Part shown: in pieces, positions 1 through 64,000 of the stretch
Layout: each line of letters begins with the position of its first letter
Position numbering within the stretch: position 1 is the stretch's first letter
Source of the DNA: Sutcliffiella sp. FSL R7-0096
GTDB lineage: Bacteria; Bacillota; Bacilli; Bacillales; Bacillaceae_I
Reading direction: 5' to 3'
NCBI RefSeq assembly: GCF_038595065.1
Contig: NZ_CP152003.1
Location: 3,700,001-3,764,000 of the forward strand
Length of the DNA: 64,000 bases
Notes under the pieces: model-generated
What the model was told of the DNA's origin: nothing
Database searches by the model: none
The model's input: the letters and a program-made list of their open reading frames with translations, nothing else
Program-made: the position numbers and the translations under genes

Positions 1-459
1 ATAATACCCTCCTGAAGCAGCCATCGTGCCCATGGAAATATAGATTGGCTTTTCTGTTTCTTCCTTGATTTCCACCAATCGCTTATGTATCTCTGCACTC
101 TCTGACACTCCGCCACCTGGGGAATTCACTCGGACAATGATCCCTTGTACGGAATTATCTTCCTTTGCCTGATCTAACATTCTTAAAAACTGACGATGAT
201 TGTAGCCCGGTGATTGAAAGATGGAAGTAACATCACTTCCGGTATCTTGAATAACACCGTTCACTTCCAAAACAAGTATCTTTCGATTTGGACTTCCATC
301 CTGAATTATTTCTTCAATAAATTCTGCTTCGCCCCCGAAAATACTGGAAAATGACTCAGATGTGGAGCTTTCGGCTGGCCTTGTCGCTATGCTAGTGATG
401 ATGGATACAAAAAATAACAATGCCGCTATTCCTAACGCGGCCCAACGCTTTCCGTTCAT
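1..459 (-). CDS. sppA: Signal peptide peptidase SppA (5' part; runs off the window)
   Basis: Membrane serine protease of the S49 family that degrades leftover signal peptides at the membrane. Only the first 153 codons are inside the window. The ATG at 459 follows an AGGAGG-type ribosome site. The protein opens with a hydrophobic segment at about residues 6-26 (membrane anchor). Near residues 108-116 is the SppA motif IIVRVNSPGGG, and the last visible residues, MAASGGYY, are the strand carrying the nucleophilic serine. In B. subtilis SppA works with Lys as general base, but that residue would lie outside the window. It is divergent from the NAD kinase gene. Confidence 0.93.
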   Translation of the reverse strand, partial: MNGKRWAALGIAALLFFVSIITSIATRPAESSTSESFSSIFGGEAEFIEEIIQDGSPNRKILVLEVNGVIQDTGSDVTSIFQSPGYNHRQFLRMLDQAKEDNSVQGIIVRVNSPGGGVSESAEIHKRLVEIKEETEKPIYISMGTMAASGGYY

Positions 460-639
460 ATTCAAACCTCCTAGTTGTTCGTACAGTACCTATACGTTAA
501 ATGGTTTTAAAAAGTTTCATCAAAATGATAAACTTATCACAATATAGAATTGTACTAAAATTCTTTCCAAAAGGGTAATATTTTCTGGATATTTTTTGTT
601 AGGATTCCAATATTTATTATAATTAAGGAGGAAATAAGG

Positions 640-1440
640 ATGACAGAACGCCGTAAAATATTTTTCTTTTATAAAAGAGAAGAAGAATTGGTGGCCAAGG
701 TTGCAAAGCTTGAGCAATTGGCTGAACAAAATAACTTCGAAATTCTAAATGATTATCAACATGCCAACATCATTGTGGCAGTCGGTGGAGATGGTACATT
801 CCTGCAGGCGGTACAAAAAACAGGCTTCAAAGAGGACTGCCTCTATGCCGGCATCAATACCGGAGACACGTCTAGCTTCTATTGCGACTTCCATATTGAT
901 GATACGGATAAGATGGTCGAAGCCATGACCTTTGAGCAAATTGAGGTCAGAAAGTATCCTACCATTGAAGTATCCATTGATGGTGTGTCAAAGTTCCAAT
1001 GTTTGAACGAATGCTCAATCCGATCTGCCATTATCAAAACATTCGCTATTGATGTCTACATAGATGATCTCCACTTTGAAACATTCCGCGGGGATGGGAT
1101 GATCGTATCTACGCCTACAGGCAGTACGGCATATAATAAATCCGTACAAGGGGCCGTCGTTGATCCGATGTTGCCATGCTTTCAAGTGAGTGAGTTGGCA
1201 TCCATCAATAATAACAGTTACAGGACGCTTGGATCGCCATTCATCATGGCCGGTGCAAGAAAACTTACATTGAAAGTGATACAAGACGGCAACGATTATC
1301 CTACAATAGGAATTGATAATGAGGCTCTTAGCATCAAGCATGTCGAGCGTTTGGATATTCAATTGACTGACAGAAAAATTAAGACCGTTAAGCTGAAGGA
1401 TAATTCCTTTTGGGAGAAGGTTAAGAGGACTTTCTTATAG
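640..1440 (+). CDS. nadK2: NAD kinase 2 (PpnK/NadK family)
   Basis: ATP- or polyphosphate-dependent NAD phosphorylation in the cytoplasm to make NADP. It is 266 aa, the usual length for the small Bacillus NAD kinases. The GGDGT motif that binds phosphate is at residues 49-53, followed by the SIRS segment and the DGMIVSTPTGSTAY segment typical of the family's second domain. The start is ATG at 640 after AAGGAGGAAATAAGG. The position next to sppA matches ytdI (nadK2) of B. subtilis. A strong terminator follows directly. Confidence 0.93.
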   Translation: MTERRKIFFFYKREEELVAKVAKLEQLAEQNNFEILNDYQHANIIVAVGGDGTFLQAVQKTGFKEDCLYAGINTGDTSSFYCDFHIDDTDKMVEAMTFEQIEVRKYPTIEVSIDGVSKFQCLNECSIRSAIIKTFAIDVYIDDLHFETFRGDGMIVSTPTGSTAYNKSVQGAVVDPMLPCFQVSELASINNNSYRTLGSPFIMAGARKLTLKVIQDGNDYPTIGIDNEALSIKHVERLDIQLTDRKIKTVKLKDNSFWEKVKRTFL

Positions 1441-1471
1441 GCTAAAATTCTTGGGGGCTTGACACATTATT

Positions 1472-1524
1472 GGTAATCGGAGGACATTGAAGGTATAAGT
1501 GTCCCCCGGTTACCTTTTTCTTTT
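1472..1524 (+). terminator. Rho-independent terminator after nadK2
   Basis: Arms GGTAATCGG and CCGGTTACC pair with one G-U, continue inward with GGACAT/GTGTCC, and are followed by a T-rich run. It lies between two convergent genes and points along the plus strand. Confidence 0.85.
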
Positions 1525-1568
1525 TTATAGGCTCTTTTTAAAGAATTGTTGCTATTCACCAGTATCAG

Positions 1569-3164
1569 TCAGTCTTCTCTTATATACATCACCGTGCCGT
1601 CAATAATAGTCATGGTGACATTTGCCTTCAAAATATCTTCTTGTCTTGCTTGGAACAAATCGGTATCAAGGACAGTAAAATCGGCATAATAACCTTTTTC
1701 AATGACGCCTTGTTTATGTTCCTCGGAAATTGCTTGAGCACTTCCCTTTGTAAAGAGTCCTATTGCCTCGTACATGGATAGGCACTGTTCAGCTTGGTAG
1801 ACCGTTTTCTCCGGGTCACCAGGGGTTTGCCTTGTAACAGCAGCGTGGATGCCAAGAAGCGGGTCTACCGGTTCGATAGGCGCATCAGAGCCACCAGCAC
1901 AAATTAATCCTTCGTCCAATAACGTTTTCCAGGCATACGAGTAGTTCAATCTTTCTTCCCCTAAGCGCTCAATAATCCATGGGAAGTCTGTTGCCACAAA
2001 GCGTGGTTGAATATCGAGTATTAATGGAAGCTGTTTTGCCCTTTCTATCAGATCACTGGTCAAAATTTGGGCATGGATCAACCTATCCCGCTCTCCTACA
2101 GGTGCAGGATGCTTTTCTATTGCATTCAGCATATATTCAAATGCAAGATCTCCAATGGTGTGGACGGCCACCGTCATGCCATATTCCCTCGCCTTTTTAA
2201 CCAGGTTTTCTAGTTGAGTCGGGGTATGAATGGCCACACCGGATGTTTCCGGGGCATCATTATATGGACGGCTCAATAGGGCTGTTCTGCCTCCTAATGC
2301 CCCATCTGCAAAAATCTTCATAGAGCCAAGGGTAATATATCCGGTTGAATCTTTATACCGATGCCCTTCTTCATGCATATCATCCACCACTTCATGATGC
2401 ACCAAGAGATGAGCCCGGTATTTAAAGCCGTCCCGTTCAATTAAGTTTTGAAAGGCTCCATAAGTCTTCGTAAAACTACCATAATAGCTTAAATCCTCAC
2501 TATGACTTCCAACGAGTCCAAGGCGGACGCAATCTTGTATCGAGGTCTTCAGAGCATGATAAAGGTAGTTCTCACTTGCTTTTGGTATCATTTTTTTCAC
2601 TAATTCCTGTGCCTGATCAAGAAGATAGCCTGTCGGTTCCCCATTTATATCCTTAACAATCACACCACCTGGAGGATTTTCTGTAGCCTTAGTGACGCCT
2701 GCGAGTACCAGAGCCCTTGTATTGACCAAGACAGCATGCCTGCAAACCCTCGATAAAATCATAGGGTGAGAAGACGTAATTTCATCGAGTTCCGTTCTAT
2801 GGAATATTTTACGGTCGACAAAATTATTCTCGTTCCATCCCTCCCCGAAAATCCATTCGCCTTCCGGAGTTTCTTGAACTTTTTTTAGGAGTGCCTCCTT
2901 AACATCTTGAGAAGAGGTATATGTGGATAGATCGAGACGAAGCAGCTTTTCCCCATGCCCTATCAGGTGCATATGGCTGTCTGTGAAGCCTGGGTACATT
3001 ACTGCCCCTTTGATATCTTGTTTGTTTGCATCCGGGTATGTAGCGAAAAGATTTTCCCTGGATCCTATATTTTTAATGAGTCCATTTTCTGTATAGACGG
3101 CCTCCACCGTTTCCATTTCTGCCTTCATTGTATAGATTGTTCCACCGTACCAGATTTCTCCCAT
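1569..3164 (-). CDS. ytcJ: Amidohydrolase family 3 protein (YtcJ-like)
   Basis: Metal-dependent amidohydrolase of 531 aa; the substrate is unknown. Visible hallmarks are the metal-binding FTDSHMHLIGHG motif near residue 60, SRVCRHAVLVN near 135, a lysine-containing strand GSMKIFADGALGGR near 280, AVHTIGD near 335, IHAQIL, and the final metal ligand in GGSDAPIEP near 430. ATG at 3164 has AAGGAG 8 bases upstream. In B. subtilis ytcJ lies in the same place between nadK2 and ytcI. There is no signal peptide, so it is cytoplasmic. Confidence 0.88.
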   Translation of the reverse strand: MGEIWYGGTIYTMKAEMETVEAVYTENGLIKNIGSRENLFATYPDANKQDIKGAVMYPGFTDSHMHLIGHGEKLLRLDLSTYTSSQDVKEALLKKVQETPEGEWIFGEGWNENNFVDRKIFHRTELDEITSSHPMILSRVCRHAVLVNTRALVLAGVTKATENPPGGVIVKDINGEPTGYLLDQAQELVKKMIPKASENYLYHALKTSIQDCVRLGLVGSHSEDLSYYGSFTKTYGAFQNLIERDGFKYRAHLLVHHEVVDDMHEEGHRYKDSTGYITLGSMKIFADGALGGRTALLSRPYNDAPETSGVAIHTPTQLENLVKKAREYGMTVAVHTIGDLAFEYMLNAIEKHPAPVGERDRLIHAQILTSDLIERAKQLPLILDIQPRFVATDFPWIIERLGEERLNYSYAWKTLLDEGLICAGGSDAPIEPVDPLLGIHAAVTRQTPGDPEKTVYQAEQCLSMYEAIGLFTKGSAQAISEEHKQGVIEKGYYADFTVLDTDLFQARQEDILKANVTMTIIDGTVMYIRED

Positions 3165-3239
3165 GTGATTTTTCTCCTTCTTTTTGTAAAATTACTATCA
3201 GAGTATCATTTGTTAAGGTCATGCACAAAAAAATTGCAT

Positions 3240-3292
3240 TAAAAAAGGCAGGTTAGGTGGAGCCAAGGAATCGTGTCCCCACCAGCCTGCCT
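3240..3292 (-). terminator. Terminator after the acyl-CoA synthetase gene
   Basis: Read on the minus strand, a GGCAGG...CCTGCC stem with an inner GGTGG/CCACC extension is followed by TTTTTT. It sits directly after the ytcI stop codon. Confidence 0.85.
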
Positions 3293-3300
3293 TAATTGAT

Positions 3301-4887
3301 TTATTTTGCCCCTTGGGCTAATTCCTGCTGCCTTAATTCTATTCTTCTTATTTTACCTGAAGTGGTTTTCGGAAGTTCTGTCACATACTCAATTTTCCTT
3401 GGATATTTATATGGTGCCGTCAGTTCTTTGACATGCTCCTGAAGCAGCTTCGTCAGTTTTGCTTCCTCTTGGTCCACTCCATCCTGAAGGACGACAAACG
3501 CCTTCACCACATTCCCCCTGATTTCATCTGGACTTGCCACTACCGCACACTCACGTACCAACGGATGTTTTACTAATGCATCTTCCACTTCAAAAGGCCC
3601 AATGGTATATCCTGAGCTGATAATGATATCATCGCTTCTACCTTCAAACCAAAAATATCCGTCCTCATCCTTTTTGGCCTTGTCACCTGTAATATAGTAA
3701 TCTCCTCTAAACTGTCTAGAAGTACGCTCCGGATCTTTGAAGTAGTGCTTAAATAAGGCTGGCGTCTCTACATGGACTGCAATGTCCCCTACTTCCCCGA
3801 CAGCACACTCTTCTGCATCCTCATTGATTATTGTCACCCTGTTACCAGGTGTGGGTTTCCCCATCGATCCCGATTTGATCTCCATTCCCTTTAACACTCC
3901 AAGCAAAAGTGTGTTTTCAGTTTGTCCGTATCCATCCCGTACATCTACTTGGAAATGCTTGCGGAATGTCTCAATGACTTCACGGTTCAATGGTTCACCA
4001 GCTGAAACAGCACTATGAAGGTGCGGGAGCTGATAGGCATTCAAGTTATCCACTTTCGCCATTAAACGATATTCTGTTGGTGTGCAACACAGGACATTAA
4101 CTTCATATTTCTCCAATAGCTTCAAATACGTGTTCGGATCGAATTTGCCATGATAGACAAATCCCGTTGCTCCTGAACCAAGTGTAGATAAGAAAGGACT
4201 CCAAATCCATTTCTGCCAGCCAGGGCTAGCTGTTGCCCAGACCACATCATTGTCTTCAATCCCCAACCAATTCTTAGATGTCGTGCGAAGGTGTGCGTAA
4301 GCCCATCCATGCGTGTGGACGACCCCTTTCGGATTACCAGTTGTTCCGGATGTATAGGATAGGAATGCCATATCATCTTTGGAAGTTGAAGCGAATTCCA
4401 GTTCATCGGATTGTTTTTCCATCGCTTCGTGAAGGTTTGTCCACCCTTTTTCTGCTATTCCTCCAACACTGAATCTTACCAGGTTGCTTACTTCTTCCAG
4501 TTTATCTGCCTGTTCCACGAACGGTTGATATGTAATGATTCCCTTCACATCTCCGTGCTCAATACGATAGGCCAAATCCTTTTCCCTTAGCATTTCAGAG
4601 CATGGAATCACAACAATTCCCGCTTTTAGCGCTCCAAGGTACACTTGATAAGAATCTATCAACCTTGGCATCATGACAAGGACTACATCCCCTTTTTTCA
4701 GTCCTTCCGAAAGTAAAGTGTTTCCAATTTTATTTGCAGCTTTCATTAACTCTTGATAAGTTACTTGTTCTTTCTCCCCTTGCTCACTTTCCCAGATCAG
4801 GGCAAGCTTTTCACTACCATTTGTGTACTTTTCCACTTCTTCAACCAGATTGTACTTTTGCGGTGCTAAAAGTTCTTCTCTTTTCAT
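3301..4887 (-). CDS. ytcI: AMP-forming acyl-CoA synthetase (YtcI-like)
   Basis: ATP-dependent ligase that activates a carboxylic acid to acyl-CoA through an acyl-AMP; the exact acid is not readable. It is 528 aa. The AMP-binding P-loop SYTSGTTGNPKGVVHTH is near residue 175, DGYGQTE near 330, the YITGDKA core near 405 and FEGRSDDIIISSGYTIGP near 425. The C-terminal catalytic lysine is in LPKTTSGKIRR near residue 510. The start is ATG at 4887, preceded by a GGGGATGACTTCAT context. Both flanking genes are on the same strand, but each has its own terminator or promoter space. Confidence 0.9.
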   Translation of the reverse strand: MKREELLAPQKYNLVEEVEKYTNGSEKLALIWESEQGEKEQVTYQELMKAANKIGNTLLSEGLKKGDVVLVMMPRLIDSYQVYLGALKAGIVVIPCSEMLREKDLAYRIEHGDVKGIITYQPFVEQADKLEEVSNLVRFSVGGIAEKGWTNLHEAMEKQSDELEFASTSKDDMAFLSYTSGTTGNPKGVVHTHGWAYAHLRTTSKNWLGIEDNDVVWATASPGWQKWIWSPFLSTLGSGATGFVYHGKFDPNTYLKLLEKYEVNVLCCTPTEYRLMAKVDNLNAYQLPHLHSAVSAGEPLNREVIETFRKHFQVDVRDGYGQTENTLLLGVLKGMEIKSGSMGKPTPGNRVTIINEDAEECAVGEVGDIAVHVETPALFKHYFKDPERTSRQFRGDYYITGDKAKKDEDGYFWFEGRSDDIIISSGYTIGPFEVEDALVKHPLVRECAVVASPDEIRGNVVKAFVVLQDGVDQEEAKLTKLLQEHVKELTAPYKYPRKIEYVTELPKTTSGKIRRIELRQQELAQGAK

Positions 4888-5035
4888 ATGAAGTCATCCC
4901 CTTTGTAATAGTACTACCTCCATCTTACAAAATTTTTAAAATAATTTGAATTGTTTTGCAGGATTTTCTTAGAAAAACGGGATTTCCTATTAAAGACAAA
5001 GTAGTTCTGCGTAAGGGAGATAGGATTTTTAAGCA

Positions 5036-5250
5036 ATGACCGAAGTTTTGCTGATCTTGTCCGAAGATTTTGGATTCAAGTCCAAAGATTCAGCATTATT
5101 GACCGAAGTTTTTTTAAGTTGTTCAAAACACATTTTTAGCCAAACCTACTCACCTCTGGTCCAAACAGTCACTTCCAATTGTCCTAACCCCCTTAAAAAA
5201 GGCAAAGAAGGTCCGAACTCATCCAAAGATTGTCCGAACGATTTTACCCA
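5036..5250. repeat. Degenerate periodic intergenic repeat (TGNCCGAAG type)
   Basis: The 4888-5325 gap holds no supportable gene. From 5036 a short unit resembling TGTCCGAAG or GTCCAAAG recurs about every 20-25 bases, first clearly (four times to about 5110) and then with decay to about 5250. No reading frame with a ribosome site uses it. Its role is unknown. Confidence 0.5.
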
Positions 5251-5325
5251 TGTTTAAAATGAACAGGTTTCTTTAGTTTTGCTCGATTTTTTCAGGTTAA
5301 CCAGCCCATCGATTACGATTAAACT

Positions 5326-5350
5326 AAAAACACCTTCATTAAAGAAGGTG
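5326..5350 (-). terminator. Terminator after the 31-aa gene
   Basis: CACCTTC/GAAGGTG arms (5331-5337, 5344-5350) with an A-run on the plus strand, so U-run termination for minus-strand transcripts. Confidence 0.85.
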
Positions 5351-5360
5351 CCTTAAGAGT

Positions 5361-5456
5361 TTACTGCTCATTCGATTTTTCAGCATGCTTTGGCTCATTA
5401 CGACGTTTTCTGCCTTGTTTCTTCTGCTGTTTTTCTACTTGATTTTGCTCTTTCAT
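5361..5456 (-). CDS. Small basic Gln/Lys-rich protein, 31 aa
   Basis: ATG at 5456 follows a good ribosome site (TTGGAGGTG, 8 bases away), and the frame ends at TAA before a strong terminator. The product starts MKEQNQVEKQQKKQGRKRR and is dominated by Lys, Gln, Arg and Glu, with no hydrophobic segment. I do not recognise a family. Its placement directly behind sspA leaves open expression in the forespore, but no sporulation motif is visible in the protein. Confidence 0.6.
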   Translation of the reverse strand: MKEQNQVEKQQKKQGRKRRNEPKHAEKSNEQ

Positions 5457-5525
5457 TAAATAGCACCTCCAAGATAAGAATAGAAGAAAGGTGGGGTTTC
5501 CCCCACCTCGTAGCCATTTTATATA

Positions 5526-5729
5526 TTATTTTTGGTAACCACCGCTGAAGCTTTGTTCAGCCATTTGAACTAAGCGTTTAGTGATTTCTCCACCAACGGA
5601 ACCGTTAGCGCGAGCAGTTGCATCAGGACCAAGTTGAACTCCGAATTCAGAAGCGATTTCGTATTTCATTTGGTCAAGAGCTTGTTGTACACCAGGTACA
5701 ACTAGTTGGTTTGAACTGTTGTTTGCCAT
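5526..5729 (-). CDS. sspA: Alpha/beta-type small acid-soluble spore protein
   Basis: DNA-binding protein that coats spore DNA and protects it from UV and heat; it is degraded at germination. The 67-aa sequence contains the Gpr protease site region [10 protein letters not shown] at residues 22-31 and the conserved [21 protein letters not shown] segment. ATG at 5729 follows AAGGAGGTG. This gene fixes the organism as an endospore former. It is the same locus as B. subtilis sspA, next to thiI. Confidence 0.96.
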
Positions 5730-5752
5730 GTGTTTTCACCTCCTTGTGAATA

Positions 5753-5783
5753 TAGAATGTGTCAAAACACATGGCATCATTCA
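5753..5783 (-). promoter_or_regulatory. Candidate sigma-G promoter of sspA
   Basis: On the minus strand TGAATG (-35, 5783-5778) and CATTCTA (-10, 5759-5753) are separated by 18 bases. This is close to the forespore sigma-G consensus TGAATA/CATACTA and is correctly placed upstream of an SASP gene. Confidence 0.75.
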
Positions 5784-5820
5784 TGTTTTAAAAATGGTAA
5801 TTCTTCACAGCTTCCTACTT

Positions 5821-7029
5821 TTAAAACAAATCATTGATAATGTTGTCTTCTTCTTTCTTTTTGCCTGTAATTAGCAGTTTCTCCGTACGTTCTACAGCAT
5901 CGTCTACCATTTTATCGATATCAAAAAAGCTCTCGTAAAAATTGATTTTTTCCTTTTTTGGCTTCGTTTTTGGAGCGGATGGAGTAAAAATGGTACAGCA
6001 GTCTTCATAAGGTCTATTGGAAATTTCCAATGTATCAATCTTCCTTGCGATATCCATGATTTCAATTTTGTCCATGGTGATCAATGGCCTGATGATGGGA
6101 GTTGAAGTGACCTCATTGATGGTGGACATGCTTTGCAGTGTTTGGCTTGCCACCTGCCCAAGACTCTCCCCGGTGATGATGGCAAGTCCTTGTTCTTTTT
6201 CTCGTATTTTATCAGCGATCTTCAACATGAACCTTCTTGTGGAAGTCATGGTGTAGTTTTCAGGCACCTGCTTTTGAATGGCAACTTGAATGTCTGTAAA
6301 TGGCACGATATGCAGGTTGATGGAGTGCCCAAAGTCTGTAAGTCTTTCTGTCAGTTCGACCACTTTCTGTTTTGCACGTTCACTTGTATAAGGCGGACTG
6401 AAGAAATGTACAACCTCCAGTCTAATGCCGCGTTTCATTGCCAAATACCCGGCTACAGGGCTATCAATTCCACCAGAAAGCATGAGTACACCCGTTCCAC
6501 TTGTTCCAACAGGAAGCCCACCTGCCCCCATGATATCTTTACAGGTAACATAGGTCGCTTCCTCTCGGACTTCGACTCTGACATTGATGTCGGGCTGTTT
6601 AACATTGACCGTTAAATCTTCTGTATTACGCAATAGGTGTGACCCGATGGCATGGTTGAGTTCATTTGTATCAAGCTCAAAATTCTTATAGGCGCGCTTA
6701 GCCGTGACCTTGAAGGTCTTCCCTTTATAAGGTAACGCCTTAAGAGCAAACAAAGCACCATCCTTCATGCTTTCGATTTCCGTTTTTGTTTTAACAGCCA
6801 AACTGAAAGAATGGATGCCAAAAATGCTTTGAAGGCGGTCAATGATTGGTTCATGCGGCTCGCCATTCAATTTGATGAACATTCTGTCCCTGCTTTTTTC
6901 AATGCTTATTTCAGGAAAATCCTTTATCTTTTCAAGTATGTTATAGCTGAGTCGTTGGACAAACTGCTTTCTGTTTCTTCCTTTGGTGGATAGTTCACCA
7001 AACCGGATTAATATATGATCATAATTCAT
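5821..7029 (-). CDS. thiI: tRNA 4-thiouridine synthetase / thiamine sulfur transferase ThiI
   Basis: Activates U8 of tRNA with ATP for sulfur insertion, and acts in thiamine thiazole synthesis. It is 402 aa. The N-terminal ferredoxin-like and THUMP part spans about residues 1-165, followed by the PP-loop SGGIDSP at residues 185-191. The C-terminal rhodanese domain of enterobacterial ThiI is absent, as in other Bacillus. ATG at 7029. The upstream nifZ gene ends five bases before, so the two form an operon; in B. subtilis NifZ delivers the persulfide to ThiI. Confidence 0.95.
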   Translation of the reverse strand: MNYDHILIRFGELSTKGRNRKQFVQRLSYNILEKIKDFPEISIEKSRDRMFIKLNGEPHEPIIDRLQSIFGIHSFSLAVKTKTEIESMKDGALFALKALPYKGKTFKVTAKRAYKNFELDTNELNHAIGSHLLRNTEDLTVNVKQPDINVRVEVREEATYVTCKDIMGAGGLPVGTSGTGVLMLSGGIDSPVAGYLAMKRGIRLEVVHFFSPPYTSERAKQKVVELTERLTDFGHSINLHIVPFTDIQVAIQKQVPENYTMTSTRRFMLKIADKIREKEQGLAIITGESLGQVASQTLQSMSTINEVTSTPIIRPLITMDKIEIMDIARKIDTLEISNRPYEDCCTIFTPSAPKTKPKKEKINFYESFFDIDKMVDDAVERTEKLLITGKKKEEDNIINDLF

Positions 7030-7034
7030 GTTCT

Positions 7035-8171
7035 TTACCTCGTTACATCTTTTATAGTAATAATTGCATCTTCCAGTTCATGAAGAAATGTTAGAATTTC
7101 CTGCTTGGTTGTATGATAAGTCATGCTCACCCTAATCGCGCTTTCTGCCTTTTCCCTGGAAACACCCATTGCCATCAATGTCTTACTTGGCGCTCTTCGT
7201 TTTGAAGAGCAAGCAGAAGTGGTGGAAACGAATACCTTCTTTGTTCCAAGTGCATGTACCAACACTTCTGACTTGATGCCAGGTACTGAAAAGTTAATGA
7301 TATGCGGAGCGGAATGAGTTTCTGGCGTATGAAGGAACACACCATCCATTTTCTTCAACTCATGTATACAGAAATTCTTCAATGCCTGCATTTCCGATCG
7401 GCTGTTCTCACCTTTTTCCACTGTCATCCTAAGTGCCTTGGTCATTGCCACAATTCCAGCAACATTCTCGGTTCCCGAACGCAATGTCCATTCCTGATTT
7501 CCCCCACTAAGGATCGGGTGGAGTTTCACCCCACTTTTAGCGATGAGGATCCCATTTCCTTTCAGGCCATGAAATTTGTGGGCTGAAAGGGAGCAAAGAT
7601 CGATGTTTTCCATATTTAATGTAACTTTCCCAATTCCCTGTATGTGGTCTACATGGAAGGTTACTTGTGGATAGTTTGCAAGGAGTTCACCGATTTCTTT
7701 TACGGGTTGAATGACTCCCGTCTCATTATTCACGTGAATAATGGAGATAAGGACTGTTTCTTTCCTTATTGCATCCTCCACTTGTTCGGTGGAGATCCTT
7801 CCATCCTTATCAACAGGCAAGATCGTAACGTCAAACCCTTCCGCCTCTAAATCCTTTATCGCATTGCTGACAGATGGATGTTCTACTGACGTAGTGATAA
7901 TATGGTTCCCCATGCTTTTTTTACTAAGAGCGCTTCCTTTAATTGCAAGGTTATTGCTCTCGGTTCCGCCAGATGTGAAAATGACTTCCTTATGAGAAAC
8001 ATTCAAAATAGAAGCAATGGTCTCACGGGATCGGTGCAGCAGCTTCTCCGCCTCTCCTCCCATCGAATGGATGGAGGAAGGATTTCCGTAATAATCCGTT
8101 GAAACCGTCAGAAATGAATTAAGTACTTCTTTATATGGTTTTGTTGTTGCGCTATTGTCTAAATAAATCAT
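7035..8171 (-). CDS. nifZ: Cysteine desulfurase (NifZ/IscS type) serving ThiI
   Basis: PLP enzyme that removes sulfur from cysteine as a persulfide. I place the start at ATG 8171 (MIYLDNSATT) because it follows CGGAGGATGAC; an upstream in-frame start at 8213 has no such site. Length is 378 aa. The PLP lysine is K199 in SAHKFHG and the catalytic cysteine is C321 in TSACSSKRR. The stop is five bases from the thiI start, which supports a dedicated tRNA thiolation pair. Confidence 0.93.
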   Translation of the reverse strand: MIYLDNSATTKPYKEVLNSFLTVSTDYYGNPSSIHSMGGEAEKLLHRSRETIASILNVSHKEVIFTSGGTESNNLAIKGSALSKKSMGNHIITTSVEHPSVSNAIKDLEAEGFDVTILPVDKDGRISTEQVEDAIRKETVLISIIHVNNETGVIQPVKEIGELLANYPQVTFHVDHIQGIGKVTLNMENIDLCSLSAHKFHGLKGNGILIAKSGVKLHPILSGGNQEWTLRSGTENVAGIVAMTKALRMTVEKGENSRSEMQALKNFCIHELKKMDGVFLHTPETHSAPHIINFSVPGIKSEVLVHALGTKKVFVSTTSACSSKRRAPSKTLMAMGVSREKAESAIRVSMTYHTTKQEILTFLHELEDAIITIKDVTR

Positions 8172-8310
8172 GTCATCCTCCGTTTTTATATGAGGAATAA
8201 TAGAATTCGTCAAATATAGATAGATAAAATTTTATTCTAAGCGAATATTAATGTTAGCATACTTTATATTCGTGGAAAAGATAAGCGGATTTAATAAAAG
8301 ATGAATCCTC

Positions 8311-8439
8311 CCTGTAGATTGTAGTGCAAGGTGTGAGACTCAGGCTGGAGGTAGAGGTAGGTTGAGAACCCGGAAGCGTTGTGAGAAGGCTCAAACACCT
8401 CCCCGCAGAAAGCGAACACCTGGAACGAAAATCTACAGG
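8311..8439 (+). repeat. Dispersed palindromic repeat, copy 1
   Basis: About 129 bp between divergent nifZ and brnQ. It ends in a 10-bp inverted repeat, CCTGTAGATT and AATCTACAGG. Its interior shares blocks such as GAAGCGTTGTGAGAAGGCTC, CCGCAGAAAGCGAA and CACCTGGAACG with the other copies at 14612, 60484 and 62772. No coding frame is convincing. Confidence 0.8.
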
Positions 8440-8645
8440 AGTTTAAAGAGTTCATCTACCATTGTAAAAAGAAATTACAGGAAATTAGCACTTTTCCCTT
8501 TCAACTCTTGTTTAGACATGTTAAACTAATAAATGTTTTTCTAATATATTGAATTGTTGAACTTTTATGTTATTCGACAAATTTCATCAAAATTATGATA
8601 GGATGAAAACGTATTCATTTCATTTTCTCATCAGGAGGATTATTC

Positions 8646-9977
8646 ATGCAAAGAAAATATACAAATAAGGATATATTGGTATTGGGGCTTATGCTTTTTG
8701 CCTTATTCCTTGGAGCAGGGAATATGATCTTCCCTCCATTACTTGGACAGGCAGCCGGAGAAAACGTTGGCATGTCCGTCATCGGATTCCTGATAACCGG
8801 GGTGGGGCTTCCACTTCTCGGAGTAATGGCAATTGCTTACACCGGAGGCGACCTCCAAACGCTTGCCAATCGCGTAAACCCAATTTTCGGAATTATTTTT
8901 ACTATCATCATGTACTTGGCGATCGGGCCATTCTTTGGAATTCCACGTACAGGGACCGTGGCATTTGAAATAGGAGCAACGCCATTTCTGCCTGAAACGG
9001 TAAACCCACAGGGCTGGGCGCTATTTCTCTTCACCATTTTATTCTTTGCGATAACATATTATTTAGCTCTTAATCCTACAAAGCTAGTGGATCGAATCGG
9101 AAAAATCCTTACTCCTATTTTATTGACGGTTATTGGGATTCTGGTTGTAAAAAGCATTGTCACACCAATGGGGGCTATCGGTGCCCCATCGGAAGGGTAC
9201 CAAAGTTCCCCGTTCTTTAAAGGGTTCCTTGAAGGCTATCTGACAATGGACACCATTGCAGCTCTAGTTTTCGGAATTGTTGTAATTTCGGCAATTAAAG
9301 ATAAAGGTGTAACCGATAAAAAGACAATTACTTCTCTTTGCTTAAAAGCTGGCTTCATTGCTGCTATCGGTCTGACTATCGTTTATGCAGGCCTGTCCTA
9401 TCTTGGTGCAACGAGTGTTGACGCAATCGGGGCAGCAGGAAATGGTGGCCAAATCCTTTCAGGGTCCGCTAATTATCTGTTCGGATCCATCGGTGCAGTC
9501 ATTCTTGGCCTGGCAATTACATTTGCTTGCTTGACTACCTCTGTTGGATTGGTTTCTGCGACAAGTAAATTCTTTTCCAAAATTATGCCATCCGTATCCT
9601 ATAAAGCGTTTGTTGCGATTTTAAGTATCTTCAGTTTAATCGTCTCAAACGTCGGACTGGAACAGCTGATTGCGTTCTCATTACCGGTATTAATCATGAT
9701 CTATCCTTTAGCGATTGTGTTGATTCTTTTATCCTTCTATCGATGGAGAAATGAATCCTACGTTTATGGGTTTGCGCTTTTATTCACAGGGATTGTAAGT
9801 TTTGTGGACGGCTTGGCTATTGCTGACATCAACATTACTTTCCTACAAGATATCTTCAGTTTCCTTCCATTATACAGTGAAGGTGTTGGCTGGTTGATAC
9901 CTGCCATCATCGGGGCGCTTATTGGAATGTTGGTCGGTGCTTTGACTACGAAACAATCAAAAGAGAGCATTGCTTAA
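8646..9977 (+). CDS. brnQ: Branched-chain amino acid transport system II carrier protein
   Basis: Cation-coupled permease for leucine, isoleucine and valine in the LIVCS family. It is 443 aa with about 12 hydrophobic segments. It opens with the family signature ALFLGAGNMIFPPLLGQ near residues 19-36. ATG at 8646 follows TCAGGAGGATTATTC. In B. subtilis the homologue at this locus is braB. A terminator follows at 9997. No riboswitch or T-box is visible in the upstream 200 bases. Confidence 0.93.
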   Translation: MQRKYTNKDILVLGLMLFALFLGAGNMIFPPLLGQAAGENVGMSVIGFLITGVGLPLLGVMAIAYTGGDLQTLANRVNPIFGIIFTIIMYLAIGPFFGIPRTGTVAFEIGATPFLPETVNPQGWALFLFTILFFAITYYLALNPTKLVDRIGKILTPILLTVIGILVVKSIVTPMGAIGAPSEGYQSSPFFKGFLEGYLTMDTIAALVFGIVVISAIKDKGVTDKKTITSLCLKAGFIAAIGLTIVYAGLSYLGATSVDAIGAAGNGGQILSGSANYLFGSIGAVILGLAITFACLTTSVGLVSATSKFFSKIMPSVSYKAFVAILSIFSLIVSNVGLEQLIAFSLPVLIMIYPLAIVLILLSFYRWRNESYVYGFALLFTGIVSFVDGLAIADINITFLQDIFSFLPLYSEGVGWLIPAIIGALIGMLVGALTTKQSKESIA

Positions 9978-9996
9978 TAACAAGCATTTAACAACG

Positions 9997-10040
9997 CTGT
10001 CCAAAGGTCGATGATACTTTGACCTATGGGCAGTTTTTTT
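9997..10040 (+). terminator. Terminator of brnQ
   Basis: Nested stem CTGTCC / GGGCAG with inner AGGTC / GACCT, followed by seven T residues. Confidence 0.85.
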
Positions 10041-10067
10041 ATGCTCTACGGAATATATGAACTGTCA

Positions 10068-10170
10068 GGAATTTAAATGGGTATTTTGAATAATTGGAGC
10101 TTTTTTTTGTTTAATTGAGCGATTTATTTGATTAATTCACCTACTTCTATGAACAATTGCCCTATGTTCC
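10068..10170. repeat. Degenerate periodic intergenic repeat (TGANNAATTG type)
   Basis: Within the gap between brnQ and the 100-aa gene, units TGAATAATTGGAGC, TTTAATTGAGCG, TTGATTAATTCACC and ATGAACAATTGCCC recur at about 20-25 base intervals. The layout is like the 5036-5250 tract but with a different word. No gene is visible. Confidence 0.4.
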
Positions 10171-10192
10171 TCCTTTAACTGGGGCACAAAAA

Positions 10193-10236
10193 AAACATCG
10201 CGGAAGTATTAATTCTACTTTCCACGATGTTTTTTC
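10193..10236 (-). terminator. Bidirectional terminator between brnQ and ezrA transcripts
   Basis: Long imperfect stem ACATCGCGGAAGTA / TACTTTCCACGATGT with A-runs on one side and T-runs on the other, so it can stop transcripts from both strands. Confidence 0.85.
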
Positions 10237-10241
10237 GAATT

Positions 10242-10544
10242 CTATTCTATATATTCTTCAATAAGAGATAGCAGACGGTCGATGCCTATCCCACCTTTTC
10301 CGATATTCCATTCTTTCACCATTTCCTCCGTAAGGCCTTCATGGACATTGGATTTTTCCGGAGGACTCTCTTCCTGCAGTTCATCTTCAGGAATCTCCAA
10401 TTCTTCCACTGCTGGTGACTTGGCCGTCAATGCTGGTTTGGACCCACTTTCTTGAAGTGATGTAATGACAGTGAACCATGTAAGGCCCCCTATGATAAGG
10501 AGAAGGGAAACGAATGCATATGGTACGTACTTAAAGTACTTCAC
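10242..10544 (-). CDS. Small membrane-anchored protein downstream of ezrA
   Basis: 100 aa with an N-terminal transmembrane segment at about residues 8-28 (YVPYAFVSLLLIIGGLTWF), then an acidic, Pro/Glu-rich linker and a C-terminal amphipathic stretch ending RLLSLIEEYIE. I do not recognise a family. It starts 3 bases after the ezrA stop, so it is probably co-transcribed with ezrA, and it is followed by a terminator. A role in division is only suggested by the linkage. Confidence 0.7.
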   Translation of the reverse strand: MKYFKYVPYAFVSLLLIIGGLTWFTVITSLQESGSKPALTAKSPAVEELEIPEDELQEESPPEKSNVHEGLTEEMVKEWNIGKGGIGIDRLLSLIEEYIE

Positions 10545-10547
10545 CTG

Positions 10548-12239
10548 CTAACTCTCCTTATCTAAAATCTTTTCAATTTTCTTCATGACGCCCGGTTCCA
10601 CCTTTTCCAAAGATGTTGCAGCTTCTTCCAAAGCGTTCTTATATTCGTAATTTCTAAACAACTGCTCTGCCTCTACCAAGCTTTCATGAACCGAAGGATG
10701 CTTGCTGCGATATCTATTTCCATATTGAATGACGCTTTCTGCTAGATAAGCATGGTCTAGGATTTCCAATGCTTCCCCATGGCATTTCTCCACACTTGCC
10801 ACAGCTTGATGCAGGATGGCATTAACATCCACTATATTCAATGGCTTTTCTTCTAGCTTATCCATCACTTCTTTCAACTGATCGTTAGCTAAGGATAAAT
10901 CTTGATAGACGTTTTTTGGCAACCCTGGGATATTACTTTTTTCAATGGAACGCTTTACTTCAAATAACATCCTTCTTAAAGAATTCAACTGATCTCTTGC
11001 TGCCATTTCGTCTTTTCGTAAAGCCATCAAAATATCCATATACTGTTGATGAATTCCCTGAAGAGAATTTATCTGTTCACAAATATCCTCCAGCTCTTCT
11101 TTCAGGATGGTGAAGGCAATGGTCTGTTCTTTCAGATGACCACTCAGCTTTTCATAACGATCATTAAGTGCTAGCATTGATTCTTCAATCTTGCGTTGCG
11201 TCTGAATGTCCTCTTCTTGAAGCTGATAGCTTTCCTGTACCATATAGGTTTCCTGTCTTGTCTTCTCGCTTGCGGAAGATAAGGCGGTAAGAATTGCTTC
11301 AACAGCCGGAAGCTCCTTGACGACAAAATGCTTTGCCAGGACTTCCTTCTCTATTTGATCGTATAGCTCGTCCATTTCTGCTTTAATAACCTCAATACCT
11401 TCTTTTGCTTCCATAGCTTTCGTTTCCATCAGAAGCTTGGAAGTCTGTTTCATCTTATCTTGTAGACCTGTTAGACTCTCCTCAAGATTAACGTGATCTA
11501 GGATATATCCTTCTGCCAACATTTCGTTGTAACCTGTCTCCACTTCGGCAAGCTGACTTGGAATCACGGACTGGCAGTCTATCAGAAGGCCTGGAATATG
11601 CTCTAATTTCACTTCAAAGCCTGACAGTTCTATTTCGATTTTAGTAATCAACTCTCTGGCAACCAAGTAGTTACCATTGGATATTGCCTCATTGAATTCT
11701 ACGAAGAGTTGCTCGATCTGTTCCAATTCTTTTTCCAATAAAGGCGTAGTACTTCCGTATTGATGACGTTGATTTAAAAGCTGTTTCTTTAAGCCGGCAT
11801 ACTTTCCTTCCAGCTTTTCGTTTTGCTCCACACTCTTTGCCTGGCTACCTATCAAATCATCCAGTTCATCATAAATGGATTTAATTTTAATTTCGATATC
11901 ACGCAATTTGTCATCTGCTATCGACAATATTTCTTTGGCTTTTTTAAATCGGTATTTGTCCACATAATCTTCTGCATCAAAAAGATATTCCTCGATGCTA
12001 ACAAGCTCTGTAGACAAGATATCATCCCACTGATAACGCCAGTTCTCGAACAATTCCTCCGTCTGGCCAGTCATATTCAAATCTTTCACTTTGGAAAGCT
12101 CTTCGGATACGGGCTTGTTCATGATAGAAACTTTCCACGTTTCCAGTCGATCCACTTCTTCATAAATCTTCTTTCTTCTTAAATAGCTTACACTGATAAA
12201 TATAACTACTAGTGCTAAAATCCCAATGATTATTTCCAT
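10548..12239 (-). CDS. ezrA: Septation ring formation regulator EzrA
   Basis: Membrane protein that negatively regulates FtsZ ring formation and links the ring to peptidoglycan enzymes. It is 563 aa, the normal EzrA size. A single transmembrane helix occupies residues 2-20, and the rest is long coiled-coil, spectrin-like repeats. ATG at 12239. The order brnQ-ezrA-hisJ-refZ is that of B. subtilis. Confidence 0.95.
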   Translation of the reverse strand: MEIIIGILALVVIFISVSYLRRKKIYEEVDRLETWKVSIMNKPVSEELSKVKDLNMTGQTEELFENWRYQWDDILSTELVSIEEYLFDAEDYVDKYRFKKAKEILSIADDKLRDIEIKIKSIYDELDDLIGSQAKSVEQNEKLEGKYAGLKKQLLNQRHQYGSTTPLLEKELEQIEQLFVEFNEAISNGNYLVARELITKIEIELSGFEVKLEHIPGLLIDCQSVIPSQLAEVETGYNEMLAEGYILDHVNLEESLTGLQDKMKQTSKLLMETKAMEAKEGIEVIKAEMDELYDQIEKEVLAKHFVVKELPAVEAILTALSSASEKTRQETYMVQESYQLQEEDIQTQRKIEESMLALNDRYEKLSGHLKEQTIAFTILKEELEDICEQINSLQGIHQQYMDILMALRKDEMAARDQLNSLRRMLFEVKRSIEKSNIPGLPKNVYQDLSLANDQLKEVMDKLEEKPLNIVDVNAILHQAVASVEKCHGEALEILDHAYLAESVIQYGNRYRSKHPSVHESLVEAEQLFRNYEYKNALEEAATSLEKVEPGVMKKIEKILDKES

Positions 12240-12483
12240 GCCTAGTCCCCTTCTACCCGGATGGTGGTTCCTGTCTTCTATGTTTATATTAATAAGGTTC
12301 GAATAAAAAAATGGCTATTCTTCCGTTGAAGAATGTATGTATGAAAATGGGTAAATGGGTCGTTGTGTATATCTGCCCCATTTTATTTATATTTGAATGT
12401 TTTTATGATACCATGTAAACGACATTTTTTGAGCAATATTTTTAAATTTTTTACATATTTCTTCAAGTATCGGAGGGTTTTTT

Positions 12484-13293
12484 TTGATAATCGACAAACA
12501 TGTCCATACTCCCTATTGTCCGCATGGTAGCACAGATAAGATAGATACGTATATTAAACAAGCTTTGGACCTGCACTACCAAGAGATTTCTTTTACTGAA
12601 CATGCGCCCTTACCTAAAGGTTTCCATGATCCTGCACCTGATAAAGATAGTGCCATGGAATGGGCAAGCCTCCCCTCCTACCTTAAAGAATTGCAAAAAA
12701 TGAAATCCTATTATGCTTCCACAATTAAAATCAATATCGGACTTGAAGTTGATTATATTGATGGGTATGAAATAGAGACTCGGGAGCTTTTAAGTGAAAT
12801 CGGTCCTTCCTTGGACGACAGCATTTTATCTGTTCATTTTCTGAAGAAAGAGGAGAAGTATTACTGCATGGACTTCAGCGAGGAAGAATTTGAAAGGATG
12901 GTCGAAATATTTGGAGGTCTTTCCTCCGTTTATGAAAGCTACTATTCTACCCTTTTGAAATCCATTGGAAGTAACTTAGGGCCATACAAACCGAAGCGGA
13001 TCGGGCATATCACCCTTGTGGAGAAATTTAAGAAAAAGTTTCCCCATACTACCCCGACAATGGAGTATACAGCCCCTATACTTGATGCCATTGCCTTAAA
13101 AGGGTATGAGCTGGATTACAACGGAGCTGGCTTCGTTAAACCGCTATGTGGGGATTCCTATCCTCCTACCCACATTGCAAAAGAAGCTCACAAAAGAAAA
13201 ATCCCATTAATCTATGGGTCGGATGCCCATACAGCAAAGGGATTGGCGCAAGGATATGAAGGGATGGATAAAGATTTATTTAAGCTGGGATAG
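12484..13293 (+). CDS. hisJ: Histidinol-phosphatase, PHP family
   Basis: Dephosphorylates histidinol phosphate in histidine synthesis. It is 269 aa and starts with TTG at 12484 after CGGAGGG. PHP metal-binding motifs are visible: DKHVHTPYCPHG at residues 3-14, the TEHAP motif near 39, a glutamate in GLEVDYI near 86, and the C-terminal YGSDAH near 250. It is convergent with refZ, with only 21 bases between the stop codons. The 244-bp gap upstream to ezrA contains the divergent start regions and a short ATTCTTC/GAAGAAT hairpin but no gene. Confidence 0.93.
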   Translation: MIIDKHVHTPYCPHGSTDKIDTYIKQALDLHYQEISFTEHAPLPKGFHDPAPDKDSAMEWASLPSYLKELQKMKSYYASTIKINIGLEVDYIDGYEIETRELLSEIGPSLDDSILSVHFLKKEEKYYCMDFSEEEFERMVEIFGGLSSVYESYYSTLLKSIGSNLGPYKPKRIGHITLVEKFKKKFPHTTPTMEYTAPILDAIALKGYELDYNGAGFVKPLCGDSYPPTHIAKEAHKRKIPLIYGSDAHTAKGLAQGYEGMDKDLFKLG

Positions 13294-13314
13294 GCGATGC
13301 GGATTAACGGAAAG

Positions 13315-13947
13315 CTAAAGCGCTATTTTCTCCAGCTGCTGTTTCGCAAAAATAGACTGCTCCAGCCATTGCACAATCACCTTCTCATACTGATCGATGG
13401 CGGAAGTCTCATAAGGCATGATATGCCAGACTTCCGCAAGATACTGGGATTGGAGAAAAGGGGTGCTGATCATGCTCTTTAATTGCATGACAGCAAGTAG
13501 CACCGAATGTACCACAAACTCCTTCGATTTATGTCCTTTTTCCAGAATGGCTTTAAAGTAATACTTTTCCTTCGTGAGGTAGGTGGACATTATCTCTCTG
13601 ACAAGCATCGTATCTAAAGTGATTTCGCGATAGACATACCGTGCAAGTTGCCGGTTCTCCCTATGAAACTTCATGGTTTTTTCCACACATTCCAACATAC
13701 ACTCCTTTGCTGAAATGGCAGGCATTTTTTTATATGCATTCTCCAAAATGGTTACGTATTGATCAAAGAAGCTTGAAAGAAGATGTTCTTGCAGGCCGGC
13801 TTTGTTTTCAAAATAATAAGATATGTGTCCCACATTCACATTCGCCTTTTTGGCCAACTCCCGAATCGAGGTTCCATCATAGCCTTTTGTATTAAAGAGA
13901 ATAGTCGCTGCGTCAATGATTCTTTGCTTCGTCTTTTCCATATTCAC
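13315..13947 (-). CDS. refZ: TetR-family regulator RefZ (FtsZ-inhibitory)
   Basis: In B. subtilis RefZ (YttP) binds sites near the origin and shifts FtsZ assembly at sporulation. The 210-aa sequence has a TetR helix-turn-helix at residues 10-55 (AATILFNTKGYDGTSIRELAKKANVNVGHISYYF) and an all-helical C-terminal half. The position between hisJ and the GAF protein gene matches refZ. ATG at 13947 or the methionine two residues later could be the start. Confidence 0.88.
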   Translation of the reverse strand: MNMEKTKQRIIDAATILFNTKGYDGTSIRELAKKANVNVGHISYYFENKAGLQEHLLSSFFDQYVTILENAYKKMPAISAKECMLECVEKTMKFHRENRQLARYVYREITLDTMLVREIMSTYLTKEKYYFKAILEKGHKSKEFVVHSVLLAVMQLKSMISTPFLQSQYLAEVWHIMPYETSAIDQYEKVIVQWLEQSIFAKQQLEKIAL

Positions 13948-14091
13948 TCACCCTTTCTGGTGATTTCAGATCTTAATTATTGATTTCGTGAAGATGAACG
14001 TATATCCTTTTATTAAATGTCGACAACTTCGATTGGTATTCTGCCTAAATAGTTGTTTTTCCACAATAAGTTTTGAAAATGCGAGGGGATT

Positions 14092-14583
14092 ATGATGTTT
14101 CAAGTCGAAAACTACAAAGGAACGCGAGAAGAAAATTACGAGCTTGTCCTAAAACAGCTGCATGCATTAATTTCTGATGAGCCTAATTTCATTGCCAACC
14201 TTTCCAATGCTTCTGCTTTATTAAATGTCTTCTTAGACAATATAAATTGGGTAGGTTTCTACCTTACCGATGAAACCAAGCAAGACATGCTCGTATTGGG
14301 TCCATTTCAGGGTCTGCCTGCATGTGTAAGGATTCCATTCGGTCGTGGAGTATGCGGAACTGCAGCCTCCACTCAAGACACACAGCTTGTTGCAGATGTC
14401 CATGCATTTCCAGGTCATATCGCCTGTGATGCGGCTTCTCAGTCAGAAATCGTCGTACCGATGGTGGTAGGCGGTAAGATGATTGGGGTCTTGGACATCG
14501 ATAGTCCAATCAAGGATCGTTTTGATGAGGTGGACAAGGTTTACTTAGAGAAATTTGTTTCCATATTGCTTGCTGAAGCATAA
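14092..14583 (+). CDS. ytsP: Free methionine-R-sulfoxide reductase (GAF domain, YtsP-like)
   Basis: Single GAF-domain enzyme that reduces free methionine R-sulfoxide. At 163 aa it has the fRMsr length. The three cysteines typical of the family are visible in PACVRIPFGRGVCGTAA (near residues 77-91) and HIACDAAS (near 115-119). Two adjacent ATG codons follow GCGAGGGGATT; either could start. It lies next to refZ as in B. subtilis. Confidence 0.9.
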   Translation: MMFQVENYKGTREENYELVLKQLHALISDEPNFIANLSNASALLNVFLDNINWVGFYLTDETKQDMLVLGPFQGLPACVRIPFGRGVCGTAASTQDTQLVADVHAFPGHIACDAASQSEIVVPMVVGGKMIGVLDIDSPIKDRFDEVDKVYLEKFVSILLAEA

Positions 14584-14611
14584 GATGCTTCTATGAAGAA
14601 TGCTAGTTTAA

Positions 14612-14734
14612 GTTGATTGTAGTAGAAAGCGCGAAAACTCCCGCGGGAGGAAGGGACATGGGAGACCCCCAAGCGTTGTAAAGAGGCTCCCGGACCGCCC
14701 GCAGGAAAGCGAAGCGCCTGGAACGGAAATCAAC
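14612..14734 (+). repeat. Dispersed palindromic repeat, copy 2
   Basis: 123 bp bounded by GTTGATT and AATCAAC. It shares CTCCCGCGGGAGG, CAAGCGTTGTAAAGAGGCTC and GCAGGAAAGCGAAGCGCCTG blocks with the other copies. It lies between convergent ytsP and the PLP enzyme gene. Confidence 0.85.
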
Positions 14735-14758
14735 AGTTTATGTGATATGAAAATAAAC

Positions 14759-14800
14759 AAAGCGCCCAGCCCCCGAATATTTTTTGGGGTCGGACGCTTT
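14759..14800 (-). terminator. Terminator of the methionine gamma-lyase-like gene
   Basis: AAAGCGCCCAGCCCC pairs imperfectly with GGGGTCGGACGCTTT; pyrimidine-rich on the minus-strand exit side. Confidence 0.75.
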
Positions 14801-14811
14801 CTCTATGACTT

Positions 14812-15999
14812 TTATAATCGATTCAATGCCTGTTTCAAATCCTGCCAAATATCTTCCTTGCCTTCGAGCCCTACAGAAAGACGCAATAGTCCGTCTGTTA
14901 TACCCATCTGTTCTCGGTTTTCCTTTGGCACAACAGCATGTGTCATCGTCGCAGGGTGCTGGATCAACGTTTCGGCGTCTCCAAGACTTACTGCAATTTT
15001 AATCAATTTTAACTGATTCAGTAACTTTTGTGCCTCCTCTTTTCCACCTTTAACAGTGAAGGAAATAAGCCCTCCACCCTTTTTCATTTGCTTTTGCATA
15101 ATGGAATATGCTTCGCTTTTCTTATCACCAGGGTAATATACCTTTTCAACCATTGGATGTGCTTCTAGTTGCTCGAAAATATATTCTGCATTATCACAAT
15201 GGCGATCTAATCGGACATGCAGGGTCTTCAATCCACGGATCAAAAGCCAAGCATCAAACGGAGACATCACTCCACCGATATCCTTTAAAGTTGTCATGGA
15301 AATTTCTGTGATCATTTCTTTGGAACCGACGATCAATCCCGCAATAACATCCCCATGCCCTCCGATATATTTGGTAGCACTGTGTATAACAATGTCACAA
15401 CCCATATCAAGTGGCTTCTGGAGATAAGGGGAGCAGAATGTATTATCCACAACCACTTTTATATTTTTCTCTTTTGCGATAGTGACGATAAGATCAAGAT
15501 CGATCAGCGCCATCGTAGGGTTTATGGGCGTTTCCACATAGATGCAGGTTGTATTCGTTTGGATTGCTGCCCTGATATCCTCCTCTGATTGCATCGTACA
15601 AAAGCTATGTGATACCTCATATTTATTTTTTAACAATTGTAATAAGCCAAACGTACAACCATAAATCCCTTGAGAACAAAGGATATGGTCATTGCTTTTT
15701 GTTAAAGCAATCAATACCGCAGACACAGCTGCCATTCCGGAGCCGAATGCAAGACCCGCCTCTCCGTTTTCAAGTGCTGCGATCCGCTCTTCCAGCATTT
15801 TCACTGTTGGATTTCCAAGCCTTGAATATATATAACCTTCTTCTTCTCCGGCAAATCTATTTTCCCCTTGTTGTGCCGTTTGAAAGGAAAAGGTAGAAGT
15901 TTGAAAGATTGGCGGTGCCAAGCTTCCCTGATAAATGGAACCATCATATCCATGGTGAATAACTTCTGTCTCAAACTGCTGCTTATTTTGCTTTTCCAT
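14812..15999 (-). CDS. Methionine gamma-lyase / trans-sulfuration PLP enzyme
   Basis: Cys/Met metabolism PLP-dependent enzyme of 395 aa from ATG 15999 (good AAGGGAG site); an upstream in-frame start at 16026 lacks one. Visible family features: YSRLGNPTVKMLEERIAALE near residue 60, the GSGMAA loop near 85, VETPINPTM near 150 and the PLP lysine in HSATKYIGGHGD near 205. Methionine gamma-lyase best fits the overall pattern, but cystathionine gamma-lyase or homocysteine-forming relatives cannot be excluded from sequence alone. It is a single-gene unit with its own terminator. Confidence 0.8.
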   Translation of the reverse strand: MEKQNKQQFETEVIHHGYDGSIYQGSLAPPIFQTSTFSFQTAQQGENRFAGEEEGYIYSRLGNPTVKMLEERIAALENGEAGLAFGSGMAAVSAVLIALTKSNDHILCSQGIYGCTFGLLQLLKNKYEVSHSFCTMQSEEDIRAAIQTNTTCIYVETPINPTMALIDLDLIVTIAKEKNIKVVVDNTFCSPYLQKPLDMGCDIVIHSATKYIGGHGDVIAGLIVGSKEMITEISMTTLKDIGGVMSPFDAWLLIRGLKTLHVRLDRHCDNAEYIFEQLEAHPMVEKVYYPGDKKSEAYSIMQKQMKKGGGLISFTVKGGKEEAQKLLNQLKLIKIAVSLGDAETLIQHPATMTHAVVPKENREQMGITDGLLRLSVGLEGKEDIWQDLKQALNRL

Positions 16000-16091
16000 A
16001 ATAATTTCTCCCTTCCAATTTCCCATCCATTACTAGCATATGGCAAACAAAGAGAAATTGAAAGCGTTTTCTTTTAAATTTTATCCCTCCT

Positions 16092-16126
16092 AAAAACCCC
16101 TCCTTTTCTCACTTAAAGGAGGGGTT
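16092..16126 (-). terminator. Terminator of the diguanylate cyclase gene
   Basis: Perfect AACCCCTCCTTT / AAAGGAGGGGTT stem followed on the minus strand by a U-run. Confidence 0.9.
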
Positions 16127-16144
16127 AACTATTTTTTCAAATTA

Positions 16145-17938
16145 CTAACTCTTGTACTTTTCAAGTGATTCAAAGCACATTTGATTCTTACCTTGATCTT
16201 TCGCTTTATACAAGGCATGATCCGCTCTAAGAAAAAGATCTTTCGGAGTATCCGTTGAATTCTTGCTCCAAAATGATATTCCGCAGGAAACCGTTATACC
16301 CGGGTTGGTCTCTTCCCTTATCTTATCAATGATTCTAGTAACTATGCCCTTCCCCAAGGTTAGGTCGATTTTCGGCAAATAGATGGCAAGCTCTTCCCCA
16401 CCCCATCTTGCCCCGATATCCGTATCTCTGATATTGGCTTTAATGATATTGGCCACCTGTATGAGAATTTTATCCCCAACTTGATGTCCGTATGTGTCAT
16501 TAACAATTTTGAAATCGTCAATATCCAACAGAATGAACGTGCCGTATGAATCATGTTTCATTGACTTTTCTATTTTATCGTCCAAATATTTCCGAGAATA
16601 GAGCTTTGTCAAATAATCGGTGATCACATATTGCTCCAATTCCTCTCGCAGCATCGAATTATTAAAGGCCAATGTGGAATGGTGAATCAGTGATTGTAGT
16701 AGCTTGAACTGTTCAAAACTGAAATAGTAAGGCAATGGATGTGTGATGACACATGCACCTTTGATTCCATTTGGCGCAAGCATCGGAATAACCATACAAG
16801 AACAAAAAGGAAGGTCCGACAAGCGCTCATGTACTCGAAGGTCACCTATAAAAAGAGGTTCCCCATCGGAGTAGAGATACTCCTCCATATGTATCAGGTA
16901 TTTCTTGATGTCCTTTTGTTGGAAGAAATCTGTTGACCCCGGCAACACTTCCGCCCCTTTTTCTTTAAATAGAATAAATGCGGCTTCCTTCGCCTCAAAG
17001 GAACGCAGGATTTTCTTGACCATAAATGTGGTTACTTCAGACAACCTAAGGTTAGTATTTAATTGATGGGAGGTTTCATTTATCAACTGCAAATCGGAAA
17101 TGACTTGTTTGGATTGCTCATAGAGATGCGTATTTTCCAGTGCCGAACCTGTGGCATCTGCTATAAGCTTGATGAAATTTATCTCTGCTTCAGGAAGGGT
17201 AGCGGCATCAAGAGACATGATCTGGAGAACTCCGTACACTCCCTGCTCACCTTTTATGGGAACATAAATGTAGGCCCTTCTGTCTTTAATTGAATTTTCA
17301 TATTGGACATCGCCTGTCACATAGGCGTTCATTGCGCAAAGGTTTGTATCATCAAAGTCCAACTTTTTTATAGGTAGATGCTGAAGATCATCATTATCAG
17401 AAGTTAGCAACAGAAGATAGGAAAAGTCGTCATACATTTTTTGCAATAACTTGATGACTTCTGATAAGATGCTTTCCACTTTCATAGCAGAATGAAAATT
17501 CGATGTGATGTTATATAATTCTTCATATTGCTTCTCTATGTATCTTTTATGTATGTATTGATTATAGTGTTGAAAAATGATTGAAAGTTCTTTTGAGATA
17601 TGATTGAAGCTATCTAAAGGAAGGGGTAGCGGAGAAAGAAAATGCAGATCTATCTTCCCGATGGCATCTGCCTCATCGAAAAGCGGTATGACTACATTTT
17701 CCATATTGCTACCAATGTTCATGGATGCGGTATAGGTTACAGCCTGTTCACATATAGTGGACAGATTTCGAGTTACAGGTTTTCCTTCCAATGTGACGAT
17801 TGCCTGTTCCGCACAGAGCTCCTCTTTCAATAGAAGTTGCAATTGTGTCAGAAAAGTAGATTGTGTTAGATCGGAAGACGAAAGGAAAAAATCAAATATT
17901 CTGCTTTTAATTTCGAGCATCTTGTTATTGGATTCCAT
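16145..17938 (-). CDS. dgcP: GAF-GGDEF diguanylate cyclase (DgcP-like)
   Basis: Makes cyclic di-GMP. It is 597 aa from ATG 17938, which follows AAAAGGTG. Two GAF-like regions lie at about residues 150-285 and 300-440. The C-terminal GGDEF domain carries the active-site variant RWGGEELAIYLPK near residue 505, which is an active form of the motif, and the DIDDFKIVNDTYGHQVGD segment. Gene position between the PLP gene and rpsD matches dgcP (ytrP) of B. subtilis. No transmembrane segment is seen. Confidence 0.9.
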   Translation of the reverse strand: MESNNKMLEIKSRIFDFFLSSSDLTQSTFLTQLQLLLKEELCAEQAIVTLEGKPVTRNLSTICEQAVTYTASMNIGSNMENVVIPLFDEADAIGKIDLHFLSPLPLPLDSFNHISKELSIIFQHYNQYIHKRYIEKQYEELYNITSNFHSAMKVESILSEVIKLLQKMYDDFSYLLLLTSDNDDLQHLPIKKLDFDDTNLCAMNAYVTGDVQYENSIKDRRAYIYVPIKGEQGVYGVLQIMSLDAATLPEAEINFIKLIADATGSALENTHLYEQSKQVISDLQLINETSHQLNTNLRLSEVTTFMVKKILRSFEAKEAAFILFKEKGAEVLPGSTDFFQQKDIKKYLIHMEEYLYSDGEPLFIGDLRVHERLSDLPFCSCMVIPMLAPNGIKGACVITHPLPYYFSFEQFKLLQSLIHHSTLAFNNSMLREELEQYVITDYLTKLYSRKYLDDKIEKSMKHDSYGTFILLDIDDFKIVNDTYGHQVGDKILIQVANIIKANIRDTDIGARWGGEELAIYLPKIDLTLGKGIVTRIIDKIREETNPGITVSCGISFWSKNSTDTPKDLFLRADHALYKAKDQGKNQMCFESLEKYKS

Positions 17939-18008
17939 TATTTTCACCTTTTATATTACTTATTACCTATATTATAACGGTAACAGGTAACATTTTCCTA
18001 GCATTATT

Positions 18009-18632
18009 TTATGGCACTAATAAAATTGTATCTTTTTCAAAAAGAACGAACCATAAATCGTCATTCTCGGAAAGGCGAACAACCGATAGCGGTTTTTCTT
18101 CCAAAGTCTTTTCAAGTATTGGGCCTTGTTTATTATTTACTTGCAGAACATAATTGTCTGTATCCAATTCTTCTATATTAGTAGAAAAACTATTCTCAAC
18201 CTTTATTCTGAATTTCCCTTGCCTTTTCTCCACTTGCAATTCCGGGTTATAGTAGGTCCAATTGTTTTCTTCCTTCAGCCAAACCCCATCCGTTTTTTGA
18301 TCCTGTTGCATATCGGTTGGAGTAATCTTCAGGTTTACTGCTTGAAGGGTTTCAAAACGATAGTTGTTCTCTGTATCCACTTGATAGGTAACAAGAATCG
18401 GTTCCCCTTCATGTTCTCTCACCATTGTAAGCTTCGGAATGGCCTGTTCCTGATTTCTCTCTTGTAAGACCACAGCCATTTGCTTTACTGCTTTTTCTTG
18501 TGGCGGGGCGGTTACGGGTTCTTCCTGAGGAGTATACTGATTTACAAATAAGTACAGAGTTACAGTAGCAATTGCAGCAATAATGGAGAATCGAATAACT
18601 TTTTCCTTGCCAGTTTCCTTATACATCTTCAT
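18009..18632 (-). CDS. Membrane-anchored protein of unknown function
   Basis: 207 aa with one transmembrane helix at about residues 12-31 (VIRFSIIAAIATVTLYLFV) and an external domain rich in beta-type segments. There is no lipobox cysteine. I do not recognise a family. It lies between dgcP and rpsD, transcribed away from rpsD. Upstream 18633-18747 contains AT-rich sequence and the rpsD promoter only. Confidence 0.65.
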   Translation of the reverse strand: MKMYKETGKEKVIRFSIIAAIATVTLYLFVNQYTPQEEPVTAPPQEKAVKQMAVVLQERNQEQAIPKLTMVREHEGEPILVTYQVDTENNYRFETLQAVNLKITPTDMQQDQKTDGVWLKEENNWTYYNPELQVEKRQGKFRIKVENSFSTNIEELDTDNYVLQVNNKQGPILEKTLEEKPLSVVRLSENDDLWFVLFEKDTILLVP

Positions 18633-18747
18633 TCCACCTTGATATAATTCTGAAAAAATTATATCATAAACATCTACTTCTTTTTCCTATTTAATAGTCC
18701 CCAAAATTATTTTAACTGTACAGTCCCCAACCTTTTCTAAACTATCC

Positions 18748-18777
18748 TTGACTTCTTATCCTTTTTTCCGATATAAT
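18748..18777 (+). promoter_or_regulatory. Sigma-A promoter of rpsD
   Basis: TTGACT (18748-18753), 18-base spacer, TATAAT (18772-18777). The predicted transcript begins near 18784, leaving a leader of about 185 bases. Confidence 0.85.
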
Positions 18778-18783
18778 AGCCTT

Positions 18784-18959
18784 TGTGTAAAATATTGCAG
18801 CCTATGTGGTATGCTATGTTGATTCATTTTGTTCCCCGTATTGCTTTACGGAGGTGTATCGTGTAACTCTTTGCTGCAGAGCGAGGATACATGAAAACAA
18901 AATGTTCAAGTAGATTAGTCACATCTGTTATTATTTTACAACAAATAATAACACGAAGG
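18784..18959 (+). promoter_or_regulatory. rpsD leader, probable S4-binding autoregulatory RNA
   Basis: The long untranslated leader contains paired segments, for example TACGGAGGTGTATCGTG and GCGAGGATACATGAA, and GTTATTATTTTAC/AATAATAAC before the ribosome site. In B. subtilis rpsD is known to be autoregulated by S4 through a leader of similar length. I see the length and helices but did not align the pseudoknot. Confidence 0.6.
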
Positions 18960-18970
18960 AGGAGTCATTC

Positions 18971-19573
18971 ATGGCTCGTTATACAGGTCCAAGTTGGAAA
19001 CTCTCTCGCCGTCTAGGCATTTCATTAAGCGGTACAGGTAAAGAATTAGAAAAGCGTCCTTACGCACCAGGACAACACGGTCCTAACCAACGTAAAAAGC
19101 TTTCTGAGTACGGCTTGCAATTACAAGAAAAACAAAAATTACGTCACATGTACGGCGTAAATGAGCGTCAATTCCGTAGCATTTTCGATGCTGCTGGTAA
19201 AATGCAAGGTAAGCACGGTGAAAACTTCATGATTCTTTTAGAATCTCGTTTAGACAACCTAGTTTACCGTTTAGGTCTTGCTCGCACTCGTCGTGGAGCT
19301 CGTCAATTAGTTAACCACGGTCATATCACGGTTGATGGATCTCGCGTAGATATCCCATCTTACCGCGTAAAGCCTGGTCAAGTAATCGGCGTTCGCGAAA
19401 AGTCTCGCAACCTAAGCTCTGTTAAAGAATCTGTTGAAGTAAACAACTTCGTACCAGAATTCTTAACTTTCAGTGCTGACGCTTTAGAAGGAACGTTCAC
19501 TCGTTTACCTGAGCGCTCTGAATTAGCTGCTGAAATCAATGAAGCACTAATCGTTGAGTTCTACTCTCGTTAA
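18971..19573 (+). CDS. rpsD: 30S ribosomal protein S4
   Basis: Primary 16S rRNA-binding protein of the small subunit, exactly 200 aa. The S4 RNA-binding domain is visible in [28 protein letters not shown] near residues 92-120. ATG at 18971 follows AAGGAGGAG. Codon use is strongly biased, as expected for a ribosomal gene. The last 20 bases, including the stop, are the prophage attachment core; integration leaves the protein intact, ending EFYSR. The natural terminator is now at 60422, on the other side of the prophage. Confidence 0.98.
19554..19573 (+). repeat. attL core
   Basis: TTGAGTTCTACTCTCGTTAA, the final codons and stop of rpsD, repeated exactly at 60388-60407. The identity ends at both sides (G before and GCG after here; T before and TAG after at attR). 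Confidence 0.95.
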
Positions 19574-19601
19574 GCGAATTGCTATGTAAATAGCATAACC
19601 A

Positions 19602-19650
19602 AAAACCCCTAGAAACCTTGATATATCAATGGTTATAGGGGTTTTCTTTT
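19602..19650 (+). terminator. Phage-supplied terminator for rpsD
   Basis: AAAACCCCTA / TAGGGGTTTT stem with inner AACC/GGTT and a following T-rich run, 29 bases after the restored rpsD stop and inside the prophage. It functionally replaces the displaced host terminator. Confidence 0.9.
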
Positions 19651-19690
19651 TTCTCTGCTTTGTAAAATAACTTATTCTAAATGTTTTATT

Positions 19691-19720
19691 TGGGGGAGGT
19701 TGGGGGAGGTTTTGGGGGCA
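19691..19720 (+). repeat. Candidate integrase arm sites on the attL side
   Basis: Two abutting copies of TGGGGGAGGT (19691-19700, 19701-19710) and a partial third, TTTGGGGGCA. The same 10-mer occurs twice beside attR at 60316 and 60328. Such short direct repeats flanking a core are typical of the arm-type sites bound by the N-terminal domain of tyrosine integrases. Confidence 0.7.
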
Positions 19721-19767
19721 TTTTTTGAAACGGACAGACACCCTCTTCCAACCAACTATTATATTCC

Positions 19768-20007
19768 CTACCTTAAATCAATATGCCGTCTACATTTTGT
19801 ACACACAAATAAATATTCCTCTACCTCCTGGTGCCTCTTTAGCTTCCTGCAGGTCTGGCACGATAGTTCTACGAGACGTCCCTCGGACTCTGAGCCTCCC
19901 GTCATATTGACGTGCTCCTCAACCTCTTGGAAGTCTTGCTGATTATTGAACAAACAAAAGGCAAAGGACGTCGCCAGTACGCCTGTAAGCAGGCTGACTA
20001 ACTCCAT
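19768..20007 (-). CDS. Small membrane-anchored zinc-ribbon protein
   Basis: 79 aa. An N-terminal hydrophobic stretch (residues 3-20) is followed by a polar region and a four-cysteine ribbon, CQTCRKLKRHQEVEEYLFVCTKC, near residues 50-72. Start ATG at 20007 overlaps the end of the upstream ribbon-helix-helix gene by 10 bases, indicating coupled translation. Family and role are unknown. It is the last gene of a small minus-strand operon beside attL. Confidence 0.6.
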   Translation of the reverse strand: MELVSLLTGVLATSFAFCLFNNQQDFQEVEEHVNMTGGSESEGRLVELSCQTCRKLKRHQEVEEYLFVCTKCRRHIDLR

Positions 20008-20282
20008 GTGGACATTTCACTTTTAAGTGCATATTTGACGTCAGCTTCATCATGTTTCTTTAGCGGTAGCACTCTGTACGCCTCGTAGACACCAAACTCA
20101 TTCTGGAGTTTTTCAACCATTGCTTCGTCATCCAGACACCTTTCTAATATTAACCCTGCTAATGTGGTCGGTCTCATCTGACAAGCTGTTGACAACATAT
20201 TCAATTTCTTTAGATAACTATTAGACAATGAAATTCCTACTCTGTTAATCTTCTTATTTCCCAGTCCCTTATCTTCTATCAT
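19998..20282 (-). CDS. Ribbon-helix-helix (CopG-like) DNA-binding protein
   Basis: 94 aa. Residues 12-50 (NRVGISLSNSYLKKLNMLSTACQ then RPTTLAGLILERCL) fit the strand-helix-turn-helix layout of RHH repressors, with the polar beta strand VGISLS. ATG at 20282 follows GGGAGG. It overlaps the downstream membrane zinc-ribbon gene. Three GACGTC palindromes lie in or near this gene. RHH proteins include plasmid copy-number and partition regulators and MetJ; which role applies here is not known. Confidence 0.65.
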   Translation of the reverse strand: MIEDKGLGNKKINRVGISLSNSYLKKLNMLSTACQMRPTTLAGLILERCLDDEAMVEKLQNEFGVYEAYRVLPLKKHDEADVKYALKSEMSTWS

Positions 20283-20352
20283 TCCTATAACCTCCCAAAA
20301 TATCCATTGCCAATTGACATGTGTAATTGTAGCACACTGTAACAGTTGATTT

Positions 20353-20724
20353 CTAAGAGTAGGGCAGGAGGGAGGCCCTGATTGCCCCCTGGTTCCGGAC
20401 CTCTATTCGCCTCCCCTCCCCTTGTGGCTGTAAGTCGGGAGTAGGGACGTCTTTTACTGCATTCTGGCCATATATTTCCGCATTTTGTTCTAGCCAATAC
20501 TTAGCCTCCCTCAAGGACCATTTAGGCTGTGGAAGAGGGACATCTTCCCTCTCCTCCTGGTCATAAAAGTATGGCTTCATCAGCTGGTGAAATTGTGAAG
20601 AGTAAGCAGCCGTGAATAATGCAGCTCTAATTATTTGGTTGCGATCCAGGGACGTCACTTTAAACACATCATCCACATACTTCTGGAAGACATCATGATA
20701 CCTTACTGTTGGACGGTACACCAT
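20353..20724 (-). CDS. Possible second ribbon-helix-helix protein, 123 aa
   Basis: Residues 4-42 (RPTVRYHDVF, QKYVDDVFKVT, SLDRNQIIRAALFTAA) resemble a strand plus two helices of an RHH domain. The remainder is an acidic and proline-rich tail without a recognised domain. ATG at 20724 follows GGAGGAGGTG at a slightly long spacing. It overlaps the 48-aa gene upstream. I infer DNA binding only from the N-terminal pattern. Confidence 0.5.
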   Translation of the reverse strand: MVYRPTVRYHDVFQKYVDDVFKVTSLDRNQIIRAALFTAAYSSQFHQLMKPYFYDQEEREDVPLPQPKWSLREAKYWLEQNAEIYGQNAVKDVPTPDLQPQGEGRRIEVRNQGAIRASLLPYS

Positions 20725-20839
20725 TAGTGGACGTCACCTCCTCCACAAGTGCTTTTAATAATCGCTCTCCTTCTGACGTCAAAAATACGTCTCTACGCGT
20801 CAATAAGACTTCTGCCAACTCTTTAGTCATGAATTTCAC
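20693..20839 (-). CDS. 48-aa protein, first gene of the attL-side operon
   Basis: GTG at 20839 follows AAGGAGG with 7-base spacing; the frame reads KFMTKELAEVLLTRRDVFLTSEGERLLKALVEEV and ends inside the next gene. It is mostly helical by composition, with no cysteine or membrane segment. Family unknown. The overlap of 32 bases with the next gene suggests translational coupling. Confidence 0.5.
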   Translation of the reverse strand: MKFMTKELAEVLLTRRDVFLTSEGERLLKALVEEVTSTNGVPSNSKVS

Positions 20840-21013
20840 AAAAACGCCTCCTTGGGGTCATTTTGGCGCCCTGATGACGCCTTTAATAAAACATATGTAT
20901 TTGAACAGTAAATATGTCTTGTTAACTTAACTTTTTTATTTTGATATTTATTAATGATTAGAGGAATTACTTTTAACTACGTTGAATGAGTTTATAATAC
21001 GGGGGTGGTCTTC

Positions 21014-21271
21014 ATGCCGATCAATGGCTTTGTATGTAATCTTAGAGTGATATTAGCAGAAGAAAAAATGAGAAATCCATCTTTTACACAGAAAAGACTT
21101 GCAGAGAAGATAAATTTGAGCCGTACTGCCTTAAATGCCCTGGTCAATGAGAAGAGTTTACCTAGCTTTGAAGTGGCTTATAACCTAGCAAAAGAGCTAG
21201 ATCGACCAATTGAACGAATTTGGGTGAAGTTCGATGATAGAGTCGAATTCAAAGAGAGTGATAGTGTATGA
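21014..21271 (+). CDS. XRE-family helix-turn-helix regulator
   Basis: 85 aa from ATG 21014 (GGGGG eight bases upstream). A Cro/CI-type helix-turn-helix spans about residues 21-60 (FTQKRLAEKINLSRTALNALVNEKSLPSFEVAYNLAKEL). TATAAT at 20993 gives a promoter with a very short leader. It is an accessory regulator separate from the immunity repressor at the other end of the prophage. It is followed by an overlapping 63-aa gene. Confidence 0.8.
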   Translation: MPINGFVCNLRVILAEEKMRNPSFTQKRLAEKINLSRTALNALVNEKSLPSFEVAYNLAKELDRPIERIWVKFDDRVEFKESDSV

Positions 21272-21459
21272 GAAACAAAATTGAAGTTGGTGATACAATC
21301 AGAAATCCTGAAAATGGCCTTGTTGGTATTCTGAAGAAAGAGGAAGGTAGAGAAAACTACTATGTTGAGGGTCATCATGAGTATGCTGGCAAGTGGCAAA
21401 CTGCCGGTGGAACGTTGAAGGACTATCAGAAATGGGATTTGTACCAGAAAGGAAAATAA
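21268..21459 (+). CDS. 63-aa protein of unknown function
   Basis: Starts in an ATGA overlap with the XRE gene. The sequence starts MRNKIEVGDTIRNPENGLVGILKKEEG and looks like a small beta-rich domain (KOW- or SH3-like in feel). No family assigned. Confidence 0.55.
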   Translation: MRNKIEVGDTIRNPENGLVGILKKEEGRENYYVEGHHEYAGKWQTAGGTLKDYQKWDLYQKGK

Positions 21460-21570
21460 TGCACTATATCAAATTTTTTACCAAAAAAGTTTTATAATTT
21501 ACAAATTTTCCATTTGCCGTTATGTTTTTATGGTAATATCAATATGTAAAATAAAGGGGGATTGGTTACT

Positions 21571-22131
21571 ATGAGTAAAGAAAAAATCAAAAAGCCATTT
21601 TATAAAAAGTGGTGGGTATGGCTAATTGCTTTCGTTATTATCATTGGTGCTGCAACAAGTGGTGGGGATGAAACGACACCGGACGCGAGCTCAACAAGTC
21701 CAGCAAATACTGAAGTGAAAGAGGAAAACACTGAAGTTGATGATACCACAGAAGAAGCTTCTGAAGAACAGGAAAGTGATGAATCAGGAAGTGAAGAGGA
21801 AGCAGAAGAAGCTAAAGAGGAAAGTGTTCCTAGAGAATATAAATCAGCTTTAAAGAAAGCAGAGTCATATGCAGCAACTATGCATATGTCAAAACAAGGC
21901 ATTTATGATCAATTAGTATCAGAATACGGAGAAAACTTCCCAGAAGATGCAGCTACATATGCTATTGATAATATCGAATGGGATTGGAATGAAAATGCAC
22001 TAAAGAAAGCACAATCATATGCCGAAAATATGGATATGTCTAATCAGGGAATTTATGACCAGCTAATATCAGATTATGGGGAGAAATTCACTCCTGAAGA
22101 AGCACAATATGCTATTGATAATTTAGAATAA
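21571..22131 (+). CDS. Ltp-type host-surface protein (superinfection exclusion)
   Basis: 186 aa from ATG 21571 after AAAGGGGG. A transmembrane segment at residues 13-31 (WWVWLIAFVIIIGAATSGG) is followed by a Ser/Glu-rich spacer and two Ltp repeats, ALKKAESYAATMHMSKQGIY and ALKKAQSYAENMDMSNQGIY with their continuations, to the C terminus. Ltp of Streptococcus thermophilus phage TP-J34 blocks DNA injection by related phages and has such repeats. This version lacks a lipobox cysteine and would be anchored by its helix. It has a terminator right after it. Confidence 0.85.
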   Translation: MSKEKIKKPFYKKWWVWLIAFVIIIGAATSGGDETTPDASSTSPANTEVKEENTEVDDTTEEASEEQESDESGSEEEAEEAKEESVPREYKSALKKAESYAATMHMSKQGIYDQLVSEYGENFPEDAATYAIDNIEWDWNENALKKAQSYAENMDMSNQGIYDQLISDYGEKFTPEEAQYAIDNLE

Positions 22132-22136
22132 TGAAT

Positions 22137-22167
22137 AAGCCCCTCCAATTCGGAAGGGCTTTTTTAT
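22137..22167 (+). terminator. Terminator of the Ltp-type gene
   Basis: AAGCCCCTCC / GGAAGGGCTT stem with one mismatch, then TTTTTT. Confidence 0.9.
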
Positions 22168-22171
22168 CTAA

Positions 22172-22282
22172 TTACATCTTTTCCAATTTAATTTTGTTTG
22201 AGTTAATTAAGTTTGATTTCTTCGTTATCGTTACTTTTGATTTACATTTACCGTCCTTTGAAACGACCTCATAAGTTACCAT
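22172..22282 (-). CDS. 36-aa protein after the amidase
   Basis: ATG at 22282 follows GAGGAGTGATAACGG. The product begins MVTYEVVSKDGKCKSKVTITKK and ends LEKM. The strong ribosome site and tight fit behind the amidase support it; no family known. Confidence 0.5.
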   Translation of the reverse strand: MVTYEVVSKDGKCKSKVTITKKSNLINSNKIKLEKM

Positions 22283-22306
22283 CCGTTATCACTCCTCTAT
22301 ATTTTT

Positions 22307-23197
22307 TTACAAAGACTTATAAAATTTACCCATAGCTGCTGCTGCTTCGTAACGATCTTTCCCCGTTAACTCCACAAACTTGTTTCCTTTGAGTCCATCT
22401 TTAGACCCTCCGCACACAATAACTTCTTTTGCTACTTGGATTTGTGTTGCGGTAGAGCGTAGGAAAATAGGTACTCTCAAGCGTCCTGCGATAAGCTCCG
22501 CAGCAGGAAAATCTGAATACTGATTAATAACAATAGCTTTTTCTAACATGAATGGTTCCTCCTTTTTTGGTGGTGCTGGTTTCGGCTTTGGTTGGACAGG
22601 TGCAGCATTTATAGGAATAACTCCATGAGTCATATCCAGCAATTCTTTATAATAAGATGCCCTTGTAACCATCGGTGCTGGGCAGTTTTTCCCCGTTACG
22701 TCATAATGGCGGACAAAACGGTTATATGTGTCTTTCAGTTGAGGGAAACGGTTTTGTAACATTTGATGTACCAGGGCGGTACGTTTTAAGGTATCTGGAT
22801 GAATGGATCCATCTTTCTCCTGGCACATCTCCACACTTACCGTTAAGAGGTTGGCGTTTCCCCCTGGATATTGAGGGCTTGTTGCACGTAAGGTGGATAA
22901 TAACGGACCTTGTCGTCTGTCGTTTGCTTGGAAACACACTTCATCCAGAGGAACAAGCTCTAATGCTTCCTCTTTATCTACAAAGATATGTGCGCTGGCA
23001 TACCTTTTCTTATCTTCTGGTTGTTTATCGTTAAGATCAGGTAACGAACTATCAAAATACGTAAAGTGGTTAGATGCTGAAGCTCCATGATTTGCAGTAG
23101 CATGATCCACAACAGCTTGCACTCTCAGTAACTTAATGCCGGGCCTTGTGGTAGGATGTCTACGGATGTGCCTCTTTTTATAATTCAATGCAACCAT
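22307..23197 (-). CDS. N-acetylmuramoyl-L-alanine amidase (endolysin)
   Basis: Cuts the amide between muramic acid and the stem peptide to release virions. It is 296 aa from ATG 23197 (AAGGAGAGA upstream). The amidase_2 domain covers about residues 20-185, with zinc ligands in VVDHATAN and RHYDVTGKNCPAP. A proline/lysine linker (PVQPKPKPAPPKKEE) leads to a C-terminal region (residues about 215-296, KAIVINQYSDFPAAELIAGR onward) resembling one cell-wall-binding repeat 2 unit. It lies directly behind the holin. Confidence 0.92.
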   Translation of the reverse strand: MVALNYKKRHIRRHPTTRPGIKLLRVQAVVDHATANHGASASNHFTYFDSSLPDLNDKQPEDKKRYASAHIFVDKEEALELVPLDEVCFQANDRRQGPLLSTLRATSPQYPGGNANLLTVSVEMCQEKDGSIHPDTLKRTALVHQMLQNRFPQLKDTYNRFVRHYDVTGKNCPAPMVTRASYYKELLDMTHGVIPINAAPVQPKPKPAPPKKEEPFMLEKAIVINQYSDFPAAELIAGRLRVPIFLRSTATQIQVAKEVIVCGGSKDGLKGNKFVELTGKDRYEAAAAMGKFYKSL

Positions 23198-23242
23198 AAC
23201 AATCTCTCCTTTCAAAATTAAAAACCACCACGGATGGCAGCT

Positions 23243-23503
23243 CTACTTCTTGATTAATCCTTGGGCTTTTAACGCGTTCTCTTTCAGTTGTTGTGCCTGT
23301 TTACTGACATAGGTGTTCTTCCAGATTCCCCATAGGTTCCATGCTAGGAATGCCGTCAGCATGACAGCTGCTACAAATGGGCCAACATACTTCTCTAGGT
23401 CCCAGCCAAATACCGCGGTTAAAAACAAAGCAACCGCAGATCCCCAAGCGCTTAATAAAATGCCCCAGTCTTTCCATGTTTGTGGTTTCGTGTACATAAT
23501 CAT
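23243..23503 (-). CDS. Phage holin (XhlB / phi-LC3 type)
   Basis: 86 aa with two hydrophobic helices (about residues 13-32 and 40-62) and a charged C-terminal tail KNTYVSKQAQQLKENALKAQGLIKK, the layout of class II holins. It makes membrane lesions that let the amidase out. The first ATG overlaps the previous stop (ATGA); the in-frame ATG two codons later has better spacing to GGGAGGA and may be the true start. Confidence 0.85.
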   Translation of the reverse strand: MIMYTKPQTWKDWGILLSAWGSAVALFLTAVFGWDLEKYVGPFVAAVMLTAFLAWNLWGIWKNTYVSKQAQQLKENALKAQGLIKK

Positions 23504-23880
23504 TCTCCTCCCATTCCTAATCCATTACGAAATATGACCCAACAAAAAGCAGCGAACCCCGCAGCGAACGGCGTGGCAAAAAGAAAAAAGACCTTCCAGG
23601 CGAAAGTCTTCATACTTTTATAATTTTTCTCATGCATTTTATTGGAGTTTTCGACTAGTTCTTTAAAGTCATCAAATTGTTTTTTTATATCATCTTCTAC
23701 TTTGTCTAGACGCTTATGTGCTGACTTTGCGCTCTCATCCGTCCGTTCTGCCAACTCTTTCACGTTACGAAGATTTTCAAATTTTTCGGTGTGACTAAAC
23801 ACTGTCTTATCGACTTCATGGAGGGTCTTTTGTATGTCTTTAATCCCGTCCTTCATTTCTCTTACATCTTGCTCCCTCAT
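23500..23880 (-). CDS. XhlA-like hemolysin/lysis accessory protein
   Basis: 126 aa from ATG 23880, which follows GGAGGAGG; upstream in-frame codons lack a site. A long charged coiled coil (residues 1-95) ends in one transmembrane helix (about 100-120, VFFLFATPFAAGFAAFCWVIF). This is the layout of XhlA, which cooperates with the XhlB holin in PBSX lysis. Immediately upstream of and overlapping the holin. Confidence 0.8.
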   Translation of the reverse strand: MREQDVREMKDGIKDIQKTLHEVDKTVFSHTEKFENLRNVKELAERTDESAKSAHKRLDKVEDDIKKQFDDFKELVENSNKMHEKNYKSMKTFAWKVFFLFATPFAAGFAAFCWVIFRNGLGMGGE

Positions 23881-23959
23881 TTTCTCCTCCTCCAATGACA
23901 ACAACGGTAAGGCCCCCTAACATAGAAAGACATCTTATGCCCCTCATTTTGTTTCTATA

Positions 23960-24172
23960 TTATTCTGATAATCGAGTAGCTAAATGCTGTTTTACAATCC
24001 CAGTTAATGCCGTAATCGATTCGTTTCCACGATACTCTTCCGAGGTCAAAGGAATAATCCCATTTATGTTAATGTTTCTTTCTGCTGTGTGGCCACTAAA
24101 GCTTATTTGTACAGAACTTACTTCTCCCTCATCGGTCCATTGTACATTGGTAGATCTAATTTGAATAATCAC
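23960..24172 (-). CDS. Small tail-distal phage protein, 70 aa
   Basis: GTG start at 24172 in a GTGA overlap with the previous gene. The product contains no recognised motif; the C-terminal end EESITALTGIVKQHLATRL-like helix is amphipathic. It lies between the tail fibre genes and the lysis cassette, as small baseplate-associated proteins often do. Confidence 0.6.
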   Translation of the reverse strand: MIIQIRSTNVQWTDEGEVSSVQISFSGHTAERNININGIIPLTSEEYRGNESITALTGIVKQHLATRLSE

Positions 24173-24597
24173 TCTTCATCACTCTCCTCATCTGCATTTT
24201 CAAAAGCTTCACAAATATGGTCATAGGCAAATGCTTCACTTCCTGCTACCTCTCCATCGTAATCCAGTACAATAGCTTTAACGGTTTTTAACATACCATG
24301 GTGATCACCACCCTCAATGATAAACTTTTCACTTAGAAGTTCTTCTTGTTGTTGTTTGAAACCAGCTACATCCTCAATGTCAAAGTTTCCATTTTCTTTT
24401 TTGTTTGGCGCTCCGTTTTCGTTTACTCCAGCGTACTCTTTAATTAGTTCTAATTCTTCTTCTGCAATTTGCTTGTTTTTCTCGATAAGAAGGTTGGCCA
24501 GTCGAGTACGATGCCTTGATTGTTTTCCTTTCAGCTTTAAATTGATAAGAAAAGATGCTATTCCTGCTACGTAGTTATAAGAAATTTGAATTTTCAT
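24169..24597 (-). CDS. DUF1617-like phage protein
   Basis: 142 aa from ATG 24597 (GGAGGACCAACTC upstream). Helical and acidic, beginning MKIQISYNYVAGIASFLINLKLKGKQSR, with a very acidic C terminus (ENADEESDEE). Proteins of this kind lie between tail fibre and lysis genes in many Firmicute siphophages. Function unknown. Confidence 0.6.
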   Translation of the reverse strand: MKIQISYNYVAGIASFLINLKLKGKQSRHRTRLANLLIEKNKQIAEEELELIKEYAGVNENGAPNKKENGNFDIEDVAGFKQQQEELLSEKFIIEGGDHHGMLKTVKAIVLDYDGEVAGSEAFAYDHICEAFENADEESDEE

Positions 24598-24627
24598 GAG
24601 TTGGTCCTCCAATTTTAGTTAAATTAA

Positions 24628-24654
24628 AAACAGGCAAGGAGCACCTGCCTGTTT
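24628..24654 (-). terminator. Internal late-operon terminator
   Basis: AAACAGGCA / TGCCTGTTT perfect stem, followed on the minus strand by TTAATTT. Separates the 120-aa gene from DUF1617 and lysis genes; may reduce read-through. Confidence 0.75.
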
Positions 24655-24665
24655 GATTACTTTAT

Positions 24666-25028
24666 TTAGAATGGAATAGATATGAAATAGAATCTTGCTC
24701 CACTTTCCCCTGGGTAGTCGCTTGTTTCTACCTCATAGTTTAGGAAAACATATTTTTCGATGTCAGGAAGGTAGTAAACTAGTTCGTATCGCTTGAGTGT
24801 GGGTGTCACTCTCCTTAAGTATTCACCGACAAGTTCCGCCTCAATAATTGTGTGTTCCTCTCCGGTAGAGGGATGGCTGGTTGGATTCATCCCAAAAGCA
24901 GGGTTGTCATCGGCCAAACGATAACGTTTGCCATCAATCTCATTTACATACATGTATTCCTTATGCTCCGTTTCGAGAAACCTGAAAGAATACGTGACTT
25001 CTTTTTTCCAGTTCAGTATTGGTGCCAT
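24666..25028 (-). CDS. Phage protein of unknown function, 120 aa
   Basis: ATG at 25028 with AAGGAGGG upstream. The sequence is rich in aromatic and beta-type segments (YSFRFLETEHKEYMYVNEI, YELVYYLPDIEKYVFLNYEV), suggesting a compact beta domain. It is directly downstream of tal, so a baseplate or adhesin accessory role is plausible but not shown. Confidence 0.55.
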   Translation of the reverse strand: MAPILNWKKEVTYSFRFLETEHKEYMYVNEIDGKRYRLADDNPAFGMNPTSHPSTGEEHTIIEAELVGEYLRRVTPTLKRYELVYYLPDIEKYVFLNYEVETSDYPGESGARFYFISIPF

Positions 25029-25042
25029 TATACCCTCCTTAA

Positions 25043-28000
25043 TTAAATAGTGTGCTTCAGTGTACCATTGGTATAGAATTGGATACTGCCATTATTGATT
25101 CGGACATAGTTATTGTTATCTCTCATAATACGCAAGTCCCCGCCTGTCATATCTATTTGAGCATCTCCTATGCCTAGGAAGAACTTCACCGGATCACTTA
25201 ACCCCCTTAATCTATTGATATTCAAATTTCCTTGCACATTGATGCCTCTGCCGACACCAGGAGTAAGGTTGATATCACGGCCTCCTGAAAGGACTATATC
25301 CCTTGAAGCATATAAAGTAGCGTCATGCGTATTGGCATTTATTCTACTAAACTGCAGACTAGACCAAGGTAATCCGTTTTCTTCTGAACGTAATTGAATC
25401 CCATTACTGTCTGTTACCATTGTTACTAAGGAATTACTAGAAAAAAGACCTTCACCATTGGAAAGGCGTGCAATTCGACTTGCATTTGTGGATTCCACTC
25501 TATCTCCAGATAGCGAAACGGATCCTTGACTTCCAATAGTAGAGATACTTACACCGGACAGACTTCCAGCTATAACTGTTCCGAGATTCGCACTTAACGC
25601 AGAAAGAGAGCTTACATTAATTTGTACAGCAGTGATTGTGTTAGTTCTAATCTTTCCGCCGTCAATCTCGGTGGTGTTTGGAAACTTCCATGCTTGAAAC
25701 TCTTCTGTTATTTCAAAAGGGTTTGGCTCCCAAGAAGTATTTTTATTTCCTTCCTCTAACATAACGTTTTTAACTTCAATCCATTTACCGCCAACTGATG
25801 CGTCTGTTGAACCGATTAACAGATAACCCACTTGCGTAGACCAAGGTGAAGTTAAAGAAACAGAAACCCTTGTATAATTTGAAGTATCTAAATTTACACT
25901 TAAATTTGGGAAAGATACGTTTGAGCCATCCCCCCTCATAAGATAGGTGTAATTCAAATTCTCTGCATTTCCCCTCACATCAAAAGAAAGCGTGTAGGTT
26001 TTCCCTTGGGTAATCTCGGTCTTTCTATAAACAGTATTACTACTTAACTGTAAGCCGAAATTTGTACCGCCCCCACCATAATTTACTCTCGCGCTGTGTC
26101 CAATCTCTAAAGCAGTTCTTATTTGAGTAGCATTAGTGCCCCATGCGGCGGTTTGTTGTAACATGGAACCTTTAAATATATTGGTTCCTCCAACTTGTAT
26201 TTTCGTGGGATCATATCCATTCGCAAAGGTCACATTTCCATCAATGTGAATTTTTGAGGAAAGGATCCTGGTACCTTCCGAGCTAAGGTTAATGGCTGCA
26301 ACTACCCCGTTCTTCTCTACCCGTAGGGCAATCTCACTCGCATGCTGCGTGATAGTGGATTCTGCTGTTGAAACTCTTGACTTCAAAGAGTTCTGATCAA
26401 TCAGGTACTCCTCAGTTCGGACTCGTTGCGTAATTTGATTAGCTTGTTGAGAGATGGATGATTCTGCATTATTCAACCTGGAAAGTAAGCTGTTTTGATC
26501 TGTATTATAGACGGACTGATTGACCTTACTCTCTATCAAGCTTGCATGTTGGGAGATAGTGGCCTCTGTGGTGGTGACTCTTCCTTCTACTGCGTTAAAA
26601 TCAATTTGAGACACCTTAGATGTAATATCCGTCTCTGTCTGTAAAATACGACTCTCTGCACTCTCGAAGCGTTGAACTACACCGTTTTGGTCCGTGTTGT
26701 AGGAGATGACACTAACCCGGCTGTCTACGGCATTATCGACTTCCACCTTCGTGTAGGTTTCCTCTTTATTCGCCTTGGATATTAATTGTCCATTCACATA
26801 TTCCAGACCAGCTTTTTCTCCCATTTCAGCGAGACTTGGCGTAATTTGTTTCCACCCGGAACCTGTCCATTTAAAATACACATCATCCGTGGTCCGAAGC
26901 CATAGTTGGTCTATAGCATAGTTTGTTCCAGAAGGTTCTGTTGCTTGGCGGATGATAGCAAGTTCTCTCTTTTGGACTTCCGTGTCGGTATGTTGAATGG
27001 CCTCTTGCTTTTTTTCTTCGGATACTATATCTGTGTACCACATTGCATCATCGAAGACACTTTTATCCTTGTTATCTACTGTCTCTTTATCGTAAGCTCC
27101 AACTTCTTCAGCAAAAGTAGGAGTCGCTTTCTCCCACTTTTGTGCATAGTGGTTCCAGGTGTAGATGACATCCAGCTGACCACTCGTATCTACCCATACC
27201 ATTCCTTGACGTGGGTTAGGTGGAGGGGTATCTCTTCGGATAACCTTCTGACCGTATAAGACTAGTAATTGTTTAAAGGTCTTTTTGATATCTTCCTCAG
27301 AATACTCAATGAAATCACCGAGTTTGTAGGATCGTTTACTCTTATCTGAAATTGAACGGGATATTTCTATAATTCTAGCTTCCAAATATAGTGGGGGGAC
27401 AAAGGATTCGTCTTTTATCCGGTTGATATCTCCCATCCGAACCTTTTCATGGGAAAGACCAAAATAATGTTCTAAAGCTGCTGCCGTGACTGTATATTCT
27501 ACAACCGAATTAACCATTTTCCCTAGTTGAGTTTTTCCTAGTTCGGTTAATCGTTCAAGAGTGATATTCTCATTATCAGTTTCCGGCTCATACAAAGCCC
27601 AAAGGTGTTTTCCATCCCTTCCCCACCGTTGTAATGCTTCATCATCGAAAATATCAACAGTTAAACGGCTGCCATCTTCCTGTTCAGGTCCCAAGACAAG
27701 TAAGGCTGTTACTATATCGGTAGATTCCTTCCGTTCAATCCCGATTAAGTCTTTCCCCAACTCTGTTTCTTTATTGGTTATTTCTCCCCGTTTTTTCACC
27801 ATATCCACATAGCGACCGGTGATTTTATGTCGGTTTGTCTCAACACGAAACCTTAACTCTAATCCAAAAAGACTGGCTAACTGTTTTAACACTTGAAAAG
27901 GATCTTTATAAGTATCAATGGTCACTTTTCTTATGCCAGCATGTTCGGTGATTCCACGTTTCCATCCTGTTCCTGCTAATGTCCAGTCCATAGAAGTGTT

Positions 28001-28345
28001 AACCGTTTGTCCTTCTAGTACAGTAGGGGGGATAGGCTTCTTTTGTTTTTTAATCTCGGTGTAGGATGCAACAGTGAAGATTTGTTTGGTACCATCACTA
28101 AATTGGTCCACCTCATAGATGATAAATTCCCTTAGATGACCTTCATCATCAGGAATTGCGACCAAGTTTCTTTTACTTGCGTGTATTGCTTCCGGAACAT
28201 CTGCACGCATGGAGAAATCAAAGTCTTCTTTGTTTTTTATATCTTCGGTATGGATATCATCCCAAAAAGGGGATTCACCCACTTGATGTTCTAATGAACC
28301 AAGGATTTCATCCGTTTTGGGGTCCAAGAAATGTATTTGACTAAT
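25043..28345 (-). CDS. Tail-associated protein Tal with receptor-binding C terminus
   Basis: About 1100 aa. The N-terminal 380 residues form a prophage-tail (gp18/Tal) domain starting ISQIHFLDPKTDEILGSLE. The middle (about 500-660) is a coiled coil in which a unit with TDQN...E/A-ES-I-Q-A--I--KV repeats four times. Residues about 690-850 look like a carbohydrate-binding beta sandwich (KGSMLQQTAAWG to KNVMLEEGNKNTSWEPNP). The C terminus is beta-helical. I place the start at ATT 28345: GGGGGG lies six bases before, it overlaps the dit stop as ATTAG, and there is no in-frame ATG or GTG; the next option is TTG at 28327 without a site. Confidence 0.85.
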   Translation of the reverse strand: MSQIHFLDPKTDEILGSLEHQVGESPFWDDIHTEDIKNKEDFDFSMRADVPEAIHASKRNLVAIPDDEGHLREFIIYEVDQFSDGTKQIFTVASYTEIKKQKKPIPPTVLEGQTVNTSMDWTLAGTGWKRGITEHAGIRKVTIDTYKDPFQVLKQLASLFGLELRFRVETNRHKITGRYVDMVKKRGEITNKETELGKDLIGIERKESTDIVTALLVLGPEQEDGSRLTVDIFDDEALQRWGRDGKHLWALYEPETDNENITLERLTELGKTQLGKMVNSVVEYTVTAAALEHYFGLSHEKVRMGDINRIKDESFVPPLYLEARIIEISRSISDKSKRSYKLGDFIEYSEEDIKKTFKQLLVLYGQKVIRRDTPPPNPRQGMVWVDTSGQLDVIYTWNHYAQKWEKATPTFAEEVGAYDKETVDNKDKSVFDDAMWYTDIVSEEKKQEAIQHTDTEVQKRELAIIRQATEPSGTNYAIDQLWLRTTDDVYFKWTGSGWKQITPSLAEMGEKAGLEYVNGQLISKANKEETYTKVEVDNAVDSRVSVISYNTDQNGVVQRFESAESRILQTETDITSKVSQIDFNAVEGRVTTTEATISQHASLIESKVNQSVYNTDQNSLLSRLNNAESSISQQANQITQRVRTEEYLIDQNSLKSRVSTAESTITQHASEIALRVEKNGVVAAINLSSEGTRILSSKIHIDGNVTFANGYDPTKIQVGGTNIFKGSMLQQTAAWGTNATQIRTALEIGHSARVNYGGGGTNFGLQLSSNTVYRKTEITQGKTYTLSFDVRGNAENLNYTYLMRGDGSNVSFPNLSVNLDTSNYTRVSVSLTSPWSTQVGYLLIGSTDASVGGKWIEVKNVMLEEGNKNTSWEPNPFEITEEFQAWKFPNTTEIDGGKIRTNTITAVQINVSSLSALSANLGTVIAGSLSGVSISTIGSQGSVSLSGDRVESTNASRIARLSNGEGLFSSNSLVTMVTDSNGIQLRSEENGLPWSSLQFSRINANTHDATLYASRDIVLSGGRDINLTPGVGRGINVQGNLNINRLRGLSDPVKFFLGIGDAQIDMTGGDLRIMRDNNNYVRINNGSIQFYTNGTLKHTI

Positions 28346-29774
28346 GGTAAACCCCCCTTACTTTTGCCTCAATGTCTACGGCATCTCCTGGAATGACCAT
28401 TAAGGCAGTGTCTCCCCTTTTTATTGGGAAGTAGGAAGAACCGAAGTCTTTGAGTTTTATCTTATCCTCTCCATTTATCCGAATGGATTTTGCTTTATGA
28501 TCTATTGAAATCTCGTCCCCAGGTTTTGCAATGAAAGGAATTTTGGAACCAGAAACATCATTCAATTTAAGTACCCGAATCTGCTGGATACGCATGGTTG
28601 CCGGGCTGTTTGTACCGCTCACCCCGGCATGAATTTGTATCCCAGCTAGATCTGCATTAACGCTTTCATCGATACGGGTTGCTTCCATCACACCGATATG
28701 GACCCCATCAATATTTGCAATGTAGGCTTCCCATTTCCCGTTCCTTCGGGACAACCTTAAAATTCCTGTGAAGTAATCCCACTGTTTTGGATTGGGAGGA
28801 GAACCAGCGATAATGAACGTGCCCCCAATATGTGGGCCTACCCTTGCTTCACCTTGCTGAAGGTAGTTATATCGATGGATGTCTTTAAATGCTAGCTTTG
28901 CGAACCTTGTCCCATTTGCATCTAAAAGATAGAGTTCTATTCTTCCAACGCCAGCATGATTCATGGAGAAAAACTTACATCGCATTTCCACTTGGAAGTC
29001 TTTAAGAGGCTGAGAGATTGATTTTTGTAAGGATGGACCATGCCAAGCTTCACCTGACCCGAAACTGTCTACTTGAAATCCTTCTGATCCGGTCATGAAA
29101 CTTCCTGCCACGATTCCTCCATCCACCTGGGAAGCATTTGCCCAACCAACCAATGTGTTCATAGAGTCGGACAAAATTACATCAGTAGGACTAATCACGG
29201 TATCTTCTATTGTGGCCGGCATCCCGATTCTCATGTGGGCTTCATCGCTCAATATATCTAAATGAGTAATGTTCTTCTTCACAGTAAACTTAAAATTAGG
29301 ATAAGATTTAACCGTTCCGGGGTTGTTCAAGACAACGATATTTGTTTCCTCTGTACCAGCTGCTTTGATGAAGGTTCTCTCATTCCCATATCCATAAGGA
29401 TCCAAACACAAAAACTGAATGGTTCCTTTCCTCAAGTCTACAATTTTTTCAAAATCCTCTAGGGTGTTTTGCACAACGGCAAAGTATGTCCGGCCAGGTT
29501 CATCATCAAATTGAAGAGGAACTGCTTCTTCAGTTATCAGCCATAACGCTAATTCGTCTTTTATTTGGAGTGCGTGCATGTCATTTTGTACTTTGAACCC
29601 AATAGGTTGTTCAATCAATAAGACATCAGTGTCTGTTGACTGCAGATAAGCTCCAGGTCTATTAGGTAGACGTAACAGGTTTCTAATTAAAGGGGAAAAG
29701 GGGGGCTTTTTTCTCCCCTTTAACAAGTGAATCCAAGGCTTTTTGATGTTATTAAAAGATAATGAGTTACTCAA
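28341..29774 (-). CDS. Distal tail protein Dit with carbohydrate-binding insertion
   Basis: Hub joining tail tube and baseplate. I choose TTG at 29774 (SNSLSFNNIKKPW follows) because GAGGGG lies seven bases upstream and it overlaps the tape-measure stop; longer frames lack a site. 477 aa is much longer than a plain Dit (about 250). Residues 1-180 are the Sipho_tail domain. Residues about 205-410 (SDSMNTLVGWANAS to IRVLKLND) look like a concanavalin-like beta sandwich, as in evolved Dits that bind host sugars. Confidence 0.85.
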   Translation of the reverse strand: MSNSLSFNNIKKPWIHLLKGRKKPPFSPLIRNLLRLPNRPGAYLQSTDTDVLLIEQPIGFKVQNDMHALQIKDELALWLITEEAVPLQFDDEPGRTYFAVVQNTLEDFEKIVDLRKGTIQFLCLDPYGYGNERTFIKAAGTEETNIVVLNNPGTVKSYPNFKFTVKKNITHLDILSDEAHMRIGMPATIEDTVISPTDVILSDSMNTLVGWANASQVDGGIVAGSFMTGSEGFQVDSFGSGEAWHGPSLQKSISQPLKDFQVEMRCKFFSMNHAGVGRIELYLLDANGTRFAKLAFKDIHRYNYLQQGEARVGPHIGGTFIIAGSPPNPKQWDYFTGILRLSRRNGKWEAYIANIDGVHIGVMEATRIDESVNADLAGIQIHAGVSGTNSPATMRIQQIRVLKLNDVSGSKIPFIAKPGDEISIDHKAKSIRINGEDKIKLKDFGSSYFPIKRGDTALMVIPGDAVDIEAKVRGVYH

Positions 29775-32700
29775 ATTTACCCCTCTTCCCTTTGTTTCTT
29801 TCTTGAAATTCTGAAATGATAGGCTCAAGTAATCTACCAACTTCTCTTTCTTTTAAAATGATAGAATGTCCAGCTAATAGAGCCATTAACTGTTCTTTTT
29901 CAATACCGATAACTTGCTGGATTAACTCAATGAGAGCATCTAGTTTTTCTTCGAGTTTTGAAAATCCGGTATCATTTACTCCAGGGTTTGGAAGTTGGTT
30001 AGGTCGTTTGTTGTTTTGAATGTCTTTCCCGGCCAAAGCCAATAATTTCATTGCATCTGTTCTCTTATTGGGATCGGTAGGAATTATCCATTCTGGCCAT
30101 CCGCCCTCGGCAATACGATAAAGTCCTTCAGAGTTGATTTTCCCACCAGTTCCAAATTCCTCCGGCGCTTTAACACCCTTCAACTTATTCGTTATGAATT
30201 GCAAGCTAGAACTTTTCATCTTGTTGAACATGCTCTTACCAAACCCATTAAACATACCTGGTAGACTTGGAGTAGAAACACCAAACATATCTAACGCCAT
30301 ACTAAATAACTTGGATGGGTTTGTAATGAGGGACCAAACATCAGATGCAACATTCTTTGTTTTATTCCATGCTGATTTTAACCACCCTGTACCTTCAGCA
30401 TAAGCAGGGTATAGGCTGGAAAGCATGGACTCTGTTTCCTTGTTTGGTAAAACTGATGTCCCTTTAGGCAGGTTCAAGAACTGTGGTCCTTGCTCTCCTA
30501 ACATTGCATATCCAACGCCAGGTATATGGGCAAGCTCACGACCTTCTTCCCCAACGACTGCAGGACCCCCAGGATGATTATCTATCCCTTTGGCATATTG
30601 TGGAACAGACCAAAGAGAAATCGCTCCAGAAGCACCCACTTTTCCAAGGATCCAGTTAACTCCGTTAATAACACCGTTAACACCTTTTCCAAGCATAGAT
30701 GCCATATTATTGGCCACCGCACGGACACCATCAGTAACCTTTCCGGCCATGCTCTTAATTCCTTGGCCGATTTTTCCTGGAAGGGCTTTTGCTCCCGCGA
30801 CTAAATCGTTAAATTTCTTTAAACCGTCATCTACGAAACTCTTGAAATTGATCTTGGCTAGGGCAACAAATGACTTTATTCCAGAAATGGCATTATCCCA
30901 TCCGTTTTTAAGGCTCGAACCAAATGATTTTACAAATCCAACTACCCCTTTTGTAATTCGGCCAAAGAAAGAAAGCTGGATTAAGTTCCAAACAAAAGTA
31001 ATCGCTCCCGAAAACATTTGTTTAATTCCTTCCCACATTTTCGAGAAGTCGCCTGTTAGCAAACCTGAGAAAAATTTCACCGCGCCCATGATGATGTTAA
31101 GCGCGCCTGTGATAACTCCTTGGATATTCCCCCAAACAGATTTGATCAAGGCTAGGATGAATGGCATGGCAAATTTTATGACTGGTAGAATGACATTTTC
31201 AAAAGTGGCTTTTATGAACTTGCCGATATTAGATAGCGCACCCATGATCGTGGCGCTGTTCTCTGCCCAAAATTGTTGGATTACCGCTAGTTGTTCCTGA
31301 AAGAAGGAAACAACAGCACCTATTGCTGGCTTTATTGCATTTAACGCATCTTGTCCAAGAGTAAATAATGCCGATAGTAACCTCTGAACCCCTTCACGGA
31401 AGGTTTCCGAGTTCTTATAAAGAGCAATAAATCCCGTTGTGAGGATTGTTAAAAGGCCTATGGTAATTCCTACAGGTCCTGTAAACGCCATAAATCCTAT
31501 CCGTAGCCATTTTAGAAGACCACCAGCCTTTGCGATGCTCGCCATTACGGGTGCAAGTGTGGTGAGGATATTTCCTAGAAAAATAATGAACATTCCGCCA
31601 ATGGTCAGAATAGGACCAATAGCTGCAAGTAATCCCCCGAAAACTACGATAGCCATTTTCACTTGTGGACTAAGATTGTTAAGCCAGGTAACGACTCCTT
31701 TTACTTTGTCAGCCATTACGGTGAGGGCAGGAAGCATTGCCTCGTAGATAGAAATAGCAAATCCCTCTAAGCCTGACTTTATCTCTCGTAGGGTCCCCCC
31801 TAGAGTTCCCTCCATGATATCTGCCATTCTTTGGGCAGATCCGTTGGAATTGTCGATAGCATGTGAAAGCTTTTCGTAATCTGCCTCGGAGGCGTTAACG
31901 ATAGCGAGTGCTCCTGACATTGCTTCTTTTCCAAAGATTGTTGCAGCCGAGGAAGCCTGTTGTTGTTCTGTTAATCCTCCAAGGGATTCCCGAATGTTAA
32001 GCATTACCTCATCAAAGCTTTTCATTTCCCCTTCACTATCTGTTAGAGAAATTCCTAGCCTATCCATTTCTTTCTTCATTGCAGCAGTCGGTTTGGCAAG
32101 GTTGGTCATCATCGTTCTTAACGCTGTACCAGCTTTTTCGCCTTTAATACCCGAATTACTCATAATCCCTATAGCCTTTGCTGTATCTTCTACGCTGTAT
32201 TTAAGCGCACCGGATACAGGAGCAACATATTCAAAGGCCTTTCCGAGACCCATAACATCTGTATTTGCACTAGAGGAGGCAGCAGCCAACACATCAGCAA
32301 ACCTTGCTGAATCCTCTGCTTGCATCCCAAAGGCACTTAATGCATCGGTTACGATATCAGATACCGCTGCAAGATCCTCACCTGATGCTGCAGCTAAGGC
32401 CATAATCCCCTCAATACCGCCTAGCATTTGTTTGGTATCCCATCCGGCAAGTGCCATGTAATTGAGGGCATCTGCTGATTCGCTTGCACTAAACTTTGTT
32501 GTAGCACCCATTTCCTTTGCTTTTTCTCGGAGTTCTAACAGTTCATCGCCTGTTGCTCCAGAAACAGCTTGCACTTTAGCCATACTATCATCAAAATCAA
32601 TACCAACTTTGGTGGCCATGGCTGCGAACCCAACAAGTGGCGCTGTCACATACATGGATAAGGATTTTCCGACTTCCTTCATGTTGGTCCCGAATCCAAT

Positions 32701-33144
32701 CAATTTGTTCCCGGCTGAGTCCAGTGTTTCGCCAAATTTCGTCCAACCAGAAGAAGCTATGCGCTGTTCTTCTTTCATGTCCTTTAATTCCTGTGTTACA
32801 CCTTCAACATACCGTTCCAGGTTGCGAAGTGCAGCTGATTGATTGTTGTATTCTGCAGCTGCCTTTTCTGCTTCAACGGACCCTTCCCCGTGTTCTTTTA
32901 CCATTTTTTCGTAACTTTTCTGGGCTTTATCAGTGATAGCGCGTTGCACTTCAATCTTTTTGTTCAGACCAGCCAGTCTGGTTTCGTACTTGGCGATGGA
33001 ACGATCCCCACGATCAAAGGCAGACATGTTGGATTTCATTTCACTGTTAACCAGTTTTAATTTAGAATTTAAACTTTTAAGGCCACTATCCACCTTGATA
33101 GAGTCCAGGTCTAATCCAATCGAAAGACCTTCAATTCTTTGCAT
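29767..33144 (-). CDS. Tail tape measure protein
   Basis: 1125 aa. An N-terminal coiled coil (1-120) precedes a TP901-type domain (about 150-480, with EGIMALAAASGEDLAAVSDIVTDAL and FGKEAMSGALA). Several hydrophobic stretches occur at about 500-600, and glycine-rich C-terminal motifs (GGPAVVGEEGRE, GEQGPQFLNLPKGTSVLP) follow. From the usual 0.15 nm per residue, the tail would be about 170 nm. ATG at 33144. Confidence 0.95.
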   Translation of the reverse strand: MQRIEGLSIGLDLDSIKVDSGLKSLNSKLKLVNSEMKSNMSAFDRGDRSIAKYETRLAGLNKKIEVQRAITDKAQKSYEKMVKEHGEGSVEAEKAAAEYNNQSAALRNLERYVEGVTQELKDMKEEQRIASSGWTKFGETLDSAGNKLIGFGTNMKEVGKSLSMYVTAPLVGFAAMATKVGIDFDDSMAKVQAVSGATGDELLELREKAKEMGATTKFSASESADALNYMALAGWDTKQMLGGIEGIMALAAASGEDLAAVSDIVTDALSAFGMQAEDSARFADVLAAASSSANTDVMGLGKAFEYVAPVSGALKYSVEDTAKAIGIMSNSGIKGEKAGTALRTMMTNLAKPTAAMKKEMDRLGISLTDSEGEMKSFDEVMLNIRESLGGLTEQQQASSAATIFGKEAMSGALAIVNASEADYEKLSHAIDNSNGSAQRMADIMEGTLGGTLREIKSGLEGFAISIYEAMLPALTVMADKVKGVVTWLNNLSPQVKMAIVVFGGLLAAIGPILTIGGMFIIFLGNILTTLAPVMASIAKAGGLLKWLRIGFMAFTGPVGITIGLLTILTTGFIALYKNSETFREGVQRLLSALFTLGQDALNAIKPAIGAVVSFFQEQLAVIQQFWAENSATIMGALSNIGKFIKATFENVILPVIKFAMPFILALIKSVWGNIQGVITGALNIIMGAVKFFSGLLTGDFSKMWEGIKQMFSGAITFVWNLIQLSFFGRITKGVVGFVKSFGSSLKNGWDNAISGIKSFVALAKINFKSFVDDGLKKFNDLVAGAKALPGKIGQGIKSMAGKVTDGVRAVANNMASMLGKGVNGVINGVNWILGKVGASGAISLWSVPQYAKGIDNHPGGPAVVGEEGRELAHIPGVGYAMLGEQGPQFLNLPKGTSVLPNKETESMLSSLYPAYAEGTGWLKSAWNKTKNVASDVWSLITNPSKLFSMALDMFGVSTPSLPGMFNGFGKSMFNKMKSSSLQFITNKLKGVKAPEEFGTGGKINSEGLYRIAEGGWPEWIIPTDPNKRTDAMKLLALAGKDIQNNKRPNQLPNPGVNDTGFSKLEEKLDALIELIQQVIGIEKEQLMALLAGHSIILKEREVGRLLEPIISEFQERNKGKRGKFE

Positions 33145-33179
33145 CTTTTACCCTCCCTTCCATACCAATAAAAAAACCC

Positions 33180-33392
33180 TTAACCCCCAAATGCAGCGAT
33201 TAAAGACTTTTCTTGTTTTGGTTTATTTTTCTCTCTCAAGAGTTCTACCATGAAATGAAAGGGCATGTTCAGAATTTCATTGATGTCTTTTCCATCCTTC
33301 ATCATTTGCAAAATCAACTTGTCCATATATTCCTTTTGCTTGGAAGGAGAGAAGTCTTCATCACTCAATTCTTCTTCTCTAGGAACTTTTTT
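33180..33392 (-). CDS. gpT part of the tail assembly chaperone, reached by -1 frameshift
   Basis: The frame after the slip reads VPREEELSDEDFSPSKQKEY and ends KPKQEKSLIAAFGG. It has no ATG or ribosome site of its own; the first possible start is a TTG inside the gpG end. It should therefore be made only as a gpG-T fusion. It carries the acidic/helical content normal for gpT and lies directly before the tape measure gene, whose folding it assists. Confidence 0.85.
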   Translation of the reverse strand, partial: KKVPREEELSDEDFSPSKQKEYMDKLILQMMKDGKDINEILNMPFHFMVELLREKNKPKQEKSLIAAFGG

Positions 33393-33739
33393 GTGGCATC
33401 AGTCTGCTGTCCATTGGCCACAAAAGCCAGCTGTTCTTGTAATTCCTGCATAGCGTTTGGAGCATGTAAACCATTGATTAAATCTTCTTTGGTGAACTGT
33501 TTGTTATAGACTTTCTCGGCAATGAAGTTCACCATTTTGTCCATTAATACTTTTTCTTTTCCTGGTTCCTCTTCTTTGGAACTCTCTTCGATTTCGTCTT
33601 TCAAGTCCATCGCTTCATATACCACACCAAAGGGGATGAAAACTGGTGTCAGATAGTTTTTCGTGACTACTTCCTCCCCGTTTACTCCTGTTACAAGTTC
33701 GATTCGGTTACGTTTTAAGTTTGCCATTTTGTTTTCCAT
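33365..33739 (-). CDS. Tail assembly chaperone gpG
   Basis: 124 aa, helical, starting MENKMANLKRNRIELVTG; position between major tail and tape measure identifies it. The main product ends at the TGA at 33365. The slippery A-AAA-AAG lies nine codons before the stop. The ratio of gpG to gpG-T is set by the slip and is critical for tail length assembly in lambda. Confidence 0.88.
   Translation of the reverse strand: MENKMANLKRNRIELVTGVNGEEVVTKNYLTPVFIPFGVVYEAMDLKDEIEESSKEEEPGKEKVLMDKMVNFIAEKVYNKQFTKEDLINGLHAPNAMQELQEQLAFVANGQQTDATKKFLEKKN
33386..33392 (-). other. -1 frameshift slippery heptamer AAAAAAG
   Basis: In the gpG frame the codons read ACA AAA AAG, so the heptamer A AAA AAG is in the correct phase for tandem -1 slippage. 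After slipping, the gpT frame is open for 70 codons. Confidence 0.85.
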
Positions 33740-33757
33740 CCTCTCAAAAAGATAAAA

Positions 33758-33781
33758 AGAACAAGCGCTTACGCCTGTTCT
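33758..33781 (-). terminator. Hairpin with U-run before the tail chaperone
   Basis: AGAACAAGCG / CGCCTGTTCT stem overlapping the end of the 111-aa gene, followed on the minus strand by TTTTTATC. It may attenuate late transcription upstream of gpG. Confidence 0.7.
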
Positions 33782-34104
33782 TTAATCAATGGTTTTCCGA
33801 TTTTGTTGTTGCTGGAAAGTAACTCCTGGATTCTTTCTTCATCAGGATCACTTTCTGCTCTGCGAGGATAAATGTCCCCTGCGATATATACAGTGTTATT
33901 GTCCTGTAAATCCTTAAAATCACGAATGACTACATAGGTTATTGGATCTGGTTCCAGTTCTAATTCTTCTTTCAATGTTTCTTCTGTTTCATTTTTTTCA
34001 GCTTGTTTCTGCTCTAGTAATTGAGTTAACTGTTCTCTTGTTGCCTTTTTATCAAACTCAACGCCTAATTCCGTAAGCTTTTCTTTCAATTCAGGAGTTT
34101 TCAT
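33769..34104 (-). CDS. HeH/LEM-like domain protein, 111 aa
   Basis: Residues 1-32 (TPELKEKLTELGVEFDKKATREQLTQLLEQK) fit the helix-extended-helix fold that appears in phage proteins and sometimes binds DNA. The rest is acidic with a beta segment ITYVVIRDFKDLQDN. It lies between major tail protein and gpG, where an Ig-like or accessory protein is sometimes found. ATG at 34104 is spaced two bases from the previous stop. Function uncertain. Confidence 0.6.
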   Translation of the reverse strand: MKTPELKEKLTELGVEFDKKATREQLTQLLEQKQAEKNETEETLKEELELEPDPITYVVIRDFKDLQDNNTVYIAGDIYPRRAESDPDEERIQELLSSNNKIGKPLIKEQA

Positions 34105-34106
34105 GC

Positions 34107-34709
34107 TTATGCCCCTTCCGGTAACGCACCTGGGAACGGCACTCCAAAGATTTTTGTAAACAATGCATCTCTATTGGTGTTTATACCTTTTTTATCTGCT
34201 GCAAAGATAACCGACTTTTCTGATTCAAATCCCGTCACTTTACGGTCCATAAACTGAGCGACAATTTCTTCAGCAGTAAATTCAGTTGTTCCACCGGCTT
34301 TTGACTTTCCTGAAACGTTAGGACGGGTAAAAATACCTTTAGGCAGCCCGACATATTCAACTGATCCATCTTCAAATGTTTTAACGAAGATAACAGCTAC
34401 GTATGGAGGTTTGTCCGTTCCACCGATGGCTGTTAGTCCTTCTACGGTCTCCAACCCTAACAAACGTTGTTTGTCCTCAATGGGAATCTTGTGAAAAGTA
34501 GAGTTGACAGAAATATCCCCATTAGATACGGCCATTTCTGCTGTAGTGTTATCACCATAAGCTCGTACAACTTCTTGGGGCATTTCCACCGTGATTTCCT
34601 GCAAGAACTTTACTCGCTCAATTTGAGTGGCTGTAGTTCCATCACCAATAATCCCATAATAAAACCCGTCTACTCCTGTAGAGGCTCTATAATTCTTTTC
34701 TTCTGGCAT
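34107..34709 (-). CDS. Major tail protein (phi13 family)
   Basis: 200 aa. Forms the tail tube. The composition (GVDGFYYGIIGDGTTATQIERV, TVEMPQEVVRAYGDNTTAEMAVSNGD) and position after the tail-completion gene support it. ATG at 34709 follows AAAAGGAGC. Confidence 0.88.
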   Translation of the reverse strand: MPEEKNYRASTGVDGFYYGIIGDGTTATQIERVKFLQEITVEMPQEVVRAYGDNTTAEMAVSNGDISVNSTFHKIPIEDKQRLLGLETVEGLTAIGGTDKPPYVAVIFVKTFEDGSVEYVGLPKGIFTRPNVSGKSKAGGTTEFTAEEIVAQFMDRKVTGFESEKSVIFAADKKGINTNRDALFTKIFGVPFPGALPEGA

Positions 34710-34724
34710 ATTTGTTCGCTCCTT

Positions 34725-35108
34725 TTATAATTGATCTAGGTCTTCCCGATAAACAGATCCCTGATATCTTCGGGCATCTCGAAAAACCTCGTTATCATAT
34801 TCTGTCAAACCGCCTACTTGCCTTATTTTGAACGTATCCCAAATATGGTCGCGTACTTTTTCGGCTAGTAATCTAGTCGTGGTTCGGTTTGGACTCCATA
34901 TTTCCACATGTACAAATACAGATAGTGTCAACCAAGTTCCATCTGCATAAGAACCTGGTTCTGAAGGTGCTATTTCTTCCAAAACCATATAAGGTTTATC
35001 GACATCACCAGACTCCGGATATTCATAATACTTAATCCTGGGGCCAACTTGTTCAGAGATATAGGGGTCCGCCTTTAATGCTTGGTAGAACATATCCAAC
35101 GAATCCAC
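34725..35108 (-). CDS. Tail completion protein (DUF3168/gp17-like)
   Basis: 127 aa. Contains the family pattern DMFYQALKADPYISEQVGPRIKYYEYPESG and HVEIWS near residue 85, followed by RRYQGSVYREDLD at the C terminus. Starts exactly at the end of the HK97 gp10 gene. It completes the head-to-tail joint. Confidence 0.85.
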   Translation of the reverse strand: MDSLDMFYQALKADPYISEQVGPRIKYYEYPESGDVDKPYMVLEEIAPSEPGSYADGTWLTLSVFVHVEIWSPNRTTTRLLAEKVRDHIWDTFKIRQVGGLTEYDNEVFRDARRYQGSVYREDLDQL

Positions 35109-35500
35109 TATAATCCCTCCTTAATTGCCTTTTTCAACGCTTCTCTATATGCCCGTTTTGAATTGTTCAAAGTTCTAGCAACAGCGCCTTTCCCCCGGGG
35201 ACTCGGATTCCGGATGGTCCCCCATTCATTGAGGTGAATAATCCGGTACCTTCCTTTTGGTCCACTCCAATGGATTTTGATGGTTCGCACACCATTCACA
35301 TGGACAATAGGCGAAATTGTTATCTCTTCTATGGATCCACCAGTGTCTCTAAAACTAGCAAATTCCTTTTTGAGTTCCTCCACAAACACCTCTGCAGCAT
35401 CCATTAAAGCCTTATCGCTAATCCGTTGCATGGCTTCTTTCCCTAGACGGGCTTCCAGGTCTTTCAGCAACTTGTCCATTCCCCTGATTTTCACGCTCAT
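35108..35500 (-). CDS. HK97 gp10-type tail component
   Basis: 130 aa. The family hallmarks are the helical N terminus with KLLKDLEARLG and KALMDAAEVFVEELKKEFASFRDTGG, then basic C-terminal GRYRIIHLNEWGTIRNPSPRGKGAVARTL. ATG at 35500 overlaps the head closure gene end. Confidence 0.9.
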   Translation of the reverse strand: MSVKIRGMDKLLKDLEARLGKEAMQRISDKALMDAAEVFVEELKKEFASFRDTGGSIEEITISPIVHVNGVRTIKIHWSGPKGRYRIIHLNEWGTIRNPSPRGKGAVARTLNNSKRAYREALKKAIKEGL

Positions 35501-35874
35501 GTAACCACTCTCGCCACAACTTTAATAAATTGCCTGTTTTGTAAATCTGGTTGCACATGTTTCACGTTATATCGTTTGTCCCTATAACCATCCGCATCGA
35601 TGGCAATATAATGCTTGTTGGTTGGAATGAAGGTGGATTTCGGGTCTCGAATGGTAAGGGTAACATCTGAAAGGGTGCCGTTTGCTTTGGCCACCTCAAT
35701 ATCCTTCATCCAAACCGTATCTATCTTGGCCATCGCTTCATAAAGGACGGAATCCATGTGCTCACCTGGTTCTGGCCCTTCATTTGGTTTTGGTTGATAA
35801 AATGTAACAGGGGTTCTGAGATCCCCTGTATTAACTTTTGGAGGTTTATACTTAAAGGGTTGCATCAGGTTCAA
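35497..35874 (-). CDS. Head closure protein
   Basis: 125 aa with LRTPVTFYQPKPNEGPEPGEHM and DTVWMKDIEVAKANGTLSDVTLTIRDPK, typical of the SPP1 gp16/HK97 head-tail adaptor family. The start at 35874 overlaps the connector gene by 23 bases. Confidence 0.87.
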   Translation of the reverse strand: MNLMQPFKYKPPKVNTGDLRTPVTFYQPKPNEGPEPGEHMDSVLYEAMAKIDTVWMKDIEVAKANGTLSDVTLTIRDPKSTFIPTNKHYIAIDADGYRDKRYNVKHVQPDLQNRQFIKVVARVVT

Positions 35875-36160
35875 CCTCCATTTCTTCCAGTGCGATATCT
35901 AACCCCAGGCTATTAATCTCGCTTAGAAAGTTGTTTTCAAAATATTCCACAGCATCATTGTAGGCATACCGGGTCCTTTCAAATACCAATTCTTTAGCAC
36001 GTATGTCAGTATCTTTCTTCCCGTAAATATCAAATTCCCCACAATAGCCTTTTATTCTTGTAATAGAAAAGGACAATAACTCTTTAAGGTTATCGTCCTC
36101 GTTATGGGAAATGTGCATTCGGTTTTTAAAATCTTGTAAAAGTTGTTCTGTGATTTCCAA
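35852..36160 (-). CDS. Head-tail connector (gp6-like)
   Basis: 102 aa, helical: EQLLQDFKNRMHISHNEDDNLKELLSFSITRIKGYCGEFD and the RARYAYND-like segment match the phage gp6 adaptor family. Follows the capsid gene by 13 bases. Confidence 0.87.
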   Translation of the reverse strand: MEITEQLLQDFKNRMHISHNEDDNLKELLSFSITRIKGYCGEFDIYGKKDTDIRAKELVFERTRYAYNDAVEYFENNFLSEINSLGLDIALEEMEVEPDATL

Positions 36161-36173
36161 TCACTTCAACCCC

Positions 36174-37322
36174 TTATGCTCCAGCTGGTTGAGATAAATC
36201 CAAGTTCAAGTTATATACTTGTGCAGCATATTTATCTTTCGGCTTCCCGGTTGCATATTGTTTGGCAATATAGACCGTTGCATCCTCAAGTGCCATTGTT
36301 TCTTTGAACTCTCTAATAGGCTCCGTTCCACCTAGTGCTGCTGTATATTCTCCTCTTACAAAGAATAATACTTTCCCTTGAGGAACGAACACTGATTCTG
36401 TTGGATCTGGGTTGAATGGTAGATTTGTAACATATACACCACTAGCATTTTGAATAGTAGCGTTAGCTTTGATATCGAAAGTATCAAACGGATTCGTAAC
36501 CATTACTACCTTTCCTTCAATTCTCTTTGGACGGTCTGAATCAGTTCCATCCGGCTTCAACTTCTTTGCCAACAGTTTTACAACATCACGTAATTCATTG
36601 ATAACTACACGACCCGGTTCGAAAGTAAGAGTTCCAGCAGCTACCTTATCGGATACTGCACCCGTTTCAGGGTCTACACTCTTCAGTAGTCCAATTGGCT
36701 CCTCTTTGGCAGGTCCACCACCAGCAATGAATCCACGTTCTAATCCGACAGCCATCGCTTCTTTAATGATTGTACGAACATATCTTTCAATCCAGACTGG
36801 TCCGAGTTTCAACATGTCATTAGCCAATGGGATGAATGCAGTTAGTTTCAATTGGGTAATTTTTTCTTTTCTGAATGCAGCATTTAATTGCCCTTTAATT
36901 CCCCCGAACAAGTCTCCCCATACTGCAGCACCTTCAGGGTCAGAATAAATAAACTCAGTTACCGCCCCTAAATTTTGAAGCCCGATTTTATCAAGTAATG
37001 GATGATCATTAATCAAGTCCTCAAAAACACGCTCTTGAGTAGTCACAGGCAGTGTTTCTTTTTCCTTGAACCCACCGTCTTCTACAACCGCATTGAAGTA
37101 TTTCATTTCTTCACTGGTAAGGACATTTTGACCGCGTGACTGTAAAACTGCGTTGTCGGCCATCTGTGTATTCACTTGAGACATAATATCACTTTGAACA
37201 TCCGATGCAAGTGCGCCCAGCATCTCGTTTAATGCTTTAGACTGTTCTTCAGGAGTTCCGTCCTGTGTTGCTTGTGCAAAGGCTAATTTCTTCTCTTCAA
37301 AATTATTAAATCTAATTGCCAT
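36174..37322 (-). CDS. Major capsid protein, HK97 family
   Basis: 382 aa. About residues 1-110 are a charged helical delta domain that is normally removed by the protease upstream. The mature HK97 fold follows, with EDLINDHPLLDKIGLQNLGAVTEFIYSDPEGAAVWGDLFG near 110-150. ATG at 37322 follows AGGAGGAATATAAC. Confidence 0.93.
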   Translation of the reverse strand: MAIRFNNFEEKKLAFAQATQDGTPEEQSKALNEMLGALASDVQSDIMSQVNTQMADNAVLQSRGQNVLTSEEMKYFNAVVEDGGFKEKETLPVTTQERVFEDLINDHPLLDKIGLQNLGAVTEFIYSDPEGAAVWGDLFGGIKGQLNAAFRKEKITQLKLTAFIPLANDMLKLGPVWIERYVRTIIKEAMAVGLERGFIAGGGPAKEEPIGLLKSVDPETGAVSDKVAAGTLTFEPGRVVINELRDVVKLLAKKLKPDGTDSDRPKRIEGKVVMVTNPFDTFDIKANATIQNASGVYVTNLPFNPDPTESVFVPQGKVLFFVRGEYTAALGGTEPIREFKETMALEDATVYIAKQYATGKPKDKYAAQVYNLNLDLSQPAGA

Positions 37323-37334
37323 GTTATATTCCTC

Positions 37335-38051
37335 CTAGAATTGTAAAAAGAGCTTGCCCAGGTTTTGTGCTTTTGGCACAGGATCCTGTTCAGGCTCTTT
37401 TTTGTTTTGGTTTTTTAATTGTTGGATTTCGTTTCTTAATTCTGCGATGGTCAATTCAAGCTCCTTATTTGAGCTTGGTGTGGGATCACTTGCATTCAAG
37501 GCATCAATCCGGTTATTAAACTCCATCGCTTTGTTTTCAAATACTTTCGACTCAACCTTTTCTGCTGTTTTGACTTGGATAATTTCATCAATTAATCCTT
37601 TTTCTAAAGCCTTTGTAGCAGATAGGAAAGTATCATTATCAAGCAGTTTTTTTACTTCCTCCTCCTCTAATCGATGGGTATAGGAAGCCAAAACAGATTC
37701 TCCGATGCTGTCCAAATCTTCAGCGACTTTTCTTAGCTTCTTAGCGTTTCCTGCAGCAAATGTCCAAGCGTTATGCACCATCATTTGAGTGTTGGAATAA
37801 GCTTTGATTGTGTCTGCTCCCATGCACATAATAGAGGCAGCACTTGCAGCAATTCCAGTAATAACAACTGTTACATGCCCTTTGTGAGAACGGAGAGTAT
37901 TACAAATATCTATTCCTAAAAATACATCTCCACCATAGGAATTTATTTCTAACTCGATATCTTCGTCTTCTTTGACGGATCTCATCTTATAGTTAAAATC
38001 CCAAATGGTGGAGTTCCAACTAATGATGTCACCTTTGATTTTATGCTTCAT
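37335..38051 (-). CDS. ClpP-type prohead protease
   Basis: 238 aa from ATG 38051, which follows AAAGGAGGTGAGAAAG. Catalytic Ser70 is in GIAASAAS, His93 in MMVHNAW, and an Asp is in LLDNDTFLSA. The start lies in an 11-base overlap with the portal gene. It processes the capsid delta domain. The C-terminal coiled stretch (about 200-235) could be a scaffold function, as in HK97-like phages without a separate scaffold gene. Confidence 0.92.
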   Translation of the reverse strand: MKHKIKGDIISWNSTIWDFNYKMRSVKEDEDIELEINSYGGDVFLGIDICNTLRSHKGHVTVVITGIAASAASIMCMGADTIKAYSNTQMMVHNAWTFAAGNAKKLRKVAEDLDSIGESVLASYTHRLEEEEVKKLLDNDTFLSATKALEKGLIDEIIQVKTAEKVESKVFENKAMEFNNRIDALNASDPTPSSNKELELTIAELRNEIQQLKNQNKKEPEQDPVPKAQNLGKLFLQF

Positions 38052-39186
38052 CTTTCTCACCTCCTTTAACGGCATCCTTACCGTCCTGGTAGTTCTTTGT
38101 AATAACAAACTTGTCATGCAAAGGATCATTACTTCTTGGTAACCCGAGTCTATCCCTTAACTCATGGCCATTTGCTATTCCAGAAGACCTTAATTTATCT
38201 GCAGCCGTAGCTACATCAAATATATCTCTGTACGCAACACGGTTGGTTTCTATCCTTTCACCGGCCATGTACTTTGATTTATCTAGCGTTTTTTCTGTAA
38301 GTTCGTCTCTTATTTTTTTGAGAAATGGATCGATACAAAAAGATAGATAGTTCTTTGTAACCTTTTCAATATCAGCCATATCACCATGTATTAATGGTTT
38401 AGGAATGCCTAATGACATAGCAACCTGGTCAAGAAATCCATTAGAAACTTTCATCACTTCATCTACACCATGAGCTTGCATATTGCTTTGAGCCTCTGCA
38501 TACTTGAACCCTTTTTGTTGTGGAACAATTGCCACAGCTTTATTAGCAAATGCTTTATAGAGTTTATTAATATAGTTCTGTAACTTCGCCTGGGTTTCTA
38601 GGCTTTTTTCATTTGTGGAATCCACAGCTACAGTCGAACGAATTTGATTTTTCCTCTTTTGAAATTCTATTATCCTCCCAAATAGTTCTCCATAATCGCT
38701 ATATAGACTATCTAGTAATTTAGCAATCTTGTTATTGCTATATTCAAGATATATGACATCTGCCATTTGAAAGGTACGGTTAAACTTATAGCCCTGGACT
38801 ATTACGTCATTGAATGTATCCCCAACTAGTGGATAGTGATTACGAATGAATGAATCAGCGATAAGAAGGTCTTTTGTATCAGACTGAATAATTAAACATT
38901 CATTTTCATGAATTAATTTGTGAATGACTGTTTGCCAGAATAAACTAGCAGACATATTTTTGTTTGGTCTCACATTTAATCGATAATACCATTCATCCGT
39001 GATTATTCGATCTTCTTTTCTAATATAAAACTCTGTCTGACTAATAGTCCTGCCAATCATATCTGTACATGTTTGAATGGCCAGTTTTTTTAAATGAATT
39101 TTATCGGAGGTTTTTTCAATCAAATCAACGTCAAACATCAATTCTAGTTCCTTATTTCTGCCTGTAATGAAATCTAATAAACCCAA
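38041..39186 (-). CDS. Portal protein, HK97 family
   Basis: 381 aa, TTG start at 39186 after GGAGGTG. Contains the portal signature FLDQVAMSLGIPKPLIHGDMADIEKVTKNYLSFCIDPFLKKI (about residues 250-290). The dodecamer forms the DNA entry channel at one capsid vertex. Confidence 0.93.
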   Translation of the reverse strand: MGLLDFITGRNKELELMFDVDLIEKTSDKIHLKKLAIQTCTDMIGRTISQTEFYIRKEDRIITDEWYYRLNVRPNKNMSASLFWQTVIHKLIHENECLIIQSDTKDLLIADSFIRNHYPLVGDTFNDVIVQGYKFNRTFQMADVIYLEYSNNKIAKLLDSLYSDYGELFGRIIEFQKRKNQIRSTVAVDSTNEKSLETQAKLQNYINKLYKAFANKAVAIVPQQKGFKYAEAQSNMQAHGVDEVMKVSNGFLDQVAMSLGIPKPLIHGDMADIEKVTKNYLSFCIDPFLKKIRDELTEKTLDKSKYMAGERIETNRVAYRDIFDVATAADKLRSSGIANGHELRDRLGLPRSNDPLHDKFVITKNYQDGKDAVKGGEKDEA

Positions 39187-39199
39187 TTTTTCACCTCCT

Positions 39200-40843
39200 T
39201 TAAAAATCTATTGCATCTAAGAAAAACTCTACTTCTTCTTCCAGCAATTCATCTGCCTGCCACATTGCATATACAAATGCAGTAAATCCATCTGTTTTCC
39301 TTCTGACCTCATCTTTCTTTATAAAATCTTTATTGCCGTCATTTTTTATTTTCACGACAATATTATTAGTGTTCCATCTCATTAATGGGTTATCACCAAA
39401 GATAACTCTATGTTGAGCAAAGAGCATTTCTATTCTAGGAGCCAACTTCGCATACAACGCATGAGGGTTCCTTATATATAAAACCGTAAATCCGGCATCT
39501 TCTAATGCCTGTTTGACTATATCAAGGCGGAATGTATCTCCTATTATCGTATCAAGCCCGTATTTTTCTCTCATATCACAGAAGTAGTTGACCATATGCT
39601 TTATATCTATAACTGGCTCATCTAACAAAGTGATCAACCCTTGTTCTTCCCATTCGAAAATAGGTGGTTTTAATTTTGCTTCCTTAATAAAATCACGTCT
39701 AGCAAATTGGTGACTATCCCAGATGTAGTCCTGGTCGTCTCTGAATAAAACCCCGCAAGCTGTAAAGTCTTTTATGAATGAAAAATCGATTGCTCCAATA
39801 CACTTTTTATTCTTAAGTTTTTCATATGGTATTGGTCTGTTTGTTGCTTCAATGTCTTTCCATGAAGCAATTTTCACCGTGTTATCTTCTTGAGGTAGGT
39901 TCATCCTTTTAGCCATAAACTCTGGTCGGCCAGAGGGATCGTCTTCCAAATCGAGATACTCATCCATAATGGTGTCAAATAACTCTTCTGCATATGGACT
40001 CATCGGCTTACTGAACATTGGATTTGCTTTTTCCCAAAGCTTCGGGTCGTCTACCTCGTCTTTATCATCCATCTTGCACACAAAAACAAATCTATTTTTA
40101 CGCTTGCTGCCACCTCTTAAAACTTCTAAACACTGCTCTATGAATTTATCAAAAAATCCACCCCGGACATGGCCGTTGGTGGATATATAAATCCTTCTTC
40201 TATGCATGACCTTACCCAAGCCGGAGCTCAGCGTATTGATCAGTTTGGTATCCTCGTAAATATGCCATTCGTCAAAAATTAAGCAACCAGGACGCCCGCC
40301 GTCTTTCGTGTCAGCATTGGATGTTCTAAACATAAACTCTGAGAGGGTAGATTTACCTCTAATTATTGTTTTCGTCCAGGAGAAAAAGTTCTTCATGAAG
40401 TTTTTATTCTTTTCCTTCATGTTATAAACTTCTTTAACTGAGGTTTGAGCTTGATCCTCACTATTCGCTACAACGTCAACGTTATAACCTTCAATTCCGT
40501 GACCTGGGCTTATGAAGTAATCTGCCAGGCCGGAAATCAAACCATTTTTACCATTACCGCGGGCAATTACAATTACGATATCCTTATAAAATAGTTTGTT
40601 GCGCTTCTTAAACTTCAGGAACAGGAAAGCTATTATAAACTTTTGGAACAACTCTAATTTGAAGTACCATTTTTCAATGTAATTTATGCACTGTTCTATC
40701 TGTTTCTCGTCAAAATAAATATCATCACGATTAAGAACTTCTGTTTCAAGATGGCGTACAAGATCTATTCTTTCCTGATTAAAGATAATAAGACCCTTTC
40801 GCCACCTCTCAATATATGCATCTACATATTTTTGCCGGATCAG
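39200..40843 (-). CDS. Terminase large subunit (start uncertain)
   Basis: ATP-driven packaging motor with nuclease. The ATPase has a Walker A-like IARGNGKNGLISG, Walker B LIFDEWHIY, and an FQKFIIAFLF Q-motif upstream. The nuclease part follows from about GAIDFSFIKDF and IIGDTFRLD. Typical family N-terminal sequence (YVDAYIERWRKGLIIFNQER, then EVLNRDDIYFDEKQIEQC) is readable far upstream of the first TTG (40651). From the stop at 40852 to that TTG no ATG, GTG or TTG occurs in frame; CTG at 40843, overlapping the terS stop, is the most upstream plausible start. Length would be about 547 aa. Confidence 0.85.
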   Translation of the reverse strand: MIRQKYVDAYIERWRKGLIIFNQERIDLVRHLETEVLNRDDIYFDEKQIEQCINYIEKWYFKLELFQKFIIAFLFLKFKKRNKLFYKDIVIVIARGNGKNGLISGLADYFISPGHGIEGYNVDVVANSEDQAQTSVKEVYNMKEKNKNFMKNFFSWTKTIIRGKSTLSEFMFRTSNADTKDGGRPGCLIFDEWHIYEDTKLINTLSSGLGKVMHRRRIYISTNGHVRGGFFDKFIEQCLEVLRGGSKRKNRFVFVCKMDDKDEVDDPKLWEKANPMFSKPMSPYAEELFDTIMDEYLDLEDDPSGRPEFMAKRMNLPQEDNTVKIASWKDIEATNRPIPYEKLKNKKCIGAIDFSFIKDFTACGVLFRDDQDYIWDSHQFARRDFIKEAKLKPPIFEWEEQGLITLLDEPVIDIKHMVNYFCDMREKYGLDTIIGDTFRLDIVKQALEDAGFTVLYIRNPHALYAKLAPRIEMLFAQHRVIFGDNPLMRWNTNNIVVKIKNDGNKDFIKKDEVRRKTDGFTAFVYAMWQADELLEEEVEFFLDAIDF

Positions 40844-41178
40844 TATAAGTCACTGACATCTGCTTCGTCATTATCCTTATCATTTTCAACTGAGATATTT
40901 TCATTAAACATGGTGAATTTTATTGATTTTTCAAGAGAGATTAATGTTTTTGTGAGCTTATTCAACTCATTTAATGCTGGATTTGTTTTAATGAATTCCT
41001 GGCTGGCATTCACAGTTGTAGTCATTACTCCATCTTTATTAATTACTGTCTGTAATTTTCTAATTTGCTTAACAATGGCGATATACCGCTTTACTTTATC
41101 AACTTCAATAAGATCCCCGTGATCTATCCTGCTCAATAATTGCTTTTCTAAATCAGAGATTTTTACAGCTCCACTCAC
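40840..41178 (-). CDS. Terminase small subunit (P27 family)
   Basis: 112 aa, GTG at 41178 after GAGGGGGG. The protein begins SGAVKISDLEKQLLSRIDHGDLIEVDKVKRY and is helical. It recognises cos and starts packaging. The stop overlaps the presumed terL start. Confidence 0.85.
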   Translation of the reverse strand: MSGAVKISDLEKQLLSRIDHGDLIEVDKVKRYIAIVKQIRKLQTVINKDGVMTTTVNASQEFIKTNPALNELNKLTKTLISLEKSIKFTMFNENISVENDKDNDEADVSDLY

Positions 41179-41308
41179 AAAAACACCCCCCTCACTTTTT
41201 ATGCCCCCCTAATATAACGGTGTTTTTTCGCTATTTTTTTGGACAGCAGAACCCCCTCCCCGGTCCCCGGGGTAAACTAAATCGCCAAACCTTTTGACCG
41301 GGGGGTAC
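41179..41308. other. Candidate cos (packaging) site
   Basis: 130-bp gap between the HNH gene and terS, GC-rich in an otherwise AT-rich region. It contains CCCCGGTC (41258-41265) and GACCGGGG (41296-41303) as an inverted repeat, and the palindrome CCCCGGGG (41265-41272). HNH-terS-terL phages package from cos in this place. Confidence 0.6.
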
Positions 41309-41644
41309 CTACCATCTTTCGTCATTCCATTTCTTTTTCTTTGCCTGGTTGAATACTCGACCATGTGTTTTGTTATGGCAGTTCAAACAAAGTGTTTCCA
41401 AGTTGGCCAACATGAGAGCCAGCTGAGGATAGAACTCTATCTCATACTTGTGATGCACATTCAGTTCAATGGATTTCTTTTCTCCATCTACCTTTTCAGA
41501 GTCTACATGAACCTTTCCCTCTCGCTTGCACTGTTGGCACTCGTAATTGTCACGCTTCAATGCTTGTTGTCGTACAGCTTCCCACTCCGATGAACGATAG
41601 AACTTTTTCTTTTGTTCTTTTGTTTTGTATTCATTCATAGCCAT
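41309..41644 (-). CDS. HNH endonuclease of the packaging module
   Basis: 111 aa with CQQC near residues 37-40, the HH of LNVHHKYEIEF near 70, NLETLCLNCHNKTH near 85-98. In cos phages such proteins work with terminase in cleaving cos. Start ATG at 41644 after AGTAGGA. It is upstream of terS across the candidate cos site. Confidence 0.9.
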   Translation of the reverse strand: MAMNEYKTKEQKKKFYRSSEWEAVRQQALKRDNYECQQCKREGKVHVDSEKVDGEKKSIELNVHHKYEIEFYPQLALMLANLETLCLNCHNKTHGRVFNQAKKKKWNDERW

Positions 41645-41646
41645 TC

Positions 41647-41802
41647 CTACTTTAATAAGAGTAATGTCCCGACAAATGCCAGAATACTAGCAATACAAAT
41701 GGCACAGGCTTTGGTTCTTCTATCCTCTTCTTTGTCACCGATCGTGCACAGAAAGCCCAGGATTGTAATAATCAACAAAATTATTTGAAATGCAGTAACC
41801 AT
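41647..41802 (-). CDS. Small two-helix membrane protein, 51 aa
   Basis: ATG at 41802 overlaps the previous stop as TAATG. The product has two hydrophobic segments (FQIILLIITILGFLCTIG and AICIASILAFVGTLLLL) around a charged turn (DKEEDRRTK). Family unknown. Confidence 0.6.
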   Translation of the reverse strand: MVTAFQIILLIITILGFLCTIGDKEEDRRTKACAICIASILAFVGTLLLLK

Positions 41803-42062
41803 TAGCATCTACTCCTTGCATTAATTCTTCTCGGCTTATTCATAATGACTTGAGCTTTCATTACTTGGTGCTTCATTGGTTGCCAAGTTACTGCAGGATG
41901 AACAGGTGTATAGAAATCATTTATTAATTCGGCTCGTTCCTCAAACCAAAGGATGGCTGCATTCAACTTTCTTTCTAGAACTTCCGTTATCTTCTGAAAT
42001 AAGCTTCTAAAGAATTTTGCTGCTTCAACCAATGCATCGCGTAAATCTTGATTGTTAGTCAT
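41802..42062 (-). CDS. Phage protein of unknown function, 86 aa
   Basis: ATG at 42062 after AAAGGAG; upstream in-frame start lacks a site. It starts MTNNQDLRDALVEAAKFFRSLFQ and is helical and basic at the C terminus. It overlaps the previous gene as TGATG. Confidence 0.55.
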   Translation of the reverse strand: MTNNQDLRDALVEAAKFFRSLFQKITEVLERKLNAAILWFEERAELINDFYTPVHPAVTWQPMKHQVMKAQVIMNKPRRINARSRC

Positions 42063-42355
42063 CAGATATATTCTCCTTTCACTTCTTGCACATTGATACA
42101 TTCCGAAGTGATGGTAACAGATCCACACGGACATGCGCGAATAATAGATGTACCGTTTCCTCCTTCGATAGATACAAAGGTTTCACTTGTAAAGGTAAGG
42201 TGATTTTTCAAATCTGCTTCTGCTTCTTCTAACTCCTGTATTCGTTTCTTCTTCTTTTCGATTCCTTCCTCTGCCTCCTTTATCCAGATTTCATTGTTTG
42301 AAATTTTCCCTCTAACATCATCAAGGTGTCTTTCGATAAGCTCTTTTACTTTCAT
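42062..42355 (-). CDS. Coiled-coil phage protein, 97 aa
   Basis: Starts MKVKELIERHLDDVRGKISNN; about residues 20-55 form a highly charged coiled coil. A CPCG pair near residue 76 and a cysteine near 85 could form a small ribbon. No family. Confidence 0.55.
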   Translation of the reverse strand: MKVKELIERHLDDVRGKISNNEIWIKEAEEGIEKKKKRIQELEEAEADLKNHLTFTSETFVSIEGGNGTSIIRACPCGSVTITSECINVQEVKGEYI

Positions 42356-42383
42356 TTTGTTTCCTCCCTTTATCCAAAATAAA

Positions 42384-42405
42384 AAGCACCCTCGAAAGGA
42401 TGCTT
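42384..42405 (-). terminator. Terminator after the 58-aa gene
   Basis: AAGCATCC / GGGTGCTT stem with one G-U, then TTTTATTTT on the minus strand. The first of three similar hairpins within 560 bases. Confidence 0.8.
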
Positions 42406-42408
42406 TGC

Positions 42409-42585
42409 TTACAAATTAAACGACCGACCATCTGTTGAATAATAACTTCCAACTTGTGCGTAACTTCCGTTGTTTTCCTTTAAAAATCCCTCTATCGCTT
42501 TTTCAGAAGGTTCTTTCACTCCTTCCATACTTGCTAACAGTTGATGATTGTCGTCATATACATTTGTTACGTGAACTTTGACCAT
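42409..42585 (-). CDS. 58-aa phage protein
   Basis: ATG at 42585 after AGGAGGTGGCC. It begins MVKVHVTNVYDDNHQLLASMEG and ends STDGRSFNL. It resembles no family I know. Bracketed by terminators. Confidence 0.55.
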   Translation of the reverse strand: MVKVHVTNVYDDNHQLLASMEGVKEPSEKAIEGFLKENNGSYAQVGSYYSTDGRSFNL

Positions 42586-42612
42586 TTATGGCCACCTCCT
42601 ATAAAATTAAAA

Positions 42613-42633
42613 AGACACCTATATAAGGTGCCT
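42613..42633 (-). terminator. Terminator after the 70-aa gene
   Basis: AGGCACC / GGTGTCT stem followed by TTTTTAATTTT on the minus strand. Confidence 0.8.
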
Positions 42634-42641
42634 TTCTCAAA

Positions 42642-42854
42642 CTATTCTACGTTAAAATCCATCGTTTCCTTTGTGTATGAAGTCCTTTTTTCTACAATTA
42701 GTCTTGATACACCATGTATAGTAACTTTGTCCCCTGGCTTAAAGAATCTCTCTTTAAGTTCAGGGTATTCTTTTTCTATCTCTGCAGAGTTTGCAGCGTA
42801 AATAACTTCGCCATTCAACAAAAACCGAACGTCAAAATCTCCAATCTTTGGCAT
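42642..42854 (-). CDS. 70-aa phage protein
   Basis: ATG at 42854 follows GGAGGTGAGGAC; the upstream extension has no ribosome site. It begins MPKIGDFDVRFLLNGEVIYA and contains GDKVTIHGVSRLIVEKR, suggesting a small beta barrel. No family assigned. Confidence 0.6.
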   Translation of the reverse strand: MPKIGDFDVRFLLNGEVIYAANSAEIEKEYPELKERFFKPGDKVTIHGVSRLIVEKRTSYTKETMDFNVE

Positions 42855-42911
42855 GTCCTCACCTCCACAGTCTTGAATTCGACAAAAGGAGATAATTTCC
42901 TGCAATAAAAA

Positions 42912-42936
42912 GACACCACTCAAACTAAGTGATGCC
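42912..42936 (-). terminator. Terminator after the 69-aa gene
   Basis: GGCATCACT / AGTGGTGTC stem with two G-U pairs, then TTTTTATT on the minus strand. Confidence 0.8.
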
Positions 42937-42965
42937 CTCTTGATATATTTCGTTAATATTGAACG

Positions 42966-43175
42966 TTATCTAGGAGACATTCTTCCCCCGTTGATAAACT
43001 TGAACTTAGTATCTTTCTTATGTTTTTCACATACTTCATTTTCTTCGGTAACAATTTGATGGATATTACAAATGTTTTCTATAGGATGGTAAAAACAGCT
43101 TTTGCAATTCAACTTAGAAGTAGATTGGTAAATACCTAAACTAGTTTTTAATGCAGCTCTGCTTTCTTCTCTCAA
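42966..43175 (-). CDS. Cysteine-rich 69-aa phage protein
   Basis: TTG at 43175 (MREESRAALKTSLGIYQ) has GGGAG nine bases upstream, whereas an earlier TTG at 43208 would sit on the predicted transcription start. Cysteines in NCKSCFYHP, ENICNIHQ and EVCEKHK suggest metal binding. First gene behind a strong promoter and in front of a terminator. Confidence 0.55.
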   Translation of the reverse strand: MREESRAALKTSLGIYQSTSKLNCKSCFYHPIENICNIHQIVTEENEVCEKHKKDTKFKFINGGRMSPR

Positions 43176-43212
43176 CCATACACACTCCCTATAATTATCT
43201 TCTTTCAAGTTA

Positions 43213-43222
43213 ATTATAACAT
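43213..43222 (-). promoter_or_regulatory. Extended -10 promoter at the head of the late region
   Basis: On the minus strand TGTTATAAT (TG, one base, TATAAT) with no good -35. It would serve the 69-aa gene. A poor -35 is compatible with activation, perhaps by the ArpU-type protein encoded just upstream. Confidence 0.55.
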
Positions 43223-43261
43223 GTTTTATTAATCACCTCATTACGCTAATAGCTTAATCAA

Positions 43262-43485
43262 ATGTAAAAAAGAGTGCTTTTACCTCCATGCCTCGCCCTC
43301 AACCTACGGAAACAAATGCTCCTAAGGTGTTACCACCCTCAGCTGATCGAGTACACCCTTGATAAGGGAAAGATGCGTCTCCCATCAGGAATTAACCTGA
43401 TAAGAAAATATTACCTGTGTTGGAAAAATAAAAAGTCCCCCTTTTTGTCCCCTATTTTATCGGTTTTTTCTCGGTTTTTTGTCGA
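43262..43485 (-). ncRNA. Non-coding structured gap between early terminator and late promoter
   Basis: No gene fits this 225-bp stretch. It contains hairpins ATCAGG/CCTGAT (43384-43401), CCCTT/AAGGG (43356-43368) and a nested GGTGT..CTC..GAG..ACACC structure (43326-43357). TCGGTTTTTT occurs twice at 11-base spacing at 43460 and 43471. It could be a small RNA, a leader or an operator; I cannot decide. Confidence 0.3.
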
Positions 43486-43486
43486 T

Positions 43487-43518
43487 AAAAAAACAGCACT
43501 CAGATAATTCCAAGTGCT
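43487..43518 (-). terminator. Early-operon terminator after the ArpU-type gene
   Basis: AGCACT/AGTGCT stem (43495-43518) with an A-run at 43487-43493 that gives a U-run on the minus transcript. Confidence 0.8.
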
Positions 43519-43883
43519 GTTGCTATACGGTTGATAGCTCTATTTTTGACCTCGTAATATGTGTCTTTTTTGAATCCTAGTTCCATGTATATTTCTATAT
43601 CTTTGGTGCGAACGGAAGTAAGATATTTTTTCTTGATTATTAGCAGTTCTTCTTCATCCAAACTTTCGTTTAATGCTCTTTCTATTTGCTTTACCTTCAT
43701 TTCATTTATTTCATGTGAATTTCTCAAAGTTGGGAAGAGGTTTACACCTGCAGTAACTCGTTCATTTTTATTTTCTAATTGAACCTTTAATGCTCGGTAA
43801 TCCTTCAATTCACGTATGACTAGCTTCCTAACCTCTTTTTCATTCACATTAGGTAGGAAAGATAGCTGTTCAGTAAGCACCAA
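43500..43883 (-). CDS. ArpU-family late transcription regulator
   Basis: About 127 aa (TTG 43883 or the adjacent GTG). The C-terminal half (ALNESLDEEELLIIKKKYLT...DIEIYMELGFKKDTYYEVKNRAINRIATALGI) fits the sigma-region-4-like ArpU/Xpf pattern of Firmicute phages. These turn on packaging and structural genes. It is the last early gene and sits just before the terminator and the late promoter region. Confidence 0.82.
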   Translation of the reverse strand: MVLTEQLSFLPNVNEKEVRKLVIRELKDYRALKVQLENKNERVTAGVNLFPTLRNSHEINEMKVKQIERALNESLDEEELLIIKKKYLTSVRTKDIEIYMELGFKKDTYYEVKNRAINRIATALGII

Positions 43884-43935
43884 GATTCCCCCTATGTTAG
43901 AATATAATTGGCTGGCAGGAGAAATCTTGCCTTTT

Positions 43936-44418
43936 TTATTTTTGTTCTTCGATATATTGAGCTAAACATTCCTCAGCTTCTTTATGAGTGCTAAAATGCC
44001 CTAGCCATTTTCTCTTTTTATTTTCGTAAACTCTCACCCTCCATTTTTTATCCCTTTTGTGCCAAGATATACTTCCAGTTTGTAATTGAGAAAATAAGTT
44101 ATTTGAATGATTGAGTCTGTTTTCGGAATTAGTAACCACCCTCAAATTTCTTCTTCTGTTATCAAGACTGTTTCGATTAATATGATCCACCACTTTGTCT
44201 TTTGGGGCATCCATAATCAATCGATGCATATATTCACTTTTATGATTAATTACATAGAATGAGTTACTATTCCTTCGTTGTTTTGCACACCATGATCCGG
44301 GAAAACTATTTACCTTTTCCAAATCATTCGTATCTATTAATGTTTCAATGACTTGACCATTTCTTCGCTTCAAAAATATCGCAGTAAAATCACCACGGAT
44401 CTCAAATCTATTTTTCAT
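43936..44418 (-). CDS. HNH-AP2 homing-type endonuclease, copy A
   Basis: 160 aa. HNH part: MHRLIMDAPKDKVVDHINRNSLDNRRRNLRVVT at about residues 65-97. AP2-like DNA-binding part: GSISWHKRDKKWRVRVYENKKRKWLGHFSTHKEAEE at about 115-150. It shares the N-terminal module with the gene at 50853. It has no phage-essential function by its family; it is probably a selfish insertion. Confidence 0.85.
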   Translation of the reverse strand: MKNRFEIRGDFTAIFLKRRNGQVIETLIDTNDLEKVNSFPGSWCAKQRRNSNSFYVINHKSEYMHRLIMDAPKDKVVDHINRNSLDNRRRNLRVVTNSENRLNHSNNLFSQLQTGSISWHKRDKKWRVRVYENKKRKWLGHFSTHKEAEECLAQYIEEQK

Positions 44419-44432
44419 TAAATTCCACCTTT

Positions 44433-44591
44433 TTATTTGTTCCTTTTCACACGTTCACCGTAAGTATGAATGTTTGAAAATGCCTCTTTCTTTTTCAGCA
44501 GTCTTTCATTATCAGGTTTTGGCGGATACTTCTTCTTGTACGCTTCTAATTCCTCGGGAGTCATTTTCCACTCGGTTACTTTGCCGATCAT
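44433..44591 (-). CDS. 52-aa phage protein
   Basis: ATG at 44591 follows AGAGGTGATATCC. It starts MIGKVTEWKMTPEELEAYKKKYPP. Lysine-rich, helical. No family. Confidence 0.55.
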   Translation of the reverse strand: MIGKVTEWKMTPEELEAYKKKYPPKPDNERLLKKKEAFSNIHTYGERVKRNK

Positions 44592-44621
44592 GGATATCAC
44601 CTCTTTCACTGTTTTCTCGTA

Positions 44622-44822
44622 CTATGCGGTTACTGGTTTGCTATAACCTAAGAAAATATTCAAATCCTTTTGGGTTTTACCAGTTGCATAAGCAGTTTCA
44701 GCAGAAGCTTTAACTATCAATCCTATTGCATCCAGATTATCCTTTTTCATCGCTACTAAATGAATTTCTCCGTCTATTTCAAGCAAAATAGTTACTTGAG
44801 AATCCTCAATACTCTTCTTCAC
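44622..44822 (-). CDS. 66-aa phage protein
   Basis: ATG at 44822 after AAGGTAGTGGAG. Contains VTILLEIDGEIHLVAMKKDNLDAIG; alpha/beta character. No family assigned. Confidence 0.55.
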   Translation of the reverse strand: MKKSIEDSQVTILLEIDGEIHLVAMKKDNLDAIGLIVKASAETAYATGKTQKDLNIFLGYSKPVTA

Positions 44823-44884
44823 ATCTCCACTACCTTCCTTCGTAGTTTCGGCCAGCTATTCCGTTTTCTCGTGCAGTGAGTCAT

Positions 44885-44998
44885 TTATCCCCAAATGAAC
44901 CACCCTATCAAAATCCCAATACCAACGCATATGAACGGTGCTACAAATAGTAGAAACTCGAATAGTTTGATAAACGCTCCAAATGAATCTCCTGACAT
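44885..44998 (-). CDS. 37-aa single-pass membrane peptide
   Basis: ATG at 44998 with AAAGGAG upstream. Two thirds is hydrophobic (FLLFVAPFICVGIGILIGWFIW). Confidence 0.5.
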   Translation of the reverse strand: MSGDSFGAFIKLFEFLLFVAPFICVGIGILIGWFIWG

Positions 44999-45038
44999 TT
45001 CACATACTCCTTTCTTCTCTGTTTTGATCTTTAGCGTT

Positions 45039-45128
45039 TTACCGGATAAGATTCCAAAATACTGAAATCAGCAATATTACATAGATCCAAGTAGGTACTG
45101 TTATTTTAGATTCAAAGATTCTTTTCAT
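45039..45128 (-). CDS. 29-aa single-pass membrane peptide
   Basis: ATG at 45128 after GAGAGGAAAAGC. Product MKRIFESKITVPTWIYVILL onward is positively charged then hydrophobic. Plausible but short. Confidence 0.4.
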   Translation of the reverse strand: MKRIFESKITVPTWIYVILLISVFWNLIR

Positions 45129-45141
45129 TTTGCTTTTCCTC

Positions 45142-45522
45142 TCACTTTTTAATCATCTGCTCTAAATCAGATCGTTTCCTCATCCGGTAACCCCTGTTTT
45201 GATGTCTCTTTTTGATGTTTCTCAAATCCCCTAATACTTTCCCGATATTGCTTTCTGTTGGTTTGGTGAAGGTCATAAGGTCTTTAATAGGCTTAAGGAG
45301 TTCAAGGGCATCCTTTAGTTTCCTTCTTTCTATACGGGCATTCTGTAGTTCTTTGGCAAGCTTGTACCCATCACTAGCATTAAACCTGCCAAGCTCAATG
45401 ACGTGGAGGATGTCTTGTATCTCTTCCTCCACTGACCGCAAGGATTCTTCAATGTGTTGTACTCTTCTAGGAGCATTTACATATACTTCTCTCACTGCCA
45501 ATAATGACTGTTCGACATCCAA
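45142..45522 (-). CDS. Coiled-coil phage protein, 126 aa
   Basis: Starts MDVEQSLLAVREVYVNAPRR; nearly all helical with heptads and a basic C terminus (KKRHQNRGYRMRKRSDLEQM). Unknown role in the early/middle region. Confidence 0.55.
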   Translation of the reverse strand: MDVEQSLLAVREVYVNAPRRVQHIEESLRSVEEEIQDILHVIELGRFNASDGYKLAKELQNARIERRKLKDALELLKPIKDLMTFTKPTESNIGKVLGDLRNIKKRHQNRGYRMRKRSDLEQMIKK

Positions 45523-45539
45523 GTTACTCCCCCCATTTT

Positions 45540-45722
45540 CTAAAGAAAAATCCCATCCAACCCAAAAGGCTCTTTCTCTTCTACCGGCTTCTTTTCACTC
45601 TGGCCTCGTTTGATTTGGGAAGGGTGCTGTAGCTGGTATCTCCTCCCCTGCCACTCTATAACAGTTGGAACGCCCTTTTTCTCTTTAAGTACTTTAATAT
45701 CACTTGCCTGGTCTGCTCTCAT
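45540..45722 (-). CDS. 60-aa phage protein
   Basis: ATG at 45722 overlaps the stop of the basic 38-aa gene (ATGA). Product contains PTVIEWQGRRYQLQHPSQIKRG. No family. Confidence 0.5.
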   Translation of the reverse strand: MRADQASDIKVLKEKKGVPTVIEWQGRRYQLQHPSQIKRGQSEKKPVEEKEPFGLDGIFL

Positions 45723-45835
45723 TTAAGTAAACCAGCTTTCACAAAAATATTTCTCCACGCCCTGGCCACACTCTGCTTATGACGGCGGGCAAGTGCTTTG
45801 CCCAACCGTCTTTTCTGTTTTTTGCTGTAACCCAT
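45719..45835 (-). CDS. 38-aa basic protein
   Basis: ATG at 45835 overlaps the previous stop as TAATG; ends in an ATGA overlap. Product MGYSKKQKRRLGKALARRHK onward is about one third Lys/Arg, so nucleic-acid binding is likely. Confidence 0.55.
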   Translation of the reverse strand: MGYSKKQKRRLGKALARRHKQSVARAWRNIFVKAGLLK

Positions 45836-46287
45836 TAGTGAACATTCTCCGGATCTGTTTCTTCATCTTCTTCCTGGTACTCATCTAGTGTCAGCTGGCC
45901 GTCCTCCACCTTCACAGAGCCGTCCTTTTCTACTTTGTACTCAATACCTTCGTGAGCATCATTAAACTCATCAATGCTCATCTGAGACTCTACAATGTTC
46001 AAGGTGACATCAGATCCTGCTTTCTTGTAAAAATTAAATGATTGTTCTGCAGAAGTATCGCCCTTCACAATAAATTCAAGGGTGGTTTTCTTCCCGTCCT
46101 TGCTCGTTTTACTAAACTCACAAGTTAGCTTTTCCTCTACTCCTTCTATCTGCAGCTCTACCACTTCACGGGTCATCTGGGAAAGTTCTTGTTTTTTCTC
46201 GTCCTCCCCCTTTACATAGAATTGAATGAGCTCCTTCTTGCTGTCCTTTGTTTGTTTATTGAAATTTGCTTTTACTGTTACTTGCAT
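45835..46287 (-). CDS. Phage protein with internal duplication, 150 aa
   Basis: ATG at 46287 follows GAAGGAGCG. Two halves resemble each other: KANFNKQTKDSKKELIQFYVKG and EFSKTSKDGKKTTLEFIVKG, each followed by a helix and a beta strand. The C terminus is strongly acidic. Function unknown. Confidence 0.6.
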   Translation of the reverse strand: MQVTVKANFNKQTKDSKKELIQFYVKGEDEKKQELSQMTREVVELQIEGVEEKLTCEFSKTSKDGKKTTLEFIVKGDTSAEQSFNFYKKAGSDVTLNIVESQMSIDEFNDAHEGIEYKVEKDGSVKVEDGQLTLDEYQEEDEETDPENVH

Positions 46288-46289
46288 GC

Positions 46290-46856
46290 TTAACACGCTC
46301 CTTCTAGGATTTTATGGATCACTTCATATTGGTATTTTTGGAGAGTCCCGCTGTTTTCGGTACAATCAATTCCCGTGTTAATGATCCAAGAGATTCGGGC
46401 AATTTGTGCCATAATATAGGCATCTACCACGTTGTCACTGGAATGGGTAAAGCCAAAGTGCTCCTCCACTGCTTTCATGACGGCTTTCTTCTTTTGAGGG
46501 CCGGTAAGACGTTTCTTGCTGCCAACCTCTCCGATCCATCCGGTAACATTGACAAACTTCTTTACAGCGTTTGGTGCTGCCTCGTAGTAGCTCAATTTTC
46601 GCTTGTAGAGCTCGTTTCGAATGCCATGGTGTAATCCCCCTGCGAACATGGCTTTCTGCGTGTCAAAGGGGAATCCCTCGATGCAGATAATGTCTCCGGG
46701 TTTAAGGTGAGCAACCACATCATTTATCAAAGTGACCATTCTTTTGGGATCCACACTCCCCACACCTGATAGTTCTTTTGCTCGAAGTACTTCCCCATGT
46801 TCATCCAGTGCCACAAATCCTGTTTTGGAAGCTGGATCTATTCCTAAGAATCTCAA
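46290..46856 (-). CDS. RuvC-like Holliday junction resolvase
   Basis: 188 aa, TTG at 46856 in a TTGA overlap and after GGAGGAG. Acidic catalytic residues in the RNase H-fold pattern: GIDPASKTG near residue 5, ICIEGFPF near 58, and DNVVDAYIMA near 145. It resolves branched phage DNA before packaging. Confidence 0.85.
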   Translation of the reverse strand: MRFLGIDPASKTGFVALDEHGEVLRAKELSGVGSVDPKRMVTLINDVVAHLKPGDIICIEGFPFDTQKAMFAGGLHHGIRNELYKRKLSYYEAAPNAVKKFVNVTGWIGEVGSKKRLTGPQKKKAVMKAVEEHFGFTHSSDNVVDAYIMAQIARISWIINTGIDCTENSGTLQKYQYEVIHKILEGAC

Positions 46857-47053
46857 TATCTCTCCTCCTCTTGCATTCTATTAAACTCTGTTTCCAGTTC
46901 CTCAACGGTGAGCTCTCTTAATAGCCGGCCGTCTTGGGCTTCATGCTTTCCTTTTAAAGAGAGTTCATGAAGCATAACTTGTCTCCTTAGCTCCATCTTA
47001 TTCCCAACAGCTTGCTTCTTCTTCGCAAGCTCCCTCTCGTATCCACTGGTCAT
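46853..47053 (-). CDS. 66-aa phage protein
   Basis: Starts MTSGYERELAKKKQAVGNKM; charged and helical. Overlaps the genes on both sides. No family. Confidence 0.55.
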   Translation of the reverse strand: MTSGYERELAKKKQAVGNKMELRRQVMLHELSLKGKHEAQDGRLLRELTVEELETEFNRMQEEERY

Positions 47054-47225
47054 TTACTTTGCCATCATACAATCCATCATTTATGTCATTCTGTACCATT
47101 TCATCTATGTCTTGTTTGGTATATCCTGCAACCAAGCACATTCTTTCGTAATATCCAGCTTTGGGATAACGAAATTTCATAAAGAACATTTGAAACTTCC
47201 ATTTTAATTCATGAAACCTGTTCAT
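46998..47225 (-). CDS. 75-aa phage protein
   Basis: ATG at 47225 after GGGGGAGAAC. Contains KFRYPKAGYYERMCLVAGYTKQDIDEMV. Unknown. Confidence 0.55.
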   Translation of the reverse strand: MNRFHELKWKFQMFFMKFRYPKAGYYERMCLVAGYTKQDIDEMVQNDINDGLYDGKVNDQWIREGACEEEASCWE

Positions 47226-47439
47226 TGTTCTCCCCCTGTTCTTTGAATTTGGCAAGGTGCTCGTTCATTTTCCCTCGAAATTTTTCTTGGAAGTAGAAGT
47301 GCAGCTTTTCTTCCGGATCATCGAAGCTAAGGACCTTTTTTTCATAGATGAGGAAATCAAGAAGTAATAAAAGAGGTTCCTGGTTATAATCAACGGCATC
47401 CAGATACCAATCCCTAATTTGAGTTTGCGTGTCGGTCAT
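47209..47439 (-). CDS. 76-aa phage protein next to dnaB
   Basis: Begins MTDTQTQIRDWYLDAVDYNQEP with LLLLLDFLIYEKKVLSFDDPEEKLHFYFQEKF, a pattern seen in small genes following phage helicase genes. Overlaps the helicase end by 26 bases. Confidence 0.6.
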   Translation of the reverse strand: MTDTQTQIRDWYLDAVDYNQEPLLLLLDFLIYEKKVLSFDDPEEKLHFYFQEKFRGKMNEHLAKFKEQGENNEQVS

Positions 47440-48724
47440 GTAAATTCCGCATTCTTTGTGTTTTTTTGTTGTAGAAAATATCTACTTTTCCAGTTGGGCC
47501 ATTACGTTGTTTGGCGATATCAATTTCTAAGATGCTCTTTTTATCAGAGTCTGCATTATAATATTCATCCCTATAAAGGAATCCAATGACGTCCGCATCC
47601 TGCTCAATGCTTCCACTTTCCCTTAAGTCTGACATGACCGGTCTTTTGTTCGATCGTTGTTCCACTCCACGTGATAACTGAGCAAGAGTGAGGACAGGAC
47701 ATTTAAATTCTTTGGCCATTCCTTTTAATGCAGCACTTATTTCCGATACCTGCAGATGGGCGTTTCCATTGTGGCTTTCTTCCGGTTTAATCAGGGTGAG
47801 ATAGTCAATCATCACCAGAATCTTTTTATCCGGATTCTCCCTTTTCACGTCCCGGATATGAGCACGCATTTCATTCACAGTCTGGCCAGGTTTATCAAAA
47901 ATCTGCATGTTTATTCTCTCTAGCACTCCAATGGCTGCCACCCAATTTTCATGATCTTTATTATCAAAGTAGTGGTAAGGGTTCCTGGCCTTAATCCCTT
48001 CAATTCCTCCAAGGAGGCAGAGCATGCGCTTTATAAGACTCTCTGCGCTCATTTCGAGGGAGAAAATAACAGGGATTGCACCCTTATATCCTGCATTGGC
48101 TGCAATGTTCAGAATAAGGGCTGTTTTCCCCATGGAGGGTCTTGCCCCGATGATGATACTATCTTCATCTTGAAAGCCGTCTGTCATGTCATCGAGATCC
48201 TGGAAGCCACTCGGGATTCCGGAATATCCTTTTTCTTTCTTGATCAATGGCAGCTCATACATTTGGACCAGGTGTTCTTTGAGGTCAAATTTTTCTTTGG
48301 TGCCCGTTTTATCGATGTCGTTCAACTGCTTGATCATCTTTTGAATATCGCTCGAGTCAAATTCCTGTTTATCCACAATCGGTTTCAAGATATTGTGGAT
48401 ATTTTGTTTCTTCCAGGCATCGATGACAGCTGCTTCATAATTCCTGAACGCATGGATAGAAGGGACACTTTCTTTTAAGAGGGAAAGATGGCCCGTTCCA
48501 CCTAATCGAGAAAGGTTGTTTCGTCCAATTAATTCAATAATCGTGATGGCATTTATCGGCTCATCCTTTTCTGCAATCTTCCTCATCGCTGTGAATAACT
48601 CTTTGTTTTGGTAGTGCTGGAAGTGTTCAGGCTTCGTTACTAATTCATTCATTATGCTGTTATCAATCAGGATACAGCCAAGTAAGGCGCATTCTGCTTC
48701 ATAGTTATTAATCACGCGATCCAC
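47414..48724 (-). CDS. dnaB: Replicative DNA helicase DnaB
   Basis: 436 aa, GTG at 48724. The N-terminal domain (NNYEAECALLGCILIDNSIM) is followed by the RecA-like domain with Walker A GARPSMGKTALILNIA near residue 197, the MIDYLTLI Walker B near 305 and the R-finger region ESGSIEQDADVIGFLYRDEYY near 370. Equivalent to SPP1 G40P; loaded at the origin by the G39P-type protein encoded just before. Confidence 0.95.
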   Translation of the reverse strand: MDRVINNYEAECALLGCILIDNSIMNELVTKPEHFQHYQNKELFTAMRKIAEKDEPINAITIIELIGRNNLSRLGGTGHLSLLKESVPSIHAFRNYEAAVIDAWKKQNIHNILKPIVDKQEFDSSDIQKMIKQLNDIDKTGTKEKFDLKEHLVQMYELPLIKKEKGYSGIPSGFQDLDDMTDGFQDEDSIIIGARPSMGKTALILNIAANAGYKGAIPVIFSLEMSAESLIKRMLCLLGGIEGIKARNPYHYFDNKDHENWVAAIGVLERINMQIFDKPGQTVNEMRAHIRDVKRENPDKKILVMIDYLTLIKPEESHNGNAHLQVSEISAALKGMAKEFKCPVLTLAQLSRGVEQRSNKRPVMSDLRESGSIEQDADVIGFLYRDEYYNADSDKKSILEIDIAKQRNGPTGKVDIFYNKKTQRMRNLHDRHANSN

Positions 48725-49013
48725 TCCGTAACTTTCTCATGTATTCTAGGTGCTCATGATTCACTTTTGATTCGGATGGTTCTTCGTAAAGGTCTGCGAT
48801 GGTTGGTGGGAACTTGCTAGTGAAAATGTGTTTTTTCACTTTTGTGCGAACCTGGTTGAAATCTTGGTCTACCAAAAACTCATGCCATGCTTCAACTATG
48901 TTTTTGATTTTATTCTTTTGCTCAGAAGGTATAACATTTTTGGTAAAGGGATGATTATACGTATTTTCAATAAGGTGTATAATGTCCAGGACTTCCTTTT
49001 TATTCATCTTCAA
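48708..49013 (-). CDS. Helicase loader, SPP1 G39P type
   Basis: 101 aa. KKEVLDIIHLIENTY, VEAWHEFLVDQDFNQVRTKVKKHI and SKFPPTIADLYE match the G39P N-terminal pattern. In SPP1 G39P brings the helicase to the initiator G38P. Overlaps both neighbours. Confidence 0.85.
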   Translation of the reverse strand: MKMNKKEVLDIIHLIENTYNHPFTKNVIPSEQKNKIKNIVEAWHEFLVDQDFNQVRTKVKKHIFTSKFPPTIADLYEEPSESKVNHEHLEYMRKLRSGSRD

Positions 49014-49743
49014 GCTCCTTAGCTAAGGATTCATAATCATAACTATCAGCTTTCCTTTGCTTCTTCTTAGTGGTATTCAAATGTTCAAGATCTTCTACGG
49101 TTTTCACTCCACTCTTTCTCCATTCATCCAGTTTGTTATAAACGAATAACCACGTTCTACCGTTACCCCTAGCAGATATTTTGATGGCTTCTTCAATCAC
49201 TACTTCTGGTTGTTCAAAACCAAAATTATCAATAACATCTGATAAATCATCTCTTAGAAAATGATTCACTTTATTTGGAGGTACAATTTCACTTTTTTGA
49301 AGGAGTTCCAGTATTTTTTCCAAGGGTGCTTCCTCCTCCTCTTTATTATTTAAATTATTATAATTATTGTATGTGTTACTCTGTTGTTCTTCTGTTGTTC
49401 CTTTGTTGTCACCGAGTTCATTCGAATTTTGGTATTCTCCCCAATTCACAACGGTTACAAGGGTGAATTTGTTGTTACTATTTAGTTCCAAACTCCGCAC
49501 CTGTTCAAGTAGTTTCATATACTTCCAGACTGTTGATTCTTTCATGTTTAATTCAAGAGCAGCTTTCTTTCTACCAAAAACGAACTGACCTGGTAAAACA
49601 CCTACTTTTTGAAGCCCTATTATTTGCTCGTAATCTGAGTGAGATGCCTTTAATAAACAGTAGATAAAGACCTTCAAGAGTTTTTCATTGTTGAATATAT
49701 TGCTATTAAGTAATTTTCTATGGAGGCTGATCCATCCGTTCAT
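49000..49743 (-). CDS. DnaD-type replication initiator
   Basis: 247 aa from ATG 49743 (GGGGTGAGGTGCCT). N-terminal winged helix (NGWISLHRKLLNSNIF to MKLLEQVRSLELNSNNKFTLVTVVNWGEYQ, residues 1-110), a low-complexity linker rich in Asn and Glu, and a C-terminal DnaD-like region (DLSDVIDNFGFEQPEVVIEEAIKISARGNGRTWLFVYNKLDEWRKSG). The position before G39P and DnaB matches SPP1 gene 38. The linker DNA is the candidate origin. Confidence 0.85.
   Translation of the reverse strand: MNGWISLHRKLLNSNIFNNEKLLKVFIYCLLKASHSDYEQIIGLQKVGVLPGQFVFGRKKAALELNMKESTVWKYMKLLEQVRSLELNSNNKFTLVTVVNWGEYQNSNELGDNKGTTEEQQSNTYNNYNNLNNKEEEEAPLEKILELLQKSEIVPPNKVNHFLRDDLSDVIDNFGFEQPEVVIEEAIKISARGNGRTWLFVYNKLDEWRKSGVKTVEDLEHLNTTKKKQRKADSYDYESLAKELEDE
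49341..49411. other. Candidate phage replication origin inside the initiator gene
   Basis: A 33-base A+T stretch (49341-49373) lies beside TCTGTTGTTC at 49380 and 49391 (11-base period) and a degenerate third copy at 49402. SPP1 has its oriL in gene 38 in the equivalent place. Confidence 0.55.
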
Positions 49744-49759
49744 AGGCACCTCACCCCTT

Positions 49760-49936
49760 TCATTTCTTGATGCAAATTACAATGTCTGACAAGTTTTCGT
49801 CTCTTGGCATAATCTTCATTGGGTAGAGCCGGGGATGATAGAGGGTTATGTACCCCTTTATATATCTGATATAAAGATTCTTATTCCCGGCTGCTAACCA
49901 TTTGTAGGTGTATGGTATTAGCACCTGCTTGTCCAT
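49760..49936 (-). CDS. 58-aa phage protein between RecT and initiator
   Basis: ATG at 49936 directly after the recT stop. Starts MDKQVLIPYTYKWLAAGNKN with YIRYIKGYITLYHPRLYPMKIM. The frame is tightly packed between the neighbours. No family. Confidence 0.6.
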   Translation of the reverse strand: MDKQVLIPYTYKWLAAGNKNLYIRYIKGYITLYHPRLYPMKIMPRDENLSDIVICIKK

Positions 49937-49937
49937 C

Positions 49938-50852
49938 TTATTCCAGTGTCATTCCCTCAAAATCGTCAAAGCTCATTGCTTCTGCATCCTGCTTTTCTTC
50001 TTGTTTAGGAAAATGGAAATCTATTAATTTATTCAGGGCCACTGTTTCCTGCAGTGTTAGTTCCTTGCCTTTTTTTTCAAACTTCTCCTGGACGAATTTG
50101 TTCAAGTCGGTCTTGGAAACACCACGTTCTTTGGTCTTTTTCTGAATTTCCGTCCAAACTTTTGCAAGTTCTTCCTCTGGATCAATTACTTGGTCACCAG
50201 TGTCAACACCCTTAGTTTCAGGTGTAATATCTACCCTCTGACGCGGTTCGTATGGGTCACGGGAGTCTTGAGGGTTTGGAGCTTCTTCATCCCCGAATTC
50301 AATGCCATACTGTTTCTTCAAGGCACGCTGCTGAACAAACTTTCCGTACATATCCGAAGTCCATTTCAGCCAGTTATCTTTATTTTGACCCTTAAACATA
50401 TGGTCCACTTCTGAAATGTCGCTAATTACTGTCACTGGTTTAAAACCGTCTCGGTAAGCAATGCAATATGCTCCAACTATTTTTCCTCGAGGAAATCCGA
50501 TTTCATGTTTCACGACTTCTAGTTCTTTGGTTTCTGTATTCTTGCTAATTTGGAATTCGTCGTTTTCGTGTACCATCTGAGTATCTGGCGGCTGAAAACC
50601 TTCTCGCTCTCTCGCTTTAGAAAGATAAGCTTCAGCTGCGAATTGAATGCGGGCTGTGCTGCCATACTTGATAAAGAAAATTTCATTTTTGAATGGATCC
50701 AATCCGTATGAAGCAGCTTTATGTGCGAATAAGACAAATTCAGGATCCGTGGCATTTGGAGCAAATGAATTACGCATCACGCTGATTACTTCTGGTTTGA
50801 AAGCCTCCATGATTTCTGGTGTGTAGATAGCCATTTGATTTTTGTTAGACAT
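49938..50852 (-). CDS. recT: RecT/Bet-family single-strand annealing protein
   Basis: 304 aa. Contains EFVLFAHKAASYGLDPFKNEIFFIKYG near residues 38-65, ISDISEVDHMFKG and SDMYGKFVQQRALKKQYG, characteristic of RecT/Bet. C terminus is acidic. It anneals complementary strands during phage recombination and replication restart. Confidence 0.93.
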   Translation of the reverse strand: MSNKNQMAIYTPEIMEAFKPEVISVMRNSFAPNATDPEFVLFAHKAASYGLDPFKNEIFFIKYGSTARIQFAAEAYLSKAREREGFQPPDTQMVHENDEFQISKNTETKELEVVKHEIGFPRGKIVGAYCIAYRDGFKPVTVISDISEVDHMFKGQNKDNWLKWTSDMYGKFVQQRALKKQYGIEFGDEEAPNPQDSRDPYEPRQRVDITPETKGVDTGDQVIDPEEELAKVWTEIQKKTKERGVSKTDLNKFVQEKFEKKGKELTLQETVALNKLIDFHFPKQEEKQDAEAMSFDDFEGMTLE

Positions 50853-51386
50853 TTAACATACCTCCGTATTAACATAAATTTTTTCTTGTTTTCGATATTT
50901 CATGTATGTTGCATGAGCTTGCTCTGCTGTATCGTGTCTTCCCAGCCATACGTGTTTTTTGTCCACCTTTATTTGAGCCACATACTTTCCTGTTCTTTTA
51001 CAGAAGCTAACTCCTTTATAACCAGTTGTGTTTCTTGGATGGATGGAATTTCTGTTCTGCAAATTTCGAGATTGTGTCACGACCTTAAGGTTTGAGTCTA
51101 AATTGTTAAGCGTATCTTTATCCCAATGATCAACCACTAGTCCATTCGGGCAATTTGTAATTAGCCTATGAAGCGAACGAATGGAATCTTTACCACGATT
51201 ATTTCGGGTATGATATACGGCATAGAATGATTTTGTTTTCTTGTCCCAACTTGCAAAAAATCTGAAATTTAACGAGAGCAACCTAGACAAGTGTTTAACA
51301 CTTACTTGGGTTTCTAAAGGAGGACCTTCCCTTCTTTCCAAGAAGATTACAATGATTTCTCCTCTTATCTCATAATCATTTCTCAC
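50853..51386 (-). CDS. HNH-AP2 homing-type endonuclease, copy B
   Basis: 177 aa. N-terminal module MRNDYEIRGEIIVIFLERREG parallels MKNRFEIRGDFTAIFLKRRNG of copy A. HNH: LHRLITNCPNGLVVDHWDKDTLNNLDSNLKVVT (about residues 72-104). AP2: TGYKGVSFCKRTGKYVAQIKVDKKHVWLGRHDTAEQA (about 122-158). It sits immediately upstream of recT. Confidence 0.87.
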   Translation of the reverse strand: MRNDYEIRGEIIVIFLERREGPPLETQVSVKHLSRLLSLNFRFFASWDKKTKSFYAVYHTRNNRGKDSIRSLHRLITNCPNGLVVDHWDKDTLNNLDSNLKVVTQSRNLQNRNSIHPRNTTGYKGVSFCKRTGKYVAQIKVDKKHVWLGRHDTAEQAHATYMKYRKQEKIYVNTEVC

Positions 51387-51637
51387 TCGATTGTTACCTC
51401 CTCGATTAGTTCAGTTTTAACTTCGTGGACAGTATGTTTTAAAACTGTTCCATTTAGTTGATTAGCATAAAAGTTTGCATCTTCTTCTTGATAGAACCTG
51501 TGACCACTTTCATCTGGATTTGAAGATAAAAAGAATGAACCTCTTCCCTTATCTCCACCTGTCACAACTAACTGGCCCACAACAACAGTGAAATAAGTTT
51601 TTATTTCGTTCTTTAGAATTTTAGGTCCTAGAATCAT
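51383..51637 (-). CDS. 84-aa phage protein
   Basis: Starts MILGPKILKNEIKTYFTVVVGQ; overlaps the next gene by four bases. Beta-rich with YQEEDANFYANQLNGTVLKHTVHEV. No family. Confidence 0.55.
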   Translation of the reverse strand: MILGPKILKNEIKTYFTVVVGQLVVTGGDKGRGSFFLSSNPDESGHRFYQEEDANFYANQLNGTVLKHTVHEVKTELIEEVTIE

Positions 51638-52092
51638 TACAACTTTCCTCCCCCGTAGTTATCCGAAATCATCATGGCGAAGTTGGCCATGTTCGCACAT
51701 CTTAGTGTGATTTCATACTTGTCATGGTCTTCTTTTTTAAGCTCCTTTTCCAACTGCACAGCGTTCTTTCCAAGCTCTCGAAGAAGATACTCATGATGTT
51801 CTCTACGCCAGTGTCCTTTGTGTTCGTTTGAAGCAAGCTGTAATTCCATAGCCTGAGCAAACTCCCTTACTTCTTTTCTTGGGCCAGGTTGCGGATCCAT
51901 TTGCTGAACAAAGTTAGCAACCTCGTCACCTAGTTCAAAAACATGCACACAATCCCTGTCAGCTCCCATTCGAAGGGCAATCATTTCACTTGTTGGATGG
52001 TCCCTGTACGTTTCTAATAACAGGTTGTTCTGAAATGCATTTTTAGCCTTTTCTACAAAAAGCAAGTGCTGATTAGTTATCTGATGGGTCAT
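51637..52092 (-). CDS. Possible MazG-like protein, 151 aa
   Basis: The segment EFAQAMELQLASNEHKGHWRREHHEYLLREL followed by RCANMANFAMMISDNYGG recalls MazG-like phage pyrophosphohydrolases that have E(A)ADVANFAMM. The acidic residues of that motif are replaced here (RCANMAN), so activity is doubtful. Starts in an ATGA overlap. Confidence 0.45.
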   Translation of the reverse strand: MTHQITNQHLLFVEKAKNAFQNNLLLETYRDHPTSEMIALRMGADRDCVHVFELGDEVANFVQQMDPQPGPRKEVREFAQAMELQLASNEHKGHWRREHHEYLLRELGKNAVQLEKELKKEDHDKYEITLRCANMANFAMMISDNYGGGKL

Positions 52093-52235
52093 TTAGTTGC
52101 TTCCTCCTTCAATTGCTCGGACACACATTTAATATGGCAAAACAAATCTTTCCCACGTTGCCAAACTGAGTCCCCTTGATAGATTGGCTTTTCACAGTTT
52201 GCATTGGCACATACATTTATAGGATCCTTATTCAT
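52089..52235 (-). CDS. 48-aa zinc-finger-like protein
   Basis: ATG at 52235 overlaps the end of the ATPase gene. Cysteines in NVCANANCEKPIYQG and LFCHIKCVSE form a four-metal-ligand pattern (C-x4-C ... C-x3-C). It may be a partner of the ATPase or of RecT, based on position only. Confidence 0.6.
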   Translation of the reverse strand: MNKDPINVCANANCEKPIYQGDSVWQRGKDLFCHIKCVSEQLKEEATK

Positions 52236-53754
52236 TCTCCCCGGCTCCTTTCAAGGAAACTGGCTTTATGCTAAACTCTTCATCTACCACTCTCGCAACG
52301 ATTAACTGTCCTGGTGGAGATGTAAAATGAAGAATGGATTCTGCGTTATCCACAAAACAAGGTGTAATTACTTGGGATTGTGTGGATAACACTTCAATTA
52401 ATTCCAAGCCTGCCTTTATCTTTTCTGCAGTTGAGAGCTTGCTGTATGGCTTTCCATCCATTTCAATTTCAAAAGTGGCTTTCTCTTCACCGTTCTTTAA
52501 TTGTTCATAAAGCTTCACAGAAATCCTGGTAAAGAGTGCATCTACTTTGTTCACCATTAGTTCCGAACGAACAGACCGGAAGGATTTAATGGCGTCCAGA
52601 ATGCTGATAGATATGTTACGATCCTTTCGGAGTTTCTCTTTATTGGATTCAGCAGCCAATACATCCTGTTTGAGTTGCTCCACTCTGCCAACAGCATTCA
52701 GCTTCACTTGTAAACTTACAATCTTCTCGTCTACTTCGTTAAGTTCAGAACGATTTATATCTTTCGGTACTGGCATTGCTGCAAGTGATTCTTTTAATGC
52801 ATTTAATTTTTCTAGCATTTCTTTTCCGGTTGAAACTTCTTTATCGAAACGAGCCTGTCTATTTTCTTTCACTTTGTTGATGGATTTTTCATCTAAAGAC
52901 TGGCCGCATGTTTGGCATGCTTCTTGAATCACTTCATCTTTGATTCCTTGTACAACAGACTTCTGTCTATCGATACGTTCTACCAAGGATTCAATTTGGG
53001 ATTCAATCCGACCACGGGCACTTTTTCTTTGATAGAAGTTGTCTATTTCTTGTTCAAGTTTCTCCCGTGTAGCAATCAAGGGCTTCAATTCATTCTCTGT
53101 ATCTTCTAAATCAACATCCAAGGAGGAATCTTGCTCTAACTGTTCTTTTAATGTTAAAAAGCGTTCTGCAGCTCGTTCATAGGAATTATCTAACTGCCGT
53201 TTTTTATCTTTATGCATCTTCTCGAGGTCATCCAATGGATACTTTTTTAGATTATCTTCAAGTGTTTCTCTTTCAACCTTCCCCATCTTGGCTAAGACTT
53301 CTTTATTCAATGGTTCGCTGATGTATTGGAGCAACTGTTCACGTTGTTCTGTCCACTTTTGAGAAGGGAAGAAACCTGGTGTAAATAAAGAGAAGAAGAG
53401 TTTCTCATCCATTAATGAGTCCACAAACTCTTTAAAAACTGTCGCTTTCTCAGGCACCTCATTGATGTAATACTTGGCCGTTTTCTTCTGACTACGACCT
53501 AGCAGATATTGCTTACTATCTACCTGCAGGAGCAACTCTACTTTCGTTTCTAAATCCGTTCCGATTGGCTGTGGTTCTAATTTAGATCCCATTACATCCT
53601 TCCCATACAGGCACCAGGTAACGGCGTCACCAATCGACGATTTCCCTGCACCATTCTTTCCACGAATGTTGGTGATGTCGCTGAAATTCACTTCTAATAA
53701 GGCATGGTTTTTAAAATTAGTTAATTCTAATTTGATAAATGCTACTTGTTTCAT
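52228..53754 (-). CDS. Rad50/SbcC-like AAA ATPase
   Basis: 508 aa from ATG 53754 after GGGAGGTAAGT. Walker A GKNGAGKS at residues 32-39, long coiled coils around a CQTCG zinc-hook-like motif near residue 280, a degenerate signature LSTAEKIKAGLELIEVL near 445 and a PCFVDNAESI Walker B near 465. Cooperates with a nuclease in related SbcCD/Rad50 systems, but no SbcD or YqaJ gene is seen nearby. Confidence 0.88.
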   Translation of the reverse strand: MKQVAFIKLELTNFKNHALLEVNFSDITNIRGKNGAGKSSIGDAVTWCLYGKDVMGSKLEPQPIGTDLETKVELLLQVDSKQYLLGRSQKKTAKYYINEVPEKATVFKEFVDSLMDEKLFFSLFTPGFFPSQKWTEQREQLLQYISEPLNKEVLAKMGKVERETLEDNLKKYPLDDLEKMHKDKKRQLDNSYERAAERFLTLKEQLEQDSSLDVDLEDTENELKPLIATREKLEQEIDNFYQRKSARGRIESQIESLVERIDRQKSVVQGIKDEVIQEACQTCGQSLDEKSINKVKENRQARFDKEVSTGKEMLEKLNALKESLAAMPVPKDINRSELNEVDEKIVSLQVKLNAVGRVEQLKQDVLAAESNKEKLRKDRNISISILDAIKSFRSVRSELMVNKVDALFTRISVKLYEQLKNGEEKATFEIEMDGKPYSKLSTAEKIKAGLELIEVLSTQSQVITPCFVDNAESILHFTSPPGQLIVARVVDEEFSIKPVSLKGAGENE

Positions 53755-53853
53755 ACTTACCTCCCATTGATTTTTAGGCATAAACTCGATATCATGGGGT
53801 TAACCTACTAGGTTCAACCCCCTTTAGTGGATCCGTGTTCCAGCACGGATCTT

Positions 53854-54051
53854 TTATTTTCCTGCCGTCTTTCTTACTGCTCCAAGAATGTCCACTAGGT
53901 AATCCATAGCATTACACTCCAGGATCAATTCACCGTCATGCTCAAGAATGTAATCTCCTTCAAACACTTCATCACCACATGCATCAGTACCATAGATCCT
54001 GTTTTCTGGTAGACCTACTTTCTCTAGCTTTGTTATTTTAGGATGTTCCAT
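53854..54051 (-). CDS. YqaI-like small phage protein
   Basis: 65 aa: RIYGTDACGDEVFEGDYILEHDGELILECNAMDYLVDILG resembles YqaI of the B. subtilis skin element, which precedes yqaJ-yqaK (exonuclease, RecT). ATG at 54051 has AAGGAGGTC upstream. Function unknown. Confidence 0.7.
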   Translation of the reverse strand: MEHPKITKLEKVGLPENRIYGTDACGDEVFEGDYILEHDGELILECNAMDYLVDILGAVRKTAGK

Positions 54052-54077
54052 CCTTGACCTCCTTCCTTATGTATTTT

Positions 54078-54168
54078 GGTGCTCTCTGTTGCACCGGGCC
54101 AAGTACAAGGGGGCTTTGAAAAGGGGGAACAAAGACCTCGTACTCAGCCCGGCAAAACAGATTGCCGG
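54078..54168 (-). ncRNA. Structured RNA in the early transcript
   Basis: On the minus strand: hairpin CCGGCAA/TTGCCGG (54168-54149), then a long stem pairing 54152-54136 with 54110-54094 (17 pairs, three of them G-U), an inner CTTTG/CAAAG helix, then GGTGC/GCACC (54095-54078). On the plus strand the three G-U pairs become A-C mismatches. The element sits in the only large gap of the early region, just before the YqaI-like gene. Confidence 0.6.
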
Positions 54169-54248
54169 AACACAATGTATGTGTTAAAATAAAATTCCAT
54201 ATCCTAGAGTAGCATATTAAGTGTTGGTTACACTTAGCTGCTCTTTTT

Positions 54249-54389
54249 TTATTCCTCTGGATTGTAGTGATTTACCATATATTCCACGGTGACAATCTCC
54301 CGTAGATTCGTAGAATGCTTGACTGACTCCAATTTGATATGTGCATCTCCATCGGCTACATAATTCAAAAGCTCTTTACTAATTTGCAT
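54249..54389 (-). CDS. 46-aa phage protein
   Basis: ATG at 54389 after AAGGGAGAAG. Product starts MQISKELLNYVADGDAHIKL and ends MVNHYNPEE. Overlaps the 95-aa gene by 11 bases. No family. Confidence 0.6.
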   Translation of the reverse strand: MQISKELLNYVADGDAHIKLESVKHSTNLREIVTVEYMVNHYNPEE

Positions 54390-54666
54390 ATTCACTTCTC
54401 CCTTTCCAAACTTGAATTTCAACTTTATATCCTTGTTCTTGCATATCCTTAACCAATTTCTCCATTCGGTCTTTCAACTTCTTTTTCTCCATCAGTTGAT
54501 CCAGCTCTTTCTTACATCGCTGAAACTCAATCATCCAACGTTCACTTTCATCCAGATTGTCACGATACATTTCCATTCGCGCTCTGTTCAAGCAGCTAAA
54601 ACAACATTCATATAAATTGATAGCCTGTCTTAAATCGTTCGGGTGCACCTTTGTATGTAAGTTCAT
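54379..54666 (-). CDS. 95-aa helical phage protein
   Basis: ATG in an ATGA overlap. Sequence NLHTKVHPNDLRQAINLYECCFSC onward is coiled-coil rich. No family. Confidence 0.55.
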   Translation of the reverse strand: MNLHTKVHPNDLRQAINLYECCFSCLNRARMEMYRDNLDESERWMIEFQRCKKELDQLMEKKKLKDRMEKLVKDMQEQGYKVEIQVWKGRSEYAN

Positions 54667-55277
54667 GATGACTTACCTCCATGCACGATACTTAGATATT
54701 TTGGCTTAGGCTTCTTTACTAGTAGAGTATCTCCTGTAATGTTGTTTGTAAGGAATTGTTTCCCATTGGCTTCTGATAAAATATAAGTAGGAAGACCATG
54801 ATCCTCAAAGAATTCCTCTGCTAATCCTCTTTTTCCATTTAATTTTCTTAGTTCACTGATTGCTGTAAGTTCATTAACTACGAAATTACAAATCTCCCAG
54901 TTATGGTACTCCCATAAAAACTCAAAAATATTGTCACCTATTTCAGCATTTTCTCCGATTTCACTGATGTATTTTTTTGTAGTGTAATAGTCTTTAATCC
55001 CGTATTTTTCCCCATCATATTCTTTAGTAATTGGAAATATATTTTGGAACTCAGCTGGTGTTAGCGTGCTAATTAAGAATTTTATGCTAGCAATAAACTG
55101 ATGATCTTGTGTTAACGTTTTTGATCCCTCGTTGTCGCTTTTTGCATTTACAATTCTCACGCCAGATAAAATCATTTTCTTTAAAGTATCTAACTTAATA
55201 GTTTCACCATTTTGTTCTTGCTTAATAGCTAATCTGGACGCATTACCTAACATTCTTATATAAAATGAGATTTTCAT
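54663..55277 (-). CDS. Phage protein of unknown function, 204 aa
   Basis: Starts directly after the antirepressor stop (TGAATG) with GGAGG in the end of that gene. Helical; contains ISTLTPAEFQNIFPITKEYDGEKYG. Found as the antirepressor's neighbour; role unknown. Confidence 0.6.
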   Translation of the reverse strand: MKISFYIRMLGNASRLAIKQEQNGETIKLDTLKKMILSGVRIVNAKSDNEGSKTLTQDHQFIASIKFLISTLTPAEFQNIFPITKEYDGEKYGIKDYYTTKKYISEIGENAEIGDNIFEFLWEYHNWEICNFVVNELTAISELRKLNGKRGLAEEFFEDHGLPTYILSEANGKQFLTNNITGDTLLVKKPKPKYLSIVHGGKSS

Positions 55278-56117
55278 TCAATTGACCTCCAGCATCTTAT
55301 TTTCTAGTAAAAATTTGTTAATGAAATATAACTGGCCTTTCCCTGTAACCTTTGGGGTTTTGCTGATACTAATATGTCCGTCGTTATGTGTAATGGACGT
55401 TTCTTTAATTTCAAAAAGCTCTAGTTCCATACTCCGCTGGGTAGGCATGTTGAAGTCAGTTCCTTTACGCTTAATTAAATAGCCTTTCTCTCTTAGCCAA
55501 TGAAACAGTCTTTTCTGGCCTGTTTCAATTCCATTCTGTTTCAAAAGCTTTGCCAGCTCACCAACTAAAATAGAAGTTTTGGAAGCTCCTACAGCATCCG
55601 CAAATATAACTTTTGGGCGCTGTTCTTTAAGGTTTTTTAATTGCGTAGCGATTGTATTATTTTTTTCTGCAATAAGTAGTTCAGCAGCCTTTCTCTTCTC
55701 ACGCTCTTCTTTCAAGTTCGTTGCAAGTTTGATTAGTGTGTCTGGGTTGAGCAATGCTTCTTCTACTTTTTCAGGTGTTAGATAACCACCATGTTTTCGA
55801 ATTACAGGGATAACTTCGGTTGCCAACCATTTTTGGAACTTGACGGCATCTTTGGATTCACCTTTAAAGGAAAGTAGATAGGCTATGCTTTCAGGTATCA
55901 AACTATCTTTCGCCCACACTTGGGCGAAACCAACTTCTTTCAAATACTTCTCAACACGTTCCCATCTAATTGACTTGTATTCTTTTCCGTTTTTGTACTC
56001 CACTCTTTCAAAACCTAAATTTTTTACGAGTTGTTCTAACTCAAATAAAACTTCACCGTTTTCAAGTGTGACTGCGACCTCAAACATCCCGTTGTTAAAT
56101 ATTTTCAATCCGTTCAT
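55278..56117 (-). CDS. Antirepressor, BRO-N plus KilAC domains
   Basis: 279 aa from ATG 56117 (AAGGAGAGCCGATT); the upstream in-frame extension lacks a site. BRO-N at about residues 1-105 (FEVAVTLENGEVLFELEQLVKNLGF, KFQKWLATEVIPVIRKHGGYL), a helical hinge, and a KilAC-like C-terminal DNA-binding domain (ILVGELAKLLKQNGIETGQKRLFHWLREKGYLIKR) at about 175-215. In related phages such proteins relieve repressor control. Confidence 0.9.
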   Translation of the reverse strand: MNGLKIFNNGMFEVAVTLENGEVLFELEQLVKNLGFERVEYKNGKEYKSIRWERVEKYLKEVGFAQVWAKDSLIPESIAYLLSFKGESKDAVKFQKWLATEVIPVIRKHGGYLTPEKVEEALLNPDTLIKLATNLKEEREKRKAAELLIAEKNNTIATQLKNLKEQRPKVIFADAVGASKTSILVGELAKLLKQNGIETGQKRLFHWLREKGYLIKRKGTDFNMPTQRSMELELFEIKETSITHNDGHISISKTPKVTGKGQLYFINKFLLENKMLEVN

Positions 56118-56233
56118 AATCGGCTCTCCTTCGACATCAATTTTCCATCTAGTGACAATTAATTTCATTTTTCTTTCATTACGACTCCATTCAGCACAAA
56201 ATTTCGCCAGTAGGGCCAAAAAAAGTAGGGTGG

Positions 56234-56329
56234 TTAGCCCTGTTTATCTTGCTTATAAATGAGATAGGTAAATATTAGAGTTCCTGTGCATGAAATCAGT
56301 GAAAGTGTAATAATCAATAAGTGGTTTAT
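56234..56329 (-). CDS. Possible 31-aa membrane peptide
   Basis: Frame reads NHLLIITLSLISCTGTLIFT before YLIYKQDKQG and stop. GGAGGGG lies six bases before an ATA, and the only ordinary start is a TTG 18 bases away. Weak evidence. Confidence 0.25.
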   Translation of the reverse strand: MNHLLIITLSLISCTGTLIFTYLIYKQDKQG

Positions 56330-56330
56330 T

Positions 56331-56504
56331 TCAATCCCCTCCGAAGTCATAAGAAGGGTTCTCGCGATCTATGGAAAGAATGACAGTTTCTAGCTCTTTT
56401 TTTACGCTTTCTAGGTCTGAATCACAAGCGTTAATTCCGGAGTAGATATCAACCAGTTGATTCTGCAGCTGGCGGATTATATAGACCAAATGATTTTCTA
56501 GCAT
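56331..56504 (-). CDS. 57-aa helical phage protein
   Basis: ATG at 56504 after ATAGGAGGAATTC. Starts MLENHLVYIIRQLQNQLVDI. Coiled-coil character. No family. Confidence 0.65.
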   Translation of the reverse strand: MLENHLVYIIRQLQNQLVDIYSGINACDSDLESVKKELETVILSIDRENPSYDFGGD

Positions 56505-56514
56505 TGAATTCCTC

Positions 56515-56793
56515 CTATTTGTTTGGTTGTTCTGATAGCCAGGTTAGTAAGAAATCTGTGGTAGCTACTACTGGAAAGTACCACTTCCCCCCCACTCTCC
56601 TTTTTGGAAATCTTTCATCGTAAAAGAACTTTTCCTTAATACTGTTTTCGCTCATGCAAGTTTGTCGGCAAAGCTCTTTCATATCCCAGAATGTAAATCT
56701 ACTCTCAAGTTGTTTTAAATGGCATTCTAACTTATCATTAAGCATTTCTTTTACTAGCTTTTCGTTAATCTGAATGTTAATAAATTTATCCAT
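56515..56793 (-). CDS. DUF771-like DNA-binding protein, copy B
   Basis: 92 aa with WDMKELCRQTCMSENSIKEKFFYDERFPKRRVGGKWYFP, the DUF771/excisionase-like pattern. Paralogue of 56867-57139. Possible excisionase or early regulator. Confidence 0.75.
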   Translation of the reverse strand: MDKFINIQINEKLVKEMLNDKLECHLKQLESRFTFWDMKELCRQTCMSENSIKEKFFYDERFPKRRVGGKWYFPVVATTDFLLTWLSEQPNK

Positions 56794-56844
56794 GTTGCCA
56801 CCTCAGTTTTTATTTTTCTTATTGTTCCAACTGAGGAGTTAAAT

Positions 56845-56862
56845 AAGCGTCTGTCCACGCTT
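56845..56862. promoter_or_regulatory. 18-bp palindrome, copy 1
   Basis: AAGCGTCTGTCCACGCTT: 6-bp arms and 6-bp centre, between the two DUF771-like genes. Sixteen bases recur at 59135, ahead of the integrase gene. Confidence 0.55.
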
Positions 56863-56866
56863 TTTT

Positions 56867-57139
56867 CTACCATTCATCCATAATCTGCTTCATTGCATTT
56901 TTTGATTCTTCATAGAACCAGAAGCGTTTCCCCTTTTCTTTCCTTCGCTCCAGGAACTTCATTCGTGGATCGTGGAGAAACTCATTTTCCAAGAACGACT
57001 TACTCATGCAAGTTCTCTTTGCCATCTGGTCGATATCCCACATAAATAACGATTCGTGAATAGCTTGTTCAAGCTTGTTGTTGATGTAATCTTTTACTTC
57101 TTTTTCATCCACATCAATTCTTAACTCTGCTATTGGCAA
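56867..57139 (-). CDS. DUF771-like DNA-binding protein, copy A
   Basis: 90 aa with [47 protein letters not shown] at 57139 follows GGAGGTGAAAGC. Tandem relative of the next gene. Confidence 0.75.
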
Positions 57140-57213
57140 AAGCTTTCACCTCCATTCAGTCATTAGCTCAACTGACCATTGTGAAGATTAACTTCGACTC
57201 TTTCACAAGTGAG

Positions 57214-57405
57214 TTATCTTATTCCAAACATCTGTATAATTTTTAATATCAGTTCATTCGCTCGAGGACCTGCTTTCTTTCCTGTTAAAACCTCTTGAAC
57301 ATAAACTGGTGTTTTGTTAACCATTAATCCGAGTTGTTCATAAGTAATGTTTTTACACTCTTTATATTCAAGAATTTTTCCTCGAGCCTCTTCTGTTTCG
57401 GGCAC
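57214..57405 (-). CDS. Cro-like helix-turn-helix protein
   Basis: 63 aa from GTG 57405 (GAGGTGAACAAT precedes); earlier TTG and GTG starts remain possible. A helix-turn-helix covers most of it (NITYEQLGLMVNKTPVYVQEVLTG). First gene of the lytic transcript, divergent from the repressor. Confidence 0.8.
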   Translation of the reverse strand: MPETEEARGKILEYKECKNITYEQLGLMVNKTPVYVQEVLTGKKAGPRANELILKIIQMFGIR

Positions 57406-57464
57406 ATTGTTCACCTCACACAATTATTTGTAAGCAAATTTATTAGCAAATCGCGTAAAAGATA

Positions 57465-57493
57465 TTGACGTACACTAACGTATTTGTTAGTAT
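57465..57493 (+). promoter_or_regulatory. Candidate rightward promoter facing the repressor gene
   Basis: TTGACG (57465-57470), 17 bases, TAGTAT (57488-57493), with one operator in the spacer. A second candidate, TTGTTA-N18-TAATAT (57639-57668), lies nearer the repressor gene. Confidence 0.4.
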
Positions 57494-57623
57494 AAACCCA
57501 TAGATAAATAAGACTTAAAAAGCCTGTAAATAATACATTCATCCGTTCCCCAACGTTTAAAATTGTATTTTAATAGGTCGTCTTTTTTGTACTCTTTTTG
57601 CTAATAAACTTGCTTATGAACAC

Positions 57624-57652
57624 AGTATACTAACTGATTTGTTAGAAGTCAA
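57624..57652 (-). promoter_or_regulatory. Early lytic promoter
   Basis: Minus strand TTGACT (57652-57647), 17 bases, TATACT (57629-57624). The operator at 57629-57646 fills the spacer. Confidence 0.8.
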
Positions 57653-57708
57653 CCTTTTAAACTAATATTTTTGTTAGTTTAGTTGTTCAAGCATTAAGGA
57701 TGGTTAAT

Positions 57709-58029
57709 ATGACTATGTTAGACCGTATTAAATTGCTTTGTAAAAACCGTAATATCAGTGTGACAATATTAGAAGAAGACTTGGGTTTTCCTAACAATAC
57801 AATTTATCAATGGAAAAAAAGAACTCCAAGCTTAGAAAAGTTACAAAAAGTAGCTGACTACTTTGGAGTCTCTACTGATTATCTTTTAGGAAGAAAAACT
57901 GAGGAAATAGATCCCGAAGTGAGGTCATTAGCAAGGGAGATACAAAATTTTGGTCCTGAAAATAGAGCGCTGCTTGATGACATTATCAAATCAATGAAAC
58001 AACGTGGAAAGAAGGCATTGGATGAATGA
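57709..58029 (+). CDS. CI-like immunity repressor
   Basis: 106 aa from ATG 57709 (AAGG nine bases before), other methionines nearby are possible. XRE-type helix-turn-helix: MLDRIKLLCKNRNISVTILEEDLGFPNNTIYQWKKRTPSLEKLQKVADYFGVSTDYLLG at residues 3-61. It has no LexA-like self-cleavage domain, so inactivation must come from elsewhere, such as the peptidase gene that overlaps its stop or the antirepressor. Confidence 0.85.
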   Translation: MTMLDRIKLLCKNRNISVTILEEDLGFPNNTIYQWKKRTPSLEKLQKVADYFGVSTDYLLGRKTEEIDPEVRSLAREIQNFGPENRALLDDIIKSMKQRGKKALDE

Positions 58030-59060
58030 TATTTCCTCGTACAGCTAGATACAACAAGGTAATGGTCCATGTGAATAACCTATTCATCCAAGAAGATATA
58101 AAAACCTTTCCTATCGATCCCTTTCAAATAATAGAAAACAACAAATGGGGCTTGGTTACATATTCAGAGTTAGCGTGGGAAAAAGGTGTTTTGGTTGAGG
58201 ATATAATTGAAGCCTTTCAAAGTGAAGACGGATATACAATTTATGATGGAACTAATTACACCATAGCATACAATAATACAATCAAAAATCGTGGAAGAAT
58301 TAGATTTACCCTTATGCATGAAATAGGACACATCTACATGAATCACCTTGTGGACTTTGAAGAAACCATTTTAATGCGGAATACTCTCACTGAAAAAAAA
58401 TATAAGGTGTTAGAGAATGAAGCTAATTCATTCGCAAGAAATATATTGGCTCCTGTTATGGTAGTAAAAGATTTGAAAATTAATTCTATCGACGATGTTA
58501 TAACTTACTTTGAGATATCTCGTAAAGCAGCAAGTGTTAGATTACAAACCCTTTTAAATGACTATAGAAATTCACTATCTAAATTTATACAATTTCAACG
58601 TCATCATTTTTCATCATATATACACTCATGCTTGTACTCGAAACAATGCATAGTATGTTCGTACTATTGTGTTAATGAAGAAGCAATTTTTTGTCCTATA
58701 TGCTCATCTAATAGGTTATCTAACAAGAAAGGTTTGATTGAAATGAAATATAACGGTTATGATGTTGACGAACTAGGGAGAGCTTTGGAGTGTCCTAGGT
58801 GCGGAAATGAAGAGTTACATTATGATGGTTCGCATTGCAAAGTATGTGGAACTTTTCTTGTAAATAAATGCGCCACTACAGAAAAATCTACTGATAGTGG
58901 TTATTTCTATACAGAAGAAAGTTGTCATGCCACACTTGATGGTAATGCTAGGTATTGCGTAAAGTGTGGGAATGAGTCAACTTTCTTTCAACAAAAATTA
59001 TTAGAAAGTTGGGAGATAGAAAAAGAAGAAGCAAAAGAGAGAGAATTACTACCTTTTTAG
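58026..59060 (+). CDS. ImmA/IrrE-like metallopeptidase with three zinc ribbons
   Basis: 344 aa, ATG in an ATGA overlap with the repressor. Zinc peptidase motif HEIGH at residues 98-102 and downstream EANSFARNILAP, as in ImmA of ICEBs1, which cleaves its repressor. ImmA itself is about 170 aa. The extra 150 residues contain cysteine pairs: CIVC/CPIC (about 212-232), CPRC/CKVC (about 252-272) and a spaced CVKC set near 315. The pairing with a repressor is normal; the tail is not. Confidence 0.85.
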   Translation: MIFPRTARYNKVMVHVNNLFIQEDIKTFPIDPFQIIENNKWGLVTYSELAWEKGVLVEDIIEAFQSEDGYTIYDGTNYTIAYNNTIKNRGRIRFTLMHEIGHIYMNHLVDFEETILMRNTLTEKKYKVLENEANSFARNILAPVMVVKDLKINSIDDVITYFEISRKAASVRLQTLLNDYRNSLSKFIQFQRHHFSSYIHSCLYSKQCIVCSYYCVNEEAIFCPICSSNRLSNKKGLIEMKYNGYDVDELGRALECPRCGNEELHYDGSHCKVCGTFLVNKCATTEKSTDSGYFYTEESCHATLDGNARYCVKCGNESTFFQQKLLESWEIEKEEAKERELLPF

Positions 59061-59134
59061 ACTATATTCAGGGTAACCTGCATACCGATGAGTTGAAATA
59101 TTTAAGGAGGTGGTTAATTAATTTCCCTCAATAA

Positions 59135-59152
59135 AAGCGTCTGTCCACGCAC
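59135..59152. promoter_or_regulatory. 18-bp palindrome, copy 2
   Basis: AAGCGTCTGTCCACGCAC, identical to copy 1 over 16 bases, 17 bases upstream of the integrase start codon. Confidence 0.5.
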
Positions 59153-59168
59153 AAGAAAGGGGAATAAT

Positions 59169-60314
59169 ATGAAACATATTAAATCTAAAAAGGACCCAGA
59201 ATTATTTCATTACACAAATTCTAAGGGTGAAAAACTTTGGTGCTTTAGGCATCGATATTATGACAAACTAGGTAAGCGCAAAGAGAAGTCTAAACAAGGA
59301 TTTAAGTCTGAGAATGAAGCTTACAGGGCCTTACTATCTGTGAAAACAGGTATCCTCAATGGAGAGGTCAAGAGGGTTGAGAATAGCAACCTTACTGTAG
59401 GTGAATGGCTCGATTTGTGGTACGAAACACATAAAAACGGGTGGAAAATAACCTCTCAAGAACAAAGAGCGAATGCCATTAAATATCAAATGAAACCACT
59501 ACTTGGTAAATACAAATTAGCAGAACTAGATAAAACTACTTACAAACGTGTTTATATCAATGTTCTACTTAAAAAGTACAAACCTAGTACTGTGCAATTA
59601 TTCCACCGATTATTCAAAGTTGCTATTAATGCAGCTGTGGATGATGAGATTATACCCAGGAACCGTTTTAATAAGATAACTATTGAAAACGAAGAAGTTG
59701 CTGATAATTTTCTAACTGCAAATGAGCTTAAGCAATTACTTATTGCAAGTAAGCAACTAGATAATATCACTAATTATTCTCTTATTTTTCTGCTGGCATA
59801 TACAGGTTTAAGAAAAGGGGAAGCGCAGGGGCTAAAGTGGGAAGATATAGATTTCGAAGGAAAAACAATAACAGTTAAACGCACTCGTGATAATAAAGGA
59901 GTGCGTTCACCTAAAACAAAAAGAAGTTACCGCACCATTTTAATAGATGAGGAATTAGTTGCCCAATTAAAACTATATCGTAAATGGTGTAAAGAAACAA
60001 AACTCTCTTTTGGTTTAAGGTCTACAAAAGATGACTATGTCTTTGTATCATATCAAAATGGCACACCAGTAACGGATAATACCATCAAGTATTCTATGGA
60101 TCGTATCCAAAAGAAAACGAATCTAAAAAGAATCACACCACACGGATTACGTCATACTCATGCAACTATCTTAATAAGTAAACGAATACCAATTAAGGTT
60201 ATTGCGGATCGTCTGGGTAATACTCCACAGATGATTTTAGATATTTACGGTCATTCATTCAAAGACTTGGAAGAAGAGTCTGTCCAAGCTTTTGAACAGG
60301 CTATGAGTCTCTAA
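59169..60314 (+). CDS. int: Tyrosine-recombinase integrase
   Basis: 381 aa. The N-terminal arm-binding domain (1-60), a SAM-like core-binding domain (about 75-165) and catalytic domain. Catalytic residues: R215 in TGLRKGE, H325 and R328 in HGLRH, nucleophile Y360 in LDIYGHS. The usual LGH is LGN here. ATG after AAAGGGG. Adjacent to attR as expected. Confidence 0.96.
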   Translation: MKHIKSKKDPELFHYTNSKGEKLWCFRHRYYDKLGKRKEKSKQGFKSENEAYRALLSVKTGILNGEVKRVENSNLTVGEWLDLWYETHKNGWKITSQEQRANAIKYQMKPLLGKYKLAELDKTTYKRVYINVLLKKYKPSTVQLFHRLFKVAINAAVDDEIIPRNRFNKITIENEEVADNFLTANELKQLLIASKQLDNITNYSLIFLLAYTGLRKGEAQGLKWEDIDFEGKTITVKRTRDNKGVRSPKTKRSYRTILIDEELVAQLKLYRKWCKETKLSFGLRSTKDDYVFVSYQNGTPVTDNTIKYSMDRIQKKTNLKRITPHGLRHTHATILISKRIPIKVIADRLGNTPQMILDIYGHSFKDLEEESVQAFEQAMSL

Positions 60315-60315
60315 T

Positions 60316-60337
60316 TGGGGGAGGTTTTGGGGGAGGT
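60316..60337 (+). repeat. Candidate integrase arm sites on the attR side
   Basis: TGGGGGAGGT at 60316-60325 and 60328-60337, directly after the int stop. The same word is at 19691 and 19701. Confidence 0.7.
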
Positions 60338-60387
60338 TTTCAAATGTCGCCCTTGAAACCCCATGAATACAAGGGTTTTGGAGAGGT

Positions 60388-60407
60388 TTGAGTTCTACTC
60401 TCGTTAA
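60388..60407 (+). repeat. attR core
   Basis: Exact second copy of TTGAGTTCTACTCTCGTTAA, followed by host sequence that includes the original rpsD terminator. Confidence 0.95.
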
Positions 60408-60421
60408 TAGTGATGACCTTG

Positions 60422-60454
60422 AAAACAGGACGGAATTTTCCGTCCTGTTTTTTT
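60422..60454 (+). terminator. Original rpsD terminator, separated by the prophage
   Basis: AAAACAGGACGG / CCGTCCTGTTTT stem and T-run, 15 bases after attR. Without the prophage it would lie 15 bases after the rpsD stop. Confidence 0.9.
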
Positions 60455-60483
60455 ATTGCTCAATAATAGGGTTACACCAAAGT

Positions 60484-60664
60484 GTTGATTTCCGCTACAG
60501 GCGCTTCGCTTTCCAGTGGGCGGTCCGTGAGCCTCCTCGGCAAGCCTGCGAGGTCTCACCTGTCCATTCCTCCCATAGAACAAGGAAGGCTACGCAGCGA
60601 TACATCGCACGAAGAAATGCGCTAACATTTTCGAGGAGCCTGGACGCCTTTCACTACAATCAAC
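60484..60664 (-). repeat. Dispersed palindromic repeat, copy 3 (inverted, with insertion)
   Basis: 181 bp bounded by GTTGATT / AATCAAC, reverse orientation to copy 2 (it starts with the complement of CTGGAACGGAAATCAAC-type end). An extra segment of about 55 bases lies in the middle. Confidence 0.8.
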
Positions 60665-60695
60665 TGATATATACCATTCACCATAAAATGGTTAT

Positions 60696-61358
60696 CTAAC
60701 TAAAAGGATTCTTCCATTCCATTAAGGTGGCATAGTTACGTGAATCCTCATCTTCCAGGTAGTTTTTCGCCACTTTAACAGGGGTCCTCCCACAGTGTAA
60801 AAGGAAGGTAATGACAGGGTCCTTGATGTCGCCGCGCACCACTTTTTCAAGGTAGCTTTCCGCTGACATTTCATCCTCATACTTATGATAATGCGGCATC
60901 CTCCCACCACCCAGTAAGCGCTCCATCCCAAGCTGAATGACCACTTCATACATAGATTGCATGAGCCACTTCCCCAGTCCAAGTTTCCGGTAAGTTGGAC
61001 TGACACTGATATCCACCACATACAAAGTGTTTCCATTAGACTGGTGGTTACGAATATAGCCGTTATCCGTAATTTGCTCCCAAGAATGATCAGGCTCACC
61101 AGGGGAGTAATTAACACGTAAGCCAGTCATTGATCCAGCAATCTCCCCATCAATTTCTACACAAAGTGCCCCTTCCGGAAACAAATTCACATGATTCTTT
61201 AGCTGTTCCTCGTTCCACCACAGATCTGGTGGAAATGGTGGCGGAAAACACTCCTGCTGTACACGAATCATTTGCGCAAAGTCCTTTTCCTGATAATTTC
61301 GGATAACAGCTTTAATCGGCTTGTCTTTATCAAACACATAAACCTCTTTTCGATACAA
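60696..61358 (-). CDS. GNAT-family N-acetyltransferase
   Basis: 220 aa, TTG at 61358 with GGAGGGG seven bases upstream. Acetyl-CoA binding pattern VVDISVSPTYRKLGLGKWLM near residues 105-125 (the R/Q-x-x-G-x-G/A region). The substrate is unknown. Convergent with rpsD. Confidence 0.85.
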   Translation of the reverse strand: MYRKEVYVFDKDKPIKAVIRNYQEKDFAQMIRVQQECFPPPFPPDLWWNEEQLKNHVNLFPEGALCVEIDGEIAGSMTGLRVNYSPGEPDHSWEQITDNGYIRNHQSNGNTLYVVDISVSPTYRKLGLGKWLMQSMYEVVIQLGMERLLGGGRMPHYHKYEDEMSAESYLEKVVRGDIKDPVITFLLHCGRTPVKVAKNYLEDEDSRNYATLMEWKNPFS

Positions 61359-61430
61359 TACCTATCCCCTCCTATTAAGCTCTTTATAACCAAGTTTACC
61401 ATCTAACAATTTGTGAGTGTAAAAAAAAAA

Positions 61431-61447
61431 CTGCCCCAAAGGACAGC
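61431..61447 (-). terminator. Terminator of tyrS
   Basis: CTGCCC (61431-61436) pairs with GGACAG (61441-61446), followed by ten T on the minus strand. Confidence 0.8.
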
Positions 61448-61460
61448 CTTAACCAAAAGA

Positions 61461-62768
<1,308 letters not shown>

Positions 62769-62771
62769 TTA

Positions 62772-62898
62772 GCTGATGCTCGGAGCAAAAGGCGCAGACT
62801 CCAGCGGGAGAGTAGCGACAATGTTGAGACCCCGCAACGAAGTGAGAAGGCTCAAGGTCGCCCCGCGGAAAGCGAAGCCGTTTGCGGAGAGCATCAGC
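62772..62898 (+). repeat. Dispersed palindromic repeat, copy 4, in the tyrS leader
   Basis: 127 bp bounded by GCTGATGCTC / GAGCATCAGC. It lies between the T-box terminator and the tyrS start codon, so it is transcribed in the tyrS mRNA when the T-box is open. Confidence 0.85.
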
Positions 62899-62917
62899 GG
62901 TGTTAAGCAGCACATAA

Positions 62918-63175
62918 ACAAAAAAACCCATCCCTTCTGTAAAAGAAGGGACGAGTTTATACGCGGTACCACCCTAATTGAAAAGCAGACATAGCCGCTT
63001 TCCCACTCAAAAATGTAACGGTTCTCACCGTCTTCTGCTACTAAGCCAAAGTGCGGCCGTTCCCAAAAGATACTCGAGGAGGTAATTCATCCAAACAGGT
63101 GTACTGATTCTCACCAACCATCAGCTCTCTTTAAGCATGCCTATTTGTACTACTTATTCCTGTCTTAGCGCATTC
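62918..63175 (-). promoter_or_regulatory. T-box riboswitch of tyrS (tyrosine specifier)
   Basis: Leader RNA that reads uncharged tRNA-Tyr. T-box sequence AGGGTGGTACCGCG at 62975-62962, specifier UAC at 63103-63101 in a GAGAATCAGTACACC context, AGAGAGCTGATGGTTGGTG upstream, and terminator TCCCTTCT/AGAAGGGA at 62951-62931 with a U-run. A TTGACA at 63235-63230 is a possible -35. Confidence 0.95.
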
Positions 63176-63297
63176 TATAACTAATCAAAAATTTATATAA
63201 AGTCTTTTTACCATAAAACTGAGTTTCATGTCAATATAATCTTCAAGAAAATTTTGGTAAGGAATAAAAAGTTTGTCGCTATAAAACCTCAATATGC

Positions 63298-63303
63298 TAT
63301 AAT
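63298..63303 (+). promoter_or_regulatory. Probable -10 of the penicillin-binding protein gene
   Basis: TATAAT at 63298, with TTGTCG 19 bases upstream as a weak -35. Confidence 0.5.
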
Positions 63304-63333
63304 TAGTATGATTTGCCGGGGGGTAGATAAATT

Positions 63334-64000
63334 ATGTCAAACTACGACAAGTTCAAAGAAAAATCGCAGACCTTTTTTCGGTTTTTTGTAAATAATAAGA
63401 CGAAAAAAGGAGCCAACATTACATACTTAGTAGTGTGGAATCTAATTCTTGTTTTTCTCGTTATCGGATTGATCGGTGTATCTTTCGCCGGTGGTGCCGG
63501 TGCCGGTTATTTTGCCGCACTGGTAAAGGAGGAGCCTATCCGTTCTTATGAAGATATGAGAACAAACATTTACAACTATGAAGAATCTACAGAAATGTAT
63601 TTTGCAGATGACGTCTATTTGGGAAAATATCGTGCAGATCTACTTCGTGAAGAAGTGTCCCTGGATAACGTTTCAGAGCATTTAATCAACGCGCTTATCT
63701 CCACTGAGGATGAATATTTCTACGAGCATGAAGGGGTCGTGCCCAAAGCGATTGTACGTGCCATTGTTCAAGAAGTGACAAATTCGGCCAACCAAACCGG
63801 TGGTAGCACGTTGACACAGCAATTAATCAAGAACCAAGTATTAACAAACGAAGTCTCCTTTGATCGTAAAGCAAAAGAGATTCTTCTTGCCCTTCGATTA
63901 GAGAACTATTTTTCAAAAGAAGAGATTTTAGAAGCATACCTGAATGTTTCCCCATTCGGAAGGGATTCAAATGGTAGAAACATCGCAGGAGCGCAGACAG
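63334..64000 (+). CDS. Class A penicillin-binding protein (5' part; runs off the window)
   Basis: Peptidoglycan glycosyltransferase/transpeptidase. ATG at 63334. One transmembrane helix at residues 29-52, then the GT51 domain with catalytic Glu125 in STEDEYFYEHEG and the GGSTLTQQLIKN motif near 156-167. The transpeptidase part would lie beyond the window. Confidence 0.93.
   Translation, partial: MSNYDKFKEKSQTFFRFFVNNKTKKGANITYLVVWNLILVFLVIGLIGVSFAGGAGAGYFAALVKEEPIRSYEDMRTNIYNYEESTEMYFADDVYLGKYRADLLREEVSLDNVSEHLINALISTEDEYFYEHEGVVPKAIVRAIVQEVTNSANQTGGSTLTQQLIKNQVLTNEVSFDRKAKEILLALRLENYFSKEEILEAYLNVSPFGRDSNGRNIAGAQT

Follow-up and report, generated by a model that had tools for sequence, protein, structure and literature searches.

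A probable GACGTC-reading ribbon-helix-helix protein of Bacillales prophages and plasmids and the site array in its operon

Seven exact copies of the palindrome GACGTC lie within 906 bp of a small operon in the window (the whole 64,000-nt stretch of DNA analysed here), which raises the question of what reads these sites and to what effect. The operon, its sites, and the neighbouring features are as follows.

20693..20839, minus strand: P48, first gene of the operon (48 aa, ORF), overlapping the start of RHH1
20353..20724, minus strand: RHH1, 123 aa, probable GACGTC-binding ribbon-helix-helix (RHH) protein with a YRPTVRY segment and a LDRNQIIRAALF helix, from family alignment and enrichment
19998..20282, minus strand: RHH2, 94 aa (ORF), second protein, RHH-like in our reading of its sequence
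19768..20007, minus strand: ZNR, last gene of the operon, 79 aa, with an N-terminal hydrophobic segment and a four-Cys zinc-ribbon-like motif
20775..20780: GACGTC inside P48, at −62 from the RHH1 Tyr3 codon
20730..20735: GACGTC between the Shine-Dalgarno sequence and the ATG of RHH1, at the same place in L018, L019, L020, and L022
20651..20656: GACGTC inside RHH1
20446..20451: GACGTC inside RHH1, in frame (Asp-Val)
20037..20042: GACGTC inside RHH2
19967..19972: GACGTC inside ZNR
19875..19880: GACGTC inside ZNR
20865..20915, minus strand: promoter-like element ATA-N15-CATATGTT with two imperfect sites, a pattern counted across 99 loci
21005..21271, plus strand: divergent Cro/CI-type HTH regulator (Pfam HTH_3, E=2.3e-9)
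21268..21459, plus strand: 63-aa conserved partner of the divergent HTH gene, with tblastn matches adjoining the HTH gene in L018, L019, L020, and L022

The initial annotation, made from the sequence alone, had given these seven positions, two further copies at 47588 and 63610, and an occurrence in three reading frames. Every position is exact, the two further copies are the only others in the window, and the seven sites are spread over P48, RHH1, RHH2, and ZNR with all three frame offsets represented within the genes. The genome-wide count for which it had called is 320 in 4,908,118 bp, i.e., one per 15.3 kb. The number expected per 906 bp is 0.06, and the Poisson probability of seven or more is 5e-13, or ~3e-9 once multiplied by the number of 906-bp windows in the genome; with 320 copies in 4.9 Mb, the cluster is thus far above the average and far from chance. 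When the whole window is shuffled, 5.1 copies occur on average, and 8/100 shuffles reach nine or more. The total in the window is ordinary, but the clustering is not. Chance or base composition as the source of the cluster is ruled out by the genome count, the Poisson estimate, and the comparison of palindromes in 67 loci given below.

A 41-kb prophage lies at rpsD and has the operon as its end module; the following repeats mark its ends.

19554..19573: attL-like 20-bp repeat, the last 20 bp of rpsD and an exact direct repeat of 60388-60407
60388..60407: attR-like 20-bp repeat, adjoining the integrase gene (59169-60314)

The integrase matches phrog_1 (E=4.5e-78). Tail, head, portal, terminase, helicase, and integrase genes come after the module, and a tyrosyl-tRNA synthetase gene lies beyond the prophage end. 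Seven of the eight GACGTC copies of the prophage sit in the module. The same end region encodes, at 21562-22131, a Host cell surface-exposed lipoprotein (Pfam PF07553, E=3e-51); in other phages, lipoproteins of this kind have been linked to superinfection exclusion. PADLOC models searched with nine proteins (E up to 1) gave nothing specific to anti-phage defence; the matches are of HTH type for the HTH protein, with one weak match (E 0.034) for ZNR.

The same genome has a second RHH1 locus, the paralogue L002, with nine GACGTC in 0.84 kb and 76% DNA identity to the window locus. In our reading of the alignment, five aligned GACGTC positions are common to both loci, and the others differ. The second locus is flanked by phage lysis and virion genes. 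It (L022 6559-7536; G000:C1 ~4.36 Mb) stops a few bases before a helicase ORF, which we take to be a shortened comFA lacking its start, and the prophage there may interrupt this competence gene.

In the RHH1 family, YRPTVRY and LDRNQIIRAALF are nearly invariant. Searches with 20 members against Pfam, PHROG, and NCBIfam gave scattered weak matches (best E 0.0034) and no curated one, and a profile search of PDB sequences with the family gave no significant match. An RHH protein has a short beta-strand ahead of two helices, and its dimer forms a two-stranded sheet. The AF2 monomer of RHH1 (pLDDT 68, a weak model) has helices at 11-23, 28-39, and 43-52, and its strand is not formed; the first two helices come after the YRPTVRY segment and are of RHH type in the model. 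Foldseek with this model returned a single match, Reg576 (6gyg), which is non-significant (E=6.3). Relatives of RHH1 are found in 5/16 genomes of the genus, 6/18 of the family, 39/299 of the order (Bacillales), 4/299 of the class, all four belonging to Bacillales, and 1/398 of the phylum, which is the window's own genome. The carriers are prophages, plasmids, and chromosomes of Bacillales, and the loci span many genera: the genome collection supplies 43 loci, two overlapping sets of viral contigs supply 8 and 20, and 56 of 72,556 plasmid records have RHH1. The family is thus without annotation in the libraries searched, yet roughly one in eight of the order genomes sampled has it. One record with the RHH1 module (L055) is titled Chryseobacterium sp. 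ISL-80; a genome with the same core (G609, L149) is placed in Bacillales, and the title looks wrong.

The genes downstream of RHH1 vary, being either RHH2 and ZNR or two others, R137 and X194. RHH2 relatives occur in 15/299 genomes of the order. R137 and X194 match the function-unknown PHROGs phrog_5779 and phrog_5875, and R137 also appears RHH-like when its sequence is read by eye. The X194 model (pLDDT 81) consists of two beta-helix-helix units, and its weak fold matches (E 0.8 and above) include VirC2 and relaxosome chains, the latter presumably TraY. This tandem-RHH-like protein is found in 27/299 genomes of the order, and 27 of the 30 fetched X194 loci (L186-L215) have no RHH1 nearby. A tblastn search of RHH1, R137 (two proteins), and X194 (one) against 50,697 phage records gave no match. 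With crude gene calling, a cluster homologous to P48 is present in 24/67 loci and one homologous to ZNR in four other loci; ZNR gave nothing above the cut-off in Pfam. A gene of the HTH cluster lies near RHH1 in 48/67 loci, and 6% of the cluster members are co-oriented with RHH1.

The hexamer accompanies RHH1 beyond the window. The near zone was defined as −300 to +1300 from the YRP codon, giving 104,181 bp near and 489,818 bp further out in 67 loci; loci with identical cores were counted once (92 anchors reduced to 77) in this set and in a further set, from which duplicates were removed. GACGTC occurs 339 times near RHH1 and 37 times further out, a 42-fold enrichment, and the next most enriched palindrome reaches 2.2-fold. 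At least two copies lie near RHH1 in 62/67 loci, with none in four; in the further set the numbers are 27/32 and four. In all 99 loci, which include one locus twice (L076 = L170) and the broken copies L081, L169, L171, L172, and L174, at least two copies are found in 89 and none in eight, and after merging of RHH1 copies more than 90% alike, 75/84 groups have at least two. Homologous operons lacking the hexamers, which had been named beforehand as the observation that would speak against the proposal, are thus few. Of the seven plasmids with fetched loci, six were examined whole, and each has one RHH1 locus; 7/8, 5/12, 4/5, 6/13, 4/8, and 6/11 of their GACGTC copies (32/57 in total) lie inside the RHH1 cluster, and the rest are scattered singles. 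Viral record G020 (locus L089), which carries RHH1, has 29 GACGTC across 66.6 kb, two of them close to RHH1; this scatter, unlike the clustering elsewhere, is possibly a genome-wide regulon.

The companion genes serve as controls. The 27 X194 loci without RHH1 nearby (30 loci fetched of 37 hits) contain four GACGTC altogether and the 11 of 18 RHH2 loci without RHH1 nearby contain two, counted over ~1.5 kb on each side so that a more distant RHH1 may still be present. These background counts indicate that the array follows RHH1. Both RHH-like proteins of the operon had been put forward as readers: RHH1 tracks the sites, whereas RHH2 does not. The reader of GACGTC is very probably an RHH-like protein of the window operon.

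Imperfect hexamers should also be noted. GGCGTC and TACGTC are approximately twofold enriched near RHH1. The start-site hexamers of the window's own group deviate from GACGTC; in the window they are GGCGTC (20876-20881) and GGCGCC (20865-20870), 11 bp apart, and both are conserved at the start site of the window's paralogue. The enrichment and this conservation suggest that the imperfect start-site hexamers (20865-20881 in the window, similar places in relatives) may be graded operators.

The sites inside genes are conserved at the codon level. Asp-Val at +159 is spelled GACGTC in 45/45 loci and at +246 in 24/25, together 69/70; the 99-locus set gives 56/57 and 33/35. The codon use of the same genes predicts 4% GACGTC for Asp-Val, and over all positions 137/179 Asp-Val pairs are spelled in this way. 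DNA-level selection on codons is the probable cause that holds the in-gene hexamers. To either side of the hexamer, C is nearly excluded from position −1 (2% and 4%, counted over 345 distinct sites after removal of ten positions, namely those under codon lock and the positions next to them), an exclusion of the kind that a symmetric dimer site would show. The spacing of consecutive GACGTC peaks at 11 bp (25 pairs); the 10-13 bp range accounts for 42 pairs, from 33 loci, and a smaller group is at 20-22 bp. In the merged groups, 11 bp has 19 pairs and the 10-13 bp range 33. The shortest spacing in the 99 loci is 10 bp, and none is closer.

Per 100-bp bin, GACGTC increases from 6 at −300 to 61 at −200 (67 loci). 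Between −1500 and −300 there are 11 copies in ten loci; five loci have one near −419 to −449, within the divergent HTH gene or close to it, and −502 is listed separately. An ATA-N15..18-NATA element followed after 10-13 nt by the first site is found in 63/99 loci, whereas shuffles of the upstream sequence average 5.5 and do not exceed 12. The pattern was spotted by eye in the same loci and counted afterwards; real and shuffled sequences alike were allowed eight site words, four offsets, and four spacings. On the downstream side, the region from +450 to +1300 has 2.70 sites/kb in the 17 loci with a co-directional RHH2/R137 gene and 0.28 sites/kb in the 47 loci without, three of the 67 loci being left out because they end too early and transcription units being judged by gene order. 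The array therefore tends to match the transcription unit in length, regardless of the products of the downstream genes.

The promoter-like element could be read as sigma-E-like (ATA-N16/17-CATAnnnT) or as sigma-A (TGGACA-N17-TTTATT). Many loci contain GGACAAGC within it, which presumably fits the SpoIIID consensus. ATA..GGACAAG[CT] occurs on the sense strand in 41/99 loci and is absent from 0.99 Mb of scanned strands outside, and GGACAAG is on the sense strand in 44/99 loci and once on the other strand. However, GGACAAG goes with one HTH subtype (41/60 loci with it vs 3/39 without; 51/60 vs 6/39 for a looser form), so that an assignment as a SpoIIID box cannot be made, and GGACAAGC may be an operator of that HTH protein. 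SpoIIID is present in 40/41 RHH1 genomes, the exception being 80% complete, and in 285/298 genomes of the order; its co-occurrence with RHH1 is therefore uninformative. In Clostridium difficile, the sigma-E −35 motif is given as ATA and the spoIIID promoter as ATA-N16-CATATATA (PMC3789822), and SP-beta is described as a prophage able to use a mother-cell promoter (PMC4191935). As a tentative possibility, RHH1 and its single and tandem RHH-like companions might be a mobile-element chromatin that coats its own unit via the codon-kept hexamer array, the unit being turned on from a sigma-E-like promoter of the sporulating mother cell, many loci having the SpoIIID-like GGACAAGC box, so that prophages and plasmids would act in the sporulating mother cell.

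The strand residues of RHH1 and the DNA word were compared in the loci. With Thr at the fourth position of the strand segment, 85/89 loci have at least two GACGTC; with Ser, Ala, or Ile there, 2/6 do and 4/6 have none, and four further loci are unreadable. L066 (YRPSVRY) has the full RHH1-RHH2-ZNR operon and no GACGTC. Its GGTGCC copies at −69, −49, and +159 and GGCACC at +847 are all copies of this word in its 7.6 kb. GGCGTC lies between the −69 and −49 copies to give three sites at 10-bp steps, and at +159 Gly-Ala replaces Asp-Val, in step with the DNA word. L181 (WRPALRC) has the GGTGCC/GGCACC word at −52 and −40, and GACGTC is absent. L180, also WRPALRC, keeps three GACGTC, which counts against a strict residue code. 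L079, L098, and L168 have an intact YRPTVRY and no GACGTC, L098 having GACGTA, and a motif search in L079, L168, L176, and L178 found no clear word. Broken RHH1 copies keep sites, four each in L169 and L172 and two in L174. Covariation of the strand residue and the hexamer, which the initial annotation had suggested looking for, is suggested by the Thr counts (85/89 vs 2/6) and by the L066 word but is imperfect, as L180, L079, L098, and L168 deviate from it. The natural variants in which residue and word apparently change together are material for an RHH recognition code. In L066, the interval separating RHH1 from the divergent HTH gene also has repeated CAAGTCGACTTTGAAA-like words, ~200-100 bp upstream of RHH1, which are possibly operators of the divergent HTH protein.

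The reading that we favour, and consider likely with some reserve, is that RHH1 represses its own operon by occupying it. RHH1 would be an RHH repressor forming an accessory module of prophages and plasmids, and each homodimer would read one GACGTC palindrome. Its own operon would be shut by binding where transcription starts, at the first site or pair of sites, and neighbouring dimers on sites ~11 bp, or one helical turn, apart would cooperate. Through the further sites in the co-transcribed coding sequences, RHH1 would occupy the whole unit and block both initiation and elongation, so that a small rise in RHH1 is proposed to silence the module, which also encodes other RHH-like proteins. The account is built on the family, the array, its promoter-like position, the codon lock, and the array extent as read from sequence; binding, cooperation, repression, and the elongation block are what we infer. 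Autoregulation by an RHH-like protein, as proposed initially, fits the positions of the sites, and silencing of the module's own operon is possible. Several points count against this self-silencing account: the intact members L079, L098, and L168 without GACGTC, the three copies in L180, the sites kept by broken RHH1 copies, the scattered sites of G020 and of the plasmids, the five loci with a site near −419 to −449, the weak RHH1 model with its non-significant Foldseek match, and the imperfect start-site hexamers of the window's group. In addition, a plain autorepressor would have no need for so many in-gene sites.

If RHH1 were such a plain autorepressor, the start-site operators alone would matter and the in-gene sites would be weak leftovers or buffering decoys. 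The start-site position and the pair spacing suit this explanation, and RHH autorepressors of Bacillus mobile elements are on record, e.g., Reg of p576 (PMC8708921). It is nevertheless unlikely, given the Asp-Val codon pairs locked as GAC-GTC in 69/70 cases and the recurrence of the sites across different downstream genes.

Centromere-like maintenance is unlikely; here RHH1 on the array would form a complex that partitions or tethers the element, whether or not a motor protein takes part. RHH centromere proteins on repeat arrays are described (PMC9499535), each of the six whole plasmids has a single RHH1 locus, and within ~5 kb of RHH1 there are a ParA-family gene on pBM69 and a ParM-family gene on pOM18. 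However, no motor gene was recognised in the gene clusters common to at least four loci (one example read per cluster), and the partition-like system envisaged in the initial annotation is thus unsupported by the neighbouring genes. Moreover, the module is found in integrated prophages, where partition is superfluous, the first sites are at a promoter-like element, and the sites are irregular and follow co-directional genes, unlike contiguous heptads. The lack of a recurring motor gene, the integrated prophages, and the dispersed sites together make partition less likely than self-silencing by RHH1.

A different reader of GACGTC, namely the divergent HTH protein, RHH2, or X194, is very improbable: the genes of all three are neighbours in many loci, but the fetched X194 and RHH2 loci without nearby RHH1 have no clusters, and of the 39 loci in which the common HTH type finds no match, 35 have at least two GACGTC. 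On these two groups of loci, RHH2, X194, and the HTH protein are rejected as the hexamer reader. That the hexamer acts in mRNA, or is a restriction-modification or compositional artefact, is hardly credible, for although the array lies mainly within transcribed sequence and GACGTC is also a restriction site, double-stranded DNA as the target agrees with the symmetry of the excluded flanks and with the helical spacing, the other six-letter palindromes show no comparable enrichment, and many genera have the array.

Self-silencing by RHH1 can be compared with known systems. MetJ is of the RHH class, and its MET boxes are abutting 8-bp boxes. The MET box is AGACGTCT, which contains GACGTC (PMC4239095). 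The likeness to MetJ pointed out initially concerns these core letters; no sign of a family relation was found, and 20 RHH1 members searched against Pfam at E 0.1 gave two unrelated weak matches, MetJ being absent. RHH1 sites are at least 10 bp apart with a peak at 11 bp, in contrast to the abutting MetJ boxes, and no methionine context was seen around RHH1. Reg of the conjugative plasmid p576 from Bacillus pumilus is described as an RHH autorepressor of establishment genes (PMC8708921). Like RHH1 as proposed here, it is an RHH repressor of a Bacillus mobile element that acts on its own promoter via paired sites. The two differ in that the Reg operator TTATCCCnnTTATCCC lies beside promoters and several operons are regulated, according to the same source (PMC8708921), whereas the enriched word near RHH1 is GACGTC. 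Establishment repressors of the Reg type are characterised by a TTATCCC dual motif next to the −35 box and by keeping anti-restriction genes repressed until transfer is over.

ParB(omega)/parS of pSM19035 needs at least four contiguous heptads and ParA, as described in PMC9499535. RHH1 would resemble it as an RHH protein on a repeat array of a mobile element; the RHH1 loci differ in having dispersed hexamers at least 10 bp apart (99 loci) and no recurring ParA. TraY and VirC2 are tandem-RHH plasmid proteins that the X194 model weakly matches in fold (E 0.8 and above). The stoperators of cluster A mycobacteriophages are repressor sites where elongation is terminated (PMC9283540). Stoperators are spread across the phage genome, in contrast to the window prophage with 7/8 sites inside the module; G020 with its 29 scattered GACGTC may come nearer to the way stoperators are arranged.

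RHH autorepressors of mobile elements are already known. Within the open-licence PubMed Central literature, neither an array that spans a transcription unit and is held by codon choice nor a relevant description of GACGTC with ribbon-helix-helix proteins was found. Compared with the known systems, RHH1 and GACGTC are proposed as a regulator-site pair for a family common to prophages and plasmids, and they offer a clear example of coding sequences with probable operator sites that codon-level selection preserves. Should the array silence elongation, or the promoter be specific to sporulation, this would be a new mode of mobile-element self-control within the host life cycle.
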